A stretch of DNA of 64,000 bases. It comes from Tangfeifania diversioriginum. GTDB lineage: Bacteria; Bacteroidota; Bacteroidia; Bacteroidales; Prolixibacteraceae. Made by a program: the position numbers and the translations under genes. The DNA is taken from NCBI RefSeq assembly GCF_900141875.1, contig NZ_FQZE01000026.1:1-64000 (forward strand). The letters are read 5' to 3'. Below, piece after piece: positions 1-64,000 of this stretch (positions within the stretch are counted from its first letter, which is position 1; the number at the start of each line of letters is the position of its first letter). The notes beneath the pieces are model-generated. The model was not told where the DNA came from. It made no database searches and saw only the letters and a list, made by a program, of their open reading frames with translations.

Positions 1-51
1 CCCGCCAGCGCCGATGGTACTGCGTAAAAGTGGGAGAGTAGGCCGCTGCCG
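1..51 (+). rRNA. rrf: 5S ribosomal RNA, 3' end (partial)
   Basis: The first ~51 bases look like the 3' end of a bacterial 5S rRNA: 'gccgatggtactgcg', then 'gtgggagagtagg' and the closing-stem side 'ccgctgcc'. A strong terminator follows within 10 bases, as expected at the end of an rRNA operon. The rest of the gene, and presumably 23S and 16S, lie before the window. The exact 3' end (49-53) cannot be fixed by eye. Confidence 0.85.
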
Positions 52-60
52 GATTTATCC

Positions 61-95
61 AAAGCCCATGTTCAAAAGAGCATGGGCTTTTTTAT
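61..95 (+). terminator. rRNA operon terminator
   Basis: Perfect 10-bp stem: aaagcccatg at 61-70 pairs with catgggcttt at 81-90, around a 10-base loop, and leads into a T tract. It sits directly after the 5S end, so it most likely ends the rRNA transcript. Confidence 0.9.
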
Positions 96-168
96 TGGAA
101 TAAGCCTGTGTTTTTAAATAATTATTTTTATTTCCTTACGTTTCTTCATTAGACTTAGCTTGGCAATA

Positions 169-1758
169 ATGACTGAAAAAATTCATAAACGCAGAGAAGA
201 TCTGTTTTTTTTCTTATTACTGCTCACTGCTGCTGTTTTTCCATATTCTGAAGCATTGGTGAGTATTACCATTGGTTTGCTATTGTTTCAGGCGTTGGCT
301 TTTCGTTCCTGGAATCACCCAACTGTTAAAAAGCGGTCACTAAAAATAGTATTGTTTCCCTTTTCAATTTTTGGAATATACATTGTTGGTACTTTATTTA
401 CAAATGATTTTTCTTTTGCCTTATATGAGTTAAAGAAAGTAATCTTCTGGCTGGTAGTTCCATTGGCCGTTATTTTATCTCCACAACTTCCGGACAAAAA
501 ACTTTACCGCGTCCTTGGTATTTTTGTTTTATCCGTAACAATTGCAAGTTTTATTATTACCGGTAAAATAATTCTCAATGATCATTTTCAATTTAACGGA
601 TTCCGATCGTTGAGCATTATTTCACATATCCGCTTTTCATTTCAGGTTGTATTGTCATTAATAATAGTGGCCTGGTTTATCCTCAAATTTAAACAACTCA
701 AATTCTCATTTAATCCCATCTTTTTATTCGCACTTTTCATTTGGCTTGTCGTTTTTCTTTTTTTGCTGAAGTCTTTACTTGGGATTATTTCTTTTTTGGG
801 AACGGCAGGTATTGCACTGATTTTTTATATTTTGAAATTGAAAAGCAGGCAAATGAAATATTTTTTAATTGCTGCTTTACTTTCAATTGTATTGGTTCCT
901 GTGCTTTATACGGCCAGGGTTTATACTGATTACTTTGATTTTAAAGACTATGATCCCAAATCTGTTGAAACCAAAACCCATGCAGGTAATCGGTATCGTC
1001 ACAATTTTAGTGAGCATGCCCGGGAAAATGGTTACCTGGTTTATGTTTACATTTGCCAGGAAGAGCTCAGGCAGGAATGGAATAAACACAGTGAAATAAA
1101 ATATGGTGACAACCTGAATGGTTATCCGTTGAGTAGCACACTCATCAGGTATTTAACCAGTTTGGGGTACCGAAAAGACAGTGTTGGAGTTAGCCGGTTA
1201 ACGCCAAAAGACATTAAGTTAATTGAACAAGGTGTTACAAACCATAAATTCGATAATCGCTTTTTTTCAATTTATCCCAGGATTTACGAAACCATTTGGG
1301 AACTCGATAACTATTTTCGTACAGGAAACCCGAATAATAAGTCGCTGGCACAACGTATCGAATATATCAAAGCTTCACTTTTCATAATAAAAGAAAATCC
1401 ATGGTTTGGTATTGGTACTGGCAATTGGGTAAATGAGTATAATAAAGTGTACGACCAAATGGATTCAAAACTCGATGATGAAAAACGCGGACCGTCGCAC
1501 AATCAGTATTTAAATTACATGGTGAAATTTGGAATCATTGGGTTTTTATGGATTTTATTTGCCATTCTTTACCCGGTTTTTCTTTTGGGACATCGCCGAA
1601 ATTTCATTTTTGTTTGTTTTCTTATTGCTATTGCTTTTGCCAACTTGGGTGATGCCAATTTGGAAACCCACATGGGATTATCTTTTTTCTCTTTTTTCTA
1701 TTTCCTGTTTCTATGGAATTCAACCACCGAAATGAAAAGTTCTATTGTAAAACGGTAA
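169..1758 (+). CDS. O-antigen ligase/polymerase family membrane protein (Wzy_C-like)
   Basis: Polytopic inner-membrane protein of 529 residues with about ten hydrophobic segments and one long soluble loop (roughly residues 255-425). The motif 'NPWFGIGTGNW' near residue 409 followed by 'SHNQYLNYMVKFGIIGF' near 442 is typical of the O-antigen ligase (WaaL)/Wzy_C family, which transfers or polymerises lipid-linked glycans at the periplasmic face. An in-frame TTG lies at 160, but the ATG at 169 is the better start. The neighbouring convergent glycosyltransferase and kdsC downstream fit an envelope polysaccharide role. Family members are too divergent to choose ligase or polymerase. Its 3' end overlaps the convergent gene by 17 bases. 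Confidence 0.85.
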   Translation: MTEKIHKRREDLFFFLLLLTAAVFPYSEALVSITIGLLLFQALAFRSWNHPTVKKRSLKIVLFPFSIFGIYIVGTLFTNDFSFALYELKKVIFWLVVPLAVILSPQLPDKKLYRVLGIFVLSVTIASFIITGKIILNDHFQFNGFRSLSIISHIRFSFQVVLSLIIVAWFILKFKQLKFSFNPIFLFALFIWLVVFLFLLKSLLGIISFLGTAGIALIFYILKLKSRQMKYFLIAALLSIVLVPVLYTARVYTDYFDFKDYDPKSVETKTHAGNRYRHNFSEHARENGYLVYVYICQEELRQEWNKHSEIKYGDNLNGYPLSSTLIRYLTSLGYRKDSVGVSRLTPKDIKLIEQGVTNHKFDNRFFSIYPRIYETIWELDNYFRTGNPNNKSLAQRIEYIKASLFIIKENPWFGIGTGNWVNEYNKVYDQMDSKLDDEKRGPSHNQYLNYMVKFGIIGFLWILFAILYPVFLLGHRRNFIFVCFLIAIAFANLGDANLETHMGLSFFSFFYFLFLWNSTTEMKSSIVKR

Positions 1759-2533
1759 GTCCTTTAATGCATCTTACTGTTTTATCAGAAATTGCTTTTT
1801 CCAGCTTTTGTTTGTTTTTGCTTAATTGTTCACGGCTTTGTGTTTTATGCCAGAGGTGGTAAGTAATCGCCTGAAATTTTATTTTGCGCAGTAACAAACC
1901 ACTGTTGAAAAGCCTTGCCACTAATTCTGTATCTTCCAGTCCCCAACCCACAAATTCTTCGTTCCATCCGTTGACCCGTTCCAAATCATTTTTCCAGATG
2001 CCCAATAAACCACCCCTCAAGTTTGAGGAATATTTTAATGGTTTGTACAGCTTATTCAAAATTGGTAGTCGTACTGAATTTATCCGGTTGGTTTCAATTT
2101 CATTTGAAAGAAGAGTAAAAACAGGATGACATTTATTATTTTGAATCCGCTTTAGGGTAGTCCGTTTCGAAAGAAAAACCCTGGAGCCAATTAATGCTTC
2201 ACCTCTACTTGCATTTTTTTTTAAATCGAAAATAAAGCGGGGGTGAAAAAACAAATCCCCGTCAGAAAAAATAAGGTAATCTCCCGAACATTTTTTCACA
2301 GCCAGGTTTCTAACAGCTGCAGCCCTGAAGCCTTTGTCTTCGTGCCAAACATGTAGCAATGGAACCGGAAAACTCTGTTTTGTATTGGCGATAAGTTGCG
2401 CTGTTTCACTGGTGGATCCATCATCGGCAATGATAACTTCATCCGGTAAAGCAGTTTGGCGTTCAATGCTTTTCAGAATAAGCGAAAGCGCATCGGGTCG
2501 GTTGTATGTTACAATAATGAGTGATACTTTCAT
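1742..2533 (-). CDS. Family 2 glycosyltransferase
   Basis: 263-residue GT-A fold glycosyltransferase. The N-terminus 'VSLIIVTYNRPDAL' and 'IADDGS' (residues ~35-40) form the nucleotide-sugar binding part, 'FSDGDLFF' near residue 92 gives the metal-binding acidic motif, and 'GWGLEDTELVARLF' near 196 is the galactosyltransferase C-domain hallmark (GWGxED) seen in chondroitin-synthase-like GT2 enzymes. Cytoplasmic, no signal peptide. The donor and acceptor cannot be told. It is convergent with the O-antigen ligase-like gene, so both may serve surface polysaccharide assembly. Confidence 0.9.
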   Translation of the reverse strand: MKVSLIIVTYNRPDALSLILKSIERQTALPDEVIIADDGSTSETAQLIANTKQSFPVPLLHVWHEDKGFRAAAVRNLAVKKCSGDYLIFSDGDLFFHPRFIFDLKKNASRGEALIGSRVFLSKRTTLKRIQNNKCHPVFTLLSNEIETNRINSVRLPILNKLYKPLKYSSNLRGGLLGIWKNDLERVNGWNEEFVGWGLEDTELVARLFNSGLLLRKIKFQAITYHLWHKTQSREQLSKNKQKLEKAISDKTVRCIKGLTVLQ

Positions 2534-2670
2534 GTTTACCGGATTTTATGCGTAAAAATAATCAGAATAAAAAATTAATGAGCCATTTAACCGGAAGGAA
2601 TAAATGATTTCTTCTTTACAGGAGAGATGTGAAAAAAGCAGACACGATTATGCGAAAGCCTGAGAATTAA

Positions 2671-2701
2671 TTGGAACATTAGAAGTGGCTCACTATTTTT
2701 G
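2671..2701 (+). promoter_or_regulatory. Bacteroidota-type promoter for the DUF2520-kdsC-maf operon
   Basis: TTG at 2671-2673, a 20-nt spacer, then TATTTTTG at 2694-2701, matching the -33 TTTG / -7 TAnnTTTG consensus of Bacteroidota housekeeping promoters. The expected start of transcription near 2707 gives a leader of about 15 nt before the ATG at 2722. Confidence 0.6.
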
Positions 2702-2721
2702 GTACTTCAAATTTTAAGAGA

Positions 2722-3498
2722 ATGAGTCACCGTTTTGTTTTTTTGGGCGCAGGGAACCTGGCCACACATTTAGCTGTTGAACTACATCGAAAAGGATTTT
2801 TCATTGGACAAGTTTACAGCCGAACAGAGAAATCAGCTAAAGAATTGGCTGATAAGTTGGAGACGAACTTCACAACCTCTGTCCAGGAGATTTTACCGGA
2901 TGCCGATGTGTATTTTGTGGCCCTCAAAGATTCTGCATTTGAAGAAGTTCTCCCACACATCAATTTTCAAAATAAGTTGGTGGTGCATTGTTCCGGCAGC
3001 ATGCCGCTTTCTTCTCTTCAGAATTATTCGGGCAACATTGGCGTACTGTACCCGCTTCAGACATTTTCGAAAGAGCGGAAGGTAGATTTTTCCGAAATCC
3101 CTGTTTTTATTGAAGGCAATTCACCCCAAAATGAAAAAATGCTGAGGCGGATTGCTGAAAAAATTTCGGCCAGAGTTTCCGTTTTAAATTCAGAACAACG
3201 ACTGCATCTTCATGTGGCAGCTGTTTTTGCCTGTAATTTTGTAAACCATTTTTATGCTATTGCCGGCGAAATGTTGAAATCGCAAAATGTCCCGATTCAG
3301 GTTTTGAATCCTTTAATAATGGAGACAGCACGTAAGGTTCAGGAAATGGATCCGGGGAAAGCCCAGACAGGACCTGCTGTTCGTTTCGACCATAACGTGA
3401 TTGAAAAACACCTGGATACATTGAACGATTTTCCTGAATTCAAAAAAATATATAAAATGGTTTCAGAAAATATTTATAAATTTCATCAAAACACTTAA
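2722..3498 (+). CDS. Rossmann-fold and DUF2520 domain protein
   Basis: 258 residues. The N-terminus holds a dinucleotide-binding fold with 'FLGAGNLATHLA' (residues ~6-17), a GxGNxA variant of the NAD(P) motif related to F420/pyrroline-carboxylate reductases. The C-terminal half (about 125-250, including 'HLHVAAVFACNFVNHFY') is the helical DUF2520 domain. A dehydrogenase activity is likely by fold, but no substrate is known for the family. It is first gene of a tight operon: kdsC starts 3 nt after its stop and maf starts at the next base after kdsC. That order is familiar in Bacteroidota genomes. Start ATG follows a good promoter. Confidence 0.92.
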   Translation: MSHRFVFLGAGNLATHLAVELHRKGFFIGQVYSRTEKSAKELADKLETNFTTSVQEILPDADVYFVALKDSAFEEVLPHINFQNKLVVHCSGSMPLSSLQNYSGNIGVLYPLQTFSKERKVDFSEIPVFIEGNSPQNEKMLRRIAEKISARVSVLNSEQRLHLHVAAVFACNFVNHFYAIAGEMLKSQNVPIQVLNPLIMETARKVQEMDPGKAQTGPAVRFDHNVIEKHLDTLNDFPEFKKIYKMVSENIYKFHQNT

Positions 3499-3501
3499 TC
3501 C

Positions 3502-4032
3502 ATGTCCTTTTTTAAAGAAGAACTAAAAAATGTAAAAGCTTTTGTTTTCGATGTTGACGGGGTTTTGTCGAAAGACACTTCGCCGTTAAATGAAAACGGA
3601 GACCCAGTGCGAACAGCCAATGTGAAAGACGGGTTTGCCATTCGGAATGCCATTGATTTGGGATACCCGGTGGCGGTAATAACAGGTGGTTTTGTGGAAC
3701 GTGTCCGGCTCAGGTACGAAAAAATTGGAGTGAAATATTATTACGATAATTCGCGCGACAAAGTTGACTGTCTGAATGATTTTCTGAAAAAAACAGGTGT
3801 GAAAGCGGAAAATGTTCTTTTTATGGGCGACGATCTGGTTGATTATTCAGTTATGCAAAAGGTTGGAATACCGGTGTGCCCAAACGATGCAGTAAACGAA
3901 ATCAAAGAAATTTCGAAATATGTTTCGCATAAAAGTGGAGGCGAAGGCTGTGTGCGCGATGTTATTGAACAAACCCTGCGCTCCCAGGACAAATGGTTTA
4001 CCAACGAAATGTTGCATAAAAAAGCTTTTTAA
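3502..4032 (+). CDS. kdsC: 3-deoxy-D-manno-octulosonate 8-phosphate phosphatase (KdsC), HAD family
   Basis: 176-residue HAD phosphatase without a cap domain, the size and make-up of KdsC, which removes phosphate from KDO-8-P to give KDO for lipopolysaccharide inner core. Motif I is 'FDVDGVLS' near residue 16 (nucleophile Asp and acid/base Asp), motif II 'VITGG' near 63, and motif III 'MGDDLVDY' near 110. The 'GGEGCVRDVIE' segment near the C-terminus is typical of KdsC. KDO-8-P specificity is inferred from family similarity and the envelope context. Lies between a DUF2520 gene and maf in one operon. Confidence 0.9.
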   Translation: MSFFKEELKNVKAFVFDVDGVLSKDTSPLNENGDPVRTANVKDGFAIRNAIDLGYPVAVITGGFVERVRLRYEKIGVKYYYDNSRDKVDCLNDFLKKTGVKAENVLFMGDDLVDYSVMQKVGIPVCPNDAVNEIKEISKYVSHKSGGEGCVRDVIEQTLRSQDKWFTNEMLHKKAF

Positions 4033-4608
4033 ATGAACTGGTTTCCCAAGTATAATTTTATTCTTGCTTCAAAATCGCCCAGGCGACAACATTTATTAAA
4101 GTCGTTGGAAATTGATTTTCAGGTTATTGTCAAAGAAGTAAAAGAAGATTTTCCGGCAGATTTGCCCAAAGAAGAAATTCCGGTTTACCTGGCCCTCCTG
4201 AAAGCACAGCCATTTAGGAACCAACTGAAACCTGACGATTTGCTCATAACTGCCGATACAATTGTTTGGCACAGAGGCAAAGTTCTTGGAAAACCTTCCG
4301 GGGAAAATGAAGCAAAAAAAATGCTTTCGGAACTCAGTGGAAGTGAACATGAAGTAATATCCGGGGTTTGTTTGACCTCCGTTGACAAACAAAAAACCTT
4401 TTATTCTGTTTCAAATGTTCAGTTTAAGAAGCTCAGCAACGATGAAATTGATTACTACATTTCATCGTTCAAACCTTTTGATAAAGCCGGCGCATACGGA
4501 ATTCAGGAATGGATTGGTTGCATAGGAATCAAGCACATAGAGGGTTCTTTCTATAATATTATGGGATTGCCTGTTCAGAAACTCTATGAAGAAATACTGC
4601 AATTTTAG
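4033..4608 (+). CDS. maf: Maf family nucleoside triphosphate pyrophosphatase
   Basis: 191 residues, usual Maf length. The N-terminal signature 'LASKSPRRQHLLKSL' (residues ~10-24) and the central 'ADTIVWHRGKVLGKP' (~74-88) are the Maf motifs; the Asp of 'ADT' and the basic/Gln residues fit the dTTP/UTP pyrophosphatase subgroup (YhdE type). Cytoplasmic enzyme that hydrolyses non-canonical or pyrimidine NTPs to NMP and pyrophosphate; in some bacteria it also affects septum formation. Starts on the base after the kdsC stop, so it is probably translationally coupled. Confidence 0.92.
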   Translation: MNWFPKYNFILASKSPRRQHLLKSLEIDFQVIVKEVKEDFPADLPKEEIPVYLALLKAQPFRNQLKPDDLLITADTIVWHRGKVLGKPSGENEAKKMLSELSGSEHEVISGVCLTSVDKQKTFYSVSNVQFKKLSNDEIDYYISSFKPFDKAGAYGIQEWIGCIGIKHIEGSFYNIMGLPVQKLYEEILQF

Positions 4609-4731
4609 TCCTTTTAAAAAAGGTTTCATTTTTTTATGTGTTATATAACAATACTTTAATATTTCTTTTGTTTAACCCTTTTGGCCGATAACTCGTAAAT
4701 GGTATAAATTGAAATTTAAAAAACCATTATT

Positions 4732-5736
4732 ATGAATAATCCGGTTCGGCTTTTAATCCTGATGGTATTTACCATTTTTATTCTCAGCGGATGCACAAAA
4801 GAAGATGACGCAATAAAGGTTGGATTCTTAATTCATGCCCTTGATAAAGAACGGTGGGAAAACGATCGGGACTACTTTATTGAAAAAGTTCAGGAGTTGG
4901 GAGGTACAGTTGAAGTTCGTGTTGCAGATAATGATGCACAAAAGCAGCTTGATCAGGCAAACGAGCTCCTTGCCAACGGAATAGATGTTTTGGTCGTTGT
5001 GCCTGTTGACCAGTTTGCAGCGGCTGAAATTGTGCAAAATGCACAAGAGAAAAATGTGAGTGTTATTTCGTATGACCGATTGATAAAAAATTGCCGGCTC
5101 GATTATTATGTGTCAACCGACAATGTTGAAATTGGCAGATTGCAGGCGGAATACCTAACCACAATGAAGCCTTCCGGGAAATATGCCCTTATTGGTGGTG
5201 CAATTAGCGATAATAACAGCCAGTTTTTGTACCTGGGCCAGATGAATGTTTTGCAACCGCTGGTTGAAAAAGGAGATATTGAGATCATCTATAATGAATT
5301 TACCGAAGCATGGGAAGAAGAAGAAGGCTACAATCATGCAAAAAAATTATTGCAAACTACAGAAGAAATTGACGCTATAATTGCCGGGAACGACGCAATA
5401 GCTTTCGGAGTTACACGAGCATTGGCAGAAGCAGGAAAAGAGGGGGAAGTTTTGGTTGCCGGAATGGATGCCGACTTAAGAAATTTACAAGAAATTGTGG
5501 CCGGACATCAAACATGCACGGTTTATAAACCGTATGAAAAACTGGCTGCTACTGCTGCCGAACTTGCGATGACACTTGGCAGGGATGAAGAATGCGAGCG
5601 TACTTTCCAAACTGTTAGCAACGGACAGCGTCTGGTGCCGGCAGTGTTACACGAAGCAATGATAGTTAATAAAGATAACCTGAAACTGACCGTTATTTCA
5701 GAAGGTTACCAGACGGAAGAAGAAATTTACAGGTAA
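4732..5736 (+). CDS. Periplasmic sugar-binding lipoprotein (xylose/ribose ABC type, orphan)
   Basis: 334 residues. A lipoprotein signal peptide ends in the lipobox 'LSGC' (Cys21). The mature protein is a type I periplasmic binding protein of the RbsB/XylF class: 'VGFLIHALDKERW' near residue 31, 'ANGIDVLVVVPVD' near 85, 'VSVISYDRLI' near 107, 'AIIAGNDAIAFGVTRAL' near 217, 'VLVAGMDAD' near 240. XylF-like features ('YDRLI', 'YVSTDN') suggest a pentose or related sugar. No ABC permease or ATPase gene is nearby, so it may serve a distant transporter or act as a sensor partner. 123 bp separate it from maf. Confidence 0.88.
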   Translation: MNNPVRLLILMVFTIFILSGCTKEDDAIKVGFLIHALDKERWENDRDYFIEKVQELGGTVEVRVADNDAQKQLDQANELLANGIDVLVVVPVDQFAAAEIVQNAQEKNVSVISYDRLIKNCRLDYYVSTDNVEIGRLQAEYLTTMKPSGKYALIGGAISDNNSQFLYLGQMNVLQPLVEKGDIEIIYNEFTEAWEEEEGYNHAKKLLQTTEEIDAIIAGNDAIAFGVTRALAEAGKEGEVLVAGMDADLRNLQEIVAGHQTCTVYKPYEKLAATAAELAMTLGRDEECERTFQTVSNGQRLVPAVLHEAMIVNKDNLKLTVISEGYQTEEEIYR

Positions 5737-5863
5737 TTTTCCCAATATTACTTCGTCTTTTTTCTTTTCACACTATTTTTTTGTTTTGCATGATTAGCAG
5801 ATATCAACAGTTATAACAAAAAAAATGGATGGGGTATTCCAGATGTAATGGAATACTAATGAA

Positions 5864-6511
5864 TCAGTTCTTGGAATTATATTTCTTTTGAAGCAAAAAA
5901 CCAAAAGCAATTAAAAAATAAAACAAACCGTTGAGCCCGGTAAAGAAATAGGTTGTAACTTTTGAAAATTCCATTGAATTCTCGAGAATCAGGTTGAATA
6001 GTATATTAAAGAAAAAGTTTCCGGAAAAGTAAATCAACACAGCAGTATTTATCCATATAATTGGCTCTTTTTGAATTTCCCGGTGCTTGCTTTCAACCAT
6101 AAATTTTGAGAACAACAAAATTGAAAAGAGCACGAGCAGTAGCCCTTCAACAGAGCGTACAAGATTTGGCATGGTATATAAATCCTGGATAAAAAGCAGA
6201 TTGATAATTGTGTATGACTCAAAAAGGATAATGATAACAATGATTATCTTTTTATGAAAAAAGGGATGGAGTACACTTTTGTAAAAGAGTGCCCAGAGGA
6301 AAAATTCTAAAAGGATATAAAAATGCAATCCGGGAATGGTATTTCTTATGCCGGCTGCAATTAATGCACTTCCCGAAATTTCAGTAACAAAAGCTAGTCC
6401 GGTAAAAATGAACAGGATTTTTAAACTTTTATTAAGGCTGCGAAAACTATAGAGCCCTGCAAAAAATGCAATACCCACTTCCGCAATATGTATATATAAT
6501 TGAGCTGGCAT
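5864..6511 (-). CDS. Unknown polytopic membrane protein (about 7 TM)
   Basis: 215 residues, mostly hydrophobic, with about seven predicted membrane helices, a short cytoplasmic loop 'ESKHREIQKEP' near residue 140 and a basic C-terminus 'LLQKKYNSKN'. I recognise no named family or catalytic motif. The even spacing of helices recalls small sensory membrane modules, but that is only an impression. Downstream of, and in the same direction as, another unknown gene (gap 22 bp), so the two probably share a transcript. Confidence 0.8.
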   Translation of the reverse strand: MPAQLYIHIAEVGIAFFAGLYSFRSLNKSLKILFIFTGLAFVTEISGSALIAAGIRNTIPGLHFYILLEFFLWALFYKSVLHPFFHKKIIIVIIILFESYTIINLLFIQDLYTMPNLVRSVEGLLLVLFSILLFSKFMVESKHREIQKEPIIWINTAVLIYFSGNFFFNILFNLILENSMEFSKVTTYFFTGLNGLFYFLIAFGFLLQKKYNSKN

Positions 6512-6533
6512 CTAAGGTGTGAGTTAAACTAGC

Positions 6534-7163
6534 CTATGAATTATAAATACTATTATTATCGCAGATTGGTGGGCATAAAGCCCCATAGTTAAATACTTCA
6601 GGATTTCTGATTTCTTTCGCTTCTGAATAAATCATTACATCCATGGTTTTTGAAATACCAAAATCGATTTGAGCTTCCGACCGATTTTGAGTATTGAAAA
6701 TTTCGTGTAATTCAAACTTGGTAAATAAGTACGCATTGGGGTAAATGTATTGCCTGAAAGCGGCCCATTCATTTTCAGAGTTGAGCTCACCAGCACGCCA
6801 CTTGCGGTATCTGCGGATACTTTCAAGTACTTCCTCAGTACGTTTAGAAAGATTTTCGTTCTCCTTTCCCAACTTAAAAACAGGAGTTTCATAATCAGCA
6901 TATACATCTCCGCTGCCCATCAGAAAAGCAGAAACTGCAAAAGCACACAATACGTGTTTCCCATCTATCATCTCTTTTTCAAGTCCAAGATAAATTCTTA
7001 CCCTGTTTTCATCTTCACTATTTAAAGCTTTATATGTTTCTTTTTGAAGAATGATTGGCGGAACTGAAAGATTAAAACTTAATTTCTTTTCTTCCTCAAA
7101 GTTTTTTTCCCAGTTTTCCGCTTTGGGCGCTGGAATTTGATCTCGTTTAAGTTTATTTGACAT
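6534..7163 (-). CDS. Unknown soluble protein
   Basis: 209 residues, no clear signal peptide at the N-terminus (which is polar and Lys/Glu-rich). A hydrophobic stretch around residues 70-83 ('VLCAFAVSAFLMGSG') is followed by charged sequence and a 'RRYRKWRAGE' basic patch. The C-terminus has a Cys pair ('ALCPPICDNN'). I cannot assign it to a family. It starts at ATG 7163 and precedes the membrane protein gene at 5864-6511 by 22 bp on the same strand, suggesting a two-gene unit. The upstream gene (7247-8275) is separated by a terminator. Confidence 0.78.
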   Translation of the reverse strand: MSNKLKRDQIPAPKAENWEKNFEEEKKLSFNLSVPPIILQKETYKALNSEDENRVRIYLGLEKEMIDGKHVLCAFAVSAFLMGSGDVYADYETPVFKLGKENENLSKRTEEVLESIRRYRKWRAGELNSENEWAAFRQYIYPNAYLFTKFELHEIFNTQNRSEAQIDFGISKTMDVMIYSEAKEIRNPEVFNYGALCPPICDNNSIYNS

Positions 7164-7204
7164 ACGTTTGGATCTTTTATTTCAATTCGAAACCAAATAT
7201 AATA

Positions 7205-7236
7205 AAAAAGAACTGTAAATATCTACAGTTCTTTTT
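7205..7236 (-). terminator. Terminator after the DUF6515-like gene
   Basis: Inverted repeat aagaactgta (7208-7217) / tacagttctt (7224-7233) with a 6-base loop. On the minus strand it ends in a run of six T. It lies 14 bp past the stop of the minus-strand gene at 7247-8275. Confidence 0.8.
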
Positions 7237-7246
7237 CAATTTATAT

Positions 7247-8275
7247 TTAGTCGTAATAATAGTTATCGTCTTCGTAGTAATATCCGTCGTTGTAATAACC
7301 GTTGTTGTATGCAAAATACCTCTCGGGATAATGGACCAACCTGAAACCATGGGTTGTCAATTCAAAAAACAGGTTGCCAACTCTGAAATAGGGGTATCCA
7401 TTAATGTAAACCTGCTCCTTTACCGGCGGCAGTTGTTCAAAAACAATTCCATAGGGCATATCTACCAACACATAACCAACTCCTCTAAAAAACCTGAAAA
7501 AGTGACCATTGTAGATGTAATACCTGTTGTGATTATGAACGAAGAACCACGGGCGACTTGCAAAAGTGCGGATTACATGTCCGAATTTCGGGTGGTGGTA
7601 GTAGTGTTTGTGAAAACGGTAAGAGTAGGGATGGTAACTGTTGTAATAGTCTCTCCAGCTGTTTAAATCCCAGCGGTACCTTTCCCATTTGTGATCCCAG
7701 TGGTTATGATTATAATAATTGTAATTAGCGTAATAATTTTTGGTGTGCTTCCTGTAGTGAACATGGTTAGGGGCACGCCTGCGGTTCCAGTATTTTTTAC
7801 TGCCTTTGTAATTTTTATTTGTTCTGTACCTGTTGTCATTTTTATCTAACCTGTAAACTTTGCGTTTATTTTCCGGATTTGCACGTACCCTGGCATCTTC
7901 GGTGTTTGCTCTCGTTGAGGTGCTTCTTCTTACAGAATTATTGTAGCGTTTGCGTCCTGAGCGATTTACAGCTGCAGGCTTGTTATTTGTCTTTCCGGGT
8001 GAGGTACTTTTCAGGTTGCTCCGGTTCTCAGAACGGTTGCTCCTTTTGGCACGGGTAGCAGGTTCCTTTGGAGTTCTTCTCTGAATTTCTCTTTTTTTGA
8101 AAGTGCTTTTTTCGCGTACAGTGTTGCGTCTGCTTCTTTCGGTTCGTTCAACCGGGGTGTTTTTCTCCTGGTTTCTCTGAGTGGACCGGCGTTGAGCAAC
8201 GGAAGGAAATGTTGTTGCTGTTACTGTTGCTACTATGAGTAGTATGGCGAACAGTTTTGTATTTTTTGTTTTCAT
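7247..8275 (-). CDS. Secreted basic, Tyr/His-rich protein (DUF6515-like)
   Basis: 342 residues with an N-terminal signal peptide (residues 1-27, ending 'FPSVAQ'). Three zones follow: an Arg/Lys/Ser/Thr-rich low-complexity stretch (about 28-165), a Tyr/His/Asn-rich zone (about 165-230, e.g. 'NYYNHNHWDHKW'), and a more ordered C-terminus with 'YYIYNGHFFRFFRGVGYVLV' (~253-272) that resembles the DUF6515 family. It ends in an acidic Tyr-rich tail. Exported; whether periplasmic or surface-exposed is unclear. Function unknown; a cell-wall or polyanion-binding role is only a guess from the strong positive charge. Single-gene unit with its own terminator. Confidence 0.85.
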   Translation of the reverse strand: MKTKNTKLFAILLIVATVTATTFPSVAQRRSTQRNQEKNTPVERTERSRRNTVREKSTFKKREIQRRTPKEPATRAKRSNRSENRSNLKSTSPGKTNNKPAAVNRSGRKRYNNSVRRSTSTRANTEDARVRANPENKRKVYRLDKNDNRYRTNKNYKGSKKYWNRRRAPNHVHYRKHTKNYYANYNYYNHNHWDHKWERYRWDLNSWRDYYNSYHPYSYRFHKHYYHHPKFGHVIRTFASRPWFFVHNHNRYYIYNGHFFRFFRGVGYVLVDMPYGIVFEQLPPVKEQVYINGYPYFRVGNLFFELTTHGFRLVHYPERYFAYNNGYYNDGYYYEDDNYYYD

Positions 8276-8451
8276 GGCTTTAAGTTTTAAAAATTCAACA
8301 TTTTAATTGCTTGCTCTGTGGCGCCTTTGTAACCGGTATTTGCCTTTGAAAAGCAAAGCGTATGCCAAATTAAATACCCCGCAGTTGCTCAGGTTTTTAA
8401 GGTGTTTTAAACCAGTTGGTTAAAAAGTTTTATTATTTGCATAATTCTCTC

Positions 8452-8459
8452 TAATTTTG
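8452..8459 (+). promoter_or_regulatory. Promoter -7 box for ruvX
   Basis: TAATTTTG at 8452-8459 matches the Bacteroidota -7 box TAnnTTTG. No good -33 TTTG is seen about 20 nt upstream. It places the transcript start near 8466, 12 nt before the chosen ATG at 8478, and argues against the in-frame TTG at 8457. Confidence 0.5.
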
Positions 8460-8477
8460 CATCCTGAAAAAGAAGAC

Positions 8478-8900
8478 ATGGGAAGAGTTTTAGCAATTGA
8501 CTACGGAAAAAAACGAGTTGGACTGGCTGTCACCGATCCGGCTCAAATAATCGCCAATAAATTAACCACAGTGGCAACCAACGAATTGTGGGATTTTTTG
8601 CAGAATTATTTCAGCAAAGAAACTGTTGACGAAGTGATAATTGGTTATCCGCGTCAGTTGAACAACCAACCTTCTGAAGCTGTTACTTACATCAATCCTT
8701 TCATTAAAAAATTTAAGCGGGAATATCCTGAAATGAACCTCGAATTGATGGATGAAAGGTTTACATCCAAGATGGCTTTTCAGACCATGATTGATGGAGG
8801 TGTAAGCAAAAAAGGAAGGAGAAACAAAGCAATGGTAGATGCTATTAGCGCCACCATTATTTTACAAAATTACATGGAGCAGAAAAGAAATTCCTTTTAA
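8478..8900 (+). CDS. ruvX: Holliday junction resolvase-like protein RuvX (YqgF)
   Basis: 140 residues, the standard RuvX size. RNase H-like fold with 'LAIDYGKKRVGLAVTD' at residues 5-20 (first catalytic Asp), 'EVIIGYPRQLN' near 53, 'LELMDERFTSK' near 93 and a C-terminal 'AMVDAISATIIL' with the last acidic residue. The family processes the 5' end of 16S pre-rRNA and is described as a putative Holliday junction resolvase. ATG 8478 is chosen because a TTG 21 bp upstream overlaps the promoter box. Followed by def 86 bp later in the same direction. Confidence 0.93.
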   Translation: MGRVLAIDYGKKRVGLAVTDPAQIIANKLTTVATNELWDFLQNYFSKETVDEVIIGYPRQLNNQPSEAVTYINPFIKKFKREYPEMNLELMDERFTSKMAFQTMIDGGVSKKGRRNKAMVDAISATIILQNYMEQKRNSF

Positions 8901-8986
8901 TTTGCAGAAAAAATGAAACGAGCCCACCTGATCAGCATAGTTGGGCGGGGCAATATCATACTTTGAAAATTAACAATTATAATTAC

Positions 8987-9544
8987 ATGAAATATCCGAT
9001 TACAGTATATGGCGACCCTTTACTCAGAAAAAAAGCAAAGCCAATTGAAAAGAAAACAGAAGAGCTTGACGAAATAATTGAAAATATGTGGGAAACCATG
9101 TATTATTCTGATGGGATTGGGCTTGCCGCTCCACAGGTAGGTAAATCAATTCGCCTGTTTTTGGTTGATGCTTCGTCAGCAGCCGACGAAGAACCTGAGC
9201 TGAAAGATTTTAAAAAAGTTTTTATCAATCCTGAAATTATTGAAACCGCTGGTGAGGAGTGGATAATGAACGAAGGATGCTTAAGCCTTCCGGAAATAAG
9301 AGAAGACGTAAAAAGAACCGATGTGGTGAGAATTAAATATTTGGATGAAAATTTCGAACCGCACGAAGAAGAATTCAGTGGTTTTGCCGGCAGGGTAATC
9401 CAGCATGAATACGATCACCTGGAAGGAATACTTTTTATTGATTATTTATCGCCACTACGAAAACGGCTTTTGAAGAGTAAATTACGTAATATTGCGATTG
9501 GAAAAGTGACTCCGCATTACCGGATAAATGTTCCTGTCCGGTAA
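8987..9544 (+). CDS. def: Peptide deformylase
   Basis: 185 residues. All three deformylase motifs are present: 'GIGLAAPQVG' near residue 44, 'EGCLSLP' near 96 and 'QHEYDHLEG' near 138, supplying the Cys and two His metal ligands and the catalytic Glu. The enzyme removes the formyl group from nascent N-terminal methionine. The start is ATG 8987; an in-frame TTG at 8963 would add eight Asn/Tyr-rich residues not expected in the family. The leader from 8964 (ttgaaaattaacaat) closely resembles that of the glycosyltransferase gene at 34290. Confidence 0.96.
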   Translation: MKYPITVYGDPLLRKKAKPIEKKTEELDEIIENMWETMYYSDGIGLAAPQVGKSIRLFLVDASSAADEEPELKDFKKVFINPEIIETAGEEWIMNEGCLSLPEIREDVKRTDVVRIKYLDENFEPHEEEFSGFAGRVIQHEYDHLEGILFIDYLSPLRKRLLKSKLRNIAIGKVTPHYRINVPVR

Positions 9545-9603
9545 AATAATTTGAACTTTTCCAATTTTTTCGTAATTTACTTCCCCTGACAACACCACAA
9601 AAA

Positions 9604-11631
9604 TTGGAAAAAACAATTCAGAAAATACCCTTTTTACGAATTGCAGTTGCTTTTGCAATTGGAATAGTTGCTCAATCCTTTATAAACATAGGATTTACTT
9701 TTGTTTTTCTGATTTCGTTGCTGGCATTACTGGCAGTTGTTTTGGGCCAGAAATTTTATAGCTACCGCATTGCTTCTTATTGGGGAGTAATGGTTCATTT
9801 TGTATTTGTGATTCTCGGAGTTCTCGTGGCCATGCAGTACAACCAAAAACCAATGATACCTGGTGAAGGTATTTTTAAGGCCACAATTGTTGAAATTCCT
9901 CAGGAAAAGCCCAACTCGTACCAAACGATCTTACATGTTGAAGAAGTTGGGGCAAATGATTCAATTTTTCAAACCAATGAAAAAATTATAACCTGGTTTG
10001 AAAAAGAGGAAAACGCAAAGCAGTTAATTCCAGGCCAACAAATCATTTTTAAAGGAAAACCGCAAATGGTTTCCAACAATAATAATCCTTTCGAATTTGA
10101 TTATAAACAGTATCTGGCCAAAAAAAAGATTTACAGGCAACTTTACCTGCCAGCTGAAAATTGGAAGAAAATAAACAGTGAGTCGTCATTTTCTTTACCG
10201 GTTTTTGCCGAACGCGTTCGCATGCAACTGCTTCAAATTTATAAAGAACAGGGGTTAGGCGAAAATGAGCTTCAAATTTTATCGGCACTTACTTTGGGCT
10301 ACAAACGCGGCCTCGACCCTGAAACCAAAAGAGTTTTTGCATCTGCCGGAGCCATGCATGTTCTGGCTGTTTCGGGGTTGCATGTGGGTATTGTATTTTT
10401 GGTGCTCAATTTTTTGCTGGGATTTTTACGTAAACAAAAAGTAGGGCGGATATTTTTTGTGCTGCTTACTATCAGTGTTTTGTGGTTCTTTGCTTTTCTA
10501 ACGGGGCTATCACCTTCGGTTACCCGGGCAGCAACAATGTTTTCTTTTGTAGTAATTGGAACCAACATCAGGCGGCAGGTAAACACTTACAATTCGCTGG
10601 CTGCCTCGGCTTTTTTGCTGTTGCTGATTAATCCCAATAATTTGTTCGAAGTCGGATTCCAACTCTCATACGCTGCTGTTTTTGGTATTGTTTTTTTGCA
10701 ACCCCGGCTCGAAAATTTGGTCACGTTCAAATATAAAATCATCCGGTACGCCTGGGCGCTTCTAACCGTTTCGGTGGCTGCCCAAATTGCAACTTTCCCG
10801 TTGTCGGTGTACTATTTCAATCAGTTTCCAACCTATTTCTGGATTTCAAATTTGTTTGTGATCCCTGCAGTAACCCTGTTAATTCCATTGGGCATCGCCA
10901 TGTTGGTGTTGCATGGAATCCCGGTAATTTCCCCGTTTATTTCTGAAACAATAAATTTTGTTATTGGGGGAATTTACAGCTTGCTTCAGTTTATCGAAAA
11001 TTTACCTTCCTCAATTATTGAATTTACTTTTTTGCCTCTTGAACTTGTATTTGTTGCCGGGTTTCTTTTGTCTGTTTTTGTGTTTATTGAAACAAAACGA
11101 AAGTTGTTTTTTAAACTGGCTCTTGTTAATGTTGTTTTGGTATTGTTCTCGGTATTTATATTCAAAATCAATAATTTGTCACGCAACGAATTAATTGTTT
11201 ATAATCAGCCGGATAATACGATTGTTCATCTGCTTTCAGGCCCAAAAAATTATGTGATTTCCGAAAAAGAACTTGAAGAGGATGGATTTTCAATGGGGAT
11301 GATCAAAAATCTGGTGTACAGAAATCGGCTCCGTTCTCCGGTCTTTTTAACACAACATCAAATTTTTGAGGATGAGCACCTCATGCTGAAAGATAATTTT
11401 ATCTGTTTTGAAGGGCGGGTTTTCCATATTGCTTCAGGCAATACCCCAAAACTACCTCGTGAGCTAACTCCTGATATAGTAATTGGCCCGGTAACCAGGC
11501 CGGGCCTTAATCAAAAAACATCAAGCAATCCATTATTGGTTTCCACCGCCCGGTTTCTTCCCGCGGAGGAATTCGAAAGCTTTAAGGTTTATTCTGTCAG
11601 GAAAAATGGTGCATACAGGGAAAAGTGGTAG
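9604..11631 (+). CDS. comEC: ComEC/Rec2-family DNA uptake channel, without metallo-beta-lactamase domain
   Basis: 675 residues with many membrane helices. An N-terminal DUF4131-like region with a periplasmic OB-type loop (about 80-200) is followed by the Competence domain carrying the family hallmark 'HVLAVSGLHVGIVF' near residue 257. ComEC forms the inner-membrane channel for single-stranded DNA in natural transformation. The C-terminal domain (~530-675) is soluble but has no HxHxDH motif, so the nuclease-like beta-lactamase domain is missing or degenerate, as in many Bacteroidota. Start is TTG 9604; the first in-frame ATG would remove two helices. No other competence genes are near. Confidence 0.9.
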   Translation: MEKTIQKIPFLRIAVAFAIGIVAQSFINIGFTFVFLISLLALLAVVLGQKFYSYRIASYWGVMVHFVFVILGVLVAMQYNQKPMIPGEGIFKATIVEIPQEKPNSYQTILHVEEVGANDSIFQTNEKIITWFEKEENAKQLIPGQQIIFKGKPQMVSNNNNPFEFDYKQYLAKKKIYRQLYLPAENWKKINSESSFSLPVFAERVRMQLLQIYKEQGLGENELQILSALTLGYKRGLDPETKRVFASAGAMHVLAVSGLHVGIVFLVLNFLLGFLRKQKVGRIFFVLLTISVLWFFAFLTGLSPSVTRAATMFSFVVIGTNIRRQVNTYNSLAASAFLLLLINPNNLFEVGFQLSYAAVFGIVFLQPRLENLVTFKYKIIRYAWALLTVSVAAQIATFPLSVYYFNQFPTYFWISNLFVIPAVTLLIPLGIAMLVLHGIPVISPFISETINFVIGGIYSLLQFIENLPSSIIEFTFLPLELVFVAGFLLSVFVFIETKRKLFFKLALVNVVLVLFSVFIFKINNLSRNELIVYNQPDNTIVHLLSGPKNYVISEKELEEDGFSMGMIKNLVYRNRLRSPVFLTQHQIFEDEHLMLKDNFICFEGRVFHIASGNTPKLPRELTPDIVIGPVTRPGLNQKTSSNPLLVSTARFLPAEEFESFKVYSVRKNGAYREKW

Positions 11632-11702
11632 ATTTGCACCGGTTCATACATTAAATGAATCTTTTTTGTACTGAAAAAACAGAAAGATTACTGGTAGTTC
11701 AT

Positions 11703-11734
11703 TTTGTATTCTTTTAATTTGTACCCTAATTTTG
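11703..11734 (+). promoter_or_regulatory. Promoter for trkA-trkH
   Basis: TTTG at 11703-11706, 20-nt spacer, TAATTTTG at 11727-11734: a full match to the Bacteroidota -33/-7 consensus. The ATG of trkA is 19 bp past the -7 box. One of the best promoter matches in the window. Confidence 0.7.
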
Positions 11735-11752
11735 AAATAAAGAAAGGTTAAA

Positions 11753-13087
11753 ATGAAAGTTGTAATTGCTGGTGCCGGAGAAGTTGGAACTCATTTGGCC
11801 CGAATGCTGAGCAGCGAAGAACATGATATTGTTTTAATGGACGATTCGGTGGAAAAACTTTCCATTGTTAGCAACGATGTTGATTTAATGACCGTTACCG
11901 GTTCAGCACATTCTTTTCATGATCTGAAAAACACCGGAATTGCAAAAGCTGACCTTTTCATTGCAGTAACCCCGTTTGAAGAAAGGAACGTCCTGGCCTG
12001 TTCAATGGCTTCATACCTTGGTGTCGGGCGTACAATTGCACGCATTAACAATTCGGAATACCTTATGGGCAGGTACCGTTCGAAGCTAAACAATCTGGGA
12101 ATTAATGAACTGATTTATCCCGAGAGTCTGGCTGCCAAAGAAATTGTGGCTTCGGTAAAACAAACCGGCACCCGGCAGTTAATTGAATTTTCAAATGGTA
12201 AATTATTGTTGCTCGGTGTTAAAGTCAGGCAGGATGCGCCAATTTTAAACAAAACATTTGAGGAGCTCGCACAGGAAAATGAACATATTCTGGTGGTAGC
12301 TATTAATCGCGAAAATGAAACCATTATACCAAGTGGAACCGATTTTATAAAAGATGGCGATATTGTATTTTTTATAACCACCCGCGATGAGCAAAAACGG
12401 ATTTTTGACCTGACCGCAAAAAAAACATTCGAGGTAAAAAATATACTGTTTCTCGGTGGCAGCCGAATTGCACAAAAAGCCATTGAAAAACTGGGCGACC
12501 AGTACAGGATTAAAGTGGTGGAAGAAAGTCACGAAAAGTGCCAGCAAGTTGCCGAAAAATATGCCAATGCATTGGTCATTAATGGCGATTGTCGCGATCT
12601 GAAACTCCTTAAAGATGAAGGCCTTGAAAAAATGGATGCAGTGGTAGCCACCACCGGTAATTCAGAAACAAATATTTTGGGCTGCCACCTTGCCAAATCC
12701 CTTGGCGTTCGGCGTACCATTGCCGAAGTTGAAAACCTGGCTTTTATGGGGCTTGCCGAAAATATGAACATCGGAAGTATTGTAAACAAAAAACTGATTG
12801 CAGCCAGCTATATTTATCGTTTTACGCTTAATGCAGCTATTTCGAAAGTAAAATGCCTGACCGCTTCCGATGCCGAAGTTTTTGAGTTTATTGCCAAACC
12901 TGGTGCGAGAATCACTCAGAAACTGGTGAAAGATCTTGGTTTCCCCGAAGAAGCAAAAATTGGAGGTATCATCAGGGGAGACGATGCTTTTATTGTACAT
13001 GGCGATTCGCAGGTTAAGGAAGCCGACAAAGTAGTTGTTTTTACACTTCCTTCGGGTATTAAAAAACTGGAGAAATTTTTTAAGTAA
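11753..13087 (+). CDS. trkA: Trk potassium uptake regulatory subunit TrkA
   Basis: 444 residues made of two tandem RCK units (TrkA_N + TrkA_C). The first NAD-binding motif is 'IAGAGEVGTHLARML' at residues ~4-18; the second unit starts near 225 with 'LFLGGSRIAQKAIEKL'. Acid residues at strand ends ('LMDDS') bind the ribose. Cytoplasmic ring that gates the TrkH channel in response to NAD(H)/ATP. trkH follows after 23 bp on the same strand, so the pair forms the complete uptake system. ATG start sits behind a strong promoter. Confidence 0.95.
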   Translation: MKVVIAGAGEVGTHLARMLSSEEHDIVLMDDSVEKLSIVSNDVDLMTVTGSAHSFHDLKNTGIAKADLFIAVTPFEERNVLACSMASYLGVGRTIARINNSEYLMGRYRSKLNNLGINELIYPESLAAKEIVASVKQTGTRQLIEFSNGKLLLLGVKVRQDAPILNKTFEELAQENEHILVVAINRENETIIPSGTDFIKDGDIVFFITTRDEQKRIFDLTAKKTFEVKNILFLGGSRIAQKAIEKLGDQYRIKVVEESHEKCQQVAEKYANALVINGDCRDLKLLKDEGLEKMDAVVATTGNSETNILGCHLAKSLGVRRTIAEVENLAFMGLAENMNIGSIVNKKLIAASYIYRFTLNAAISKVKCLTASDAEVFEFIAKPGARITQKLVKDLGFPEEAKIGGIIRGDDAFIVHGDSQVKEADKVVVFTLPSGIKKLEKFFK

Positions 13088-13110
13088 ATTCACCGGAAAG
13101 TCTAAACTAA

Positions 13111-14556
13111 ATGAACTTTAAAATCATTCTTCGGTTGCTTGGGTTTTTGCTTCTTGTGGAAGGGATTGCTATGGCGCTGGCCTTTTTTGTTGCTCTTATT
13201 TATGGCGGGTACGACCAAACAGCATTTTTAATTTCTTCCGGAATAGCCATTGGCCTCGGAACAACAATTGGCTTTTTAACCCGTAAAGCCAATAAGGATA
13301 TTGGCAAAAAAGAAGGTTACATTATCGTTTCATCGGTGTGGATTGTATTTTCTTTTTTTGGAAGTTTGCCTTATATTATCAGTGGTGCGATTCCCAATTT
13401 TACCAACGCTTTTTTCGAAACAATATCGGGTTTTACAACCACCGGTTCATCAATTTTAGCAGATATTGAAGCGCTGCCCCACGGAATTTTATTTTGGAGA
13501 AGTATTACCCAGTGGCTGGGAGGTATGGGAATTATCGTTTTGTCGCTGGCCATTTTACCGGTTTTCGGAATTGGTGGTATGCAGCTTTTTATGGCCGAAG
13601 TTCCCGGTCCAACCCCCGATAAAATCAGTCCGCGAATAAGGCAAACAGCCAAAACTTTATGGGTGATTTACTTGGGTTTTACCGTTAGCGAGATGCTGCT
13701 GCTTTGGTTGGGCGGAATGTCAATTTTCGATGCAGTTTGTCATTCATTTACTACCATGGCTACAGGAGGGTTTTCAACAAAACAGGCAAGTATTGCACAC
13801 TGGTCGTCACCATTTATACACTATGTTATTGTAATTTTTATGTTTTTTGCCGGTACCAATTTTACCCTTTCGTACATGGCAATTAACGGAAAGTTTAAAC
13901 ATGTTTTTAAAGATGAAGAGTTTAAATATTACGGCTTATTTGTACTGGGGTTTACGCTTATAATTTTTATCGGATTGCTTGTTTCTTCCCAAACAGGTGT
14001 CGAAGAATCCTTTCGGAATTCACTTTTTCAGGTTGTTTCAATTATTACGACCACCGGTTACGCAACTGCCGATTATTTAACCTGGGCGCCCATTCTTATT
14101 TTCATCATTTTCGGATTGTTCTTTTTTGGTGGTTCTGCAGGTTCAACAGGTGGTGGCATGAAAATTATGCGTATTGTTCTGCTGCTGAAAAACAGTTATT
14201 ATGAATTACGAAGAATAGTACATCCTCAGGCAATTATTCCGGTAAAATTTAATAACCACTCAGTAGATGCAAAAATAATTACTAACGTGCTGGCTTTCTT
14301 TATGTTTTACTTTGTAATTTTTGGTGCAAGTACGGTAATTTTCACAATCATTGAGCCCGATATCGAGTCGGCAATGGGAGCGGTTGCCACAAGCCTGGGA
14401 AACATTGGTCCCGGATTGGGAAACGTTGGGCCTGCAGAAAATTTTCTTCATGTAAAACCGGTGGGGAAATGGTTCCTGTCGTTTTTAATGTTGCTGGGCC
14501 GTTTGGAGCTGTTTACAGTTTTGGTGCTGTTTTCTCCTTCTTTCTGGAAAGAATAA
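13111..14556 (+). CDS. trkH: Trk potassium transporter membrane subunit TrkH
   Basis: 481 residues, polytopic. Four pore-loop repeats can be seen: 'ETISGFTTTGSSI' (~105), 'TTMATGGFSTK' (~213), 'TTTGYATADY' (~312) and 'SLGNIGPGLGNVGP' (~430). Each has the conserved Gly of the K+ selectivity filter. Imports K+ across the inner membrane together with TrkA encoded upstream. Its 3' end lies 2 bp from the convergent yciO-like gene. Confidence 0.95.
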   Translation: MNFKIILRLLGFLLLVEGIAMALAFFVALIYGGYDQTAFLISSGIAIGLGTTIGFLTRKANKDIGKKEGYIIVSSVWIVFSFFGSLPYIISGAIPNFTNAFFETISGFTTTGSSILADIEALPHGILFWRSITQWLGGMGIIVLSLAILPVFGIGGMQLFMAEVPGPTPDKISPRIRQTAKTLWVIYLGFTVSEMLLLWLGGMSIFDAVCHSFTTMATGGFSTKQASIAHWSSPFIHYVIVIFMFFAGTNFTLSYMAINGKFKHVFKDEEFKYYGLFVLGFTLIIFIGLLVSSQTGVEESFRNSLFQVVSIITTTGYATADYLTWAPILIFIIFGLFFFGGSAGSTGGGMKIMRIVLLLKNSYYELRRIVHPQAIIPVKFNNHSVDAKIITNVLAFFMFYFVIFGASTVIFTIIEPDIESAMGAVATSLGNIGPGLGNVGPAENFLHVKPVGKWFLSFLMLLGRLELFTVLVLFSPSFWKE

Positions 14557-14558
14557 AA

Positions 14559-15173
14559 TTAAAATTCAAGCTTTCCTTTTCCTTCACGCACAATTTTAAT
14601 TTCATCTGAAGTGCAGTCAACTATTGTGGAGGGTGTCAATTCTCCGGGGCCGCCATCAATTACAAGGTCAGCAAAATCTTTGTATTTTTCATAAATCAAT
14701 TCCGGATCGGTAGTATATTCCCGTATCTCATCTTCATCGCGTATAGAAGTGGAAAGAATAGGGTTTCCCAGTTCAAAAATAATGTCACGGATAATATTGT
14801 TATCGGGAATGCGAATGCCCACCGTTTTTTTCTTCCCTTTAAAATATTTGGGTACGTTGTTGTTGGCTTCAAGAATAAATGTAAACGGCCCCGGCAGATT
14901 TTTTTTGATGAGTTTAAAAACCGAATTGGAAATGGGGCGTGAATAATCCGATAGGTGACTTAAGTCGCTGCAAATGAATGAGAAGTTTGATTTCTCGATT
15001 TTAAGCCCTTTAAAACGGGCCACTTTTTCAACGGCTTTAGCGTTGGTTATGTCACAGCCCAATCCGTAAACCGTATCAGTTGGATAAATAATAATTCCAC
15101 CATCGCGTAAAACTTCTGTAACTTTACGAACTTCGCGCGGATTCGGATTTTCATTAAAGAGTCGTATTAACAT
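14559..15173 (-). CDS. YrdC/YciO-domain protein, YciO subgroup (L-threonylcarbamoyladenylate synthase-like)
   Basis: 204 residues. The Sua5/YrdC/YciO fold is clear from 'GGIIIYPTDTVYGLGCDI' near residue 25, 'PGPFTFILEAN' near 104 and 'KKTVGIRIPDN' near 122. The segment 'FICSDLSHLSDYS' near 72 is closer to E. coli YciO than to TsaC. TsaC makes threonylcarbamoyl-AMP for tRNA t6A37; the role of YciO is less certain. The start at 15173 (MLIRLF) is preferred over an upstream in-frame start that adds a non-conserved 28-residue extension across the divergent promoter region. Confidence 0.9.
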   Translation of the reverse strand: MLIRLFNENPNPREVRKVTEVLRDGGIIIYPTDTVYGLGCDITNAKAVEKVARFKGLKIEKSNFSFICSDLSHLSDYSRPISNSVFKLIKKNLPGPFTFILEANNNVPKYFKGKKKTVGIRIPDNNIIRDIIFELGNPILSTSIRDEDEIREYTTDPELIYEKYKDFADLVIDGGPGELTPSTIVDCTSDEIKIVREGKGKLEF

Positions 15174-15182
15174 AGCGAATTT

Positions 15183-15190
15183 TAATTTTG
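15183..15190 (+). promoter_or_regulatory. Possible promoter -7 box for mnmD
   Basis: TAATTTTG at 15183-15190 fits the -7 consensus in the divergent gap between yciO-like and mnmD genes. A start near 15197 would give a leader of about 50 nt. No convincing -33 element. Confidence 0.35.
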
Positions 15191-15245
15191 CCCGGTAAAA
15201 ATATAATTTTAGATTTATTTCCCGAAGTTTTACTAACGTGAAGTA

Positions 15246-15923
15246 ATGGAATATCAAATTAGAAAAACTGCCGATGGTTCATCAACGATATATCTTCCTG
15301 AAATGGATGAACAATATCACTCGTTAAATGGTGCAATAACTGAATCGGAACATGTATTCCTGAAAACGGGTTATTTACATCAATCTGCCAGCGAGCCGGT
15401 TGTCTTCGAGGTGGGCTTTGGAACCGGTTTAAACTGTTTGCTTACAGCGGTTTTGGCTCAAAAACAAAAACGATGTACCACGTATCTCACTGTTGAAAAA
15501 TATCCAGTTGATATGGAGTTGATTGAAAAACTTGATTATGGTGCACTTATTTCAGAAGAAGCTGACGCGTTGTTTCGAAAGATTCATGCCTGCAAATGGG
15601 ATGAGAAAGTTCAAATTTCTGAATATTTCCATATTGTTAAAATACAAAAGGATATAACAAAGGATAAACCGGAAATTGAACAACCGGCTAACGTCGTTTT
15701 TTTTGATGCATTTGGTCCCGACAAACAGCCCGAAATGTGGACACCTCAAATATTTGAACACTTGAATAAAATAATGGCCCCTCAGGGAGTTTTTGTTACC
15801 TACAGCGCAAAAGGGCAGGTTAGGAGAGACTTGTCAGCTGCAGGTTTCAGCATGGAACGATTGCCCGGACCGCCCGGAAAAAAAGAAATGTTACGCGGAA
15901 TAAAAGTGGACTCAGGCCTTTAA
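15246..15923 (+). CDS. mnmD: tRNA U34 mnm5s2U methyltransferase, stand-alone MnmD
   Basis: 225 residues, equal to the N-terminal half of E. coli MnmC. SAM-binding motif 'VFEVGFGTGLNCLL' at ~52-65, and 'VVFFDAFGPDKQPEMWT' near 150 is the DUF752/MnmD signature. Methylates 5-aminomethyl-2-thiouridine at the tRNA wobble position. The oxidoreductase half of MnmC is absent here, as in other bacteria with a separate MnmD. The C-terminus 'LPGPPGKKEMLRG' is characteristic. Start ATG 15246. Confidence 0.92.
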   Translation: MEYQIRKTADGSSTIYLPEMDEQYHSLNGAITESEHVFLKTGYLHQSASEPVVFEVGFGTGLNCLLTAVLAQKQKRCTTYLTVEKYPVDMELIEKLDYGALISEEADALFRKIHACKWDEKVQISEYFHIVKIQKDITKDKPEIEQPANVVFFDAFGPDKQPEMWTPQIFEHLNKIMAPQGVFVTYSAKGQVRRDLSAAGFSMERLPGPPGKKEMLRGIKVDSGL

Positions 15924-15975
15924 TTGCCAAAAAATTGAATTATCTTCGTCCACTCGAACCGAGAAAAATAGTAAA

Positions 15976-16587
15976 ATGACAGAAAAGAAATTAACAGGAG
16001 AACTCGATCGGTTTAGCTATGCGTTGGGTATGAGTGTGGCCTCAAATCTAATTCGATCGGGGGTAAAAAAAATCAATCCTGATTTATTCCTGCAGGCTAT
16101 AAACGATACATTTACAGGCGAAATGCCAAAAATGATGCCTGAAGAAGCAAACAAAATTTTAGAAGAATTTATGCAGAAAGCCAACCAGGGAGAGGCCAAA
16201 AATAACCTGGAAGAAGGGCTGAAATTTCTGGCTGAAAATAAGTCGGAAACTGGTGTTAACGAACTGCCCAGCGGATTGCAGTATAAAATTTTGGAAGAAG
16301 GAGATGGTGAATTACCTTCAACTGAAAGCGAGGTAAAATGCCATTACCACGGTACATTGATTGACGGCACTGTTTTCGACAGTTCTGTTGAACGCGGCGA
16401 ACCCGCTGTTTTTCCTGTAAATGCTGTTATTCCCGGTTGGGTAGAAGCATTGCAGATGATGCCGGAAGGCTCCAAATGGCGCCTTTTTGTACCTCCCGAG
16501 CTGGCTTACGGTGAGCAAGGTGCAGGCGGAGTAATTGGCCCCAACTCAACCTTGGTTTTCGATGTTGAATTATTAGAAATCGTTTAA
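15976..16587 (+). CDS. FKBP-type peptidyl-prolyl isomerase, cytoplasmic (FklB-like)
   Basis: 203 residues. N-terminal helical dimerisation domain (residues 8-75, 'DRFSYALGMSVASNLI') and C-terminal FKBP domain (about 95-203) with '[18 protein letters not shown]', 'VIPGWVEALQMMPEGSKW' and 'LAYGEQGAGGVIGPNSTL'. This is the FklB/FkpA layout. No signal peptide, so cytoplasmic. Catalyses cis-trans isomerisation of Xaa-Pro bonds and acts as a folding helper. The next gene is a lipoprotein paralogue starting 15 bp later; the FKBP domains are nearly the same at protein and DNA level, showing tandem duplication. Confidence 0.95.
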   Translation: MTEKKLTGELDRFSYALGMSVASNLIRSGVKKINPDLFLQAINDTFTGEMPKMMPEEANKILEEFMQKANQGEAKNNLEEGLKFLAENKSETGVNELPSGLQYKILEEGDGELPSTESEVKCHYHGTLIDGTVFDSSVERGEPAVFPVNAVIPGWVEALQMMPEGSKWRLFVPPELAYGEQGAGGVIGPNSTLVFDVELLEIV

Positions 16588-16602
16588 ATAGAATTTTTAG
16601 TT

Positions 16603-17373
16603 ATGAGGAACAGTATTATTTATTTATCAGCAGTTGTGTTGGTAATTGTTGGCATGAGTTGCCAGCAAAATGGCGGAGTTGGCGAAGTTAAACTTGAAAC
16701 ACAAGCCGACTCAGCAGGTTATGCAATTGGAATTTTGGTTGGAAATAACAATAAAGAACAAGTGGGGAACGCTCCCGGCGGCAGTGAGTTAAACATGGAC
16801 GCTATGGTTTCTGGTTTTGCACAGGCTGCGCTCGATCAGGAGTTGCAAATAACCCCCGAAGAAGCCGATAAGATTGTAAGAGATTTTTTTACAGCTGCCG
16901 GCGAAAGACAAGGACAGGCAAATCTTGAAGAAGGAAATGCTTTTCTCGAAGAAAATAAAGCCAGGGATGAAGTTAGTGTGACTGAAAGCGGATTGCAGTA
17001 CGAAGTAATCGAAGAAGGTGACGGACCAACACCTTCTGCTACCGACAGGGTGCGGGTACACTACCACGGTACACTTTTAGACGGTACAGTATTCGATAGT
17101 TCAGTTGAACGTGGCGAACCGGCAGTATTTGGTGTAAACCAGGTAATTCCAGGTTGGACAGAAGCACTGCAACTGATGCCGGTGGGCTCAAAATGGAAAA
17201 TTTATCTTCCTTCTGATTTAGCCTATGGCGAACGCGGAGCAGGTGCAGATATTGGCCCGAATTCAACCCTTATTTTTGAGGTTGAACTGCTCGAAATACT
17301 GGATGAAGAGCAAGTACAGCAACAACGCCAGCAGCAGCAAATTCAACAGCAGATGCAACAGCAAATGCGATAA
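16603..17373 (+). CDS. FKBP-type peptidyl-prolyl isomerase, lipoprotein (FkpA-like)
   Basis: 256 residues with a lipoprotein signal peptide ('VIVGMSC', Cys20). The mature part repeats the architecture of the upstream paralogue: helical N-domain (~35-115) and FKBP domain (~130-230) with '[18 protein letters not shown]' and '[18 protein letters not shown]'. A Gln-rich tail (about 235-255, '[17 protein letters not shown]') is unique to this copy. It would work in the periplasm or at the outer membrane on exported proteins. Same operon as the cytoplasmic FKBP, ended by the terminator at 17401. Confidence 0.94.
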
Positions 17374-17400
17374 CTGAAGTAAAACAATTTTTTATAAAAT

Positions 17401-17438
17401 ACCCTTTGCAAGTTTTCCTGCAAAGGGTTTCTTTTTTT
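17401..17438 (+). terminator. Terminator after the FKBP operon
   Basis: Perfect 10-bp stem accctttgca (17401-17410) / tgcaaagggt (17419-17428) with an 8-base loop, then ttctttttttt. Ends the FKBP pair. Confidence 0.9.
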
Positions 17439-17446
17439 ATTTTTGC
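17439..17446 (+). promoter_or_regulatory. Promoter-like -7 box next to the DUF3127 start
   Basis: TATTTTTG at 17439-17446 matches TAnnTTTG but lies only 3 nt before the ATG at 17450. If used, the transcript would start at or inside the start codon, so it may be a chance match in the terminator T tract. Confidence 0.25.
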
Positions 17447-17449
17447 CGT

Positions 17450-17824
17450 ATGAGTTTACAGGTTACCGGAAAAATACAACAGATACTGAAACCCGAATCG
17501 GGTGTTAGCCGTGCAGGCAAAGAGTGGAAAAAACAAGAGTTTGTAATTGAAACCGAAGAGCAGTTTCCCCGCAAAGTCTGCTTTACGCTTTTTGGCGATA
17601 AATCATCGTTGCTTGATGGTTTTTCAGAGGGCGACGAAGTAGATGTTTCTTTTAACCTCGAGTCGAGGGAGTTTAACGGCAAATGGTACCATAACATAAA
17701 TGCCTGGAAATTAGACAAAAAACAGGGTGAGGGAAGTTTGCCCGAACCACCGCCTGAATTCAGGCCTGAAGATATTCCGCCGGAACCGGCTGATGATTCA
17801 GACTCCAGTGATTTACCTTTTTAA
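17450..17824 (+). CDS. DUF3127 domain protein (OB-like, SSB-related fold)
   Basis: 124 residues. Begins with 'VTGKIQQILKPESGVSRAGKEW' style strand pattern (residues 4-25) typical of DUF3127, a small Bacteroidota family with an OB-like fold reminiscent of single-strand DNA-binding proteins. The C-terminus is Pro/Glu/Asp-rich and ends in 'DSDSSDLPF', very like the acidic DxPF tip by which SSB proteins recruit partners. Function not established; a nucleic-acid role is inference. Lies alone between a terminator and the SGNH hydrolase promoter. Confidence 0.88.
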   Translation: MSLQVTGKIQQILKPESGVSRAGKEWKKQEFVIETEEQFPRKVCFTLFGDKSSLLDGFSEGDEVDVSFNLESREFNGKWYHNINAWKLDKKQGEGSLPEPPPEFRPEDIPPEPADDSDSSDLPF

Positions 17825-17888
17825 TGGTTGATTATTGTTCAGCTTAAATTCAGTTGAATTGTTTGTGGGTTAAATGTGCTTTTATTCT

Positions 17889-17896
17889 TACTTTTG
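17889..17896 (+). promoter_or_regulatory. Promoter -7 box for the SGNH hydrolase gene
   Basis: TACTTTTG at 17889-17896. A TTTG at 17862-17865 is 23 nt upstream, slightly too far. The expected start near 17902 gives a ~19-nt leader to ATG 17921 and argues against the longer frame that begins at 17876. Confidence 0.5.
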
Positions 17897-17920
17897 TTTT
17901 TGCAAACAAAAACAATTCAA

Positions 17921-18679
17921 ATGAACCTTTCTAGAAGAAAATTTTTCGCCAGGTCAGCTGCAGGAGCTGCAGCGCTGGCAAGTATTCCCTCAATAGTTAG
18001 TGCAAGTATAGCACCTGCCAAAAGCAGTGGCAACTATTCAATGTTTAGCAGGGCTGATACCGTGCTTTTTCAGGGCGATTCCATTACCGATGCCGGAAGA
18101 GAAAAAACAAAAGAACTGCCCAATAATCCGGCTTCTTTTGGCTCGGGGTATGCATTCTTGGCTGCATCAGCTTTATTGAATGCATTACCGGAAAAAAATC
18201 TTACCATTTATAATCGGGGAATCAGCGGGAATAAAGTTTATCAGCTGGACGAACGCTGGAAAAAAGATTGCCTGGATCTGAACCCTGACATTTTAAGTAT
18301 TTTAATAGGAGTGAACGATTACTGGCACAAACGAGACGGCCATTACGACGGTACAGTTGAAATTTATGAAAAGGATTACCGCGAATTGCTGAAACGAACC
18401 AAAGATAATTTACCCAACGTAGAACTTGTTATTTGCGAACCATATTACGTGCTCAATACATCGGTTGTTGATGAAACCTGGGTAGCGCCCATGAAAAAAT
18501 ACCAGGCTGTTGCCAAAAAACTGGCTGATGAATTCAACACTATTTGGGTGCCTTTTCAAAAGGTTTTCGACGAAGCAGTGAAACACGCACCTGCAACTTA
18601 CTGGACTGGCGACGGGGTTCATCCTGCTATGCCCGGAGCCCAGCTTATGGCCGAAGCCTGGTTGCGAGCCGTGGAATAA
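17921..18679 (+). CDS. Secreted SGNH/GDSL-family esterase with Tat-like signal
   Basis: 252 residues. The N-terminus 'NLSRRKFFARSAAGAAALAS' contains twin arginines before a hydrophobic stretch, a Tat-type signal. SGNH blocks: 'FQGDSITDAG' near residue 49 (nucleophile Ser), 'NRGISGN' near 98 (Gly), 'IGVNDYW' near 129 (Asn) and 'DGVHPAMPG' near 232 (Asp/His). Such enzymes remove acyl or acetyl groups from lipids or glycans. The substrate is unknown; no sugar-utilisation genes are adjacent. Start 17921 rather than 17876 because the promoter box falls between them. Confidence 0.92.
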   Translation: MNLSRRKFFARSAAGAAALASIPSIVSASIAPAKSSGNYSMFSRADTVLFQGDSITDAGREKTKELPNNPASFGSGYAFLAASALLNALPEKNLTIYNRGISGNKVYQLDERWKKDCLDLNPDILSILIGVNDYWHKRDGHYDGTVEIYEKDYRELLKRTKDNLPNVELVICEPYYVLNTSVVDETWVAPMKKYQAVAKKLADEFNTIWVPFQKVFDEAVKHAPATYWTGDGVHPAMPGAQLMAEAWLRAVE

Positions 18680-18704
18680 ATTCTTATTAAGTTTCCACCC
18701 GGAA

Positions 18705-18908
18705 AATATCTGGTGACAGGAATTTATACCACGATTATTAATTTTGTGATGAAAAAAAAATGGTGAATTAAAAAGGGAATCCGGTGCAAAACCGGAGCTG
18801 TACCCGCAGCTGTAATTTTTCAAAACTGGCAGCATTTTTTGCCACTGTCCCGATTTATCGGGACGGGAAGGCGCTGCCAATAGAAAATAAGCCAGAAGAC
18901 CTGCCATT
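18705..18908 (+). promoter_or_regulatory. Cobalamin (adenosylcobalamin) riboswitch
   Basis: The leader carries the conserved core of the cobalamin riboswitch: 'gggaatccggtgcaaaacc' at about 18775-18793, 'ggagctgtacccgcagctgt' at 18794-18813, 'gccactg' at 18841-18847, 'gggaaggcgctgcc' at 18865-18878 and 'aagccagaagacctgcc' at 18888-18904. These match the B12-box and P3-P6 regions. Boundaries are approximate, and the 5' P1 strand is put near 'ctggtgacagg' (18710-18720). It precedes a surface protein, a TonB-dependent receptor and a BtuG-like lipoprotein, so it should repress B12 uptake when cobalamin is plentiful. Confidence 0.95.
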
Positions 18909-18961
18909 TTTTATAATGCTTTCGGGAATAAAAGCGACGGTTTAAACACCTGAAGTTTTAT

Positions 18962-18989
18962 TTCCCCGTTTTACTAAAACAAAGGGGAA
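18962..18989 (+). promoter_or_regulatory. Hairpin covering the start region (riboswitch expression platform)
   Basis: ttcccc (18962-18967) pairs with ggggaa (18984-18989) and gttttt-like gtttt (18968-18972) with aaaac (18976-18980), around a 3-base loop and a 3-A bulge. The 3' arm includes the purine-rich gggga and the A of the ATG at 18989. This looks like a translation-blocking hairpin controlled by the riboswitch. No T tract follows, so termination is unlikely. Confidence 0.6.
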
Positions 18990-21328
18990 TGAATAAATTA
19001 CTACTACTTTTCGTATGGGGGGCTTTCCCTTTTTGGGGGCTCTCACAAACCAACGGTTTTGAAGTCTGGGATTACAAACCGGCTCCCGGCCAGCACATTA
19101 ATATCAGTTCGCTGGGAACACCAGCCGCTGCTGAGCAAATGGCTGCCAACCCCGACAAACTTGTTTCTCTCGGTAGTTTTGGAGGTTACGTAATACTTAA
19201 ATTCAACGAGGCCTGCCTGAATGATCAGGAAAATCCGTATGGAGTTGATTTTACTGTGTTCGGGAATGCCTTTTCCGGTTCTTCTGAACCCGGAGTGGTT
19301 TGGGTAATGCAGGATGAAAACAGCAATGGAAAACCTGACGACACCTGGTTTGAAATTGCCGGTAGCCAGCATTTTTATTCCCAATCCATTCAAAATTCAT
19401 CGGTTACCTATTTTAAAACTGAAACGAGAGATGTTTTCTGGAAAAATAATTCAGGTGAGAGCGGATGGATTTTTGCAAACAATTTTAACCTTCAGGAATA
19501 TTATCCGGCAAATGATTTTTTCCCCGGCTACCCTCCGGATTCGGTGACTTTTGAAGGAACAATGTTGTATCCGTTTATCGACAGTTTGCAGCAGGTAATT
19601 AAAACGGAAGCATTGGCTTTCGGTTATGCTGATAACCGTCCACGGGTAAAAGGAATCGATATGACAGTGCCCGATAATCCGTACACAACTGAAATTGAAG
19701 GCGCTGGAGGTGATCCTATTGACATTTCATGGGCCGTTGAGGAAAATGGAAATTACGTGCATCTCGATTCAATTCATTTTGTAAAGATTGTTACAGGAAC
19801 TTTGGCTAATACCAGCCATTTGGGCGAAATTTCCACCGATGTTTCATGGTTTGCCGATGTGGCACCAGCTCCGGAAATTAGTGGGAAGGAGAACATGTTG
19901 GTTGTTTTCCCAACCTCCAAGAAACTGGTTGCTGGTGATTCATCATTGCTTGAAGCAGTTTATTTTGAGCAGGGCAGAAAAAAAAGAACTGACATTTCCT
20001 TTTCCTCACAGGATGAGTTGGTAGCAACGGTAGATAATTCGGGAAAATTAACGGCACAAAGTACAGGCGAAACTCAAATTTCCATTTCTGCAAAAGCTGA
20101 AGTTCAGCAAATTAATATTATGGTGGTTGAGCCTGATTCCATTCAAATTCTTACTGATTTTTCAGCTCTTTATCCGGGTGATTCGGTTCGGCTGGAAGCC
20201 ACTGTTTACGACAATGAAAATGAAAAATTAAATATCCCGGTGCATTTTTCTTCGTCCCGTCCTGGTTTGGGACAAGTCGTTCAACAAAATGGAAGTTACT
20301 GGCTCAAAGCCATTCAACCCGGAATATTGAATGTGGTATGCAACGTGGAAGGATTCGATTTGCAGGCAGAGAAAAATGTGGAAGTGCTTTCAGAAAATGA
20401 AAAGATTAAACTGTATTTCAGCCTGAAAAATGAAGATGAAAATTTGTTCCCCTTTCAATGGATTGAGGTTGGGGAGGTTGATTTAATGCAAGTTGTTGAA
20501 AACCCGCAGCTCAATTATTCAGGTCTTAACAGGTTGACCCTGGCCCACGCAATGGTGGCCGGTTTATCAAAAGTGGAAGTTGATTTTAAGTTCAGAGACG
20601 ACGAAGCCTCCGGGGGAAAGCTGTATTTGTATTCAGTGGAAACCGAGGGGATTTATTCGTATGGCTGGGGAGGAAAAACAGAGCCCGAAAGTTTTGCCAG
20701 GGGATGGATTGCCCGCCTCAACGGGAACCCGTTTTTGAACAGTTTCAATGAAATTGAAATTTCGGATGGCGATACGCTCGATTTGTACCATGTGTCAACT
20801 ATTACACAACCCTGGAACTATTCCAGGTTGCTTACAAATAAAGATTCCGCAAAAAGGAACGAAGAAGTTGAAATCCTGCTCGAACAAACCACCTGTAATT
20901 TTTTTGACGGAGAAATCACTGAATCCGGCTTTGCTCCTTTAAAAAATGTGCAGGTTTCTGCAGATGACATCTATTTTACCGACGAAAGCGGAAAGGTTGT
21001 TTTTATCATTGACACTGAGCCACCGATAACTGTTTCATCGGGCAATAACGCAGTATTTATTGCAAAAAAAACAATCACGGGAATTCATGAAATTTCTCAA
21101 TTAATTCAGGTTTATCCCAACCCGGTTGAAAATGAACTCACAATTGGAGGAACTGTAATTTCCAAATCTAAAATTGTGCTGTTTTCGTCAACTGGCCAGT
21201 TACTCTTCAATAAAGAAATTTTTACGTTCCCGGCAAAAGTAGATTTCTCTTCATTTCAACCCGGAATTTATTACCTGGTTGTCACCCACCGGCAAGGAAC
21301 AGAAACCTGTAAAATCATAAAAAAATGA
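18989..21328 (+). CDS. T9SS-exported surface protein of the B12 locus, with Ig-like and transcobalamin-like (DUF4430-like) segments
   Basis: 779 residues with a signal peptide (1-20, ending 'GLSQ'). Domain order: an N-terminal domain found in Bacteroidota 'cell surface proteins' (~21-295, with 'GFGGYVILKFNEA'-like beta segments and 'DENSNGKPDDTWFEIAGS'); two BIG2/Ig-like modules (~300-470); a segment (~475-605) with 'GWIARLNGNPF' and 'EIEISDGDTLDLYHV', which recalls the DUF4430 transcobalamin C-terminal fold; a short beta module (~640-690); and a type A T9SS sorting domain ('VYPNPVENELTIGG' from ~708 to the end). First gene under the cobalamin riboswitch, overlapping the receptor gene by 4 bases. 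A role in B12 capture at the cell surface is inferred from context. Confidence 0.88.
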   Translation: MNKLLLLFVWGAFPFWGLSQTNGFEVWDYKPAPGQHINISSLGTPAAAEQMAANPDKLVSLGSFGGYVILKFNEACLNDQENPYGVDFTVFGNAFSGSSEPGVVWVMQDENSNGKPDDTWFEIAGSQHFYSQSIQNSSVTYFKTETRDVFWKNNSGESGWIFANNFNLQEYYPANDFFPGYPPDSVTFEGTMLYPFIDSLQQVIKTEALAFGYADNRPRVKGIDMTVPDNPYTTEIEGAGGDPIDISWAVEENGNYVHLDSIHFVKIVTGTLANTSHLGEISTDVSWFADVAPAPEISGKENMLVVFPTSKKLVAGDSSLLEAVYFEQGRKKRTDISFSSQDELVATVDNSGKLTAQSTGETQISISAKAEVQQINIMVVEPDSIQILTDFSALYPGDSVRLEATVYDNENEKLNIPVHFSSSRPGLGQVVQQNGSYWLKAIQPGILNVVCNVEGFDLQAEKNVEVLSENEKIKLYFSLKNEDENLFPFQWIEVGEVDLMQVVENPQLNYSGLNRLTLAHAMVAGLSKVEVDFKFRDDEASGGKLYLYSVETEGIYSYGWGGKTEPESFARGWIARLNGNPFLNSFNEIEISDGDTLDLYHVSTITQPWNYSRLLTNKDSAKRNEEVEILLEQTTCNFFDGEITESGFAPLKNVQVSADDIYFTDESGKVVFIIDTEPPITVSSGNNAVFIAKKTITGIHEISQLIQVYPNPVENELTIGGTVISKSKIVLFSSTGQLLFNKEIFTFPAKVDFSSFQPGIYYLVVTHRQGTETCKIIKK

Positions 21329-23286
21329 ACCCACTAAAAAGTTTTTTGCTGGTGTTGTTTCTGTTGTCTTTTCATTTAATGCAAGCGCAAAACCTTTCTG
21401 ATACTGTTCATATTGAAGAAGTACAAGTGCTCGCCAAAAAGAAAATTGAAGAGGCCGGGTTGAAAATTACCCGCCCCGATTCTTTAGCCATGGCGTCATC
21501 AGTAACCGCAGATCTTTCTGAACTGATTTCAGGTTTTTCGCCCGTTTTTATAAAATCGTACGGACAGGGTTCTTCGGCAACAGCCAGTTTCAGGGGAACT
21601 GCGGCCACGCACACACAAATATTGTGGAATGGCATGAATTTAAATTCCCCGATGCGCGGGCTGGCCGACTTATCGTTATTGCCGGTATTTTTTACCGATA
21701 ATTTGTACTTGCTTCATGGCGGAAGTTCGCTCTCAGAGGGTAGCGGCGGGCTGGGAGGGAGCATTCACCTCGAAAATAATCCCGACTGGTCAACGCGATT
21801 TAGCGTGTCGGGTTTAGCAGAACTGGCTTCTTTTCAAACCCGGAAAACTTTTTTTAAGTTGATGGCGGGCACAGAAAATTTTAAATCGAACACCCGGCTT
21901 TTTTACGAAGCATCGGAAAATGATTTTTCTTTTTTCAATTCGGGGGTAATTCCGCATCGAAAAGATACGCTTGAAAATGCAGATTTCCGGAAGACCGGAG
22001 TTTTGCAGGAATTTTATTTGCGTAGTAATGAGAACGAAATTTTTTCATTGCGTTTTTGGTATCAGGAAAGCCACCGGAATTTGCCGCAACTGATGTCATA
22101 CGAAGGAAGCACCCGCGATGAATTTCAAAACGACCAGCAGCTGCGGGCGCAGCTGGAATGGAAAAAATACAGTGATGGTTGGAATACGCGCATTTTTAGC
22201 GGAGTGAGTTCAAATCGTCTTGAATATTTCCGTGCCACGCCACAGTTTAATTTTGTGAATGAAAATTCGGAAAGCAGGGAAACCAGTTTTCTGAACCACT
22301 TTCGCTTTTTCAAAAGAATGAATGAAGTTGTATTTGCCACCCTGAGTTTTGATGCCAATCTGCACCGGGTGAAAACCAGCAATTTGCTTGATGAAAGCGG
22401 GTACCTGAAAAACCGGTTTGAAACTAGTCTGCTCATGAAGGCCAACTTTAAATCATCCGACAGTTTTGCTGCCTTTCTGTTGCTTCGCTCCGAGTCGTTC
22501 GATAAAAGCATTGTCCCGTTCATTCCGGCTGCCGGATTGGAGTGGCAGCCATTCGCCCGTTTCCCGGTTGTTCTGCTATCGAATATTGCCCGAAATTACC
22601 ACAAACCCACCCTGAATGATTTGTACTGGATTCCGGGGGGAAACCCAGATTTGCAACCGGAAGACGGTTTTACGGGCGATGTTTCTTTGTCGGGCGACTT
22701 TCAGTTGGGCAAAATGACATTTAAAAATGAAGTTACCGGATTTGCGTCGAAAATTGAAAACTGGATTTCATGGCAGCCTGCTTCCAGCGGTGCCTGGTAC
22801 TGGGAAGCGCAAAATGTGAAAAACGTTTTTTCGCGCGGAATTGAATATTCTTTTTCTGCTGAATACGACTGGAAAAGTTTCCGGTTCCGGACCAGTGGCA
22901 ATTATTCTTTTACCCGGACATCAAACCTCGATGCTGTGAGTTCAGTCGATCAGTCGCGTGGTAAACAGTTGATTTACATTCCCAAACACAAAGGGAATTT
23001 CCATTTCAACACCTCCTGGAAAAAGTTTGCGATTAACTATTCTTTAAATTATGTGGGCAAACGGTTTACCAAATCAAGTAACCAGGAATCGGAATTCGAA
23101 CGTGTTTTAAATCCGTACTGGCTGAATAAAATTGCCATTGGCAGAAAATCCGACTTTGGTAACTATGCTGTGAATTTGAAATTTACGGTTGAAAATTTAC
23201 TTGACGAAAATTACCAGAGTATTTTATGGCGCCCCATGCCCGGGCGTTTTTACCGTTTTTCGGTAGCAATAAATTACAAAAACTGA
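21325..23286 (+). CDS. btuB: TonB-dependent outer-membrane receptor, probable cobalamin transporter (BtuB-like)
   Basis: 653 residues. Signal peptide to about residue 22 ('FHLMQAQ'), a short acidic TonB-box-like 'DTVHIEEVQVLAKK' (~26-39), plug domain (~50-150: 'SYGQGSSATASFRGTAATH', 'LLHGGSSLSEGSGGLGGSI') and a 22-strand barrel ending in 'FYRFSVAINYKN' with the expected aromatic C-terminal strand. No CarboxypepD_reg extension, unlike SusC. Position between the riboswitch-led surface protein and a BtuG-like lipoprotein supports B12 as substrate. ATGA overlap with the upstream gene implies translational coupling. Confidence 0.92.
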   Translation: MNPLKSFLLVLFLLSFHLMQAQNLSDTVHIEEVQVLAKKKIEEAGLKITRPDSLAMASSVTADLSELISGFSPVFIKSYGQGSSATASFRGTAATHTQILWNGMNLNSPMRGLADLSLLPVFFTDNLYLLHGGSSLSEGSGGLGGSIHLENNPDWSTRFSVSGLAELASFQTRKTFFKLMAGTENFKSNTRLFYEASENDFSFFNSGVIPHRKDTLENADFRKTGVLQEFYLRSNENEIFSLRFWYQESHRNLPQLMSYEGSTRDEFQNDQQLRAQLEWKKYSDGWNTRIFSGVSSNRLEYFRATPQFNFVNENSESRETSFLNHFRFFKRMNEVVFATLSFDANLHRVKTSNLLDESGYLKNRFETSLLMKANFKSSDSFAAFLLLRSESFDKSIVPFIPAAGLEWQPFARFPVVLLSNIARNYHKPTLNDLYWIPGGNPDLQPEDGFTGDVSLSGDFQLGKMTFKNEVTGFASKIENWISWQPASSGAWYWEAQNVKNVFSRGIEYSFSAEYDWKSFRFRTSGNYSFTRTSNLDAVSSVDQSRGKQLIYIPKHKGNFHFNTSWKKFAINYSLNYVGKRFTKSSNQESEFERVLNPYWLNKIAIGRKSDFGNYAVNLKFTVENLLDENYQSILWRPMPGRFYRFSVAINYKN

Positions 23287-23288
23287 CC

Positions 23289-24329
23289 ATGAAGAAATTA
23301 TTCAAAATAACATTTTTGGTTTTGCTAATTGCAGGGTGTTCGGAAGAACCTGTAGAAACAGTATTTTTTGACCTGGATACAAATAATGGTGTTTTTATTG
23401 CGAGCGAAGGAAATTTCATGTACGGAAATGCTGCGCTTTCATTTTATAACACCCAAAAGAAAACCGTTACCAATCAGCTTTTTTATGCCCGGAACAATGC
23501 TCCGCTGGGCGATGTGGTGCAATCGCTCGCGCAATTTGGTGATTCATTATTTATTGTGGTAAACAACTCGGGGAAAATTTATGTGGCAGACTCTGAAACT
23601 GTTGAGTACAAGGGTACCATTACCGGTTTAACTTCGCCGCGTCACATTCATTTCGTTTCGGAAGAAAAGGCCTATATTTCTGATCTTTACGCCAGCTCAA
23701 TAACAATTTTTAATCCTGCCACACTTGATGTTACCGGTAAAATTGAGATCGGCAATCATCATTCGGAACAGATGGTCCAGGTGGGTAAATATGTGTTTGT
23801 TTCTTCCTGGGCAAACGATGAGTATATTTTGATTATCGATACTGAAAACGATGAATTAACCCAGAAAATTAAAGTGCCATTTCAGCCCAAAGATTTGGCA
23901 GTGGACAAAAATGAAAAGGTTTGGGTACTTTCGGAAGGGACTTACGAAAATACAAGCGAAAAAGAACTTTTGCCGGCGTTAACCCGCATCGATCCGGAAA
24001 CCTTTACGGTTGAACAGATTTACCGGTTCCCGGCACAATCTCAGCCGGCATCACTTGAAATGAATGCTTCAAAAGATACTCTTTATTATATTTTGAGTGG
24101 TATTAACAAAATGGCTGTTGACCAAAGGTATTTGCCCGATTCCGTTTTTATACCGGCTGGGAGCAGATTGTTTTATAACCTGGCCGTTGATCCTTCTGCT
24201 AATGAAATTTATGTAGCCGATGCCATCGATTATGCGCAGGATGCCATTATTTACCGATATTCGCAATCGGGAGAATTGAAAGATTCATTTAAGGTGGGGA
24301 TTAATCCTTCCTATTTTTTATTCAAGTGA
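23289..24329 (+). CDS. btuG: Surface beta-propeller lipoprotein, BtuG-like cobalamin-binding protein
   Basis: 346 residues. Lipobox 'LIAGC' at Cys17, then repeated WD/YVTN-like blades ('VFIASEGNFMYGNAALSFYN', 'KIYVADSETVEYKGTITGL', 'AYISDLYASSITIFNPATL', 'IYVADAIDYAQDAII'), fitting a seven-bladed YncE/DUF5074 propeller. BtuG proteins of Bacteroides are lipoproteins of this fold that bind B12 tightly and cap BtuB. Adjacent to the receptor (2-bp gap) under a cobalamin riboswitch, so the assignment is strong by context. Start 23289 is set by the signal peptide; a longer frame from 23226 lies inside btuB. No btuCDF genes follow. Confidence 0.85.
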   Translation: MKKLFKITFLVLLIAGCSEEPVETVFFDLDTNNGVFIASEGNFMYGNAALSFYNTQKKTVTNQLFYARNNAPLGDVVQSLAQFGDSLFIVVNNSGKIYVADSETVEYKGTITGLTSPRHIHFVSEEKAYISDLYASSITIFNPATLDVTGKIEIGNHHSEQMVQVGKYVFVSSWANDEYILIIDTENDELTQKIKVPFQPKDLAVDKNEKVWVLSEGTYENTSEKELLPALTRIDPETFTVEQIYRFPAQSQPASLEMNASKDTLYYILSGINKMAVDQRYLPDSVFIPAGSRLFYNLAVDPSANEIYVADAIDYAQDAIIYRYSQSGELKDSFKVGINPSYFLFK

Positions 24330-24333
24330 AAAA

Positions 24334-24798
24334 TTAGTCACCGTTTTTCCTGCGATCCCTGAATTTCTTTATCATGTGAATCCTGAATTCATTTTCAGCC
24401 TTGTAAAGTGTAAGCACTTTACCGGGAGATAAAATTTGGAGGAATTTCTCGTTGTAGTCAACTAACAGATTGGCTTCCTGCTGCAGACTTCCTGCAAAAT
24501 CACGTGTGAGTTGTTTTATTGCCCTGTCCGACATCGATTCTTCAGCTTCACGAACCTTTTCTTCAAGATTGCGCCGGTGTTTTTGCGCTTCCCATCTCTC
24601 TTTTTCAAGCTGGTTATACACCGGCCAGAATTTCTGTGCTTCTTCTGGTGTGAGCTCTAACCGGGAGGTGAGAAATGAAATTTTTTCAGCACGGAATTTT
24701 TCCCATCTGTTTTCGTGTTTTTTATCGTTTTCCTGGGCTTTTAGTGCCGATGTGGCTGTAACAACCAAAATAATTGTAAAAGCTATTATTCGTTTCAT
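24334..24798 (-). CDS. Periplasmic Spy/CpxP-like helical protein of the ECF operon
   Basis: 154 residues. Signal peptide (1-21, 'ATSALKAQ'), then a highly charged, helical mature protein with 'LTSRLELTPEEAQKFWPVYNQL' style motif (residues 43-64), the pattern common to Spy/CpxP-like proteins that sit next to ECF sigma genes in Bacteroidota. Probably senses or buffers misfolded envelope protein. Last gene of the sigma/anti-sigma operon, 4 bp after the anti-sigma-like gene. Its exact function is inferred from position. Confidence 0.8.
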   Translation of the reverse strand: MKRIIAFTIILVVTATSALKAQENDKKHENRWEKFRAEKISFLTSRLELTPEEAQKFWPVYNQLEKERWEAQKHRRNLEEKVREAEESMSDRAIKQLTRDFAGSLQQEANLLVDYNEKFLQILSPGKVLTLYKAENEFRIHMIKKFRDRRKNGD

Positions 24799-24802
24799 CT
24801 TA

Positions 24803-25267
24803 TTATTCGTTAGCAGTTTCTAAGTAAATTTCGTATTCCGAAAAATTGGAACTCACGTAGCTCATCAATTCTTCGTCGTTAAAATCATTTATTTCTTCAT
24901 CAGAAGATTCAGAAAGTAAGGCAAAAAATGAATTTTCATCAATTTTCTCGAGTATGGAAAGGTAGGTGTCCTCTTCGGTAGTAGTTGTTTCAATAGCAGA
25001 ATTATTTTTGGCCATGTAGCTGGGCAAAAACGATTTAAGTGGCCAGAAAACAAGTAAAAATACCAGTATAAAACTGGCTGCCAGCCCAATGGCTGGTTTG
25101 AGCAGCCTGATTATTCGGCTTTTGGGGTTTGGAAGAGCCTGTTTTTCTGTTTCCAGCCTGGTGTGAAGCCGGCTGGAAAAATCTTCGAAATAATTGTCGG
25201 GAACACGAAACGGGTGTTCCTTTTTTATTTCAGATAATTTTGGTGCATCATTTTTTAGCTCGCTCAT
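24803..25267 (-). CDS. Single-pass membrane protein, putative anti-sigma factor
   Basis: 154 residues: cytoplasmic N-terminus (1-58) with 'HPFRVPDNYFEDFSSRL' (19-35), one membrane helix ('AIGLAASFILVFLLVFWPL', ~59-77) and an acidic C-terminal region outside ('SDEEINDFNDEELMSYV'). The 'PxxYFxxF' motif before a helix is common in Bacteroidota proteins encoded after ECF sigma genes. Anti-sigma function is inferred from order and topology; no zinc HxxxCxxC motif is present. Lies 54 bp downstream of the sigma gene. Confidence 0.8.
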   Translation of the reverse strand: MSELKNDAPKLSEIKKEHPFRVPDNYFEDFSSRLHTRLETEKQALPNPKSRIIRLLKPAIGLAASFILVFLLVFWPLKSFLPSYMAKNNSAIETTTTEEDTYLSILEKIDENSFFALLSESSDEEINDFNDEELMSYVSSNFSEYEIYLETANE

Positions 25268-25321
25268 TTCTTCCGTTTTGTTTTATTTGACTTTCCTTTC
25301 AGTAAATAGTTTAAAATCATT

Positions 25322-25870
25322 TTAATCAGTATTTCTTAAATATTCTTCAATTTTTTTGGCCGCATGGTGGTACGAAGCTTTGAGGGCTCCCACCGATGTA
25401 TCCAGAATTTGAGACATTTCCTCGTATTTTATTTCATCAAAATATTTCATGTTAAAGACCAACCGTTGTTTGTCGGGCAATAATAAAATAGCTTCCTGGA
25501 GTTTCATCTGAATTTTGTCACCTTCAAAATAGGGATCAGAAATTAAGTTGTCCCGTAAATAGTCGGTGGCATCGTTTAGCGGCAGCATTGTTCTGCGTTT
25601 TTTTGAATTAATAAACGTGATGGTTTCGTTGGTGGCTATGCGGTAAAGCCAGGTAAAAAGGCTCGATTCTTCCCTGAAATTTTCGATGCTTTTCCAGACT
25701 TTTATAAATGTATTTTGAAGAATGTCGTCGGTATCGTCGTGGTTCAGAACCATTTTCCGGATGTGCCAGTACAATCGTTCCTGGTATTTTTTTACCAGTT
25801 TATGAAATGCAAGATCACGTTGATTGTCATCTTTCAGTTCGGCAATGAGTGCACTGTCTTCACTTTTCAT
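25322..25870 (-). CDS. ECF-family RNA polymerase sigma factor
   Basis: 182 residues. Sigma-70 region 2 spans about 25-90 ('YQERLYWHIRKMVLNHDDTDD', with the core 'DDILQNTFIKVWKSIENF'), and region 4 about 120-178 ('PDKQRLVFNMKYFDEIKYEE', 'LDTSVGALKASYHHAAKKI'). Size and domains are those of ECF sigma factors. It directs polymerase to its own regulon, probably an envelope-stress one, and is held by the membrane protein encoded next. Three genes on the minus strand form the unit. I saw no clear TAnnTTTG box upstream, so it may be autoregulated. Confidence 0.93.
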   Translation of the reverse strand: MKSEDSALIAELKDDNQRDLAFHKLVKKYQERLYWHIRKMVLNHDDTDDILQNTFIKVWKSIENFREESSLFTWLYRIATNETITFINSKKRRTMLPLNDATDYLRDNLISDPYFEGDKIQMKLQEAILLLPDKQRLVFNMKYFDEIKYEEMSQILDTSVGALKASYHHAAKKIEEYLRNTD

Positions 25871-25974
25871 TCAAAAAAATTACAGTAAGTTATTTGTTCC
25901 AACCAGAAAACAATTTTGAAAAATTAATGGTTTTGCTTTGTATGACCAAAAATTAGTGGAAAGGTTTAAGCAAC

Positions 25975-26721
25975 TCAAATCCGGAAGTTAAGTCCTTCTT
26001 CTACCAATTTATGGTAAACGTCAATGTCGAAAGTGTAGAGTTTTGCAGCCCGGTGGGCAACGTTTTTCTGTTTTTCCTGCGTATCGATTAATAAATTCAT
26101 GTTCTGTATTTTTTTTCGGAAATTACGGGTGTCGAGTTTTTCGCCTAAAATAACTTCGTACAGGGATTGAAGTTGTGTGAGGGTAAATTTTTCGGGGAGC
26201 AGGTGAAATCCAACCGGATGATATTGAGCTTCTTCCCTTAGTTTTTTCAGTGCTGCGTTAATAATTTCTTTTACATCGAAAATCACGTTTGGAATGTCGT
26301 CGATATCGAACCACCTGACAGATTTAGCCAGTGGCGACAATTTTAAATCATGATAATCGGGATTAATCAGCGAATAGTATGCCACAGTGAGCACCCGGTA
26401 ATGCGGCACTCTTCCGGGCGAACCAAACGTTTTAACTTGTTTCAGGTACACATCGTCGAGGCCGGTTGTGGTTTGCAGAATTTTTTTGGCATAACCGTCC
26501 AGGTCCTCTTCCATCGGAAGGTGTGTGCCAATAAGTCCCCAGTAATTATCAGAACCAAGTGCGGGATTTTTTTCGAATAAAATTTTTATTTGCTCATACT
26601 CTTCTTCCGAAGTGAGAAAATTTTCAAGGAGCTCTGGCTCTGCCTGCCATAGCAGCACTTTTAGCTTGTTATTTTGAAATCCGAATAGTACACAATCAAC
26701 TGATATATTTTTTAAAATCAT
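25975..26721 (-). CDS. Nudix-domain transcriptional regulator (NrtR/AraR-like)
   Basis: 248 residues: N-terminal Nudix fold (1-150) and C-terminal winged helix (~155-235, 'FTLTQLQSLYEVILGEKLDT', 'FRKKIQNMNLL'). The Nudix box region 'EEDLDGYAKKILQTTTGLDD' lacks the REUxEE catalytic glutamates, so it should bind a ligand rather than hydrolyse it. In this family NrtR senses ADP-ribose and the Bacteroides AraR senses arabinose. 'SPGRVPHYRVLTVAYYSLI' is typical. Start is ATG 26721; a TTG at 26742 falls inside a promoter box. Target genes are not evident from neighbours. Confidence 0.88.
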   Translation of the reverse strand: MILKNISVDCVLFGFQNNKLKVLLWQAEPELLENFLTSEEEYEQIKILFEKNPALGSDNYWGLIGTHLPMEEDLDGYAKKILQTTTGLDDVYLKQVKTFGSPGRVPHYRVLTVAYYSLINPDYHDLKLSPLAKSVRWFDIDDIPNVIFDVKEIINAALKKLREEAQYHPVGFHLLPEKFTLTQLQSLYEVILGEKLDTRNFRKKIQNMNLLIDTQEKQKNVAHRAAKLYTFDIDVYHKLVEEGLNFRI

Positions 26722-26739
26722 GGTTGTAATAAATTTAGA

Positions 26740-26747
26740 CAAATGTA
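26740..26747 (-). promoter_or_regulatory. Promoter -7 box for the Nudix regulator
   Basis: On the minus strand TACATTTG (26747 to 26740) matches TAnnTTTG, 19 nt before the ATG at 26721. A -33 element is not obvious. Confidence 0.45.
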
Positions 26748-26836
26748 CAAATTGGATGTTTAAGAAATGAATTTCAGTTGTAATAAATCATAAGATTTTA
26801 TATATGCAGAACTGTTAATGAACTTTTTACATTTAA

Positions 26837-26869
26837 TTGAAAACAGGATTGAAGAATAAATTACCTTTG
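26837..26869 (+). promoter_or_regulatory. Promoter for ychF
   Basis: TACCTTTG at 26862-26869 with TTG at 26837-26839, a 22-nt spacer. The leader to ATG 26894 is about 18 nt. Confidence 0.55.
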
Positions 26870-26893
26870 CACCGCAAATTTTAAAAGAAAAAA

Positions 26894-27994
26894 ATGGCTT
26901 TGAAATGTGGAATTGTAGGATTGCCCAATGTGGGAAAATCCACTTTGTTTAACTGTTTGTCGAGTGCAAAAGCACAGTCGGCCAATTTCCCTTTTTGTAC
27001 AATTGAACCCAACATGGGTGTCATTACCGTACCCGATGAGCGACTGATAAAACTGTCTGAAATTGACAAGCCCAAAAAGGTGGTGCCCACAACAGTTGAA
27101 ATACTGGATATTGCCGGCTTGGTAAAAGGTGCAAGCAAAGGCGAAGGTTTGGGGAACCAGTTTCTGGCAAATATCCGCGAAACGGATGCCATTATACACG
27201 TGCTTCGGTGTTTCGAGAATGATAATATTACCCATGTTGATGGATCGATAAACCCGGTACGCGACAAAGAGGTTATCGACACTGAACTTCAGCTGAAAGA
27301 TTTGGAAACGCTCGAAAGCCGGCTGGAAAAATTTGAAAAGCAGGCCAAACATACCAACGATCCGAAAACCAAAAAGATGGTGGAGCTGGCTAAGCGGTAC
27401 ATCGCTGTTTTGGAGCAGGGCCAGTCGGCACGTACCGTGGAATTAACCAGCGAGGAGAAAAAAATTGCCAAAGAGTTTTTTCTGCTCACCAACAAGCCGG
27501 TTTTGTATGCCTGCAACGTGGATGAAGCCTCGGCAAAAACAGGGAACCAACATGTTGAAGCAGTTAAGGAAGCCATTAAAGATGAAAATGCTGAACTTTT
27601 GGTTATTGCTGCGGCTACCGAATCGGATATTGCCGAGCTGGAAGAATACGAAGAAAAACAGCTCTTTCTGGAAGAACTGGGGTTGGAAGAACCCGGTGTA
27701 AACAAGCTCATTCATTCAGCTTACAAGTTACTGAACCTGCATACTTTTTTCACTACCGGCCCGGATGAAAGCCGTGCATGGACTTTTACCGAGGGAACCA
27801 AAGCCCCACAGGCAGCCGGAATTATTCACTCTGATTTTGAAAAAGGGTTTATTCGTGCCGAGGTAATCAACTACGATGATTATGTGCGTTTAGGTTCAGA
27901 GCATGCCTGCCGCGATGCCGGTAAAATTGCCGTGGAAGGAAAGGAATACGTGGTGAAAGATGGTGATATTATGCACTTTAGGTTTAATGTGTAA
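26894..27994 (+). CDS. ychF: Redox-regulated ATPase YchF (Obg-family P-loop protein)
   Basis: 366 residues, normal YchF length. G1 motif 'GLPNVGKSTLFN' near residue 8, G3 'DIAGLVKGASKGEGLGN' near 72, altered G4 'NVDE' near 206 that explains ATP preference, a coiled-coil insert (~130-170) and the C-terminal TGS domain (~280-365, 'FTTGPDESRAWTF'). Cytoplasmic ATPase that associates with ribosomes and affects oxidative-stress response. Single gene with its own promoter and terminator. Confidence 0.96.
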   Translation: MALKCGIVGLPNVGKSTLFNCLSSAKAQSANFPFCTIEPNMGVITVPDERLIKLSEIDKPKKVVPTTVEILDIAGLVKGASKGEGLGNQFLANIRETDAIIHVLRCFENDNITHVDGSINPVRDKEVIDTELQLKDLETLESRLEKFEKQAKHTNDPKTKKMVELAKRYIAVLEQGQSARTVELTSEEKKIAKEFFLLTNKPVLYACNVDEASAKTGNQHVEAVKEAIKDENAELLVIAAATESDIAELEEYEEKQLFLEELGLEEPGVNKLIHSAYKLLNLHTFFTTGPDESRAWTFTEGTKAPQAAGIIHSDFEKGFIRAEVINYDDYVRLGSEHACRDAGKIAVEGKEYVVKDGDIMHFRFNV

Positions 27995-28022
27995 TATCCC
28001 TTTGTCCGCCAGTCGGCAGACA

Positions 28023-28040
28023 TCTCCCCAATGGGGGAGA
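28023..28040. repeat. Short GC-rich inverted repeat
   Basis: tctcccc (28023-28029) and gggggaga (28033-28040) form a short hairpin between ychF and its terminator. This 'ctccccaatgggggagag' type of sequence is a common Bacteroidota intergenic repeat; compare 54441-54497. Confidence 0.5.
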
Positions 28041-28080
28041 GAGGGAAAGTAAGCATCTGATTAAATGTTTAACAATAAAA

Positions 28081-28125
28081 GCATAAAAAAAGGTTGGCAA
28101 TTTAATTGCCAACCTTTTTTTATGC
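28081..28125. terminator. Bidirectional terminator between ychF and yajC
   Basis: Near-perfect 45-nt palindrome: 20-bp arms (28081-28100 and 28106-28125) around tttaa, with seven A on the left and seven T on the right of the GC part. It can end both ychF (+) and yajC (-), which converge here. Confidence 0.92.
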
Positions 28126-28140
28126 TTTCAAAATTACTTT

Positions 28141-28458
28141 TTAGCGCTGCGGTTGAGCATCGCTTAAATCTTTAACAATACCGTTTTTGTCCACTTTAAT
28201 TTGCACATCTTTGGCAATTTCAAGTACAACAGTGGTTTCTTTTACTTCAACAACCTTTCCGTAGATTCCGCCGGTGGTAACTACTTTGTCGTTTTTAGCC
28301 AGGCTTTCCCTGAATTTTTTTACTTCTTTTTGCCGCTTCATTTGCGGGCGGATCATGAAAAAGTAAAAAACAACTACTATCAGTAATAAGGGTAAAAAAC
28401 TCATTAGCGGGTTAGCATCCTGGCCTTCAGGCTGCATCATTAGAATAACATTCATCAT
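28141..28458 (-). CDS. yajC: Sec translocon accessory protein YajC
   Basis: 105 residues, one membrane helix near the N-terminus ('LMSFLPLLLIVVVFYFFMI', ~18-36), followed by the YajC signature 'RPQMKRQKEVKKFRESL' and a small beta domain ('VVTTGGIYGKVVEV'). Inner-membrane partner of SecDF-YidC in protein export. Downstream of nusB on the same strand (gap 124 bp), a gene pair often seen together in Bacteroidota. A second Met at residue 2 makes the precise start uncertain by one codon. Confidence 0.95.
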   Translation of the reverse strand: MMNVILMMQPEGQDANPLMSFLPLLLIVVVFYFFMIRPQMKRQKEVKKFRESLAKNDKVVTTGGIYGKVVEVKETTVVLEIAKDVQIKVDKNGIVKDLSDAQPQR

Positions 28459-28582
28459 TTTATCAGATTTTTAATTTTCAAAATTCATTTTATTGTTCAC
28501 ATTGGCAAAAATAGCCAATTGTTTTGGTTTTTCAGTATTTGCCTCAACGGTAATTGATTAAAAAAAGCAGGGTATTTCATTG

Positions 28583-29530
28583 CTACTCTCCAATAAGGCC
28601 GCGACCAGCTTTTTTAATTTTTCCGCTTTTTTTCAGGTCTTTCAGTGTTTTATCTAATATTCCGTTTATGAAATTCCGGCTTTTGTCGGTGCTGTAATAT
28701 TTCGAAAGTTCGATGTATTCGTTTAACGAAACTTTGGTGGGTATCGATGGGAAATATATAAATTCTGTTAACGCTAGTTGCATTATGAGAATGTCCATAA
28801 AGGCAATACGGTCTAAATCCCAGTTGCGCGAGTGCTCTTTAATAAACGCTCTGAGTTCGTCGTGGTTAATAACAGCTTTGCGTAATAAATTTTTGGCAAA
28901 GTCGCGGTCGTCCTGGTCTTTAAAAAGCTGTAACAGCGGCTGGTCAGAATCTGAACCCGGATTGAATTTCTTCAGGGTTTTCGATATCATGGAAACTACA
29001 AATTCAACATCGTCGTTCCAGTAAATGCTCTTTTCCTCAAGCGCATCGTACAAATCTTCGGTAATCAGAATTATTTTATTGAAAATTTTATCGACGAACT
29101 TCCGGTCGTCAAAAAAAGAGCGGTTTTTATCGGCCATGTAATCTTTGTAAAAATCCGATTCAATCAGGAATAAATACAAATCTTTAATTAGTTCCGGGTT
29201 ATTTGCCCAACTCAGGCTTTCCTGGTTGAGGTAGGCTTTTAACTGGCGGTTTTGGCGAAGTTGCCCAATTACTTCGTTGCTTATAAACTTGGTGTTCGGA
29301 TGGAGATCTTCTTCGGTGGGTTGGTGTTTGTTCCGTCTGATTTCGATTCGTTCCTCGGCATAATCGGCAATGTCAATTACCAGTGCCAGCAAATAATGGT
29401 ATAAATCATAAGTTTTTCCAATACAGAAAAAAAGCTCCTTTTCGGTGTTGGAGAGCGTTTTTCCCGGTGAGGAATAGTAAGCGTACAAAACCTGTAATAC
29501 TTTGGTACGGATAATCCTTCTGCTAATCAT
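28583..29530 (-). CDS. nusB: Transcription antitermination factor NusB, long form
   Basis: 315 residues, about twice E. coli NusB. The C-terminal ~130 residues carry the NusB fold ('DFAKNLLRKAVINHDELRAF', 'WDLDRIAFMDILIMQLALTE', 'VSLNEYIELSKYYSTDKSR'). The N-terminus starts like NusB ('SRRIIRTKVLQVLYAYY') and then contains an insert of charged helices specific to Bacteroidota. Binds boxA RNA with NusE in rRNA antitermination. It ends in a basic 'KKSGKIKKAGRGLIGE'. Confidence 0.93.
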   Translation of the reverse strand: MISRRIIRTKVLQVLYAYYSSPGKTLSNTEKELFFCIGKTYDLYHYLLALVIDIADYAEERIEIRRNKHQPTEEDLHPNTKFISNEVIGQLRQNRQLKAYLNQESLSWANNPELIKDLYLFLIESDFYKDYMADKNRSFFDDRKFVDKIFNKIILITEDLYDALEEKSIYWNDDVEFVVSMISKTLKKFNPGSDSDQPLLQLFKDQDDRDFAKNLLRKAVINHDELRAFIKEHSRNWDLDRIAFMDILIMQLALTEFIYFPSIPTKVSLNEYIELSKYYSTDKSRNFINGILDKTLKDLKKSGKIKKAGRGLIGE

Positions 29531-29700
29531 GCTTTAATGAACTTCTTATTTTGTGGCGCAAAAATAGTACTTTTTCAGAAACAATGCCGGTTTCTGTGTA
29601 TTTTATCGGCAGTTAAAACAAATCTTAAAATTCAGCTTGCAGATAAATTTTTGATTCATATTTCTCGTTACTAAATTCGTCTGTTATTTTGGAATTTACC

Positions 29701-29708
29701 TAATTTTG
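29701..29708 (+). promoter_or_regulatory. Promoter -7 box before the HAD phosphatase gene
   Basis: TAATTTTG at 29701-29708, just 5 nt before the ATG at 29714. If used, the transcript would start at or 1-2 nt from the start codon (leaderless). No clear -33. Confidence 0.4.
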
Positions 29709-29713
29709 CTGCT

Positions 29714-30553
29714 ATGGATAAGAAAAATATAAAACTGGTGGCTACCGACCTCGACGGTACATTTTTAAAAAATGACCGGAGTATCAGCGCCGGCAACCTG
29801 GAAGCGTTGCATAAACTTGGTGAACAGGGCGTAATCCGAGTGGCAGCCACCGGCCGCAACCTGAAAAAAGTGGAAGAAGTGATTGCCCCCGATGTCCCCT
29901 TCGATTATATCGTTTTTTCATCGGGTGCTGGAGTTTATCAATGGAGCGATAAAAAACACCTTTTTAACCTTAACATTACACCTGCATCAACTAAACGGCT
30001 GGTCAGGCATTTCATTCAAAAAGAATATAATTTTTACGCTTTTGCCACGGCACCACAAAACCACAATTTATGGTTCCGCCGCGGAAAAGAGGAATGCCCC
30101 GAGTTTAATAAATACCTTTCGTTTCACAATGCACAGGCAAAAGCATTTCAGCAAAACGGCGAACTGGATGAAGGGTTGTGCCAGTTCCTTTTAATTATTC
30201 CCGAAGATGAGAACAACTTTGAAGCATTAAAACAGGAAGTTGAAGCACAATGCAGCGAAATCAGGGTGATTCGTTCCTCTTCGCCGGTTACCGAGGGGTA
30301 CATTTGGCTGGAAGTTTTTCATAAAGATGTTTCAAAAGGGCACGGGGTGAACCACATTTGTAATATTCTGGGAATTCAACCCGAACAAACATGTGGCATT
30401 GGAAATGATTACAACGATTTGGATTTGCTCAACTTTACTGCACATTCCTTCCTTACCGAAAACGCACCAGCCAACATAAAAAACAGGTTTATAATAATTC
30501 CTTCAAACGAAAAAGATGCATTTGCACATGCTGTTCAACCTCTGTTTAAATAA
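29714..30553 (+). CDS. Cof-type HAD sugar-phosphatase-like hydrolase
   Basis: 279 residues. HAD motif I 'VATDLDGTFLKNDRSIS' at residues 9-25, motif II Thr in 'RVAATGRNL' near 42, a C2B cap (~85-190), motif III Lys near 207 ('KDVSKGHGV') and motif IV 'GIGNDYNDLDLL' near 226. The Cof/YidA subfamily hydrolyses sugar phosphates or related small phosphate esters in the cytoplasm; the substrate cannot be predicted. Downstream M16 peptidase gene starts 60 bp later. Confidence 0.93.
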   Translation: MDKKNIKLVATDLDGTFLKNDRSISAGNLEALHKLGEQGVIRVAATGRNLKKVEEVIAPDVPFDYIVFSSGAGVYQWSDKKHLFNLNITPASTKRLVRHFIQKEYNFYAFATAPQNHNLWFRRGKEECPEFNKYLSFHNAQAKAFQQNGELDEGLCQFLLIIPEDENNFEALKQEVEAQCSEIRVIRSSSPVTEGYIWLEVFHKDVSKGHGVNHICNILGIQPEQTCGIGNDYNDLDLLNFTAHSFLTENAPANIKNRFIIIPSNEKDAFAHAVQPLFK

Positions 30554-30613
30554 ATTGTTGTAATGTAAATGATATTTCAGATACACATTTCTGTAAAAAT
30601 AAATGTTAATACC

Positions 30614-33415
30614 ATGAAAAACTTACTGATTGTTTTATTCCTTTTTAGCACACTGTTGTTAAGTGCGCAGCAAAATATTGATTTAAACGACCCTATTCCG
30701 CTCGACCCGAAAGTTTCGAAGGGAGTGTTGGAGAATGGAATGACTTATTATGTGCGGGCAAACGATAACCCGCAAAACCGTGCCGAACTGATGCTGATTG
30801 TGAAAGCCGGCTCGGTTGACGAAGATGACGACCAGAAAGGGTTGGCGCACTTTGCAGAACACATGGCGTTTAACGGCACTAAAAATTTTCCGAAACATGA
30901 GTTGATCAATTACTTCGAGTCCATTGGGATGGAATTTGGACCTGAAATTAACGCCTATACCAGTTTCGACGAAACCGTTTATATGCTGAAAGTTCCGCTC
31001 GATTCTACACTTTATATGGAAAAAGGGCTGCAGGTTTTGTACGACTGGGCCAGCCAGATTACCGATTCAGATGAAGAAATTAATAATGAACGCGGCGTTA
31101 TTCTGGAAGAAGAGCGTGGCGGCCGTAATGCCAGCTTCAGGATGCAACAGGAATGGTTGCCGGTTTTCCTGCACGATTCAAAATATGCCGAGCGGTTGCC
31201 AATCGGCGATGTGGATATAATTGAAAATGCACCGCCAGAAAAATTGCGTCGTTTCCGCGACGACTGGTACCGCACAGATTTACAAGCTGTTATTGTTGTG
31301 GGCGATTTCAATCAGGAAGAAATGGTGGAACAGGTAAAAGAAAAATTTTCTCAAATCCCTGCACCTGAAAACCCGCGTGCGAAAGAAATTTTTGACATTC
31401 CCGACCACGAAGAAACACTTGTTTCCATCACCACCGATAAAGAAGCACAATATCCGGTGGCTTATGTTTTTCATAAACACCCGCTTGAAAAAGCCAAAAC
31501 AGTTGGCGATTACCGGAAGTCAATTTTGCACAGCCTGTACAATACAATGATAAATACCCGGTTATCGGAAAAAACACAGGAAGCTGAACCGCCTTTTATC
31601 GTTGGGCAATCCACATTTACCGAATTGTTTGGGCCCAAAAGTGTTTACCAGTCGGCTGCCGTTTGTAACAACGGCCAAATTGAAGAAGGCTTAAAAGCCG
31701 TGCTGCTCGAAAATGAACGTGTGAAGCAATTCGGTTTTACCGAGTCGGAACTCGAAAGGCAAAAAAGTGCACTTTTAAACCAGATTGAAAAAGCTTACAA
31801 CGAGCGCGAAACGCGAAAATCGATAAACTATGCCCAGGAATACCAACGTAACTTTTTGATGACTGAAGAACCCATTCCCGGAATTGAAAATGAATATGAA
31901 TATTTTAAAACATTTCTGCCCGAAATAACACTGGAAGAAGTAAACGAACTGGCAGACAAATGGATAACAGAAGAAAACAGGGTGGTGGTAGTTACTGCCC
32001 CTGAAATTGAAGGAACTGAAATTCCGGATGAAGAAGATATTTTGGCCTTGCTCGAAGAGGTGGAAAATGCGGAGTTGGAACCTTATGAAGACACCGTTTC
32101 GGATACACCGCTTCTGGAAGATAAACCCAATGGAAGTTCGGTGGTAAATGAAAAACAAATCGAGAAAGTTGACGCTGTTGAATGGACATTACGCAACGGG
32201 GCGAAAGTAGTTGTGAAAACCACCGATTTTAAAGACGATGAAATCCTGTTTTCGGCATGGAGCCCGGGAGGAACTTCTTTGTATGACCTTGAAGACGATG
32301 TTTCAGCTGGTTTGGCCGATGCCATTATGGCCATGAGCGGAATCGGGCAATTCGATAAAATAACACTCGATAAAATGCTGTCCGATAAAGTTTTTAGCTT
32401 ATCGCCTTATGTTTCAACGCTTCGTGAAGGTTTCGACGGCAATTCTTCAGTAGAAGATCTCGAAACCATGCTTCAAATGGTTTACCTCTATTTTACGCGT
32501 CCGCGCTTTGATGAAACCAGTTTTCAGGCGTACATTAGCCGGATGAGAGGAACGCTGGAGAACAGATCGGCATCGCCCGAAGCAGCGTTTCAGGATACGC
32601 TTACAACCGTACTGGCCAATTATCACGAACGCTCGAGGCCCATGTCGGTGGAACTGCTTGATGAAGCCGATTTTGAACGGATTAAAAATATTGCAAAAGA
32701 ACGCTTTCGCAATGCAGCTGATTTTACCTTCTTTTTTGTAGGGAATGTCGATCCGCAAACATTGAAACCACTGGTGGAGCAGTATATTGGCGGGTTGCCT
32801 TATTTTGACGATAGAGAAGAGTGGCGCAATCTGGGTATTGACCCGCCTTCTGGTGTGGTTGAAAAAGCTGTGAAAAAAGGACAGGAAGAAAGAAGCCGTC
32901 AGTACATTGTGTTCCATGGCGATTTCGACTATTCAACTGAAAAAGCAATGGAACTCGATGCACTAGGTCGAATTTTATCCACCCGCTTGCTGGAAGAAAT
33001 CCGCGAAGAGCGCAGCAGCGTTTATTCTATCGGAGCGCGTCCTTCCTCTTCAAAATATCCGGATGAGGAATATACCATTGCCATTTATTACGGAACCGAT
33101 CCGGAGAAAGTTGAAGAACTTAAACAGGCTGTGTTCGATGAGATTCAGCACTTTGCTGAAAACGGGCCCAGCGAGGAGGAACTGGCAAAAGCAAAAGAGA
33201 AAATGCTGCGCGAACGCGAACTGGCGCTTCGTGAAAACAATTTTTGGCTGAACATTCTCAGCAATACATACTACATGAAAGACGGCGATTTTTCAGAATT
33301 TGGTTCGTACGAAAATATTGTAAACAATATGACGGTTGAATCGGTCAGGAAAGCTTTTAACACTTATTTTGATTTTGATAATTATGTGAGTGTGGTTTTG
33401 AAACCGGCAGAATAG
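30614..33415 (+). CDS. Secreted M16 family zinc metallopeptidase (two-repeat, PqqL-like)
   Basis: 933 residues with a signal peptide (1-19, 'FSTLLLSAQQ'). Two M16 halves: the first has the inverted zinc motif 'HFAEHMAFNG' near residue 77 (HxxEH) and the downstream glutamate region 'NNERGVILEEERGG' near 155; the second (~515-930) is the inactive half ('WSPGGTSLYDLEDDVSAGLA') and contains the 'EEIREERSSVYSIG' substrate-cleft motif near 795. Degrades peptides in the periplasm or at the surface. Start ATG 30614 is set by the signal peptide; an in-frame ATG at 30569 is too far upstream. Confidence 0.94.
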   Translation: MKNLLIVLFLFSTLLLSAQQNIDLNDPIPLDPKVSKGVLENGMTYYVRANDNPQNRAELMLIVKAGSVDEDDDQKGLAHFAEHMAFNGTKNFPKHELINYFESIGMEFGPEINAYTSFDETVYMLKVPLDSTLYMEKGLQVLYDWASQITDSDEEINNERGVILEEERGGRNASFRMQQEWLPVFLHDSKYAERLPIGDVDIIENAPPEKLRRFRDDWYRTDLQAVIVVGDFNQEEMVEQVKEKFSQIPAPENPRAKEIFDIPDHEETLVSITTDKEAQYPVAYVFHKHPLEKAKTVGDYRKSILHSLYNTMINTRLSEKTQEAEPPFIVGQSTFTELFGPKSVYQSAAVCNNGQIEEGLKAVLLENERVKQFGFTESELERQKSALLNQIEKAYNERETRKSINYAQEYQRNFLMTEEPIPGIENEYEYFKTFLPEITLEEVNELADKWITEENRVVVVTAPEIEGTEIPDEEDILALLEEVENAELEPYEDTVSDTPLLEDKPNGSSVVNEKQIEKVDAVEWTLRNGAKVVVKTTDFKDDEILFSAWSPGGTSLYDLEDDVSAGLADAIMAMSGIGQFDKITLDKMLSDKVFSLSPYVSTLREGFDGNSSVEDLETMLQMVYLYFTRPRFDETSFQAYISRMRGTLENRSASPEAAFQDTLTTVLANYHERSRPMSVELLDEADFERIKNIAKERFRNAADFTFFFVGNVDPQTLKPLVEQYIGGLPYFDDREEWRNLGIDPPSGVVEKAVKKGQEERSRQYIVFHGDFDYSTEKAMELDALGRILSTRLLEEIREERSSVYSIGARPSSSKYPDEEYTIAIYYGTDPEKVEELKQAVFDEIQHFAENGPSEEELAKAKEKMLRERELALRENNFWLNILSNTYYMKDGDFSEFGSYENIVNNMTVESVRKAFNTYFDFDNYVSVVLKPAE

Positions 33416-33479
33416 ACGGGTTATAAGAATAATTGCCCGTCTTCAGGATTTATCAGGAAATTGAAGTGAAATTTAAAAG

Positions 33480-33512
33480 GATGGCATCGTTTTGAGCGGT
33501 GCCATCTTTTTT
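33480..33512 (+). terminator. Terminator after the M16 peptidase gene
   Basis: 10-bp stem gatggcatcg (33480-33489) / cggtgccatc (33497-33506) with one T-G pair, then six T. Confidence 0.88.
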
Positions 33513-33588
33513 ATATCATTTGTTTTCAAACTGAGATTGAAGCGAAGTTTTAATTAAAAATGTAATTTAGCCCATTCAAATTTTGATT

Positions 33589-34200
33589 ATGCAGAGTTAC
33601 ACGCCAGCCAAAATTGCCCTCCGGGTAGTAATTTATTCTCTATTGGTTTTTGGAATTGCAGAAGCCATCCGGTTCGATGCCATTTCTCCTTTGGAAGATG
33701 CTTTGTTTGGTGAAATCAGCCGTACAGAGCTTTTACAGGAATTGATACTGCTTGCACTCGCATTCTTTTACCTCATGCTGGGAAAACGACACCAGACTGT
33801 TCAGCCTGTTTCCAACCTGGTGGGGCTGTTTTTACTGATTGGATTTATTCGCGAGTTGAATTTTCTAATAGATTGGTGGTTCTGGCCGGCGTTGATGGTA
33901 TTGCTGACAGGACTCTGGCTGGTGTGGCGCGACTTTAAAAAGCTAAAAAGTGCCACCCGTGAGTTTTTTTCGCAGCCCGCTTCGGCCTGGTTTTTTGCAG
34001 GAATTCTCATAACGTATGTTTTTAGCAGGTTAATGGGGCGCTCCAAATTATGGCTCGAACTTTATGACGAAAATAATTACCGGATGGCAAAAGCAGCTAC
34101 CGAAGAAGGCCTGGAACTGATGGGCGATTTGTTGTTGCTGATTTCGGCCATAGAATTTGCGCTGGCTTTTTGGAACAAAAAACGAAAATTTAATTCATGA
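33589..34200 (+). CDS. Unknown membrane protein (5-6 TM)
   Basis: 203 residues with five or six membrane helices. A conserved-looking acidic patch 'EDALFGEISRTELLQEL' follows the first helix, and the last helix is preceded by 'ATEEGLELMGDLLLLISAIE'. Charged residues inside helices (Glu, Asp near 'EEGLELMGD') suggest a function beyond anchoring, but I cannot name a family. Start ATG 33589; the frame also allows a TTG two codons earlier. Followed by a glycosyltransferase gene after 89 bp on the same strand. Confidence 0.8.
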   Translation: MQSYTPAKIALRVVIYSLLVFGIAEAIRFDAISPLEDALFGEISRTELLQELILLALAFFYLMLGKRHQTVQPVSNLVGLFLLIGFIRELNFLIDWWFWPALMVLLTGLWLVWRDFKKLKSATREFFSQPASAWFFAGILITYVFSRLMGRSKLWLELYDENNYRMAKAATEEGLELMGDLLLLISAIEFALAFWNKKRKFNS

Positions 34201-34289
34201 AACGAGCATGGACAAAATTTTGCCACACAGATGGATCATTATAAAGCGAGTTCCATCGAATACCATTGAAAATTAACAATAATAATGAG

Positions 34290-35174
34290 ATGAAAGTCTG
34301 CGGTTTTACATTCATTCGAAACGCCGAAAAATTTGATTTTCCAATAGTTGAAGCCATCACTTCGGTTTTGCCGGTTTGCGACCATTTTGTAGTGGCGGTT
34401 GGAAAATCGGACGACAACACACGTGAAATCATTGAAAAAATTGCGCCGGGAAAAATTACAATTGTGGATACGGTGTGGGATAAAAGCCTGCAAAAGGGTG
34501 GGGCAGTTTACGCCGCCGAAACCGATAAAGCATTTGATCCGATTCCTCCGGAATACGACTGGTGCTTTTACATTCAGGGCGATGAGGTAGTGCATGAAAA
34601 ATACCTGCCTGCCATTCAAAAGGCCATGCACGATAATCTAAACCGAAAAGAAGTGGAAGGGCTGCTGTTCCGGTACAGACATTTTTACGGAACATTCGAT
34701 TATGTGGCCGTTTCACGAAAATGGTACCGCAACGAAATTCGGGTTATCCGCAACGACAAATCCATTCGTTCCTACCGCGACGCGCAGGGTTTTCGTAAAA
34801 ACGGGCGAAAGTTGAACGTTGTTCCTGCTGATGCTGAAATTTACCACTACGGCTGGGTGCGCCATCCGCGTTTTATGCAGGAAAAAATTGACGAAGTGCG
34901 TAAATTTTACGATGGCATTTCGGAATCCGAAGCACGCAAAAAGGCCGGCGAAGAGGAGTTCAATTACAGTGGAAAATACGATATGCTGGCAAAATTTAAA
35001 GGTACTCATCCGGCTGTGATGAAAGAGCGCATCCAGCGCCTTAACTGGCAGGTGGATGTGGATTTGAGCAAAGTCAGAATGAAACCCAAATACCGGCTGC
35101 TGCATTTTATTGAAAAAACATTAGGAGTGCGGTTGTTCGAATACCGGAATTACAAGCTTATCAGGAAAAAATAA
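34290..35174 (+). CDS. Glycosyltransferase, GT2-like
   Basis: 294 residues, GT-A fold. N-terminus 'VCGFTFIRNAEKFDFPIVEA' (2-21) and 'VAVGKSDDNTREII' (~36-49) resemble the nucleotide-sugar half of GT2 enzymes; 'DWCFYIQGDEVVHE' near 90 supplies the acidic metal-binding motif. C-terminal basic region 'YRNYKLIRKK'. Proteins of this kind are annotated as glycosyltransferases in Bacteroidota; donor unknown. Start ATG 34290; a TTG 24 bp upstream gives an implausible Asn-rich extension. Its leader resembles that of def (8964-8990). Confidence 0.87.
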   Translation: MKVCGFTFIRNAEKFDFPIVEAITSVLPVCDHFVVAVGKSDDNTREIIEKIAPGKITIVDTVWDKSLQKGGAVYAAETDKAFDPIPPEYDWCFYIQGDEVVHEKYLPAIQKAMHDNLNRKEVEGLLFRYRHFYGTFDYVAVSRKWYRNEIRVIRNDKSIRSYRDAQGFRKNGRKLNVVPADAEIYHYGWVRHPRFMQEKIDEVRKFYDGISESEARKKAGEEEFNYSGKYDMLAKFKGTHPAVMKERIQRLNWQVDVDLSKVRMKPKYRLLHFIEKTLGVRLFEYRNYKLIRKK

Positions 35175-35266
35175 TTACGCTTTTAATTATCTAAATTATT
35201 GAATTTAAGCCAAAAAGATGTAATTTTAACGAAAGCAAAAACAACTATTTTTTTAAAGGCAATCCG

Positions 35267-37360
35267 GTGGAGAATGGTTTTATCCATAGGTTAACGAAAA
35301 TTATTGATACCAACCTCCACAACGAGCACTTCGGCCCCGAAGAGCTTGCTGCAGAAATGGGAATGAGCTATTCGTCGCTGCACCGGAGATTGAAAGAAAA
35401 CTTAAAAAAGAACATCAGCATATTTATTCGCGAACGGCGCCTGGAAAAAGCAAAGGAAATTCTTCAGAATGAAAATTTATCGGTTGCTGAAATTGCATAC
35501 AAAGTGGGATTTGGCAGTCCAACCTATTTCAATAAATGTTTTCATGAATATTTTGGCATTTCGCCCGGTGAGTTTAAAAAAGGTGGAAAAAATAAAACAG
35601 TTGAAGCACAATCAGCAAAAGGGAAATTTTTTAAAGTCCTCTCGCTTGCAGGTGGCTTGATTGTTGTTTTTGCGCTCGCATATTTTTTTCTGAACGGAAG
35701 GATTTCAGGCCTGACAAATGAAGTTCCGTCAGAGAAATCCATAGCTGTTCTCCCCGTAAAATATATTGGCCCTCCGACTTATCAATACCAGGCAGAAGGT
35801 TGCATGGAAGAGCTACTCGACAAATTAATGAAGCTGGAGGATTTGCGTGTGATTTCGCGTACCTCAGTGGAAAAATACCGGCAAACTTCCAAATCAATAA
35901 AAGATATCGGGAAGGAGCTAAAAGTTTCAGCAATGCTGGAATCTACATTTCAGAAAACGGAGGAAGGGCTTATTCTTTTTTTAAAACTTTATCGGGCAGA
36001 AAATGAAGAACTGATTTGGCAGAAAAAATTTCAGGATAATCTGGCCAATGTTTCTGTTTTTCAAAATGAAGCGGCGCAGTTGGTAGCGGGTGAACTGCAT
36101 GTCCGGCTGTCACCAACAGAAAAACAGCTTCTCGAAAAAATAAATGGAACCAATGTGGAAGCACAGGATTTTTTCCGGCAGGGAAGAAATCAGTTTTTTT
36201 TATATCAGATGGATAACACCCGCAAGGAAGCGTTGAACGAGGCGTCAATTTTTTTTGAAAAAGCGCTCGCTATCGATTCAGCACATGCGCCCTCCTATGC
36301 CGCACTGGCAACCGTTTACTGGGAAAAAAATTACAATACAACTTACTTTGAGGCGAATTTTCTGGATTCCGCATTCTACCTTGCTCAGCGTGCATTGGAT
36401 TGCGATAAACAATCGGAAGAAGCGTATTTGATTCGCGGGAAATATTACTACGAAATGAATGACGACCGAAAAGCGCTGACAGATATTCAGAACGTACTGG
36501 AAATCAATCCAAATTTTTGGGAAGCTTATTCGGTTTTGTCCCGGATTTATACCTGGCGGCAACCCGATTTTGTAAAAGCGATTGAAAATGGACAAAAAGC
36601 CATATCGCTAAATCAGGGGCCTGGTTTGGCTGAACTATACAGTCAGCTTGGTTTTGCCTTTGCCTGTGCAGGTTTTAAAGAGGAGGCCAAAGCGCATTTT
36701 AATAATGCATTTGATTTGACCAGCACAGGCGATTCATTAAGTTATTACTTGTCGGTTGGTACGCTCGAACAGTATTTCGGCGATTATCTGATGGCTGAAA
36801 AATACCTGGACCTGGCTCTCGCGTGCGATTCCGGGAATGTGTTTTTGTTGCGTCGTCTGGGAGGGAATAATAATCTTTTAAAAAACTACAGCAAATCATT
36901 GTACTATTACCAAAAATGGATGCAAAAGAAAGATTCGCTGAATATCCTCGATTTGGGAGAAGCGCACCGCATTGGGCTGGCATACGCCAAAACCGGGCAG
37001 CCGGCAAAAGCAAACGAATATTTTGCACTTGAAGAAAATTACTGCCTGGAAGCCATTGAAAAACAGCGCGATTTTGCCCAGAACAGCAGGGCGTATTACG
37101 ATTTGGCTGCTGTTTATGCATTTCAGGGGAAAAAAGCAGAAGCGTATGAGTTGCTCGATGAATTCATTAAGAATAAAACGTTTCCGCTATGGTGGGTTAA
37201 CCTCGCAAAAGACGACCCTTTATTTGAAAAAATTGTAAATGAAAAACGATTCAACGAACTGCTTGTACAAATGGAAAAGAAATATCTATCTGAACATGAA
37301 CGTGTAAAAAAATGGATGGAAGAGAATGATTTATTCATAGAAAACAGCAGCTTTTACTGA
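35267..37360 (+). CDS. Membrane-anchored AraC-type regulator with TolB-like and TPR domains
   Basis: 697 residues. AraC HTH at ~8-107 ('GPEELAAEMGMSYSSLHRRL', 'SVAEIAYKVGFGSPTYFNKC'), basic linker, one membrane helix at ~124-143, a TolB/FlgO-like N-domain at ~157-285 ('SIAVLPVKYIGPP', 'LRVISRTSVEKYRQTSKSI') and TPR repeats from ~300 to 650. The positive-inside rule puts the HTH in the cytoplasm and the TPR part in the periplasm, a one-protein transmembrane transcription regulator. GTG start (35267); no ATG before residue 31, which would cut the HTH. The lipoprotein gene 160 bp downstream is a plausible target. Confidence 0.9.
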   Translation: MENGFIHRLTKIIDTNLHNEHFGPEELAAEMGMSYSSLHRRLKENLKKNISIFIRERRLEKAKEILQNENLSVAEIAYKVGFGSPTYFNKCFHEYFGISPGEFKKGGKNKTVEAQSAKGKFFKVLSLAGGLIVVFALAYFFLNGRISGLTNEVPSEKSIAVLPVKYIGPPTYQYQAEGCMEELLDKLMKLEDLRVISRTSVEKYRQTSKSIKDIGKELKVSAMLESTFQKTEEGLILFLKLYRAENEELIWQKKFQDNLANVSVFQNEAAQLVAGELHVRLSPTEKQLLEKINGTNVEAQDFFRQGRNQFFLYQMDNTRKEALNEASIFFEKALAIDSAHAPSYAALATVYWEKNYNTTYFEANFLDSAFYLAQRALDCDKQSEEAYLIRGKYYYEMNDDRKALTDIQNVLEINPNFWEAYSVLSRIYTWRQPDFVKAIENGQKAISLNQGPGLAELYSQLGFAFACAGFKEEAKAHFNNAFDLTSTGDSLSYYLSVGTLEQYFGDYLMAEKYLDLALACDSGNVFLLRRLGGNNNLLKNYSKSLYYYQKWMQKKDSLNILDLGEAHRIGLAYAKTGQPAKANEYFALEENYCLEAIEKQRDFAQNSRAYYDLAAVYAFQGKKAEAYELLDEFIKNKTFPLWWVNLAKDDPLFEKIVNEKRFNELLVQMEKKYLSEHERVKKWMEENDLFIENSSFY

Positions 37361-37520
37361 ACATATAAATTCCTCGGCAGAGAATTATAACATTTGAAAA
37401 ATAGTTTTAAGGATTGACAAGAGACCATAACCTTTTGATAAAAGATTTAATCGCCTTCCGATATTTAATTATGACATTGTAACTGATTAAATTTCAGTTT
37501 TAACTTTAAAATTACTTGTC

Positions 37521-38081
37521 ATGAAAAAGCTAAATTATTTTTTTCTTTTTGTTTTTATTGGCGTTCTGATTTCCGGTTGTTCAGAATTTGAAACCAACCA
37601 GGATTTATTGAACCCGGAGAATGATCCGGAACTCAAAAAAGCAAAAGTACCCATCCCCGCAAAATGCTGGACAACCACCGTGCCTGATTTCTCGCAGGGG
37701 ACTGTTTTATGCACACCCGAAGAGTTTGAAGTGGTAGTTTTAGCTGGTGGTAATATGTCTGGGATTGAAGCGCACGGCGGAAAACTGGACACTGAAAAAA
37801 GCACCTGGAAAGTAACCGGTTGTGATTTTGATTACGAAAACTCACTAATTATTGAGAACATTGAAGGCAAACATACCGTTATGAACGGCGACTACTTTCT
37901 CTACACCGGTACTTTGAGTGCGAGTGTTACTGACGGAGCGATTACAGGTACTGTTAATATTTATGAGGGAACTGGAAAATTTGAAAGTGGAACCGCAGAA
38001 GTATCTATTACCGGGATACTCGATTTTGATACCGGCATTGCAACAATGAAAGGCGAAGGTTTTTGGGATTTTAACGACTAA
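37521..38081 (+). CDS. Small lipoprotein of unknown function, beta-rich
   Basis: 186 residues with lipobox 'LISGC' (Cys20). The mature protein has two Cys pairs' worth of residues ('AKCWTT', 'TVLCTPEEF', 'VTGCDFDYE') and a C-terminal run of short glycine-rich strands ('GTVNIYEGTGKFESGTAEVS', 'ITGILDFDTGIATMKGEG') that looks like a small beta barrel of the allene-oxide-cyclase/dirigent kind. That comparison is visual only. It follows the AraC-TPR regulator in the same direction with its own 160-bp leader. Such lipoproteins often accompany these regulators in Bacteroidota. Confidence 0.85.
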   Translation: MKKLNYFFLFVFIGVLISGCSEFETNQDLLNPENDPELKKAKVPIPAKCWTTTVPDFSQGTVLCTPEEFEVVVLAGGNMSGIEAHGGKLDTEKSTWKVTGCDFDYENSLIIENIEGKHTVMNGDYFLYTGTLSASVTDGAITGTVNIYEGTGKFESGTAEVSITGILDFDTGIATMKGEGFWDFND

Positions 38082-38336
38082 TTGCATCGCAATTTACAGC
38101 GAAGGCACTCAAATATGTAACGGCAATGTCTTGTATTCTCAAACACACAAATTTAATTTTACAAAATGGTTTGCGGCAACGAATTTCTTCTGATGCTAAG
38201 AGGAATGTGTTGCTATAAAATGAGAGAGGAAGTGTTGTTGGAACTGCTTGAAAATTTAAATGAATTTTAGGAACAATAGAGTTTGGAAATTGACTCATTG
38301 AACAAATTTCCATAGATTTTAAACTGCCAAAAAAAG

Positions 38337-38365
38337 GAGCCACTCCCGGTGCCTGGGAATGGCTC
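38337..38365 (-). terminator. Terminator after the guanylate-kinase-like gene
   Basis: 11-bp stem with one mismatch: gagccactccc (38337-38347) / gggaatggctc (38355-38365), followed on the minus strand by a T run (plus-strand A run 38329-38335). It lies 20 bp past the stop at 38385. The 250 bp between here and the lipoprotein stop (38081) hold nothing I recognise. Confidence 0.8.
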
Positions 38366-38384
38366 TCGTTTTAATTTTTGTGGA

Positions 38385-39137
38385 TTATTTAATAAAATTT
38401 TCCTCCCATTTTTCTGCATACGGAGAATCCTGACCTTTTAATAGTGCCACAAAGGCGAGCAGTGACTTACGGGCATCGCCAACGGGGTAGTAAAAGGCAT
38501 CCCAGTTTTCACTATCTTCACCATTGTGGTTGGGAATTATGTGCTGAGAATGATGAGCATCCTGCAATTCCCTGAAAGCGCTCGAAGCCCGTTTTTCAAT
38601 GTTCTCCAGGTCAGGCAGCGCGAGTTCACCTTTTTGCTTCTTGGTACGGCGCAGTAGTTTTCGTCGCATAACATCGGTAACGAAATCAGGAATTGAAACC
38701 GATGGTTTTGTGGATTGGAGAAAACTTATTTCATCAGCAGAAAGCGGCGACATGAAAACACTCAGACGTTCAATCTCTTTTAGTGCTTCGTGCGTTTGCA
38801 GCACCCGTCCAACAAACGGATTTCCTTCAAAAAGCACATCGTTTTCGCTCAGTGTTTTTGAAAGTTCCCCGAGGTCAAGTGCCTGCAGGTCGCCCCTCAC
38901 TTCCATCACAACAAACTGGTTGTTGGATTTTAATGATTCAATTTCTTCGCGCGTTCTGAAATGGTAATCCGTACCGTCAACTTCTCCCGGCCTTGCAGCG
39001 CGGCTGTTGTATAAAACAAGTGGTTTCATGTTCTGATGCAATTCGGAGTAAAATCTTGCAAGCGCTTTGGCCAGCGGGCTTTTGCCCACGCATGACGGGC
39101 CACTGAAAATTATAAGGCGATGATTTTGTGTTTTCAT
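38385..39137 (-). CDS. Guanylate-kinase-like P-loop protein (atypical)
   Basis: 250 residues, longer than normal guanylate kinase (~200). Walker A 'FSGPSCVGKSPLAKAL' at ~11-26 and the GMP-binding type motif 'SRAARPGEVDGTDYHFRTRE' at ~44-63 match the guanylate kinase family. The centre and C-terminus ('DFVTDVMRRKLLRRTKKQKG', 'WDAFYYPVGDARKSL') diverge, so it is probably not the housekeeping Gmk. It may phosphorylate another nucleotide or bind a ligand without catalysis. The rhomboid gene lies upstream on the same strand with a 19-bp gap. Confidence 0.85.
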   Translation of the reverse strand: MKTQNHRLIIFSGPSCVGKSPLAKALARFYSELHQNMKPLVLYNSRAARPGEVDGTDYHFRTREEIESLKSNNQFVVMEVRGDLQALDLGELSKTLSENDVLFEGNPFVGRVLQTHEALKEIERLSVFMSPLSADEISFLQSTKPSVSIPDFVTDVMRRKLLRRTKKQKGELALPDLENIEKRASSAFRELQDAHHSQHIIPNHNGEDSENWDAFYYPVGDARKSLLAFVALLKGQDSPYAEKWEENFIK

Positions 39138-39156
39138 AAAATGTCATTTTAAAATT

Positions 39157-39933
39157 TTAATACTCTCCGGTGTGGTTGGTGTTTTCAGAAAAATAGTTGT
39201 TCGGAAAGCCGGAATTAACCTGCGTGTTGCTATTTTTCTTTTCATCAGACTGTGGTTGCAATTCTTCGCTTTCTTCTTCCGGTTCTTCCTCCTCTTCTTC
39301 TTCTTCTTCCCATTCGAATTTATCGCGTCGGATAATGTATTTCCGGTAGTATAAAGCCAGGACAACTCCAGAAACGGCTCCCCACAAATGCCCTTCCCAC
39401 GACATTTTGGGGTCAATGGGAAGAAGTCCCCAAACCATACCGCCATACAAAAATACAACAACTACCGAAAGGGTGAGCAACCTGACGTCGTTCCGGATAA
39501 TTCCGCTCACAAAATGAAATGCTGCCAGCGCATACACCACGCCGCTGGCGCCAATATGCCATGCCGGGCGGCCGGCCAGCCAAACTGTCAAGCCCGACAA
39601 TAAATAAAGGATAATAAAAATTCGGTAAGAAATGCGCCTGTAAAAGTAAATGAGCGCGAAAAACAGGATGAAAAATGGGACTGAATTGGATATCAGGTGG
39701 CTGAAGCCGGAGTGAATGAACGGCGAAAACAGGATTCCGGGTAAACCTCTCCATTCCCGCGGAAAAACACCCCATTCCACCAAACTGATCCCCGTAACCA
39801 GCTCGGTGATTTTTACCATCCAGAATACAAACACCAAAAGCGCCGGAAGGATGAGCGAATGAATAAATATCCGTTTTTCCATTTTCGGATCCAGCTTTTT
39901 CGGGTTGCTCGGATAGTAATTAAAAAGGCGCAT
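39157..39933 (-). CDS. Rhomboid family intramembrane serine protease
   Basis: 258 residues with six membrane helices. 'HIGASGVVYALAAF' near residue 126 has the GxSG catalytic serine and 'WEGHLWGAVSGVV' near 180 the catalytic His; 'HSGFSHLISNSVPFF' near 76 is the conserved HxxxHxxxN-like motif. Cleaves membrane proteins within the bilayer. After the last helix comes an unusual run of 11 glutamates (about 209-222) and an Asn/Ser-rich polar tail. Upstream of, and likely co-transcribed with, the guanylate-kinase-like gene. Confidence 0.93.
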   Translation of the reverse strand: MRLFNYYPSNPKKLDPKMEKRIFIHSLILPALLVFVFWMVKITELVTGISLVEWGVFPREWRGLPGILFSPFIHSGFSHLISNSVPFFILFFALIYFYRRISYRIFIILYLLSGLTVWLAGRPAWHIGASGVVYALAAFHFVSGIIRNDVRLLTLSVVVVFLYGGMVWGLLPIDPKMSWEGHLWGAVSGVVLALYYRKYIIRRDKFEWEEEEEEEEEPEEESEELQPQSDEKKNSNTQVNSGFPNNYFSENTNHTGEY

Positions 39934-40133
39934 ATTTTTTTAAATTTCAATAATCAAAAAACAAATAACAATTAAATTCCAAACTTCAAACTTCAAACTT
40001 CAAATCTCAAATTACAAATAAATCAATATTCAATTTTCAGATTCCAAACTTCAGTCATCATAACATAGAATTGTGTATTCGGTTTGAAATTTTATTCATT
40101 GGCTTTTGGTTATTGTTTGTTTTTTGGATATTG
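39934..40133. repeat. AT-rich intergenic stretch with short tandem repeats
   Basis: The 200 bp between rhomboid and threonine aldolase genes contain three tandem copies of caaactt (about 39983-40003) and several looser copies (ttccaaacttca near 40044). No gene or CRISPR organisation: the units are too short and lack spacers. Confidence 0.6.
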
Positions 40134-41171
40134 CTATTTGGAGTTTGTATGTAGCAGATTTTTTATTAGTTGCACAAACTCGTAAATTTCGGTTTCTGTG
40201 GTATCAAACGAAGTCATCCAGCGCACTTCACCTTTAAATTCATTCCACGGGTAGAAAAAGAAGTGTTCCTGCAGCGGTGCAATTATTTTTTTGGGAACCT
40301 GCGCAAAAACACCGTTGGCTTCAACCTGTTGGGTGATTTTTATTTCCGGAATTTTTGAAACTTCGGCTTCGAGCAGTTTAGCCATTTTGTTGGCATGCGT
40401 TGCCGTTTCTTTCCATAAATCATTATCGAAATAGGCAAGAAACTGCGCCCCAACAAAGCGCATTTTTGAGTAGAGCTGCATGCTCTGTTTGCGGATATAT
40501 TTTGTATTAACCGTCAACTCCGGGGTAAAAAAGAGAACCGCTTCTCCCATCATCATCCCGTTTTTGGTGCCGCCAAACGAGAGTACATCCACGCCGCAAT
40601 CTTTGGTAAACGATTTAAAATCCATGTCGAGCGCCACAGCGGCATTGGCAATGCGGGCACCGTCCATGTGCAGCAGCATATTATTGCTGTGGGCCAAATT
40701 AGCCAGTGCTTTTATTTCGTCGGGCTGATAAACCGTGCCCATTTCGGTTACCTGCGATATGGAAATTACCTTAGGTTGGGAATGATGCTCAAAATCAAAT
40801 CCTTTCAGGTGATGTTTTACTGATTCGGGGGTGAGCTTTCCGTTTTCGGGTTCGACCGGCAGGAGTTTACATCCCGAAAATTTTTCCGGTGCACCGCACT
40901 CATCTTCTTCAATATGCGCTGTTTCGGCACAAATAATCGAGTTGAAACTTTGGGTTACCGTTGTTAATCCCAGCACGTTGGCACCTGTTCCGTTAAAAAC
41001 GAAAAAGACCTCGGTCTCTTCGCCAAACTTTTCTTTAAACCGTTGAATGGCTTTTTGGGTGTACGGATCGTCACCGTAGCCTTTCACATGTCCCTGGTTG
41101 GCGTTCTCAATCCCTTTTAGTATGGCAGGGTGTATACCCGAATTATTATCGCTTGCAAATCCTTTATTCAT
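40134..41171 (-). CDS. ltaE: Low-specificity threonine aldolase (PLP enzyme)
   Basis: 345 residues, fold-type I PLP enzyme. 'FASDNNSGIHPAIL' near residue 5, 'GTGANVLGL' near 61, 'HMDGARIANAAVAL' near 172 and the PLP lysine in 'VLSFGGTKNGMMMGEAV' near 200 match the GLY1/LtaE family. Cleaves threonine to glycine and acetaldehyde, with weak stereospecificity at C-beta. Single gene; its upstream 85 bp separate it from the divergent GPP34-like gene. Confidence 0.94.
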   Translation of the reverse strand: MNKGFASDNNSGIHPAILKGIENANQGHVKGYGDDPYTQKAIQRFKEKFGEETEVFFVFNGTGANVLGLTTVTQSFNSIICAETAHIEEDECGAPEKFSGCKLLPVEPENGKLTPESVKHHLKGFDFEHHSQPKVISISQVTEMGTVYQPDEIKALANLAHSNNMLLHMDGARIANAAVALDMDFKSFTKDCGVDVLSFGGTKNGMMMGEAVLFFTPELTVNTKYIRKQSMQLYSKMRFVGAQFLAYFDNDLWKETATHANKMAKLLEAEVSKIPEIKITQQVEANGVFAQVPKKIIAPLQEHFFFYPWNEFKGEVRWMTSFDTTETEIYEFVQLIKNLLHTNSK

Positions 41172-41256
41172 TTCATTATAAGTTTGTCATATTCTTTGTA
41201 AATTCAAGCAAATATTTAGGTCTGTTAAAGTAAGAAAAAATCATACGTTTAAAAAA

Positions 41257-41934
41257 ATGGAAAAAACGCTTTCGCTTTCTGAGAAATTATTTGTGCTGGC
41301 AGTTCATCCGGAAAAGGGTGGAATTATATACACGTCGGCAACTTCAATGAATTATGTGTTGCCAGGCGCAATTATGCTTGAACTTTTCATGAACGGTAAT
41401 ATTGTTTTTGAGAATAAGCGGATAATAGTTAAAAATGGGAAAGCAGAAAATGAGCTGCACCATTTATTACTGGAAAAATTAAATACGCAGAAAAAGCCAC
41501 AGAAAATTTCGCGTTGGCTGAATAAATTTAGTTATTCGCAGAAAAAAATACGAAAACAACTGCAAAAGAATTTAACACGAAAAGGCATTATCCGGATGGA
41601 AGAAAAAAGTTTTTTGTTTTTCAGGTGGAAAAAGCCGGTACTGACAAAAAAGCAGGTGGTATATCATTTGCGGGGCGAAATTGAAAACCAGATTTTTAAG
41701 GGTAAAGCAGATGAAAATGAAATTATGTTGCTGTCGATGTTCCAAACTACCGGCTTGATGAAAAGGATTTTTCCTGACAAACAGAAACGCAAAAAAGCGC
41801 GCCTGCAGTTAAAGAAAATGATGGTTGAGAACCAGGTGTCGGCCGAAGTTGCCGAAGCCATAAAAGCTGTGCAGGCAGTTGCCGTTTCTGTTGCCACCAC
41901 ATCGGCTGCAACTTCTGCTGTTACTTCGGGGTAA
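41257..41934 (+). CDS. GPP34 (Golgi phosphoprotein 3)-like protein
   Basis: 225 residues. 'LSLSEKLFVLAVHPEKGGII' at 5-24, followed by 'LPGAIMLELFMNGNIVFENK' and a helical body, is the bacterial GPP34/GOLPH3-like pattern; the eukaryotic relative binds PI4P. Bacterial roles are not established. The C-terminus (about 195-225) is Ala/Val/Thr/Ser-rich and low in complexity ('VAVSVATTSAATSAVTSG'). Followed 22 bp later by a photolyase gene on the same strand, so the two are probably co-transcribed. Confidence 0.85.
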   Translation: MEKTLSLSEKLFVLAVHPEKGGIIYTSATSMNYVLPGAIMLELFMNGNIVFENKRIIVKNGKAENELHHLLLEKLNTQKKPQKISRWLNKFSYSQKKIRKQLQKNLTRKGIIRMEEKSFLFFRWKKPVLTKKQVVYHLRGEIENQIFKGKADENEIMLLSMFQTTGLMKRIFPDKQKRKKARLQLKKMMVENQVSAEVAEAIKAVQAVAVSVATTSAATSAVTSG

Positions 41935-41956
41935 AATTCTGCTAAAAGAAAGTTTT

Positions 41957-43261
41957 ATGGAAGATAAAATTGTACTGTTTTGGTTTCGGCGCGATTTACG
42001 GCTACACGATAATCATGGCCTTTTTCAGGCGTTAACTTCAGGCTTGCCGGTTTTACCTGTTTTTATTTTTGATACGGAAATTCTTGAAAAATTAAATTCC
42101 AAAACCGATGCCCGCGTTTCGTTTATTCATGCTGAAACAAAAAAAATAAAAACTGAACTCGAAAAAAATGAAAGTACGTTAAAAACTTTTCATTCAACAT
42201 CTTTAGATGCATTCAAAAAACTGGTTGAAACACACGATGTGGTGGCTGTTTACTCAAACAGAGATTATGAACCAGCAGCCTTGGAGCGCGATAAAAAAAT
42301 AAAAACATTTCTGAAAGATAAAGGGATTGAGTTTCTGCAGTTTAAAGACCAGGTTGTTTTTGAAGAAAATGAAGTGCAGAAAGACGATGAAACACCCTAC
42401 ACCGTTTTTACTCCTTACAGCAAAAAATGGAAAAAAACACTAAAAGACCATCCCATTTCGGAGTATGAATCGGAAAATGAGCTGGATAAATTGTTGAAAG
42501 TTTCCTCTTCATCGTTTCCCAAGCTGAAGGAACTGGGGTTTGAAGAAAGTGATGCTGAAATTCCTTCGCGTAATTTTCCTGAAGAGGTAATCCGCAACTA
42601 TGCCAAAACCCGCGATTTCCCGGCCGAAGAGGAGGGAACCACCCGCCTTGGAATTCACCTGCGATTTGGGACAGTAAGCATTCGCCGGCTGGTGCAAAAA
42701 GCAGCCGAATTGTCAGATGTATTTCTGAATGAATTGATTTGGCGGGAATTTTACATGTCGGTTTTATGGCATTTTCCGCAAGTGGTAGAAAAAGCTTTCA
42801 AACCGAAATACGATTTTATCAACTGGCGAAAGAACGAGGAAGAATTTGAACGCTGGTGTAAAGGGGAAACTGGCTACCCGATGGTGGATGCCGGCATGCG
42901 CCAACTCAATGCAACAGGGTTTATGCACAACCGCCTGCGAATGGTTACTGCCAGTTTTCTGACCAAACACCTGCTCATCGACTGGCGCTGGGGCGAAGCC
43001 TATTTTGCCGAAAAACTGCTCGATTACGAACTGGCTTCCAACAATGGCGGCTGGCAGTGGGCGGCAGGTTCAGGCTGTGATGCTGCTCCTTATTTCCGGA
43101 TTTTCAACCCTGAAAACCAGCAGAAAAAGTTCGATCCCAAAGATAAATACGTGATGAAATGGGTGCCGGAAATGGGAATGAAACGATACCCGGAACCAAT
43201 TGTTGAGCACAAGGAAGCACGGGAAAGGGCACTGCGGATTTACAAGGAGGCGGTGAAGTGA
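41957..43261 (+). CDS. phr: Deoxyribodipyrimidine photolyase (cryptochrome/photolyase family)
   Basis: 434 residues. N-terminal antenna-binding alpha/beta domain ('VLFWFRRDLRLHDNHGLFQA', 5-24) and C-terminal FAD domain with 'RLGIHLRFGTVSIR' near 230, 'ELIWREFYMSVLW' near 259, 'GYPMVDAGMRQLNATGFMHN' near 306 and the 'WRWGEAYFAEKLLDYE' and 'NNGGWQWAAGSGCDAAPYFR' blocks. These bind FAD and repair cyclobutane pyrimidine dimers with blue light. The start is ATG 41957; a longer frame from 41879 runs through the GPP34 gene and is not real. Confidence 0.95.
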   Translation: MEDKIVLFWFRRDLRLHDNHGLFQALTSGLPVLPVFIFDTEILEKLNSKTDARVSFIHAETKKIKTELEKNESTLKTFHSTSLDAFKKLVETHDVVAVYSNRDYEPAALERDKKIKTFLKDKGIEFLQFKDQVVFEENEVQKDDETPYTVFTPYSKKWKKTLKDHPISEYESENELDKLLKVSSSSFPKLKELGFEESDAEIPSRNFPEEVIRNYAKTRDFPAEEEGTTRLGIHLRFGTVSIRRLVQKAAELSDVFLNELIWREFYMSVLWHFPQVVEKAFKPKYDFINWRKNEEEFERWCKGETGYPMVDAGMRQLNATGFMHNRLRMVTASFLTKHLLIDWRWGEAYFAEKLLDYELASNNGGWQWAAGSGCDAAPYFRIFNPENQQKKFDPKDKYVMKWVPEMGMKRYPEPIVEHKEARERALRIYKEAVK

Positions 43262-43551
43262 ATTTAGATTAAAATGGAGGAAAGTCGTTGTAAAAGTTTT
43301 GGCGGGTTCCAAATTTTAGGAATTCCATGGGTTCATTGTCAATATAAATCCAAAACATCTGATTTACTTTCTTTCGGAGTTTTACGGGCTGCCTTACAAG
43401 CTATGAGTATTGAAATATATTTCAAGTGCTTATGAATCAGTGGCGTTCAACCCTGTTAGGATAAAAAGACACAAAACCATTAGCTTTTTATCTGAGTTAT
43501 CCCTGGCATCATCAGATCTAAAAAAAATACTTAATTTTGACCTACAGAAAA
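43262..43551. other. Intergenic stretch between phr and the toxin-antitoxin cluster
   Basis: 290 bp with no gene I can support. Near its right end TAATTTTG (43532-43539) is a promoter -7 match 12 bp before the ATG of the broken antitoxin at 43552. Beyond that I see only AT-rich sequence. Confidence 0.5.
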
Positions 43552-43761
43552 ATGTAAGTTATAAAGGAACAATATATTACCGACAAAAAAGGAAGGAAAG
43601 TAAGTGTTATTTTGCCTATCCGTGATTACCGTGAAATGCTGGATAAACTGGAAGAGTTGGAAGATATAAGGGCTTATGACGAAGCAGTATCGGGAAGTGA
43701 AGAATCAATCCCTGCAGAACAGGCCTTCGCCGAAATAGAAGCCAGGCGTAATGATCTTTAA
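43552..43761 (+). pseudogene. RelB/Phd-type antitoxin with a stop at codon 2 (broken)
   Basis: Read from ATG 43552 the second codon is TAA; after it the frame stays open for 67 codons to TAA at 43759 and encodes an antitoxin-like protein: 'IKEQYITDKKGRKVSVILPI', 'YREMLDKLEELEDIRAYDEA' and 'IPAEQAFAEIEARRNDL'. One A-to-T change (AAA to TAA, giving M-K-V-I-K) explains the stop. A -7 box lies upstream. At its end an ATG (43751) overlaps the stop, as in relBE operons, but the toxin frame stops resembling a toxin after about five codons and runs into the tail of an opposing toxin remnant. Confidence 0.7.
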
Positions 43762-43766
43762 AGTTG

Positions 43767-44016
43767 TCATTTTTTGTAACTTTCTTTCCGGTGAAGTACC
43801 CGGCCAATATAAATGGTGTCGTTTTCCACGTCGAACAAAACACGAAAATTTCCTGCACGCAACCGAAATGCTGGCTCGAAATAAGTGAGTTTCTTCACAT
43901 TTGAAACGTTCGGGAATTTTTTAGTTCTAAAATTTTTTGATGAATCTTTTGTTTTTTACTGGGAGTTATTTTTTTTTCAAGTCTTTTACTGCAAACTTTC
44001 GAATCCTAATGTTTAT
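43767..44016 (-). pseudogene. RelE/ParE toxin remnant with two frameshifts and no start codon
   Basis: On the minus strand the three frames together rebuild a RelE/ParE-type toxin of about 83 residues: 'INIRIRKFAVKDLKK' from 44016, then a shift at an A9 run, 'ITPSKKQKIHQKILELKN', a second shift at aaaaaattccc (near 43925), and 'FPNVSNVKKLTYFEPAFRLR' followed by 'FDVENDTIYIGRVLHRKESY' to TGA at 43767. The position of the start codon holds ATA. The remnant lies directly after the intact antitoxin at 44020-44193, its original partner. It is almost surely inactive. Confidence 0.75.
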
Positions 44017-44019
44017 CCC

Positions 44020-44193
44020 TTAATAATCTTCAAAAGTAATGGATTCTTTTTCTCGTGTAGCTTTTAAAAGTTTCAGGTCTTCCAAGTCATCTTTACTGAC
44101 AATTTCCAGCTTTTCGTTTTTTAAAGATTCCAACAAACCTATCACTTTATCGGCCAACCGGTCATTATCTATGTTTATTGTAATCGATTTCAT
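44020..44193 (-). CDS. Small antitoxin, intact, paired with a decayed toxin
   Basis: 57 residues, ATG at 44193, TAA at 44020. The sequence has a beta start 'KSITINIDNDRLADKVIGLL' and a helical middle 'SKDDLEDLKLLKATREKE', ending 'SITFEDY', the design of short Bacteroidota antitoxins that precede RelE toxins. The toxin remnant begins 3 nt after its stop. A 12-bp palindrome (44207-44218) lies 14 bp before the start and is a candidate operator. It may still act as a repressor or protect against related toxins, but that is speculation. Confidence 0.7.
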   Translation of the reverse strand: MKSITINIDNDRLADKVIGLLESLKNEKLEIVSKDDLEDLKLLKATREKESITFEDY

Positions 44194-44206
44194 GATAAAT
44201 AATTGT

Positions 44207-44218
44207 GTATTGCAATAC
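44207..44218. promoter_or_regulatory. Palindrome, candidate antitoxin operator
   Basis: gtattgcaatac, a perfect 12-bp palindrome, 14 bp before the start of the minus-strand antitoxin. Type II antitoxins commonly bind such sites for autoregulation. Confidence 0.45.
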
Positions 44219-44246
44219 TTACAAAAATTTGTTGAATTTCCTGTTG

Positions 44247-44274
44247 ACTTTTATTTTGTCAAAACAATAAAAGT
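44247..44274. repeat. Inverted repeat between toxin-antitoxin loci
   Basis: acttttatt (44247-44255) and aataaaagt (44266-44274) are perfect 9-bp arms with a 10-base loop. It lies between the divergent antitoxin genes. It could be an operator or a remnant terminator. Confidence 0.4.
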
Positions 44275-44393
44275 TATGAATAGCCCGGCTGGTTATCTTG
44301 TATGTCCCGGGAAATTTATTCGAACAGAGATAAAATCAGAAAAATTCAGAATAATTTTTTAAAGGGGTAATTACTTTTTTTATTCAGGAGTTG

Positions 44394-44401
44394 TATATTT
44401 G
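44394..44401 (+). promoter_or_regulatory. Promoter -7 box of the intact toxin-antitoxin pair
   Basis: TATATTTG at 44394-44401, 11 bp before the ATG at 44413. No clear -33. A leader of only a few nucleotides is expected. Confidence 0.45.
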
Positions 44402-44412
44402 AAACAAAAAAG

Positions 44413-44655
44413 ATGGATACAATAGAACTTAAAAAGAATTTTCATCACTTAATAGACTCGATTGGCAATGACAATGTTTTGGCAAAGTTTTATTCCATTA
44501 TGGTGAAAATAAAAGACCGTCCGGAAGGAAAATTGTGGGCGAGACTTTCCGAATCGGAAAGGAACGAATTATTAAAGGCTGAAATTGAATCGAATGATCC
44601 TGAAAATCTCATTCCTCACAGTGAAGTAGAAAAAAAGCACAATAAATGGCTTTAA
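44413..44655 (+). CDS. Antitoxin of an intact type II module (addiction module protein)
   Basis: 80 residues, acidic. 'DTIELKKNFHHLIDSIGNDN' at 2-21, then 'SESERNELLKAEIESNDPEN' style helix and 'SEVEKKHNKWL' at the end. This is a familiar Bacteroidota antitoxin found next to RelE/ParE toxins. Its last 10 bases overlap the toxin start (44646), the usual coupling. Of the three modules in this cluster it is the only one with both partners undamaged. Confidence 0.85.
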   Translation: MDTIELKKNFHHLIDSIGNDNVLAKFYSIMVKIKDRPEGKLWARLSESERNELLKAEIESNDPENLIPHSEVEKKHNKWL

Positions 44656-44942
44656 CTATATTTTGGTCGAAAAGGGCTGACAAAAAATTCGACTCAATTA
44701 TAGCCTTTTTGCTGGAAGAATGGGGTGAGAAAGTAACCCGTTCTTTCGTGAAAAAAGTGTATGAATTTCTCGATATTCTTCAGGAATTTCCGGAAATAGG
44801 AACCGTAGAAAACAAAAACAGGAATATCCGTGGTTTTGTAATAGTAAAGCAATTAACACTTTTTTACAAAATACAGGGTGACAAAATTATCCTTCTGAAT
44901 TTTTTTGATAACAGAATGAACCCCAGAAAAATAAAATATTAA
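44646..44942 (+). CDS. RelE/ParE-family toxin
   Basis: 98 residues. 'LTIFWSKRADKKFDSIIAFL' (3-22), 'FPEIGTVENKNRNIRGFVIV' (~53-72) and 'LTLFYKIQGDKIILLNFFDN' (~74-93) follow the RelE/ParE fold. It may cleave mRNA on ribosomes or poison gyrase; the family branch cannot be told by eye. Catalytic residues of RelE are not obvious, which slightly favours ParE. Overlaps the antitoxin gene. Confidence 0.87.
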   Translation: MALTIFWSKRADKKFDSIIAFLLEEWGEKVTRSFVKKVYEFLDILQEFPEIGTVENKNRNIRGFVIVKQLTLFYKIQGDKIILLNFFDNRMNPRKIKY

Positions 44943-45324
44943 TTCGTAGTCTTTATTCTTTCCTGTGAGCAATTGCAATTTTGCAAAATAGCTGTCACTT
45001 TAGTCTAATCTTCATTCAAAGTGAATCCTTTACAGGAAACAAAAAAATTTGTACTTTCACTCATCAAATGACCAAAACTGCACCCTGACAGGAAATTATG
45101 CGATTAACCTGGCATCAGTGATTTTTTTAGATTTTCAGACTAATATCAAAAAAGTTCCAAAAACTAAAAACCAACTACCGAAACAATATAAATTCTGGAA
45201 CTTTGGTGTTTTCAGGTTTAGAAAATTGAAATTTATTTGTGATTTGCATTTTGGAGCTTTATTGTTACCGTCTCATTATTCCCAGTAAAATTGGGTGAGT
45301 ACTCGGAACGACATTTCAATCTTG
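44943..45324. other. Intergenic stretch without recognised gene
   Basis: About 380 bp between the toxin gene and the convergent glutathione peroxidase gene. A 79-codon frame (45049-45288) has an unnatural composition and no homology I know, so I do not call it. No terminator or repeat stands out. Confidence 0.5.
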
Positions 45325-45864
45325 TCACTCCTGCAACCATTCCACAATCCTCCTGTTTTGCGGGCCGGTTATTGGCGACAGCGATTCAACGACAGTGCCG
45401 TCTTCGTCAATTAAAAATTTCTGAAAATTCCAGATGACTTTGCCGTCGAGCGTGCCGTTTTCTTCGCTGCTGGTGAGCCATTTATAAATGGGGTGTGGGT
45501 TTTCTTTTATCGAAATTTTTTCCATCAGTTGGAAACTCACCCCGAATTTTTTTGTGCAGTATTCTTTGATATGTTCGTTATCGCCTGGTTCCTGGCTGCC
45601 AAAATCGTTGCTCGGGAAAGCGATTATCTCAAAATCGTCGCCACCGTATTCCTCGTAAAGTTCCTGCAACTTTTTGAATTGCGGTGTAAGTGCACATTCG
45701 GTCGCCGTGTTTACGAGCAGCACTTTTTTGCCTTTCAGGGTTGAAAAATCAAGTGTTTCCCCATTGATGGTGCGGGCAGAAAAATCGTATAATGTTTTGT
45801 ACTGACCAGCAGCTGAAAATATGCCAATCAGTAAAAATAACAATACAGTTTGAATTTTTTTCAT
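45325..45864 (-). CDS. Exported glutathione peroxidase-family thiol peroxidase
   Basis: 179 residues with a signal peptide (1-20, 'FSAAGQ'). The catalytic Cys is in 'LVNTATECALTPQFKKLQEL' (around 50-69), Gln in 'FPSNDFGSQEPGDNEHI' near 85 and Trp in 'VIWNFQKFLIDEDGTVV' near 140: the Cys/Gln/Trp triad of GPx enzymes, with Cys in place of selenocysteine. Reduces peroxides, most likely with thioredoxin-like donors, in the periplasm. Not in an operon. Confidence 0.93.
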   Translation of the reverse strand: MKKIQTVLLFLLIGIFSAAGQYKTLYDFSARTINGETLDFSTLKGKKVLLVNTATECALTPQFKKLQELYEEYGGDDFEIIAFPSNDFGSQEPGDNEHIKEYCTKKFGVSFQLMEKISIKENPHPIYKWLTSSEENGTLDGKVIWNFQKFLIDEDGTVVESLSPITGPQNRRIVEWLQE

Positions 45865-45960
45865 ATAAATTTTCTTTCATCAAATAACGTAAAAGTTTCA
45901 GAAAAACCGTCTTAAAAAAATTAGAATAAAAACAGGTTCATATATCAAAAAAATATATCG

Positions 45961-46027
45961 CCCGCAGATTGCGCTGATTTTCGCAGAAATTTATAAAAAA
46001 TCAGCGATTATCTGCGAAATCTGCGGG
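45961..46027. repeat. Intergenic inverted repeat ('cgcagat' type)
   Basis: cccgcagatt (45961-45970) pairs with aatctgcggg (46018-46027), and gctgatttt (45973-45981) with aaaaatcagc (45996-46005). A hairpin of the 'cgcagatttcgctgat' class, common between genes in many bacteria of this phylum. No gene lies in 45865-46165 apart from this and the dnaX promoter region. Confidence 0.7.
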
Positions 46028-46132
46028 AAATCAATAAAATGCCATTAATTGTAGATACAATACATAGATAGTCACTAAAAATAAATTGATATAGTGTTGA
46101 TAAGTTTTAGCCTGTAAAAAGCGAGATTTAAT

Positions 46133-46140
46133 TATCTTTG
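46133..46140 (+). promoter_or_regulatory. Promoter -7 box for dnaX
   Basis: TATCTTTG at 46133-46140, 25 bp before ATG 46166. No convincing -33 element. Confidence 0.45.
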
Positions 46141-46165
46141 AAATTCGATAAAAGACACGGAGTAA

Positions 46166-47269
46166 ATGGAGAATTTTATTGTTTCAGCACGAAAATACAG
46201 GCCGGAATCGTTCGATACGGTGGTGGCACAATCGTCGATTACAACTACCCTGAAAAATGCCATAAAAAACAACCAGCTGGCGCATGCCTATCTGTTTTGC
46301 GGGCCAAGGGGAGTGGGTAAAACTACCTGCGCACGTATTTTTGCGAAAACCATCAACTGCTCCAACCTGTCGGATGATATTGAGGCTTGTAATGAATGTG
46401 ATTCGTGCAAAGCCTTTAACACCAACCGCTCGTTTAACATTCACGAGTTGGATGCGGCTTCCAACAATTCGGTGGAAGATATCCGCCAGCTCATCGATCA
46501 GGTGCGCATACCGCCGCAGGTGGGGAAATACAGCGTATATATTATCGATGAGGTGCACATGCTTTCATCTCAGGCATTTAATGCTTTTTTGAAAACGCTT
46601 GAAGAGCCGCCCAAACATGCCATTTTTATTCTGGCTACAACCGAGAAACATAAAATTATTCCTACCATTTTATCGCGCTGCCAGATTTTTGATTTTAATC
46701 GGATTAACATTTCGGATATTGCCACTCACCTGGAATATGTAGCGAAAAGCGAAGGAGCAGTTGCCGATAAAGAGGCGCTGAATATTATCGCCCAGAAAGC
46801 TGATGGTGCCATGCGCGATGCACTTTCAATCTTCGACCAGATTGTCAGTTTTTCAGGGAAAGAAATTTCGTATCAGGATGTAATTACCAACCTGAACGTG
46901 CTCGATTACGATTACTATTTCAGGATGGTTGACCATTTTCAGAAAAATGAAGTGCCTGAAACGCTTATGATTTTTGATGAAATTTTGAATCATGGTTTCG
47001 ACGGACACCACTTTATAAATGGTCTCAGCAATCACCTGCGTAATTTAATGGTGTGTAAAGACACCGCAACGGTTAAGTTGCTCGAAGTTGGTGGTGAAAT
47101 AAAGGAGCGTTACAAAGTACAGGCAACCTCGTGCGAAAACGATTTCTTACTGAAAGCGCTTGAAATCAGCAACGAATGCGACATGCAATACAAACCCAGC
47201 CAGAACAGACGATTGCTGGTTGAACTGGCATTAATAAGGATGGCGCAACTCACCTTAAAAAAAAAATAG
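46166..47269 (+). CDS. dnaX: DNA polymerase III gamma subunit (in-frame product of dnaX)
   Basis: 367 residues in the zero frame, ending TTA AAA AAA AAA TAG. The AAA+ clamp-loader motor is complete: 'SARKYRPESFDTVV' near 7, Walker A 'FCGPRGVGKTTCARIFAKT' near 43-61, zinc cysteines ('CSNLSDDIEACNECDSC' near 64-80), Walker B 'IIDEVHML' near 124, sensor 1 'ILATTEKHKI' and the lid ('DGAMRDALSIFDQI' near 210), then domain III. It would form the clamp loader without the polymerase-binding tail. The stop falls just after a 10-A run, beyond which the -1 frame continues as the tau tail. Confidence 0.88.
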   Translation: MENFIVSARKYRPESFDTVVAQSSITTTLKNAIKNNQLAHAYLFCGPRGVGKTTCARIFAKTINCSNLSDDIEACNECDSCKAFNTNRSFNIHELDAASNNSVEDIRQLIDQVRIPPQVGKYSVYIIDEVHMLSSQAFNAFLKTLEEPPKHAIFILATTEKHKIIPTILSRCQIFDFNRINISDIATHLEYVAKSEGAVADKEALNIIAQKADGAMRDALSIFDQIVSFSGKEISYQDVITNLNVLDYDYYFRMVDHFQKNEVPETLMIFDEILNHGFDGHHFINGLSNHLRNLMVCKDTATVKLLEVGGEIKERYKVQATSCENDFLLKALEISNECDMQYKPSQNRRLLVELALIRMAQLTLKKK

Positions 47270-47877
47270 CTGACGGCGATGAAAATGAGGATATCCTCGA
47301 GTCCATTTTTTCGCAGCAACAACCTGCTTCAACCCCCGAAAAAAACAGATCCAACCGGACTGTAACTGAAAAGTTACCTCCTGTTAAAAAGAAAATCAGG
47401 CGACTTTCAAGCGATATCAGCGGGCCGTCGATTAAAGATGCCCTTGCCGGAAAATTTAGCGATGATGAAAAAATTTCGGCAAAGGAACAACATGAAATGT
47501 ATAGCAGGGCAGACGAAACTGAAGATTTTTCCAAAGAGCAAATGAAGTTGAAATGGGATAGTTTTGTAGAGCGACTGCACGACAGACCCAACTTGCAGTC
47601 CACGCTTTCAAAAACTCCCGAACTAAACGAAAACTATCAACTGGTTTTGGATATCGACAATTCTGTCCAGGAAGATTTGATTAACAGCGTAAAGCCAGAG
47701 TTGGTTTCATGGTTACGCAAAGAATTGAAAAATTCGAGGATTCAGCTGGTAACAAAAATTTCTCATGCCGAAAAAGAAAAAATTATTTATACTGATGCGG
47801 AAAAATATGGTGAAATGCTGAAGAAGAATCCGAATCTCCAGCTGCTCAAACAAAAATTTAAGCTCGACTTTGGTTAG
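46166..47877 (+). CDS. dnaX: DNA polymerase III tau subunit, made by -1 frameshift or transcript slippage
   Basis: If the frame shifts by -1 (or the transcript gains one A) in the A10 run at 47257-47266, translation continues through ATA-GCT-GAC to TAG at 47877, giving about 570 residues. The extension ('IADGDENEDILESIFSQQ', 'KKKIRRLSSDISGPSIKDAL', 'LKWDSFVERLHDRPNLQSTL', 'SIQLVTKISHAEKEK'-like end) matches the tau C-terminal region of Bacteroidota DnaX, which binds the polymerase alpha subunit and DnaB. No start codon is needed for the second part. An assembly error in the homopolymer is the main alternative. Confidence 0.75.
47257..47266 (+). other. A10 slippery run in dnaX
   Basis: Ten consecutive A read TTA AAA AAA AAA TAG in the zero frame and CTT AAA AAA AAA ATA after slippage. 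A short gagg-atat-cctc hairpin (47287-47298) lies 20 nt downstream, and aagga at 47236-47240 lies upstream. Compare E. coli dnaX (A AAA AAG, ribosomal) and Thermus dnaX (A9, transcriptional). Confidence 0.75.
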
Positions 47878-47892
47878 CCTCTCATTTTCACT

Positions 47893-48528
47893 TTAAGGCG
47901 CGAGCCGTTGAATTTTCCAGTCATTTTCAATTTTTTCGTACAAAATCCGGTCGTGTAAGCGACTTTCGCGCCCCTGCCAAAATTCAATTTTGATTGGTTT
48001 TACCCGGTAACCTCCCCAGAAATCGGGCAGGGGAGGTGTTTGGTTTTTATATTTCAGGCTAAATTCAGAGAAGCGGTCTTCGAGGTAACTGCGCGAGGGA
48101 ATTGTTTGGCTTTGCTCCGAAGCCCATGCACCAATCTGGCTGCTTACCGGCCTCGACCGGAAATATTTTTCAGCAAAATCGCGGCTTGTTTTTTCGGCAA
48201 TACCTTCAACGCGCACCTGGCGTTCCAGTTCGGGCCAGAAAAATAAAAGTCCGGTTGCAGGATTGGCTCCGAGGGCTTTCCCTTTCTGGCTTTCGAAATT
48301 GGTGAAAAATACAAAGCCGTTATTATCAAGGTATTTCAATAAAACAATTCGCGATTGCGGAAAACCACTTTTGCCCACTGTTGAAACTGCCATGGCTGTC
48401 GGTTCCTGAATTTCAGAATCAATTGCATCATCAAGCCAGCTTTCAAATTGTTGTACCGGATTTTTATGAACCGAATGCATACTTAGCGCCGAGTGTTTGT
48501 ACTCATTTCTTAAGGAGCTGATATCCAT
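47893..48528 (-). CDS. pdxH: Pyridoxamine/pyridoxine 5'-phosphate oxidase
   Basis: 211 residues. FMN-binding split-barrel protein with 'AMAVSTVGKSGFPQSRIVLL' near 45, 'FVFFTNFESQKGKAL' near 73, 'VRVEGIAEKTSRDFAEKYF' near 108, 'RPVSSQIGAWASEQS' near 128, and the C-terminal 'FWQGRESRLHDRILYE' and 'RLAP' that bind pyridoxal phosphate. Last step of vitamin B6 cofactor synthesis and salvage. Convergent with dnaX, 15 bp between stops. Confidence 0.96.
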   Translation of the reverse strand: MDISSLRNEYKHSALSMHSVHKNPVQQFESWLDDAIDSEIQEPTAMAVSTVGKSGFPQSRIVLLKYLDNNGFVFFTNFESQKGKALGANPATGLLFFWPELERQVRVEGIAEKTSRDFAEKYFRSRPVSSQIGAWASEQSQTIPSRSYLEDRFSEFSLKYKNQTPPLPDFWGGYRVKPIKIEFWQGRESRLHDRILYEKIENDWKIQRLAP

Positions 48529-48558
48529 TTGTTTGTTTTTTTCTTATTTTTTGAATTA

Positions 48559-48566
48559 CAAATATA
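48559..48566 (-). promoter_or_regulatory. Promoter -7 box for pdxH
   Basis: On the minus strand TATATTTG (48566 to 48559), about 30 bp before the ATG at 48528. -33 element weak. Confidence 0.45.
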
Positions 48567-48645
48567 GCACTTTGAACATTCTTAGTAACAGCTGCGTTAA
48601 AAAAGAGATAGAAGTGTTTTATTGTTGTATTAAAATCAATGAATT

Positions 48646-49248
48646 ATGAAAAGACTAATTGTATTTATAATGATTCTGGCTGTTGTACCGGTATTTGCAG
48701 GTAGCGGAAATATTGGTATCGGAAGTTCAGCCACCTTGACCGATGTGAAAATGCTCGATGTGTCTGGTGAACGGGTTTCACTGGCCGATGTAGCTAAAGA
48801 AAACGGCTTGCTGGTGATGTTTTCGTGCACCTCATGCCCATTTGTTAAGCAGTGGCAAGGCCGCTATAATGATATAAAAGAATGGGCTGATAATAATGAT
48901 GTGGGTATGATTGTCCTGAATTCGAACTACCAGAATCGCGGCGGAGCGGATTCTTTTGAGGCCATGAAAAAGCAGGCCAGCGAAAATGACTACAATTTTT
49001 ACTATGTAGTTGACGAAGAAAGTAAAATTGCCAACGCTTTTGGCGGGCAAACCACTCCCCATGTTTTTCTTTTCGACAAAAACATGAAACTGGCTTACAA
49101 AGGGGCCATTGACGACAACTACAAAAATGCCGACGAGGTGAAGCAGGCTTATCTTCAGAATGCGCTCAAGAGCCTCGGGCAGGGGAAAGAAGTTGCCATT
49201 GCTGAAACGAATCCGGTTGGTTGCAGTATTAAGCGTAAAACGGATTAG
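48646..49248 (+). CDS. Exported thioredoxin-fold protein (AhpC/TSA-redoxin type)
   Basis: 200 residues with a signal peptide (1-18, 'VVPVFAG'). Thioredoxin fold with the active site 'FSCTSCPFVKQWQGRY' near 64-79 (CTSC, CxxC type), 'VGMIVLNSNYQNRGG' near 86, and the cis-Pro region 'FGGQTTPHVFLFDKNMKLAY' near 139. A Cys near the C-terminus ('NPVGCSIKRK') may resolve a disulfide. Acts in the periplasm as a thiol-disulfide or peroxide-handling protein; substrate unknown. Closed by the terminator at 49272. Confidence 0.93.
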   Translation: MKRLIVFIMILAVVPVFAGSGNIGIGSSATLTDVKMLDVSGERVSLADVAKENGLLVMFSCTSCPFVKQWQGRYNDIKEWADNNDVGMIVLNSNYQNRGGADSFEAMKKQASENDYNFYYVVDEESKIANAFGGQTTPHVFLFDKNMKLAYKGAIDDNYKNADEVKQAYLQNALKSLGQGKEVAIAETNPVGCSIKRKTD

Positions 49249-49271
49249 AATTAAACAGGCAAATTATTTTT

Positions 49272-49308
49272 AGAGGCAGTCAATTTGAGGACTAGCCTCT
49301 TTTTTTTT
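49272..49308 (+). terminator. Terminator after the thioredoxin-like gene
   Basis: agaggcagtc (49272-49281) pairs with gact-a-gcctct (49290-49300, one bulged A), then eight T. No gene until the convergent 49344. Confidence 0.88.
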
Positions 49309-49343
49309 ATCAGGAAATTTTTTGTCAGTATAAATTTTTCACA

Positions 49344-49697
49344 TCAGATTCCCAGATAACCCATTAAAGCCTGTTGTATTTTTTCTATTTCCTGATTTTC
49401 AGGTTCGGCACTGATTATAACCAAGCTGCAGGCCAGTTCCGAAAGTTTCCAGTCGCGTTGCATGCCTCGTGCCGCCGAACGGTAAATGCAAGAGAAATGT
49501 TGCTGTACAGGAACTCCTGTCAGGCGCAAAATTGCAATGGCTTTCCGAATTGAAGCATTAAAATCAAAATCATCGGAATGCATTAACCGATCCAGCAATT
49601 CGCTTGCATAATATCTGTAATTGAGGTCATTCATCCTGTTGAGGAATAGCTCAATTATCGGGTCGGTGTAATTGTATTCGTAATATTTTGCCAACAT
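49344..49697 (-). CDS. Small protein of unknown function downstream of cbpA
   Basis: 117 residues, no signal peptide or membrane helix; helical, with two Cys ('HFSCIYRS', 'ELACSLVII'). I cannot place it in a family. It is not the MerR-like CbpM. It lies 13 bp after the DnaJ-type gene on the same strand, a close spacing that suggests a co-chaperone partner or modulator, but that is only context. Confidence 0.78.
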   Translation of the reverse strand: MLAKYYEYNYTDPIIELFLNRMNDLNYRYYASELLDRLMHSDDFDFNASIRKAIAILRLTGVPVQQHFSCIYRSAARGMQRDWKLSELACSLVIISAEPENQEIEKIQQALMGYLGI

Positions 49698-49710
49698 AAC
49701 TTCTCCAATT

Positions 49711-50670
49711 TTAGTTGTGACTGAAAACGTGATTATTTCTTAACTCCTGTAATTTTCTAAACAGTTTTTCTTCTTCGCGGCTCAGGTTTTTCGGGATAAC
49801 AATATTTAGTTGTACATATAAATCGCCGTAGCTTCCGGGCTGATTGTAAACCGGCATCCCCTTTCCTTTTAACCGCAGTTTGCTGCCGCTCTGGGAGCCT
49901 TTGGGGATGGGTACATTGAGTTTGCCGGCAAATGTTTGAATCTCTTTTTTGCCGCCCAGAACAGCGGTATATAAATCCACATCCGTTTTTAGAATCAGGT
50001 TGTTACCGTCAATTTTGTACTGATTATCGGGCCGAACCCTGATTTTGATGTAGATGTCGCCACTGGGGCCGCCACCGCTTCCCGGTGCGCCTTTCCCTTT
50101 TATTCGCAGTTCAAGTCCGTTGTAACTACCGGACTTAATGTTTACGCGTAGTTTTTTGCCGTCCACATTGAGAATTCTGGAAGTTCCGTGGTAGGCTTCA
50201 TACAGGCTGATTTCCATTTCAGCCTGCAAATCCTGACCTCTGCGCGGGCGTTGCCGGCCTGCAAATCCTGACCGACTGCTTCCTCCACCACCGAAAAATG
50301 CATTGAAGAAATCGGAGAAACCGCCACCGGCCTCTCCAAAAATATCTCCCAAATCACCTTCAAAGTGATAATTTCTGCCGCCGGCAGGCCCTCCACCAAA
50401 CTGTGAAGAATTAAATCCGCCGCCACCGTAACCGGCATTTTCATACTGTTTCCAGTTGGCACCGAGCTGGTCGTATTTTTTTCGTTTTTCAGGGTCTTTT
50501 AACACTTCGTAGGCTTCACCAATTTCTTTGAAGCGCTCTTCCGATTTTTTATCGCCTTTAGTTTTGTCAGGATGGTATTTTATGGCCAGCTTGCGATAGG
50601 CTTTTTTTATTTCATCCTGAGTGGCGTTTTTCGAAACCCCGAGCGTTTTATAGTAATCTTTATATTCCAT
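49711..50670 (-). CDS. cbpA: DnaJ-type co-chaperone, CbpA class
   Basis: 319 residues. J domain at 1-70 with '[20 protein letters not shown]' (HPD motif near 33-35), a Gly/Phe-rich linker (~85-145, '[17 protein letters not shown]'), and the C-terminal substrate-binding domain (~150-310, '[20 protein letters not shown]', '[18 protein letters not shown]'). No zinc-finger CxxCxGxG repeats, so it belongs to the CbpA/DjlA-like group rather than canonical DnaJ. It stimulates DnaK ATPase. The next gene (13 bp) is unknown. Confidence 0.94.
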
Positions 50671-50806
50671 TTTTAGCCTTGATTTTTTTAAGCCAAATAC
50701 AAAATACAGTCCAATTCATTTATTTTATTTGGGGAGGACAAATTGTCTTTAATGGAGTGAGGATAAGGGTTTTGAGTTCTGTAGTGTTGACGTTTTGACA
50801 GACAGG

Positions 50807-51352
50807 TTACTGTTTTGAAGTGGGGGTGAAAAAACTGAAATTTACTTTTCCGTACTTCCGTATTTCAGTAAAGTTCGGATGCTTTGAAAAATCATATTTC
50901 CCCGGATGTTCTAGGATGAATAAACCATCATTTTTTAAAATATCAGCCTTAAATACGGCCTGGGGAATATCATTTAATTGTTTCAGCTCAAAAGGTGGGT
51001 CGGCAAAAATAATGTCGAATTTTGAGGGACACTTTTTTAGAAAACGGAATACATCACTTCGAATAATCCGGGCATTGGTAATTTCCAGTTTTGTTGTTAC
51101 ATTTTTAATGAGGCGAACATGATTAAAGTCGAGTTCAATAAATGTGACTTCGCTTGCTCCCCTGCTGATAAATTCATAGCCAATGCTACCTGTCCCTGAG
51201 AATAAGTCGAGCACATGCATTCCTTCAAAATTGTAACGATTTGCCAGTATGTTGAACAAAGCTTCTTTGGCCAAATCAGTGGTTGGCCGTGCTCCGAACT
51301 TTTTATTCGGACTGAAAACTCTTCCCTTGTACTTTCCGCCTACTATTCGCAT
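50807..51352 (-). CDS. rsmD: 16S rRNA (guanine966-N2)-methyltransferase RsmD
   Basis: 181 residues. N-terminal 'RIVGGKYKGRVFSPN' (2-16), 'RPTTDLAKEALFNIL' near 22, SAM motif 'VLDLFSGTGSIGYEF' near 46 and catalytic 'FADPPFEL' near 112 identify RsmD. Methylates G966 of 16S rRNA. Last gene of a three-gene minus-strand unit; its start overlaps nothing and lies 1 nt from the DUF3822 stop. Confidence 0.95.
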   Translation of the reverse strand: MRIVGGKYKGRVFSPNKKFGARPTTDLAKEALFNILANRYNFEGMHVLDLFSGTGSIGYEFISRGASEVTFIELDFNHVRLIKNVTTKLEITNARIIRSDVFRFLKKCPSKFDIIFADPPFELKQLNDIPQAVFKADILKNDGLFILEHPGKYDFSKHPNFTEIRKYGKVNFSFFTPTSKQ

Positions 51353-51353
51353 T

Positions 51354-52172
51354 TTACAAAAGTGAAATGAACTGATGAAGTGGTTCGTTTAATGGTTCGG
51401 GGGTGGATTCAAAATCGGGTAGTAAAAAATAGGTTTGCCCGAAATAATTTTTCAGTAGGGTAATATAATCGCTTTCTTTTTCTATTTGCCCTGAAATCAG
51501 AACTTTGCATTGCTTTGGGGCGATTTTGTATTGTTTGAGCGCTGTGAGTGAATAGTATAAAACATCGTTCGGGTGGCTGTAGGTAAAGCTATTGGTCAAA
51601 ATTAAAGTGCCCTCTTTATGAAGGAAAAGTGAAAAATTATCCGGGCTGAAGAACAGTGTTAAACCCGTTTCTTGGGGGCCGATTAATTGCAGCGATTGTT
51701 GTGCCAATACTTTTCCGGTATGGATAAGCGTGTAGCTATTGAAAACCTTGTCAAATTCATTTTTCAGTTCAACCGGAATTGAAAATAAGAGTGTGGTACT
51801 AAGTTCGTCGATAGCGTTGGCAATAATCTGGCTTTTTACCTGCGCATCGAACAAAAGATTTACAAGGGAACTTGCTTTGTTCTTCTCGTAAAGCTCATTG
51901 GGAACCAATGTAAATTTTGGTGTAATAAAACAAATTGTAACTGACGAAAAGGGTTTGCTCAGAATTTCTTCGGAGTTTGCCCATTCAGCAAACCGGCGTG
52001 CAAGAAACTTTTCGGAGCTAATGGTTACCCGGGTGCTTTTTAGTGCAAGTAACCTGCGTTCGGTTTTATGGGTAACAAAAAAAGAAAATCCATCCAGGCT
52101 GACCTGGATGGATAATTTATATTCACTTATATTTTTTGGTTCAAATGATTGATCTGTTATCAAATCGTGCAT
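51354..52172 (-). CDS. DUF3822 family protein (actin-like fold)
   Basis: 272 residues. 'LSIQVSLDGFSFFV' near residue 19 and the central 'ELSTTLLFSIPVELKNEFDK' together with 'LTLFFSPDNFSLFLHKEGTL' follow the DUF3822 pattern, a Bacteroidota family with an ASKHA/actin-like look. Function unknown; it is a frequent neighbour of rsmD. The ATG at 52172 is used; a longer frame to 52223 runs into the upstream gene's stop at 52177. Confidence 0.88.
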   Translation of the reverse strand: MHDLITDQSFEPKNISEYKLSIQVSLDGFSFFVTHKTERRLLALKSTRVTISSEKFLARRFAEWANSEEILSKPFSSVTICFITPKFTLVPNELYEKNKASSLVNLLFDAQVKSQIIANAIDELSTTLLFSIPVELKNEFDKVFNSYTLIHTGKVLAQQSLQLIGPQETGLTLFFSPDNFSLFLHKEGTLILTNSFTYSHPNDVLYYSLTALKQYKIAPKQCKVLISGQIEKESDYITLLKNYFGQTYFLLPDFESTPEPLNEPLHQFISLL

Positions 52173-52176
52173 CGAC

Positions 52177-52809
52177 TTATTCCCAGTTACCGGCATTATT
52201 ATTGGTTTCGGTAAGCGAGCCAACTTTTAATCCCGGATATTTTCCATTTAATCTACTTGTTTCGTTCAGGTTGATAACATATTGCCTTTCAAGCCCTCTT
52301 AAAACAATATTATTGTGCGCTTTAGCCTCAAAAACGGGAACCTTAATTCCGGAGCCGGTTGTTATTACATTTGACCCCAGCATGAATTCAGCGGTTGTAT
52401 CAGGCACTGGAATTAGTTTAAGATTATCGGCATTGAAAGAACCTCCAAATTCTGATTCGAGAACGCTCTCTTTAATTGTATCGCGGATTAATAAACCCAG
52501 GTCAACTGCCTTTTTTTCTGTCAGGCCTTCTTCTATCATGCTGTCAGTTAATTCACCTACTTTGCGTACATTTTTTACTGAATCGTACTTTACAAAATTG
52601 ATGAGTGTATCCCAACTCCCGGTAAAACGTCCGTGTACATTTTTAAATGCCAGCTCGGCTTTCCTGATTTCTTTCAGTCTTTCGATGGTTGCATCGTAAC
52701 GGGCTTCTTTTGTTTTATCAAAATCGATTGGATCCTGTACACCTTTATAAATAAAGTAGGTTAGTACAATTGCAACAATAAATAGTAAAATCTGAATTAC
52801 GGTTCTCAT
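52177..52809 (-). CDS. Unknown membrane-anchored protein, pseudopilin-like N-terminus
   Basis: 210 residues from ATG 52809: one N-terminal membrane helix ('VIQILLFIVAIVLTYFIYKG', 3-22), then a charged helix with 'RYDATIERLKEIRKAELAFK' and a globular region with 'HGRFTGSWDTLINFV' and 'ETSRLNGKYPGLKVGSL'. The helix followed by 'RKAELAFKNVHGRFTGSWD' recalls type IV pseudopilins, where a short segment of alternating charged residues precedes the globular head, but the prepilin G/E cleavage site is absent. Function unknown. First gene in a unit with DUF3822 and rsmD. Confidence 0.82.
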   Translation of the reverse strand: MRTVIQILLFIVAIVLTYFIYKGVQDPIDFDKTKEARYDATIERLKEIRKAELAFKNVHGRFTGSWDTLINFVKYDSVKNVRKVGELTDSMIEEGLTEKKAVDLGLLIRDTIKESVLESEFGGSFNADNLKLIPVPDTTAEFMLGSNVITTGSGIKVPVFEAKAHNNIVLRGLERQYVINLNETSRLNGKYPGLKVGSLTETNNNAGNWE

Positions 52810-52901
52810 TTTTATAATTTTAATAAGTTTGATGTCGATCGCATGCAAATTTATAAAAAAAAATAAATTACCTTCCTTTGCTGATTGTTATTTTAGCAGC
52901 T

Positions 52902-54341
52902 ATGATCAAAAAACATTTAAAACATTTACTCCATAAAAATTTATCCTTTGCTCCAACTCGGTGCCAGTCAGAATTAATCGAAGGTTTGGCCGCTTTTATA
53001 GCGTCAGAAGAGCAAGACGAAATATTGTTGATAAAAGGTTTTGCCGGTACTGGAAAAACAACCATGATAAACACGCTCACGCAAACGCTAAAATCGGTAA
53101 AGATTAGGACAATTCTCATGGCACCCACCGGAAGGGCAGCAAAAGTTATGGCCGGGTACACCGGAATGCCCGCTTTTACCATTCATAAACAAATATACCG
53201 TCAGCAATCGTCCTCTGATGGAATGGGGAAATTTGTGCTTGACAAAAATCTGTATAAAAACACGTATTTTATTGTTGATGAAGCCTCCATGATTTCAAAC
53301 GAAAGCAACGTGCGCTCTGTGTTCGGAAGTGGCCGCTTACTCGATGATTTGTTAGAGTACGTGTATTCGGGCGAAAACTGCCGGCTGGTGCTTTCGGGCG
53401 ACACGGCGCAGCTCCCGCCGGTGGGGCTCGACATAAGCCCCGCGCTCGAAGCTGCAACATTGCAGTACTTCGGATTTGGTGTGCAGGAGTACGTCTTGAG
53501 AGAAGTGGTGCGCCAGGCAGCCGATTCAGGAATTCTTTCGTGTGCTACGCAGATCAGGACAAATATTGAAGATGAAAAAACCAAGGGGTTTATTCAATTT
53601 GATATAGAGGCTTTTCCCGATGTTGAACGGATATCAGGCGGAGATTTAATTGAAAGCATAACCACCGAATATGAAAAAAACGGGCTATTTGATACTACTG
53701 TGGTAACCCGATCAAACAAACGGGCCAATTTGTTTAACAAGGGAATCCGGGGTTCTATTCTGTATAAAGAAAATGAAATTGAGCGGGGCGATCTATTAAT
53801 GGTAGTAAAAAACAATTACCATTGGGTTACCGAAGATGACGGCCTCGATTTTATTGCCAATGGCGACATTGCCGAAATTCAAACCATTTACGGATACGAA
53901 GAGTTGTATGATTTCCGGTTTGCCAATGTTTGTCTTCGTTTTGTGGATTACGAAAATGTGGAAATCGACTGCAAAATTATTCTCGATACCTTGTCAATTG
54001 AAACCGCTTCTTTTTCTTCAGACCAAAACCGGCAGCTTTTCGAGAAGGTGTCTGAAGATTACCAGGATATAAAAAACAAGCGAAACCGCTGGGAAAAAGT
54101 TCGTGAAAATCCATATTTCAACGCGTTGCAGGTGAAGTATGCCTACGCGTTAACCTGCCACAAGGCGCAGGGTGGCCAATGGAAAACAGTTTTTATTGAC
54201 CACGGTTACCTGGTGGAAGACATGCTGAACAACGACTATTACCGATGGTTGTACACCGCTTTTACCCGCCCGGTAGAAAAATTATATCTGGTGAATTTTC
54301 ATAAGAATTTTTTTGAAGCTGAGGAGTCTGATGAGTTCTGA
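52902..54341 (+). CDS. ATP-dependent RecD-like DNA helicase (SF1)
   Basis: 479 residues. Walker A 'IKGFAGTGKTTMINTL' near 45, 'MAPTGRAAKVMAGYTG' near 74, Walker B 'IVDEASMISNE' near 124, 'LSGDTAQLPPV' near 162, and C-terminal UvrD_C_2 motifs 'ALTCHKAQGGQWKTVFIDHG' near 419 and 'YTAFTRPVEKLYLV' near 450. This is the RecD2/Pif1-like group common in Bacteroidota; 5'-3' helicase. ATG 52902 chosen: an in-frame TTG at 52878 lies in the promoter region. Divergent from the pseudopilin-like gene. Confidence 0.93.
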   Translation: MIKKHLKHLLHKNLSFAPTRCQSELIEGLAAFIASEEQDEILLIKGFAGTGKTTMINTLTQTLKSVKIRTILMAPTGRAAKVMAGYTGMPAFTIHKQIYRQQSSSDGMGKFVLDKNLYKNTYFIVDEASMISNESNVRSVFGSGRLLDDLLEYVYSGENCRLVLSGDTAQLPPVGLDISPALEAATLQYFGFGVQEYVLREVVRQAADSGILSCATQIRTNIEDEKTKGFIQFDIEAFPDVERISGGDLIESITTEYEKNGLFDTTVVTRSNKRANLFNKGIRGSILYKENEIERGDLLMVVKNNYHWVTEDDGLDFIANGDIAEIQTIYGYEELYDFRFANVCLRFVDYENVEIDCKIILDTLSIETASFSSDQNRQLFEKVSEDYQDIKNKRNRWEKVRENPYFNALQVKYAYALTCHKAQGGQWKTVFIDHGYLVEDMLNNDYYRWLYTAFTRPVEKLYLVNFHKNFFEAEESDEF

Positions 54342-54440
54342 ATTTGCATTGGTGTTTAGTCAAAAAAATGAGGACCATGCGCGGGCATTTATTGAATTTT
54401 AGAAAGAATTTTTGAGGTGTGAGTATTTAATCCCCCTAAA

Positions 54441-54497
54441 TCCCCCTTTGGTATCCATCTGGCGTTTTCCAAATCCAAACTTGCAACCAAAGGGGGA
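54441..54497. repeat. Intergenic inverted repeat (ccccctttggt type)
   Basis: tccccctttggt (54441-54452) and accaaaggggga (54486-54497) form 12-bp perfect arms. A tccccctaaatcccccttt motif precedes. Widespread Bacteroidota intergenic element. Confidence 0.65.
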
Positions 54498-54626
54498 CGG
54501 GGAGCAGCATCGGAGCGCGTCCTCCTTTGAATAGGATCATTATTTTGAAATACAATGATTGATTTTTAAAGGAGGCCGGAGGATTCAGAACTGCTGATTT
54601 TGATATTTTAATGGAGTGGCACGATA

Positions 54627-54654
54627 GAACCGTTCTTTTCGGAGAGAACGGTTC
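54627..54654 (+). repeat. Strong hairpin between helicase gene and islet
   Basis: gaaccgttct (54627-54636) / agaacggttc (54645-54654), 8-base loop. A T run comes 14 nt later, so it may be a weak terminator for the helicase gene. Confidence 0.55.
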
Positions 54655-54788
54655 CTTTGGAGTTATTGTTTTTTTAACAAAAGATTGGTAGTTTTAAACA
54701 CCGAATTAAACCAAAAACGATGAATACGCATTGGGAAATAACGCAAGAAAGAATATTAAAAAGCATAAATCTGAATATATACTTGTTG

Positions 54789-54884
54789 GCGCAAATTTGT
54801 CCCGAAGGGATGCATTCGCGCAATTTGTGCCATGGAAATGAAAGCACGGATTACGCCGAAGGCATCCCCATGGGACAAATCCGC
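54789..54884. repeat. Long imperfect inverted repeat upstream of the DUF6994 gene
   Basis: gcgcaaatttgtcccgaag (from 54789) pairs with the complement of the stretch near 54862-54884 (gcatccccatgggacaaatc), with a nested pair near 54818-54831 and 54844-54856. REP-like element. The small frame at 54720-54932 lies in this repeat and is not called. Confidence 0.65.
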
Positions 54885-54924
54885 ACTAGCGGGGTAGCAA
54901 GTTTTCTACCGAAGAATTGTAATC

Positions 54925-55653
54925 ATGAATAAAATTGATATCAATTTTGATTTTAGACAAGACAGTAAATGTGGCGACCCCGATACAGACAGCCACAAGT
55001 TGTATTACGCACATACATTATTATGGAATAAAGTGTTACCGTGTGGAAAAATTTATGACGTAGAAATTACCAGCAACAAATATGGTAGACTGCTCATAAA
55101 AAACAACTTAGGTGATAATTTATCAAGTGATAGAATGTGTCCGCATTTTGATGGAAAATATAAGGGTAAATTCGATGGATGCTTGTCTGACATGGAGCGA
55201 GAAGAACTAAAATATAAAGTTCGTACCATTGGAGGTCATATAATATTTCCTGCTCATAATAAGAATGGTTTTACCGTAAATCAAGCCAGAGGAATAAGCA
55301 GATTGATTTGTGACAGGTTTGATTTGACTTTGGAATGCATTAGACGCTTTTATAATGAAGAAAAAAGTCCACTTTATGATGCACTTTTGAGATACAATGA
55401 TTTTTTTGATTTGTTTGTTGATTTCACTGGATACGTTGATTTCTTTATGCTGCAGGATTTTATAGACGACGAAGAGCAAATTAATTTTTCTATACCATTT
55501 GATAATTTTACTCGACCACCATTGCCTCAAACAGTTTGTGAGTACAAGAAATACACAACTCATACAATAGATTTGATAAATAGAAGAAATAAGAGAATCT
55601 TAGAAAGTCTCTATAAAATTGAAGATATCAATATATCTGTTTGTAATAAATAG
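54925..55653 (+). CDS. DUF6994-family protein in a repeat-bounded AT-rich islet
   Basis: 242 residues, no signal peptide or membrane helix. 'IDINFDFRQDSKCGDPD' (3-19), 'TIGGHIIFPAHNKNGFTVNQ' near 98, 'DRFDLTLECIRRFY' near 128 and 'RYNDFFDLFVDFTGYVDFFM' near 155 fit the DUF6994 pattern (SPL.DAL.RY.DFF). Function unknown; members occur in scattered, accessory locations. Codon choice (many AAA, ATT, AGA, GAT) is more AT-rich than the neighbours, and REP-like inverted repeats lie on both sides, which suggests recent gain. Start is the ATG at 54925. Confidence 0.82.
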   Translation: MNKIDINFDFRQDSKCGDPDTDSHKLYYAHTLLWNKVLPCGKIYDVEITSNKYGRLLIKNNLGDNLSSDRMCPHFDGKYKGKFDGCLSDMEREELKYKVRTIGGHIIFPAHNKNGFTVNQARGISRLICDRFDLTLECIRRFYNEEKSPLYDALLRYNDFFDLFVDFTGYVDFFMLQDFIDDEEQINFSIPFDNFTRPPLPQTVCEYKKYTTHTIDLINRRNKRILESLYKIEDINISVCNK

Positions 55654-55689
55654 TCCTTTCTAAAGCAGACCATGCCGTTCCACTCGCTG

Positions 55690-55710
55690 GCGTGGATTTG
55701 TAATCCGTGC
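55690..55710. repeat. Inverted repeat downstream of the DUF6994 gene
   Basis: gcgtggatttgtaatccgtgc (55690-55710) contains ggatt/aatcc arms around tgt. Related in sequence to the element at 54789-54884 (ggatt, caaat). Confidence 0.5.
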
Positions 55711-55739
55711 TTTTTAGTTTTAAAATGTCATTACCTATT

Positions 55740-56657
55740 CTATTCTCCCACTTCATACCTACTCCCATCCTCCGCAGCCACGGTGTTTGGAAATACCGCC
55801 CGGGCTTCTTTTAGAAATGGCGAAACATTTTTATAACGCGCTGAAAAATGGCCGAGAATGAGTTGGCGTGCGTTGGCCATTTTCGCAATTTCGGCGGCTT
55901 CACGGGCGGTTGAGTGATAAGTGTTTTGAGCCCATTCCTTCAGTTCTTCGGTAAATGTGGCTTCGTGGTACAATAAATCCACATCTTTTATAATTTCCGC
56001 AACCGGCGGATGAAAAGCGGTATCGGAACAAAAAGCGTACGATCGTGGCCGGGGTGGAGGAGTGGTCAGCTCTTCGTGAGGAATAAATTCGCCTTCCGAA
56101 GTTTGGAAACCGGCACCTCTCTTAATTTTTATGATTTCAGGAATCGGGATGTTGTACTTTTTTACATATTCCTTTTTAATATTGGCTTCTTTGGGGTGTT
56201 CTTTAAAAAGAAAACCACAAGTGTTAATGCTGTGTTTGAGCGGAAATGAGGTGACTTCCACCTTTTTATCTGAATAAATAACTTGCGGCTTTTTAAAATT
56301 CAGCGGGTGAAAAACTATATTAAACTGAAGGCCTGCTTTCAGAAATTCGAGTTGGGGCTGGATGATGTCTTTCAGCTGCGAGGGGGAATAAATATGAATG
56401 TCTTTTTTCAGCCCCAGCAGGTTGAATGTTGAAATCATGCCGATTAGTCCGTAGAAATGATCGCCATGCAAGTGCGAAATAAAGATGTGCTGAATTTTAC
56501 TGAACCCAATTTTTTGCCGCCTGATTTGAATTTGGGTTCCCTCGCCGCAATCGATCAAAAAAAACCGCCCAAGTGCATTCAGCACCTGGGCGGTTGGGTA
56601 TCTTTCAGAAGTTGGTGTTGCAGAACTACTCCCTAATATGGTTAATTCAAAGGGCAT
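55740..56657 (-). CDS. rnz: Ribonuclease Z
   Basis: 305 residues, short-form RNase Z. Metal motif 'FISHLHGDHFYGLIGM' near 58-73 (HxHxDH), 'SYAFCSDTAFHPPV' near 204, 'LLYHEATFTEELKEWA' near 225 and 'YHSTAREAAEIAKMA' near 243, plus 'LGHFSARY' near 270. An exosite flap follows the HxHxDH part. Processes tRNA 3' ends. STAS protein gene lies 9 bp upstream on the same strand. Confidence 0.96.
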   Translation of the reverse strand: MPFELTILGSSSATPTSERYPTAQVLNALGRFFLIDCGEGTQIQIRRQKIGFSKIQHIFISHLHGDHFYGLIGMISTFNLLGLKKDIHIYSPSQLKDIIQPQLEFLKAGLQFNIVFHPLNFKKPQVIYSDKKVEVTSFPLKHSINTCGFLFKEHPKEANIKKEYVKKYNIPIPEIIKIKRGAGFQTSEGEFIPHEELTTPPPRPRSYAFCSDTAFHPPVAEIIKDVDLLYHEATFTEELKEWAQNTYHSTAREAAEIAKMANARQLILGHFSARYKNVSPFLKEARAVFPNTVAAEDGSRYEVGE

Positions 56658-56666
56658 AATGTTATG

Positions 56667-57020
56667 CTACATCTCCTTCTTTTTTTTCAGTAACTCTTCT
56701 GCTTCTTCAACAGTTTTTGTAATGAGCAAAACCGTATGAAGCATCGAAATTCTGATTAGGTTCTCCACATCGGGTTGTAACCCCGTTAAAACAAATGTTC
56801 CTATTGCATCTTCAGATAAACGGTTGCCTACCAAAATGGCCCGCAGGCCCGACGAGTCGCAGTATTTACATTGACTAATATCGAGAATGATGTTAACATG
56901 TCCATTGTTGTTGAGAACAACCAGTTCCGATTTTAAATCGGGAGCAGTGTTGGTATCCAGCCTTTCGGTTTGAACTTTAACCAGGGTATAATCTTTATTC
57001 TTTTGAATTTCTAATGACAT
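56667..57020 (-). CDS. STAS-domain protein (anti-sigma antagonist-like)
   Basis: 117 residues. 'TAPDLKSELVVLNNNGHVNI' near 24, 'LDISQCKYCDSSGLRAILVG' near 46-65 (the DSSG phosphoacceptor serine) and 'LTGLQPDVENLIRIS' near 79 define an anti-sigma-factor antagonist (SpoIIAA-like) fold. Ends in a Lys-rich 'ELLKKKKEM'. No cognate serine kinase or phosphatase is nearby. It probably takes part in a partner-switching pathway, though its partners are unknown. Between rpsA and rnz. Confidence 0.93.
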   Translation of the reverse strand: MSLEIQKNKDYTLVKVQTERLDTNTAPDLKSELVVLNNNGHVNIILDISQCKYCDSSGLRAILVGNRLSEDAIGTFVLTGLQPDVENLIRISMLHTVLLITKTVEEAEELLKKKKEM

Positions 57021-57067
57021 AGTACAATTTACGAAATTCCGGCTAATAAAAATTAACCAAAACCATA

Positions 57068-59233
57068 TTATTTATCGTTTTGGTCCTTTTTGTCCTTGGA
57101 TTCTTTGCTCTCTTTGTCTTCCTTGCTTTTTTTACTTTCATCTTTTTCCATCTGTGACTTCAGAGCAGCCAAATCGGAGATATCGCCAAGAGTGGTTTTT
57201 TCGATGTTGTCGCTCATGCTCTTCATTGCTTTTTTATTTGAGCGCGACTGTGTTTTGCGTTTTGCTGAGTCTTCAGCACGTTTTACATCTTCAAATACTC
57301 TTGAATGCGAAACGATAATTCGTTTTGCCGATTTGTTGAATTCAATGACTTTAAAATCCAGTTTTTCGTCTTGTTTTGCTTGGGTACCGTCTTCTTTAAC
57401 CAGGTGACGCGGTGTGGCAAATCCTTCTACTCCGTATGGCAGTGCAACTACGGCACCTTTATCCATCAGGTCAACAACAGTTCCTTCGTGGATTGAATCA
57501 GTGGTAAAAATGGTTTCAAACACTTCCCACGGATTTTCTTCCAGCTGTTTGTGGCCGAGGCTCAGCCTGCGGTTTTCAGCGTCGATGTCCAGCACAACCA
57601 CTTCAATTTCTTCACCTACTGAAGTGAATTCTGACGGATGCTTGATTTTTTTCGTCCAGCTAAGGTCCGAAATGTGAATCAGGCCGTCAACACCTTCGGT
57701 AATTTCAACAAACACACCAAAGTTGGTGAAGTTGCGGACAATGGCTTTGTGTTTTGTGCCAACGCCGTAGTTTTCTTCAATTTTTCCCCATGGGTCTTCT
57801 TTCAGCTGTTTCATGCCGAGCGACATTTTCCGCTCCTCGCGGTCGAGGGTCAGAATAACAGCTTCCACTTCGTCACCCACTTTCAGGAAGTCTTGTGCGC
57901 TGCGCAGGTGCTGGCTCCACGACATTTCTGAAACGTGAATCAGACCTTCTACTCCCGGCGCAATTTCTACAAATGCACCGTAGTCGGCCAGTACAACAAC
58001 TTTTCCTTTTACTTTATCGCCTACTTTCAGTTCTTCGTCCAGTTTATCCCATGGATGTGGGGTCAACTGTTTCAGACCAAGTGCGATGCGTTTTTTGTCG
58101 TCGTCGAAATCGAGGATAACCACGTTCAGCTTCTGATCGAGTTCCACAATTTCGCTCGGGTGAGAAATGCGTCCCCACGAGAGGTCGGTGATGTGAATCA
58201 GACCGTCAACGCCGCCAAGGTCCATAAATACACCGTATGACGTGATGTTTTTAACGGTTCCTTCGAGTACCTGGCCTTTTTCGAGTTTGGCAATAATTTC
58301 TTTCTTCTGCTGTTCGAGTTCGGCTTCAATAAGCGCTTTGTGCGAAACAACAACGTTGCGGTATTCGTGGTTGATTTTCACCACTTTGAATTCCATTGTT
58401 TTACCCACAAATACATCGTAGTCGCGGATAGGTTTCACATCAATTTGTGAACCGGGCAGGAAGGCTTCGATGCCGAATACATCGACAATCATACCACCTT
58501 TTGTGCGGCACTTGATGTAACCTTTGATGATTTCGTCTTTTTCGAGCGATTCGTTTACGCGTTCCCATGAACGGGTTGCACGGGCTTTTTTGTGCGAAAG
58601 GATCATCTGGCCTTTTTTGTCCTCGAGGCTTTCGATGTAAACATCTACTTTGTCGCCCACTTTCAAATCGGGGTTGTACCTGAATTCGTTCAGGCTCACA
58701 ATGCCGTCCGATTTGTAGCCGATGTCAACAACTACCTCGCGTTTGCTCATGGAAATAACCGTGCCTTCGAGAACTTCTTTTTCCGAAACAGTATTTAATG
58801 TATCGTCGTAAAGTTTTTCAAGTTCTTCTTTTTCTTTGTCGGAATACGATTCAATTCCACTTTCGAGGCTGTCCCAGTCGAATTCTTCCGGTTCTTTCGA
58901 TGTTTCTTCCACCTTTGCTTCAACAGGTTCAGCTTTGGTTTCTTCTTTAGTTTCTTCAGCTTTTGGAGTTTCTTCTGCTTTTTCTTCTTTTGCAGGTTCT
59001 TCCTCTTTTTCAGCTTTTTCTTCGGCGGGGGCTGTTTCTTTTTCAGTTTCTTCAGCCTTAGCTTCGGCAGTTTCTTCTTTGGGTGTTTGGGCAGTTTCTT
59101 CTGCTTGAAGGTCTTCTTGTTTCTCAGTGGATTTTTCTTCCACTTTTTCAGAAGCCTTTTTTTCTTCCTGAGCAGGTGTATCAGCTACTTTCTTAGCTTC
59201 CTGTTCAACATTTTCATTTTTCTTTTCAGTCAT
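57068..59233 (-). CDS. rpsA: 30S ribosomal protein S1 with long acidic N-terminal extension
   Basis: 721 residues, longer than E. coli S1 (557). An N-terminal Lys/Glu/Ala/Thr/Pro-rich tail (about 1-118) of low complexity precedes 'FDWDSLESGIESYSDKEKEE', then six S1 RNA-binding domains: 'LEGTVISMSKREVVVDIGYK' (~153), 'IIKGYIKCRTKGGMIVDVFG' (~236), 'VLEGTVKNITSYGVFMDLGG' (~324), 'VKGKVVVLADYGAFVEIAPG' (~410), 'HKAIVRNFTNFGVFVEITEG' (~497) and 'HEGTVVDLMDKGAVVALPYG' (~583). The C-terminus is Lys/Glu/Ser-rich again. Ribosomal protein central to mRNA binding in bacteria with few Shine-Dalgarno sites. Promoter at 59287-59317. Confidence 0.95.
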   Translation of the reverse strand: MTEKKNENVEQEAKKVADTPAQEEKKASEKVEEKSTEKQEDLQAEETAQTPKEETAEAKAEETEKETAPAEEKAEKEEEPAKEEKAEETPKAEETKEETKAEPVEAKVEETSKEPEEFDWDSLESGIESYSDKEKEELEKLYDDTLNTVSEKEVLEGTVISMSKREVVVDIGYKSDGIVSLNEFRYNPDLKVGDKVDVYIESLEDKKGQMILSHKKARATRSWERVNESLEKDEIIKGYIKCRTKGGMIVDVFGIEAFLPGSQIDVKPIRDYDVFVGKTMEFKVVKINHEYRNVVVSHKALIEAELEQQKKEIIAKLEKGQVLEGTVKNITSYGVFMDLGGVDGLIHITDLSWGRISHPSEIVELDQKLNVVILDFDDDKKRIALGLKQLTPHPWDKLDEELKVGDKVKGKVVVLADYGAFVEIAPGVEGLIHVSEMSWSQHLRSAQDFLKVGDEVEAVILTLDREERKMSLGMKQLKEDPWGKIEENYGVGTKHKAIVRNFTNFGVFVEITEGVDGLIHISDLSWTKKIKHPSEFTSVGEEIEVVVLDIDAENRRLSLGHKQLEENPWEVFETIFTTDSIHEGTVVDLMDKGAVVALPYGVEGFATPRHLVKEDGTQAKQDEKLDFKVIEFNKSAKRIIVSHSRVFEDVKRAEDSAKRKTQSRSNKKAMKSMSDNIEKTTLGDISDLAALKSQMEKDESKKSKEDKESKESKDKKDQNDK

Positions 59234-59286
59234 GTAATTCTTAATAAATTAATAAGTTAGACATTATTTTGTTTGTAATTCGCGCG

Positions 59287-59317
59287 CAAAAATATAACTT
59301 AATTCACTTATATCAAA
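59287..59317 (-). promoter_or_regulatory. Promoter for rpsA (full Bacteroidota consensus)
   Basis: On the minus strand TTTG (59317-59314), a 19-nt spacer and TATTTTTG (59294-59287), matching -33 TTTG / -7 TAnnTTTG exactly. The leader to ATG 59233 is about 48 nt. Confidence 0.75.
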
Positions 59318-59432
59318 GGTTTTCAGTATTTTATTTAAGCTGATTGACAATTCTGTAACATTCGCGGTTCCAGGTAAATTGTTAAAATTGGTTTTTCTTT
59401 CAAACCATTTCGTGCATGCGGTTTTATTTTAT

Positions 59433-59440
59433 TAATTTTG
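59433..59440 (+). promoter_or_regulatory. Promoter -7 box for rfbA
   Basis: TAATTTTG at 59433-59440. A TTTCG at 59408-59412 could serve as a weak -33 at 20-21 nt. ATG 59475 follows 34 bp later. Confidence 0.5.
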
Positions 59441-59474
59441 ACATCCGTTTTTCAAATTAACCAAATAATACAAG

Positions 59475-60356
59475 ATGAAAGGAATTATACTTGCTGGAGG
59501 TGCCGGAACAAGGCTTTATCCAATTACGCAATCCATTTCGAAACAGATTATCCCGGTTTACGACAAACCGATGATTTATTACCCGCTGTCCGTTTTAATG
59601 CTGGCAGGAATCCGCGAGATTTTGATTATTTCAACGCCCTCGGATATCAGCCTTTATGAAAATTTGCTGGGGAACGGAAAGCAGCTTGGGTTGGAAATTT
59701 CATACAAAATTCAACCCTCACCCGACGGGCTGGCACAGGCTTTTATTCTGGGAGAAGAATTTATTGGCGACGATAACGTGTGCATGATTCTGGGCGACAA
59801 TATTTTTTACGGCTATAATTTCCGTTCAATTCTCGAAGATGCTGCCCGTCTTGAAGACGGTGCTACTGTATTTGGTTATTACGTGAATGATCCGGAAAGA
59901 TATGGTGTGGTTGATTTTGACCAAAACGGGAAAGTAATCTCCATTGAAGAGAAACCCAAACAACCCAAATCGAGTTACGCGGTTACGGGTTTATATTTCT
60001 ACTCCAACGATGTGGTTCAGAAAGCCAAAAGCCTCAAACCTTCGGCACGCGGCGAACTGGAAATTACCGATTTGAACCGTATCTACCTCGAAGAAAATAA
60101 ACTGAATGTAAAATTGCTGGGCCGGGGTTTTGCCTGGCTCGATACCGGCACGCACGATAGTTTGTTGCAGGCATCCAACTTTATTGCCACCATTGAACAG
60201 CGGCAGGGGTTAAAAGTGTCGTGCATCGAGGAAATTGCATACAAAAAAGGTTTCATAAACAAGGAGCAATTGCTGGAACTGGCACAGCCATTAAGCAAAA
60301 ATCAATACGGAGAATACTTGCTGCGGCTGGCCGAAAAACAAATTTTGTCATTTTAA
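59475..60356 (+). CDS. rfbA: Glucose-1-phosphate thymidylyltransferase
   Basis: 293 residues. '[16 protein letters not shown]' (4-19) and '[17 protein letters not shown]' (~24-40) give the nucleotide-binding and sugar-binding motifs; '[10 protein letters not shown]' near 105 is the metal-binding Asp, and '[20 protein letters not shown]' near 157 is typical. Makes dTDP-glucose, first step of dTDP-L-rhamnose synthesis. Heads an operon rfbA-rfbC-rfbD-phosphosugar mutase. rfbB is not in the window. Confidence 0.96.
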
Positions 60357-60362
60357 CAATCT

Positions 60363-60923
60363 ATGAAAATTACTGAAACATCGCTTCCGGGCTTACTTGT
60401 AATTGAACCCCGCGTTTTTGAAGATGAGCGAGGTTATTTTTTTGAAACCTATCAGGAAGAACGGTATAAAGAAGCCGGAATCAATACAAATTTTATTCAG
60501 GATAACGAATCGAAATCGGTGCGGGGTGTGGTGCGCGGATTGCATTACCAGCTGGCTCCCTGGGCGCAGGCAAAACTGGTGCGCGTAGTACAGGGCCGCG
60601 TTTTCGATGTGGCAGTTGATTTACGCAAGGGCTCGCCAACATTTGGCCAGTGGTTGGGGGTTGAGCTCAGTGAACAAAACAAAAAACAGATGCTGGTCCC
60701 AAGGGGCTTTGCACACGGTTTTTCGGTGCTTAGCGAAACCGCAGTTTTTTCCTATAAATGCGACAATATTTACGATCGCGAAGCCGAAAGATCCATCAAT
60801 CCCAATGATTCCATGTTGAAAATTAACTGGAACCTGGAAGGTGCCGACCCAATTATTTCGGAAAAAGATGCGGCTGCTCCAATGCTGTCCAATGCGGAAA
60901 TGAATTTTATTTTTGAAAAATGA
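60363..60923 (+). CDS. rfbC: dTDP-4-dehydrorhamnose 3,5-epimerase
   Basis: 186 residues, cupin fold. 'FFETYQEERYKEAGI' near 23, 'RGVVRGLHYQLAPWAQAKLV' near 51 with the catalytic His (GLHYQ), 'VAVDLRKGSPTFGQW' near 78, and 'LVPRGFAHGFSVLSE' near 105. Third step of dTDP-rhamnose synthesis. Overlaps rfbD by 4 bases. Confidence 0.96.
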   Translation: MKITETSLPGLLVIEPRVFEDERGYFFETYQEERYKEAGINTNFIQDNESKSVRGVVRGLHYQLAPWAQAKLVRVVQGRVFDVAVDLRKGSPTFGQWLGVELSEQNKKQMLVPRGFAHGFSVLSETAVFSYKCDNIYDREAERSINPNDSMLKINWNLEGADPIISEKDAAAPMLSNAEMNFIFEK

Positions 60924-61795
60924 AGATACTTGTAACCGGCGCATACGGACAACTGGGGAATGAAATAAAAGACCTTTCAGAAAATTATCCGGACTTCCGG
61001 TTTATTTTTACTGATGTGGATACGCTCGATATTGCCGACGAAAATCAGGTCAGCCGGTTTTTTGAAAGAGAAAAGCCTGAAATGGTTGTAAACTGTGCTG
61101 CCTACACAGCTGTTGATAAAGCTGAAACCGAAATGGAGGCGGCCCAAAAAGTAAATACCACTGCCCCCGCGTTGCTGGCAAAATATACCCGGCTTCACAA
61201 TTCCGGATTTATCCACATCTCCACCGATTATGTTTTCAATGGCAAATCATTTATTCCCTACAACGAAACAGATCCGGTTCAACCGGAAACTGTTTACGGA
61301 AAAACAAAATTGGCCGGAGAGAACTTTATTTTGTCATCTGAATCAAAGGCTGTAATAATCCGTACCTCGTGGTTGTATTCAACCTACGGAAATAATTTTG
61401 TAAAAACCATGTTGCGCCTCGGAACAGAACGCGATTTGCTGAAAGTGGTTTTCGATCAGGTGGGAACGCCAACTTATGCAGCCGATTTGGCAAAAACGGT
61501 GCTTTCTGTCGCATCGGTGTATGAAAAAGAACCTGAAAAATTTGAGCCGGGGGTTTATCATTTCTCAAATGAAGGAGTGGCCAGCTGGTTCGATTTTGCC
61601 AAAGCTGTATTCGAATTTTCAGGATTGAACTGTAACGTGTTGCCGGTGCTGTCCGATGAATTTCTCACAACGGCTAAACGACCGCATTACAGTGTGTTGA
61701 ATAAATCGAAAATAAAAAGTACATTTAATCTTGAAATTCCTTACTGGAAAGATAGTTTGAAAAAGTGTATTGAAAAACTTCAAAAAACAGAATAA
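60920..61795 (+). CDS. rfbD: dTDP-4-dehydrorhamnose reductase
   Basis: 291 residues, short-chain dehydrogenase. 'LVTGAYGQLGNEI' at 4-16 (NADPH motif), 'VNCAAYTAVDKAETEMEAA' near 57, 'ISTDYVFNGKS' near 98, 'YGKTKLAGENFIL' near 120 (YxxxK catalytic pair). Completes dTDP-L-rhamnose. 1-bp overlap with the next gene (TAATG). Confidence 0.96.
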   Translation: MKILVTGAYGQLGNEIKDLSENYPDFRFIFTDVDTLDIADENQVSRFFEREKPEMVVNCAAYTAVDKAETEMEAAQKVNTTAPALLAKYTRLHNSGFIHISTDYVFNGKSFIPYNETDPVQPETVYGKTKLAGENFILSSESKAVIIRTSWLYSTYGNNFVKTMLRLGTERDLLKVVFDQVGTPTYAADLAKTVLSVASVYEKEPEKFEPGVYHFSNEGVASWFDFAKAVFEFSGLNCNVLPVLSDEFLTTAKRPHYSVLNKSKIKSTFNLEIPYWKDSLKKCIEKLQKTE

Positions 61796-63540
61796 TGGAT
61801 AATAAAGAATTACTCAAACAGGTTAAGGAAACCGCCGGCGAATGGCTTTCAGGAACCTACGACGAGGATACCCGGAAAGAAGTCCGGCGAATGCTCGATA
61901 ACGAAGATACAAGTGAATTGATCGACTCTTTTTATAAACACCTCGAGTTTGGTACAGGTGGACTGCGTGGTATCATGGGCGTAGGCACCAACCGAATGAA
62001 TAAATACACAGTTGGCGCTGCCACACAAGGTCTTTCAAACTATCTTAAAAAGAACTTTGCTGATTTGCCGCAAATTAAGGTGGCTATTGGGCACGACTGC
62101 CGCAATAACAGCCGCTTTTTTGCCGAAACCAGCGCAAAAATTTTTGCCGCCAACGGAATCAAAGCTTTTCTGTTCGATGATTTGCGCCCCACACCTGAGC
62201 TCTCTTTTGCTATTCGTGAATTGGGCTGCCAAAGCGGGATTATTCTCACCGCATCGCACAATCCGAAAGAATACAATGGTTACAAAGCATACTGGGACGA
62301 CGGCTCACAAATTGTTGCCCCGCACGATGTGAATATTGTGAACGAAGTGGCCAAAATAAAACCGGATGATATTAAGTTCGAGGGCCCCGATGAGCTGATT
62401 GAAATCATGGGCGAGGAGATGGACCGGAAATTCCTGGAAAAGGTAAAAACAGTATCCATTTCACCGGATGTAGTTAAAAGGCACCACGACATAAAAATTG
62501 TTTTTACGCCAATTCACGGAACAGCAGTAAAACTGGTTCCGGCCGCACTTAAAAAGTTTGGTTTCACCAATATAATCCATATTCCTGAACAGGATGTGGT
62601 AAGCGGCGATTTTCCCACCGTGGTTTCACCCAATCCTGAAGAAGAAGCCGCCATGGAAATGGCACTCAAGAAAGCAGCTGAAGTAAATGCCGATGTGGTA
62701 ATGGCCACCGACCCGGATGCCGACAGGATTGGTGTGGCTGTGAAAAATGATAAAGGAAAATACATCATTGTAAACGGCAACCAAACTGCGCTTCTGTTCA
62801 TTTATTATATCATCACTAAAATGAAAGAAGCCGGAGCAATGAAAGGCAATGAATATATTGTGAAAACAATAGTTTCTACCGAAATGATTGCCGAAATAGC
62901 CCGGAGAAATAACGTGCAGTATTTTGATGTATATACCGGCTTTAAGTTTATTGCCGAGGTGATGCGCGAATACGAAGGGAAGAAAAAATATATCGGCGGT
63001 GGCGAGGAAAGTTTTGGCTTTTTGCCTGCTGATTTTGTCCGCGACAAAGATGCCGTGTCATCCTGTGCGCTAATGGCCGAAATTACTGCCTGGGCCATCG
63101 ATCAGGGCAAAACGTTGTACGAACTGCTGCAGGACATTTACCTTGAATATGGTTATTCCAAAGAGAAGATGAAATACATTGTGCGCAAAGGAAAATCGGG
63201 CGCCGACGAAATCAGGCAGATAATGGACGATTTCAGGGCACAGCCGCCTAAGGAACTGGCTGGCTCACCAATGGAATTGGTAAAAGATTACTCTACCCTG
63301 GTGGCAAAAAACCTGCTGACGGGAGATGAGAGGAAAATCAACCAGAAAATTACTTCAAATGTACTTCAGTTTTTCACCAAAGGCGGCACAAAAATTTCGG
63401 TCCGTCCTTCGGGAACAGAACCCAAAATTAAATTCTATTTTGAAGTGAAAGGTGAACTGAAATCACGGGAAGATTTTGATAAGGCTGAACAAAAAGCCGA
63501 TGCAAAAATTGAGGCTATCATGAAAGAATTGAAATTATAA
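61795..63540 (+). CDS. Phosphoglucomutase/phosphomannomutase family enzyme
   Basis: 581 residues, the size of the PGM2-like branch. Catalytic serine loop 'TASHNPKEYNGYKAYWD' near 153, metal loop 'MATDPDADRIGVAVKN' near 302, sugar-binding 'GGGEESFGFLPADFV' near 401 and phosphate-binding 'RPSGTEPKIKFYF' near 537. Interconverts hexose 1- and 6-phosphates, which would supply glucose-1-phosphate for rfbA in the same operon. Specificity for glucose, mannose or another sugar is not resolved. Confidence 0.94.
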   Translation: MDNKELLKQVKETAGEWLSGTYDEDTRKEVRRMLDNEDTSELIDSFYKHLEFGTGGLRGIMGVGTNRMNKYTVGAATQGLSNYLKKNFADLPQIKVAIGHDCRNNSRFFAETSAKIFAANGIKAFLFDDLRPTPELSFAIRELGCQSGIILTASHNPKEYNGYKAYWDDGSQIVAPHDVNIVNEVAKIKPDDIKFEGPDELIEIMGEEMDRKFLEKVKTVSISPDVVKRHHDIKIVFTPIHGTAVKLVPAALKKFGFTNIIHIPEQDVVSGDFPTVVSPNPEEEAAMEMALKKAAEVNADVVMATDPDADRIGVAVKNDKGKYIIVNGNQTALLFIYYIITKMKEAGAMKGNEYIVKTIVSTEMIAEIARRNNVQYFDVYTGFKFIAEVMREYEGKKKYIGGGEESFGFLPADFVRDKDAVSSCALMAEITAWAIDQGKTLYELLQDIYLEYGYSKEKMKYIVRKGKSGADEIRQIMDDFRAQPPKELAGSPMELVKDYSTLVAKNLLTGDERKINQKITSNVLQFFTKGGTKISVRPSGTEPKIKFYFEVKGELKSREDFDKAEQKADAKIEAIMKELKL

Positions 63541-63604
63541 TTTTCTTTATCTGAAATAAAATTAGTGACAGAATTTTTGAATTAATCAACTAAATAAAAA
63601 ATCA

Positions 63605-64000
63605 ATGATGAGAAAGAGTATTTTAGTTTTTGCATTGCTGCTGTTTTCAGCAGTTGGAGTTATGGCACAAACGCCCGAGCGTCCGCCAATGAAACCAGAA
63701 ATGACCGAAATATGGGATCCTGAAGTCCCGGTGGTAACTCCTGGTGAAACCCCGGTGGATGCACCTTCGGATGCAATTGTTTTATTTGATGGCACAGATT
63801 TGTCGCGCGAGTGGACCAGCCAGGATGGTGGCAAACCGCAATGGATTGTTGAAGATGGCGCAGTTACAGTAAAACGGGGAACCGGCGTAATTAAAACCAA
63901 ACGTGTTTTTGAAGATTTTCAGTTGCACATTGAGTGGCGTTCGCCGTCAGAAGTTGTTGGCGAAAGCCAGGGGCGCGGAAACAGCGGCGTTTTTCTGCAG
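63605..64000 (+). CDS. Secreted DUF1080 (3-keto-disaccharide hydrolase-like) protein, 5' part
   Basis: Open from ATG 63605 to the window edge (132 codons, no stop). Signal peptide 'ILVFALLLFSAVGVMAQ' (residues 6-22), a Pro-rich linker with 'PVVTPGETPVDAPSDA' and then the start of a jelly-roll: 'IVLFDGTDLSREWTSQDGGK', 'WIVEDGAVTVKRG', 'DFQLHIEWRSP' and 'GRGNSGVFL'. This matches the start of DUF1080/3-keto-disaccharide hydrolase domains, which fold like concanavalin A and cut oxidised glycosides. The gene continues past the window. ATG 63608 is an equal alternative start. Confidence 0.9.
   Translation, partial: MMRKSILVFALLLFSAVGVMAQTPERPPMKPEMTEIWDPEVPVVTPGETPVDAPSDAIVLFDGTDLSREWTSQDGGKPQWIVEDGAVTVKRGTGVIKTKRVFEDFQLHIEWRSPSEVVGESQGRGNSGVFLQ

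Follow-up and report, generated by a model that had tools for sequence, protein, structure and literature searches.

A cobalamin riboswitch-led operon for a predicted T9SS-exported BtuH-type protein, BtuB, and BtuG in Tangfeifania diversioriginum

The 64,000-nt window, i.e., the whole stretch of DNA that was analyzed (positions 1 to 64,000 of contig NZ_FQZE01000026.1, assembly GCF_900141875.1), belongs to Tangfeifania diversioriginum and carries what is very probably a B12-controlled operon, in which a BtuH-type capture protein exported by the T9SS, probably with a second B12 module, feeds BtuG and BtuB. The unit consists of an RF00174 cobalamin riboswitch followed by three closely packed genes on the same (+) strand; gene 1 overlaps the receptor gene by 4 bp, and a 2-bp gap separates the receptor gene from the β-propeller gene. 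The gene past position 24329 sits on the opposite strand; hence, the unit comprises three genes. As read from the sequence, the riboswitch and the three gene identities have extreme scores, their arrangement is conserved, and chance is dismissed as the source.

In the proposed mechanism, this trio would be the only outer-membrane B12 uptake operon of the organism. When B12 is scarce, the riboswitch would keep the gene 1 start codon accessible, and the resulting BtuH-type cobamide-capture protein would cross the outer membrane via the T9SS and be displayed at the surface or released. B12 would be captured by the BtuH domain, probably also by a transcobalamin-β-like domain carried on Ig-like spacers, and would then pass to BtuG, the lipoprotein lid, and to BtuB, the channel driven by TonB.

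Riboswitch leader and the genes for BtuB and BtuG

The aptamer (18744–18922, + strand) matches RF00174 in cmscan with 112.2 bits (E 2.7e-27; gathering score 31.5) over model positions 1–189, i.e., at full length. It is one of only two cobalamin riboswitches in the genome. The aptamer is followed by a P13-like hairpin, GCUUUCGGGAAUAAAAGC (18918–18935, + strand), with a loop CGGG complementary to the aptamer loop L5, CCCG. This hairpin is present in 13 of 13 near-clade leaders, and the L5 sequence CCCG in 12 of them. The putative switch strand UUUUAUUUCCCC (18956–18967, + strand) has an invariant core in the 13 leaders and features, as judged by folding, two pairing options: with the upstream GGGAAUAAAA, which leaves the start codon free, or with the downstream GGGGAAUG, which hides it. 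The downstream pairing is the more stable one in 12 of 13 leaders by folding. Folding and the 13 leaders place the gene 1 start region, GGGGAAUGAAU (18984–18994, + strand), within the proposed OFF hairpin. The segments GCUUUCGGGAAUAA[A/G]AGC, UUAUUUCCC, and GGGAAUGA—the last containing the start codon—are invariant or near-invariant in the same leaders. Because the leader pairs are invariant, covariation is unusable as a test of the pairing. Upon B12 binding, a kissing contact of L5 with the P13 loop would free UUUUAUUUCCCC for pairing with GGGGAAUG and would favor a hidden start codon; the direction of the switch is one that we infer. A transcriptional terminator as the output of the riboswitch was set aside, since folding favors the start-codon hairpin. 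Consensus scans for promoters and terminators gave no more matches than shuffled sequence.

Gene 2 (21325–23286, + strand; gene 1 ends at 21328) encodes a BtuB-type TonB-dependent receptor closely related to solved Bacteroides BtuB, with matches to 8bmx_C (BtuB of B. thetaiotaomicron; E 1e-96) and 8p98_A (E 5e-86). With the BtuB equivalog TIGR01779, which is of the proteobacterial type, the receptor scores 79.8 bits and stays below the cut-off of 599.7 bits. Gene 3 (23289–24329, + strand) encodes a BtuG-type β-propeller surface lipoprotein (DUF5074) closely related to solved BtuG, with matches to 8p97_B (E 2e-82) and 8bmx_D (E 2e-81), a PF16819 score of 99 bits, and the lipobox LIAGC-SEE when read from Met-23289. 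The gene starts at the ATG at 23289, and a longer start at 23226 is not needed. The cobalamin riboswitch, the overlapping TonB receptor, and the lipobox β-propeller behind a 2-bp gap had all been proposed in an earlier note made from the sequence, together with the names BtuB and BtuG, and each of these assignments is borne out. BtuB and BtuG homologues are single-copy, with no second clear copy of either in the genome; the genome-wide checks were done as single-family searches. Genes 2 and 3 correspond by clear homology to the receptor and the propeller lid of the Bacteroides BtuBG complexes (8bmx, 8p97/8p98, 8okv). However, the order here is H-B-G with the 4-bp overlap and the 2-bp gap, and the FecCD-type permease operon lies elsewhere.

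Domains of the gene 1 product

Gene 1 (18989–21328, + strand) encodes a protein of 779 residues. The type IX sorting tail that had been noted for this protein is confirmed: TIGR04183 matches with 45.5 bits (cut-off 23) and delimits a T9SS type A C-terminal sorting domain at residues 708–779 (21110–21325, + strand), and Pfam PF18962 matches the protein as well. A lipobox is absent from the gene 1 product—the T9SS tail is found in its place; lipoprotein export typifies Bacteroides BtuH without defining it. A putative signal peptide covers approximately residues 1–20, and the N terminus MNKLLLLFVWGAFPFWGLSQ fits a Sec signal by eye. The genome encodes the T9SS translocon SprA (E 1e-186) and a full-length sortase PorU (1282 bits versus a cut-off of 420). 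Export and surface display of the gene 1 product are suggested by homology and conservation.

Residues 25–292 (19061–19864, + strand) form the BtuH (B12-binding) domain, as supported by phmmer, Foldseek, and residue mapping. In phmmer, this segment matches BtuH2 (7biz_A) with E 1e-39 and the H-domain of BtuG1 (8blw_B) with E 1e-31, and for the full structural model, 8blw_B/7biz occupy Foldseek ranks 1–3. The domain shares 113 of 252 aligned residues with BtuH2, is intact, and features 42–67% identity across 25 homologues. Judged by these matches, the gene 1 product is a variant of the described B12-binding family BtuH (PMC8941943) and not a wholly new kind of protein. BtuH2 of Bacteroides thetaiotaomicron (7biz) likewise combines a homologous globular B12-binding domain with Ig-like partner domains, and its gene lies within a riboswitch-controlled btuB/btuG locus (PMC8941943). 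However, in BtuH2, a lipoprotein, PKD domains precede a C-terminal BtuH domain (PMC8941943), whereas the gene 1 product has the BtuH domain at its N terminus, the T9SS tail at its C terminus, and a transcobalamin-like domain in addition. The homologous H-domain of BtuG1 (8blw) also occurs beside BtuB/BtuG but as a fusion with the BtuG propeller lipoprotein (PMC10404256), whereas gene 1 encodes a separate protein with T9SS export.

For mapping the B12 contacts, chain numbering was related to protein numbering by a fixed offset of 100, which recovers all eight published B12-contact residues of BtuH2 (PMC8941943). The residues that touch the ribose and phosphate of B12, Gln333 and Asn399 (PMC8941943), correspond to Q35 and N93, and both are invariant in 21 of 21 homologues. 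Leu578 corresponds to L278, and Phe401 is likewise kept. His476 is replaced by N167 (14 of 21 homologues have H) and Trp577 by H277 (13 of 21 have W). The loop with Tyr510 and Trp511 is not conserved, and the gene 1 product keeps neither residue. On this mapping, the B12 site is preserved in its nucleotide-loop half but has diverged in its corrin half. Homology and conservation point to B12 binding by the gene 1 product. Residues 317–372 (19937–20104, + strand) form a Big_2 Ig-like spacer domain, for which PF02368 scores 26.1 bits (cut-off 22.8).

Residues 471–640 (20399–20908, + strand) are conserved in the homologue family and form a domain of 170 residues with an AF2 pLDDT of 91.8. The 18 top Foldseek matches in the PDB (prob 0.98–1.00) include two chains of one DUF4430 protein, entry 3u7z from R. 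gnavus; all others are transcobalamin, haptocorrin, or intrinsic factor. The remaining folds have a prob of <0.2, save one more intrinsic-factor entry at 0.91. The match to 5np4 has a prob of 1.00 and a TMt of 0.60; query-normalized TM-scores are 0.40–0.47, and the sequence similarity in the Foldseek matches is low, at 11–20%. The predicted model features a β-grasp whose helix is followed by an inserted hairpin, as in the transcobalamin-like SLBB clade, which is defined by this hairpin (PMC1796856). Bacterial members of this clade were predicted in 2007 to bind B12 or similar ligands (PMC1796856), and the β domain of human transcobalamin by itself binds CNCbl in crystals (PMC5599065). Residues 471–640 thus resemble the β domain of transcobalamin and intrinsic factor, the SLBB clade, and DUF4430 (5np4; PMC1796856, PMC5599065) in fold, but differ by low sequence similarity, by having no α-barrel partner, and by being fused to a BtuH domain.

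On the sequence level, a Pfam search of these residues gave no match to PF14478 (DUF4430). DUF4430 matches occur in 6 of 22 homologues (best E 1e-3), and hhalign against same-family DUF4430 proteins gives a weak comparison (probability 2%, E 0.024) with the alignment on a W...N...GD motif; hence, kinship is unproven by sequence alone. Searching the PDB sequences with a profile of the 471–640 family gave chance matches only. The transcobalamin-like assignment is probable and rests on the fold. Among 395 genomes of the class that were searched for the transcobalamin-like family, only that of T. diversioriginum contains it; the family is thus restricted to a clade rather than being general in Bacteroidota. 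Genomic context, by contrast with sequence, supports the assignment well. Same-family genomes without this version of BtuH have small secreted DUF4430 proteins in B12 loci. A cobalamin riboswitch is present in 9 of the 11 DUF4430 neighborhoods examined, which by inspection also contain BtuB- or BtuG-like and CobU/CobT/CobS/CobQ-like genes. In one genome, a T9SS-tailed DUF4430 protein follows BtuB-BtuG-BtuH (L074 10357–12678).

Conservation, anchor changes, and the second riboswitch locus

Twenty other genomes of the same family, from eight genera, encode full-length homologues of gene 1 with 34–56% identity, and each of these 20 homologues lies directly behind a cobalamin riboswitch. The three-gene order, for which a search in relatives had been suggested, recurs in these genomes: BtuH-BtuB-BtuG is intact in 19 of 20 loci, and the remaining contig ends inside BtuB. 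This linkage, the BtuH homology, and the presence of SprA and PorU strongly support the idea of the earlier note that gene 1 makes a third, T9SS-exported B12 surface component. The membership in the BtuH family, the transcobalamin-like domain, and the second riboswitch locus with its T9SS-tailed DUF4465 protein had been missed there.

The GTDB set consists of the 80 loci that match the query best, which biases the T9SS share upwards, and some of their genomes are shared with the same-family set. Of these 80 loci, 78 encode a BtuH protein with a T9SS tail, and in 72 the next gene downstream encodes BtuB. BtuB plus BtuG is present in 61 of these loci, a T9SS-tailed DUF4465 neighbor in 34, and the transcobalamin-like domain in 33. 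The 80 loci are mostly from Prolixibacteraceae and other Bacteroidales-type records, with a few labeled Chlorobiota or Cytophagales. The 102 distinct BtuH domains divide into 91 with T9SS tails and 11 lipoproteins—two of the 11 lipoboxes and one masked tail being assigned by eye—and at least four switches of anchor type are required on the BtuH-domain tree.

The other cobalamin riboswitch of the genome (contig C26) leads a T9SS-tailed DUF4465 protein (L033 12223–13227) of the BtuJ type, which matches 9hmu with E 6.5e-27. DUF4465 proteins bind B12 (PMC12751083, PMC13398666). Each of the two cobalamin riboswitches in the genome is thus followed by a T9SS-tailed homologue of a known B12 binder. 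The likeness to BtuJ/DUF4465 (9fct, 9qpm, 9hmu) extends to the domain, whereas the anchor differs: the characterized BtuJ proteins are lipoproteins (PMC12751083, PMC13398666), and the second-locus protein and the DUF4465 neighbors counted above carry T9SS tails. B12-binding domains are present in a 1245-residue frame and in frames of 719 and 658 residues, which by their lengths would fit MetH and MutAB, respectively. CobS was searched for in the genome and not found. The genome contains one full-length FecCD-type permease operon, away from the riboswitch-led trio, with a BtuF-like lipoprotein and an ATPase. B12 proteins of MetH and MutAB size, the lack of a CobS match, and the single FecCD operon make it probable that the organism depends on imported cobamide.

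Alternative readings and meaning

The place at which the gene 1 product works allows for a different reading, by which it is released to the medium or to vesicles as a soluble B12 scavenger ("cobalophore") and BtuG strips the B12 later. Type A T9SS tails occur on released as well as on anchored proteins. Moreover, BtuH2 of B. thetaiotaomicron is present in membrane and supernatant fractions (PMC8941943), and BtuJ on vesicles can deliver B12 (PMC12751083). However, the full-length PorU would be able to anchor cargo, and a freed high-affinity binder benefits competitors unless it returns, and we regard release as rather unlikely. Somewhat less doubtful, though still held only tentatively, is that the BtuH domain alone binds B12 and the transcobalamin-like domain serves as a spacer or binds another partner, e.g., BtuG. 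The marginal similarity to DUF4430, the low query-normalized TM-scores, and the many T9SS-tailed BtuH proteins without this domain—present in 33 of 80 loci—fit such a role. It is opposed by the 18 top Foldseek matches, all of them animal B12 carriers or a DUF4430 protein, by the clade-defining β-hairpin insert after the helix in the model (PMC1796856), and by the stand-alone DUF4430 proteins in riboswitch-led B12 operons of same-family relatives.

Least probable, and by a good measure improbable in itself, is a gene 1 product that serves a different corrinoid (e.g., cobinamide or another cobamide) or has decayed in function: the changed His476, Trp577, and Tyr510/Trp511 positions would agree with this, but no variation is seen in the nucleotide-loop contacts that complete cobamides share, the domain is intact in its family, and the locus appears to be B12-regulated. 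The preferred reading remains a BtuH-type capture protein feeding BtuG and BtuB. An extended version of it stands, in our estimate, at an even balance: one T9SS-exported protein would combine two unrelated B12 folds, BtuH and transcobalamin-β-like, both cobamide-binding, either as a two-site catcher or by closure over one molecule as in animal transcobalamin, and outside gut Bacteroides, BtuH/BtuJ proteins would usually be displayed by the T9SS rather than anchored as lipoproteins.

Among open-license papers, none was found to connect T9SS cargo with BtuG or with a cobalamin riboswitch, and none to report T9SS-displayed BtuH/BtuJ or a transcobalamin-like second module. Two features are new: the predicted, widespread use of the T9SS in place of lipid anchors to display BtuH and BtuJ proteins and, probably, the transcobalamin-like second module in a BtuH protein. 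Accessory surface capture of B12 is known from gut Bacteroides and is described there as lipoprotein-based; the same binding domains carry T9SS tails in numerous lineages of Bacteroidota, with repeated switches of the anchor type. T9SS display and these repeated changes imply that the lipid anchor, and any lipid-anchored BtuBG complex, is not essential to BtuH function—which bears on how BtuH passes B12 to BtuG without a stable complex. If true, the transcobalamin-like domain links the fold of animal B12 carriers to bacterial uptake loci. In addition, the findings suggest that DUF4465 and BtuH proteins annotated as "periplasmic" may be T9SS cargo instead.

Surroundings of the main B12 locus and a second riboswitch

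The main B12 locus is preceded at a short distance by two tandem FKBP-type peptidyl-prolyl isomerase genes (window 15976-17373), as judged by inspection of the translations, and the second of these features a lipobox-like start. The second cobalamin riboswitch of the genome heads the gene for a 334-residue DUF4465 (BtuJ-type) protein bearing a T9SS sorting tail (L033:11944-13227, corresponding to contig C26:47943-49226). In several relatives, unlike in T. diversioriginum, the DUF4465 gene is placed after BtuG in the main locus.

A probable inner-membrane importer

The genome contains a single full-length FecCD permease operon, consisting of a BtuF-like lipoprotein, a permease, and an ATPase (L077:2413-5587, contig C32). 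Contig C32 carries no cobalamin riboswitch. This operon is likely the organism's inner-membrane B12 importer, a role that is assigned putatively.

BtuH and DUF4430 domains at other loci

T9SS-tailed DUF4465–BtuH fusions, each joining two known B12-binding folds in a single chain, are encoded directly upstream of BtuB at four loci (L127:493-3210; L133:6519-9350; L140:1-2604; L143:6927-9341). The BtuH domain also occurs in very large T9SS-tailed proteins of 1358–1866 residues (L062:5104-10704; L103:2723-7837; L155:3793-7869), directly followed in L103 and L155 by a second BtuH gene.

The riboswitch-led operons of loci L175–L183 encode small secreted DUF4430 proteins of about 130–150 residues—with a THPV..YVFV motif and a DVCS end—alongside BtuB/BtuG-like and CobU/CobT/CobS/CobQ-like genes. 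These proteins are probably soluble B12 binders in relatives lacking the long protein. In another genome, G119, a BtuB–BtuG–BtuH set is followed by a T9SS-tailed DUF4430 protein of 773 residues (L074:10357-12678), in which the transcobalamin-like domain and T9SS export were apparently paired independently.
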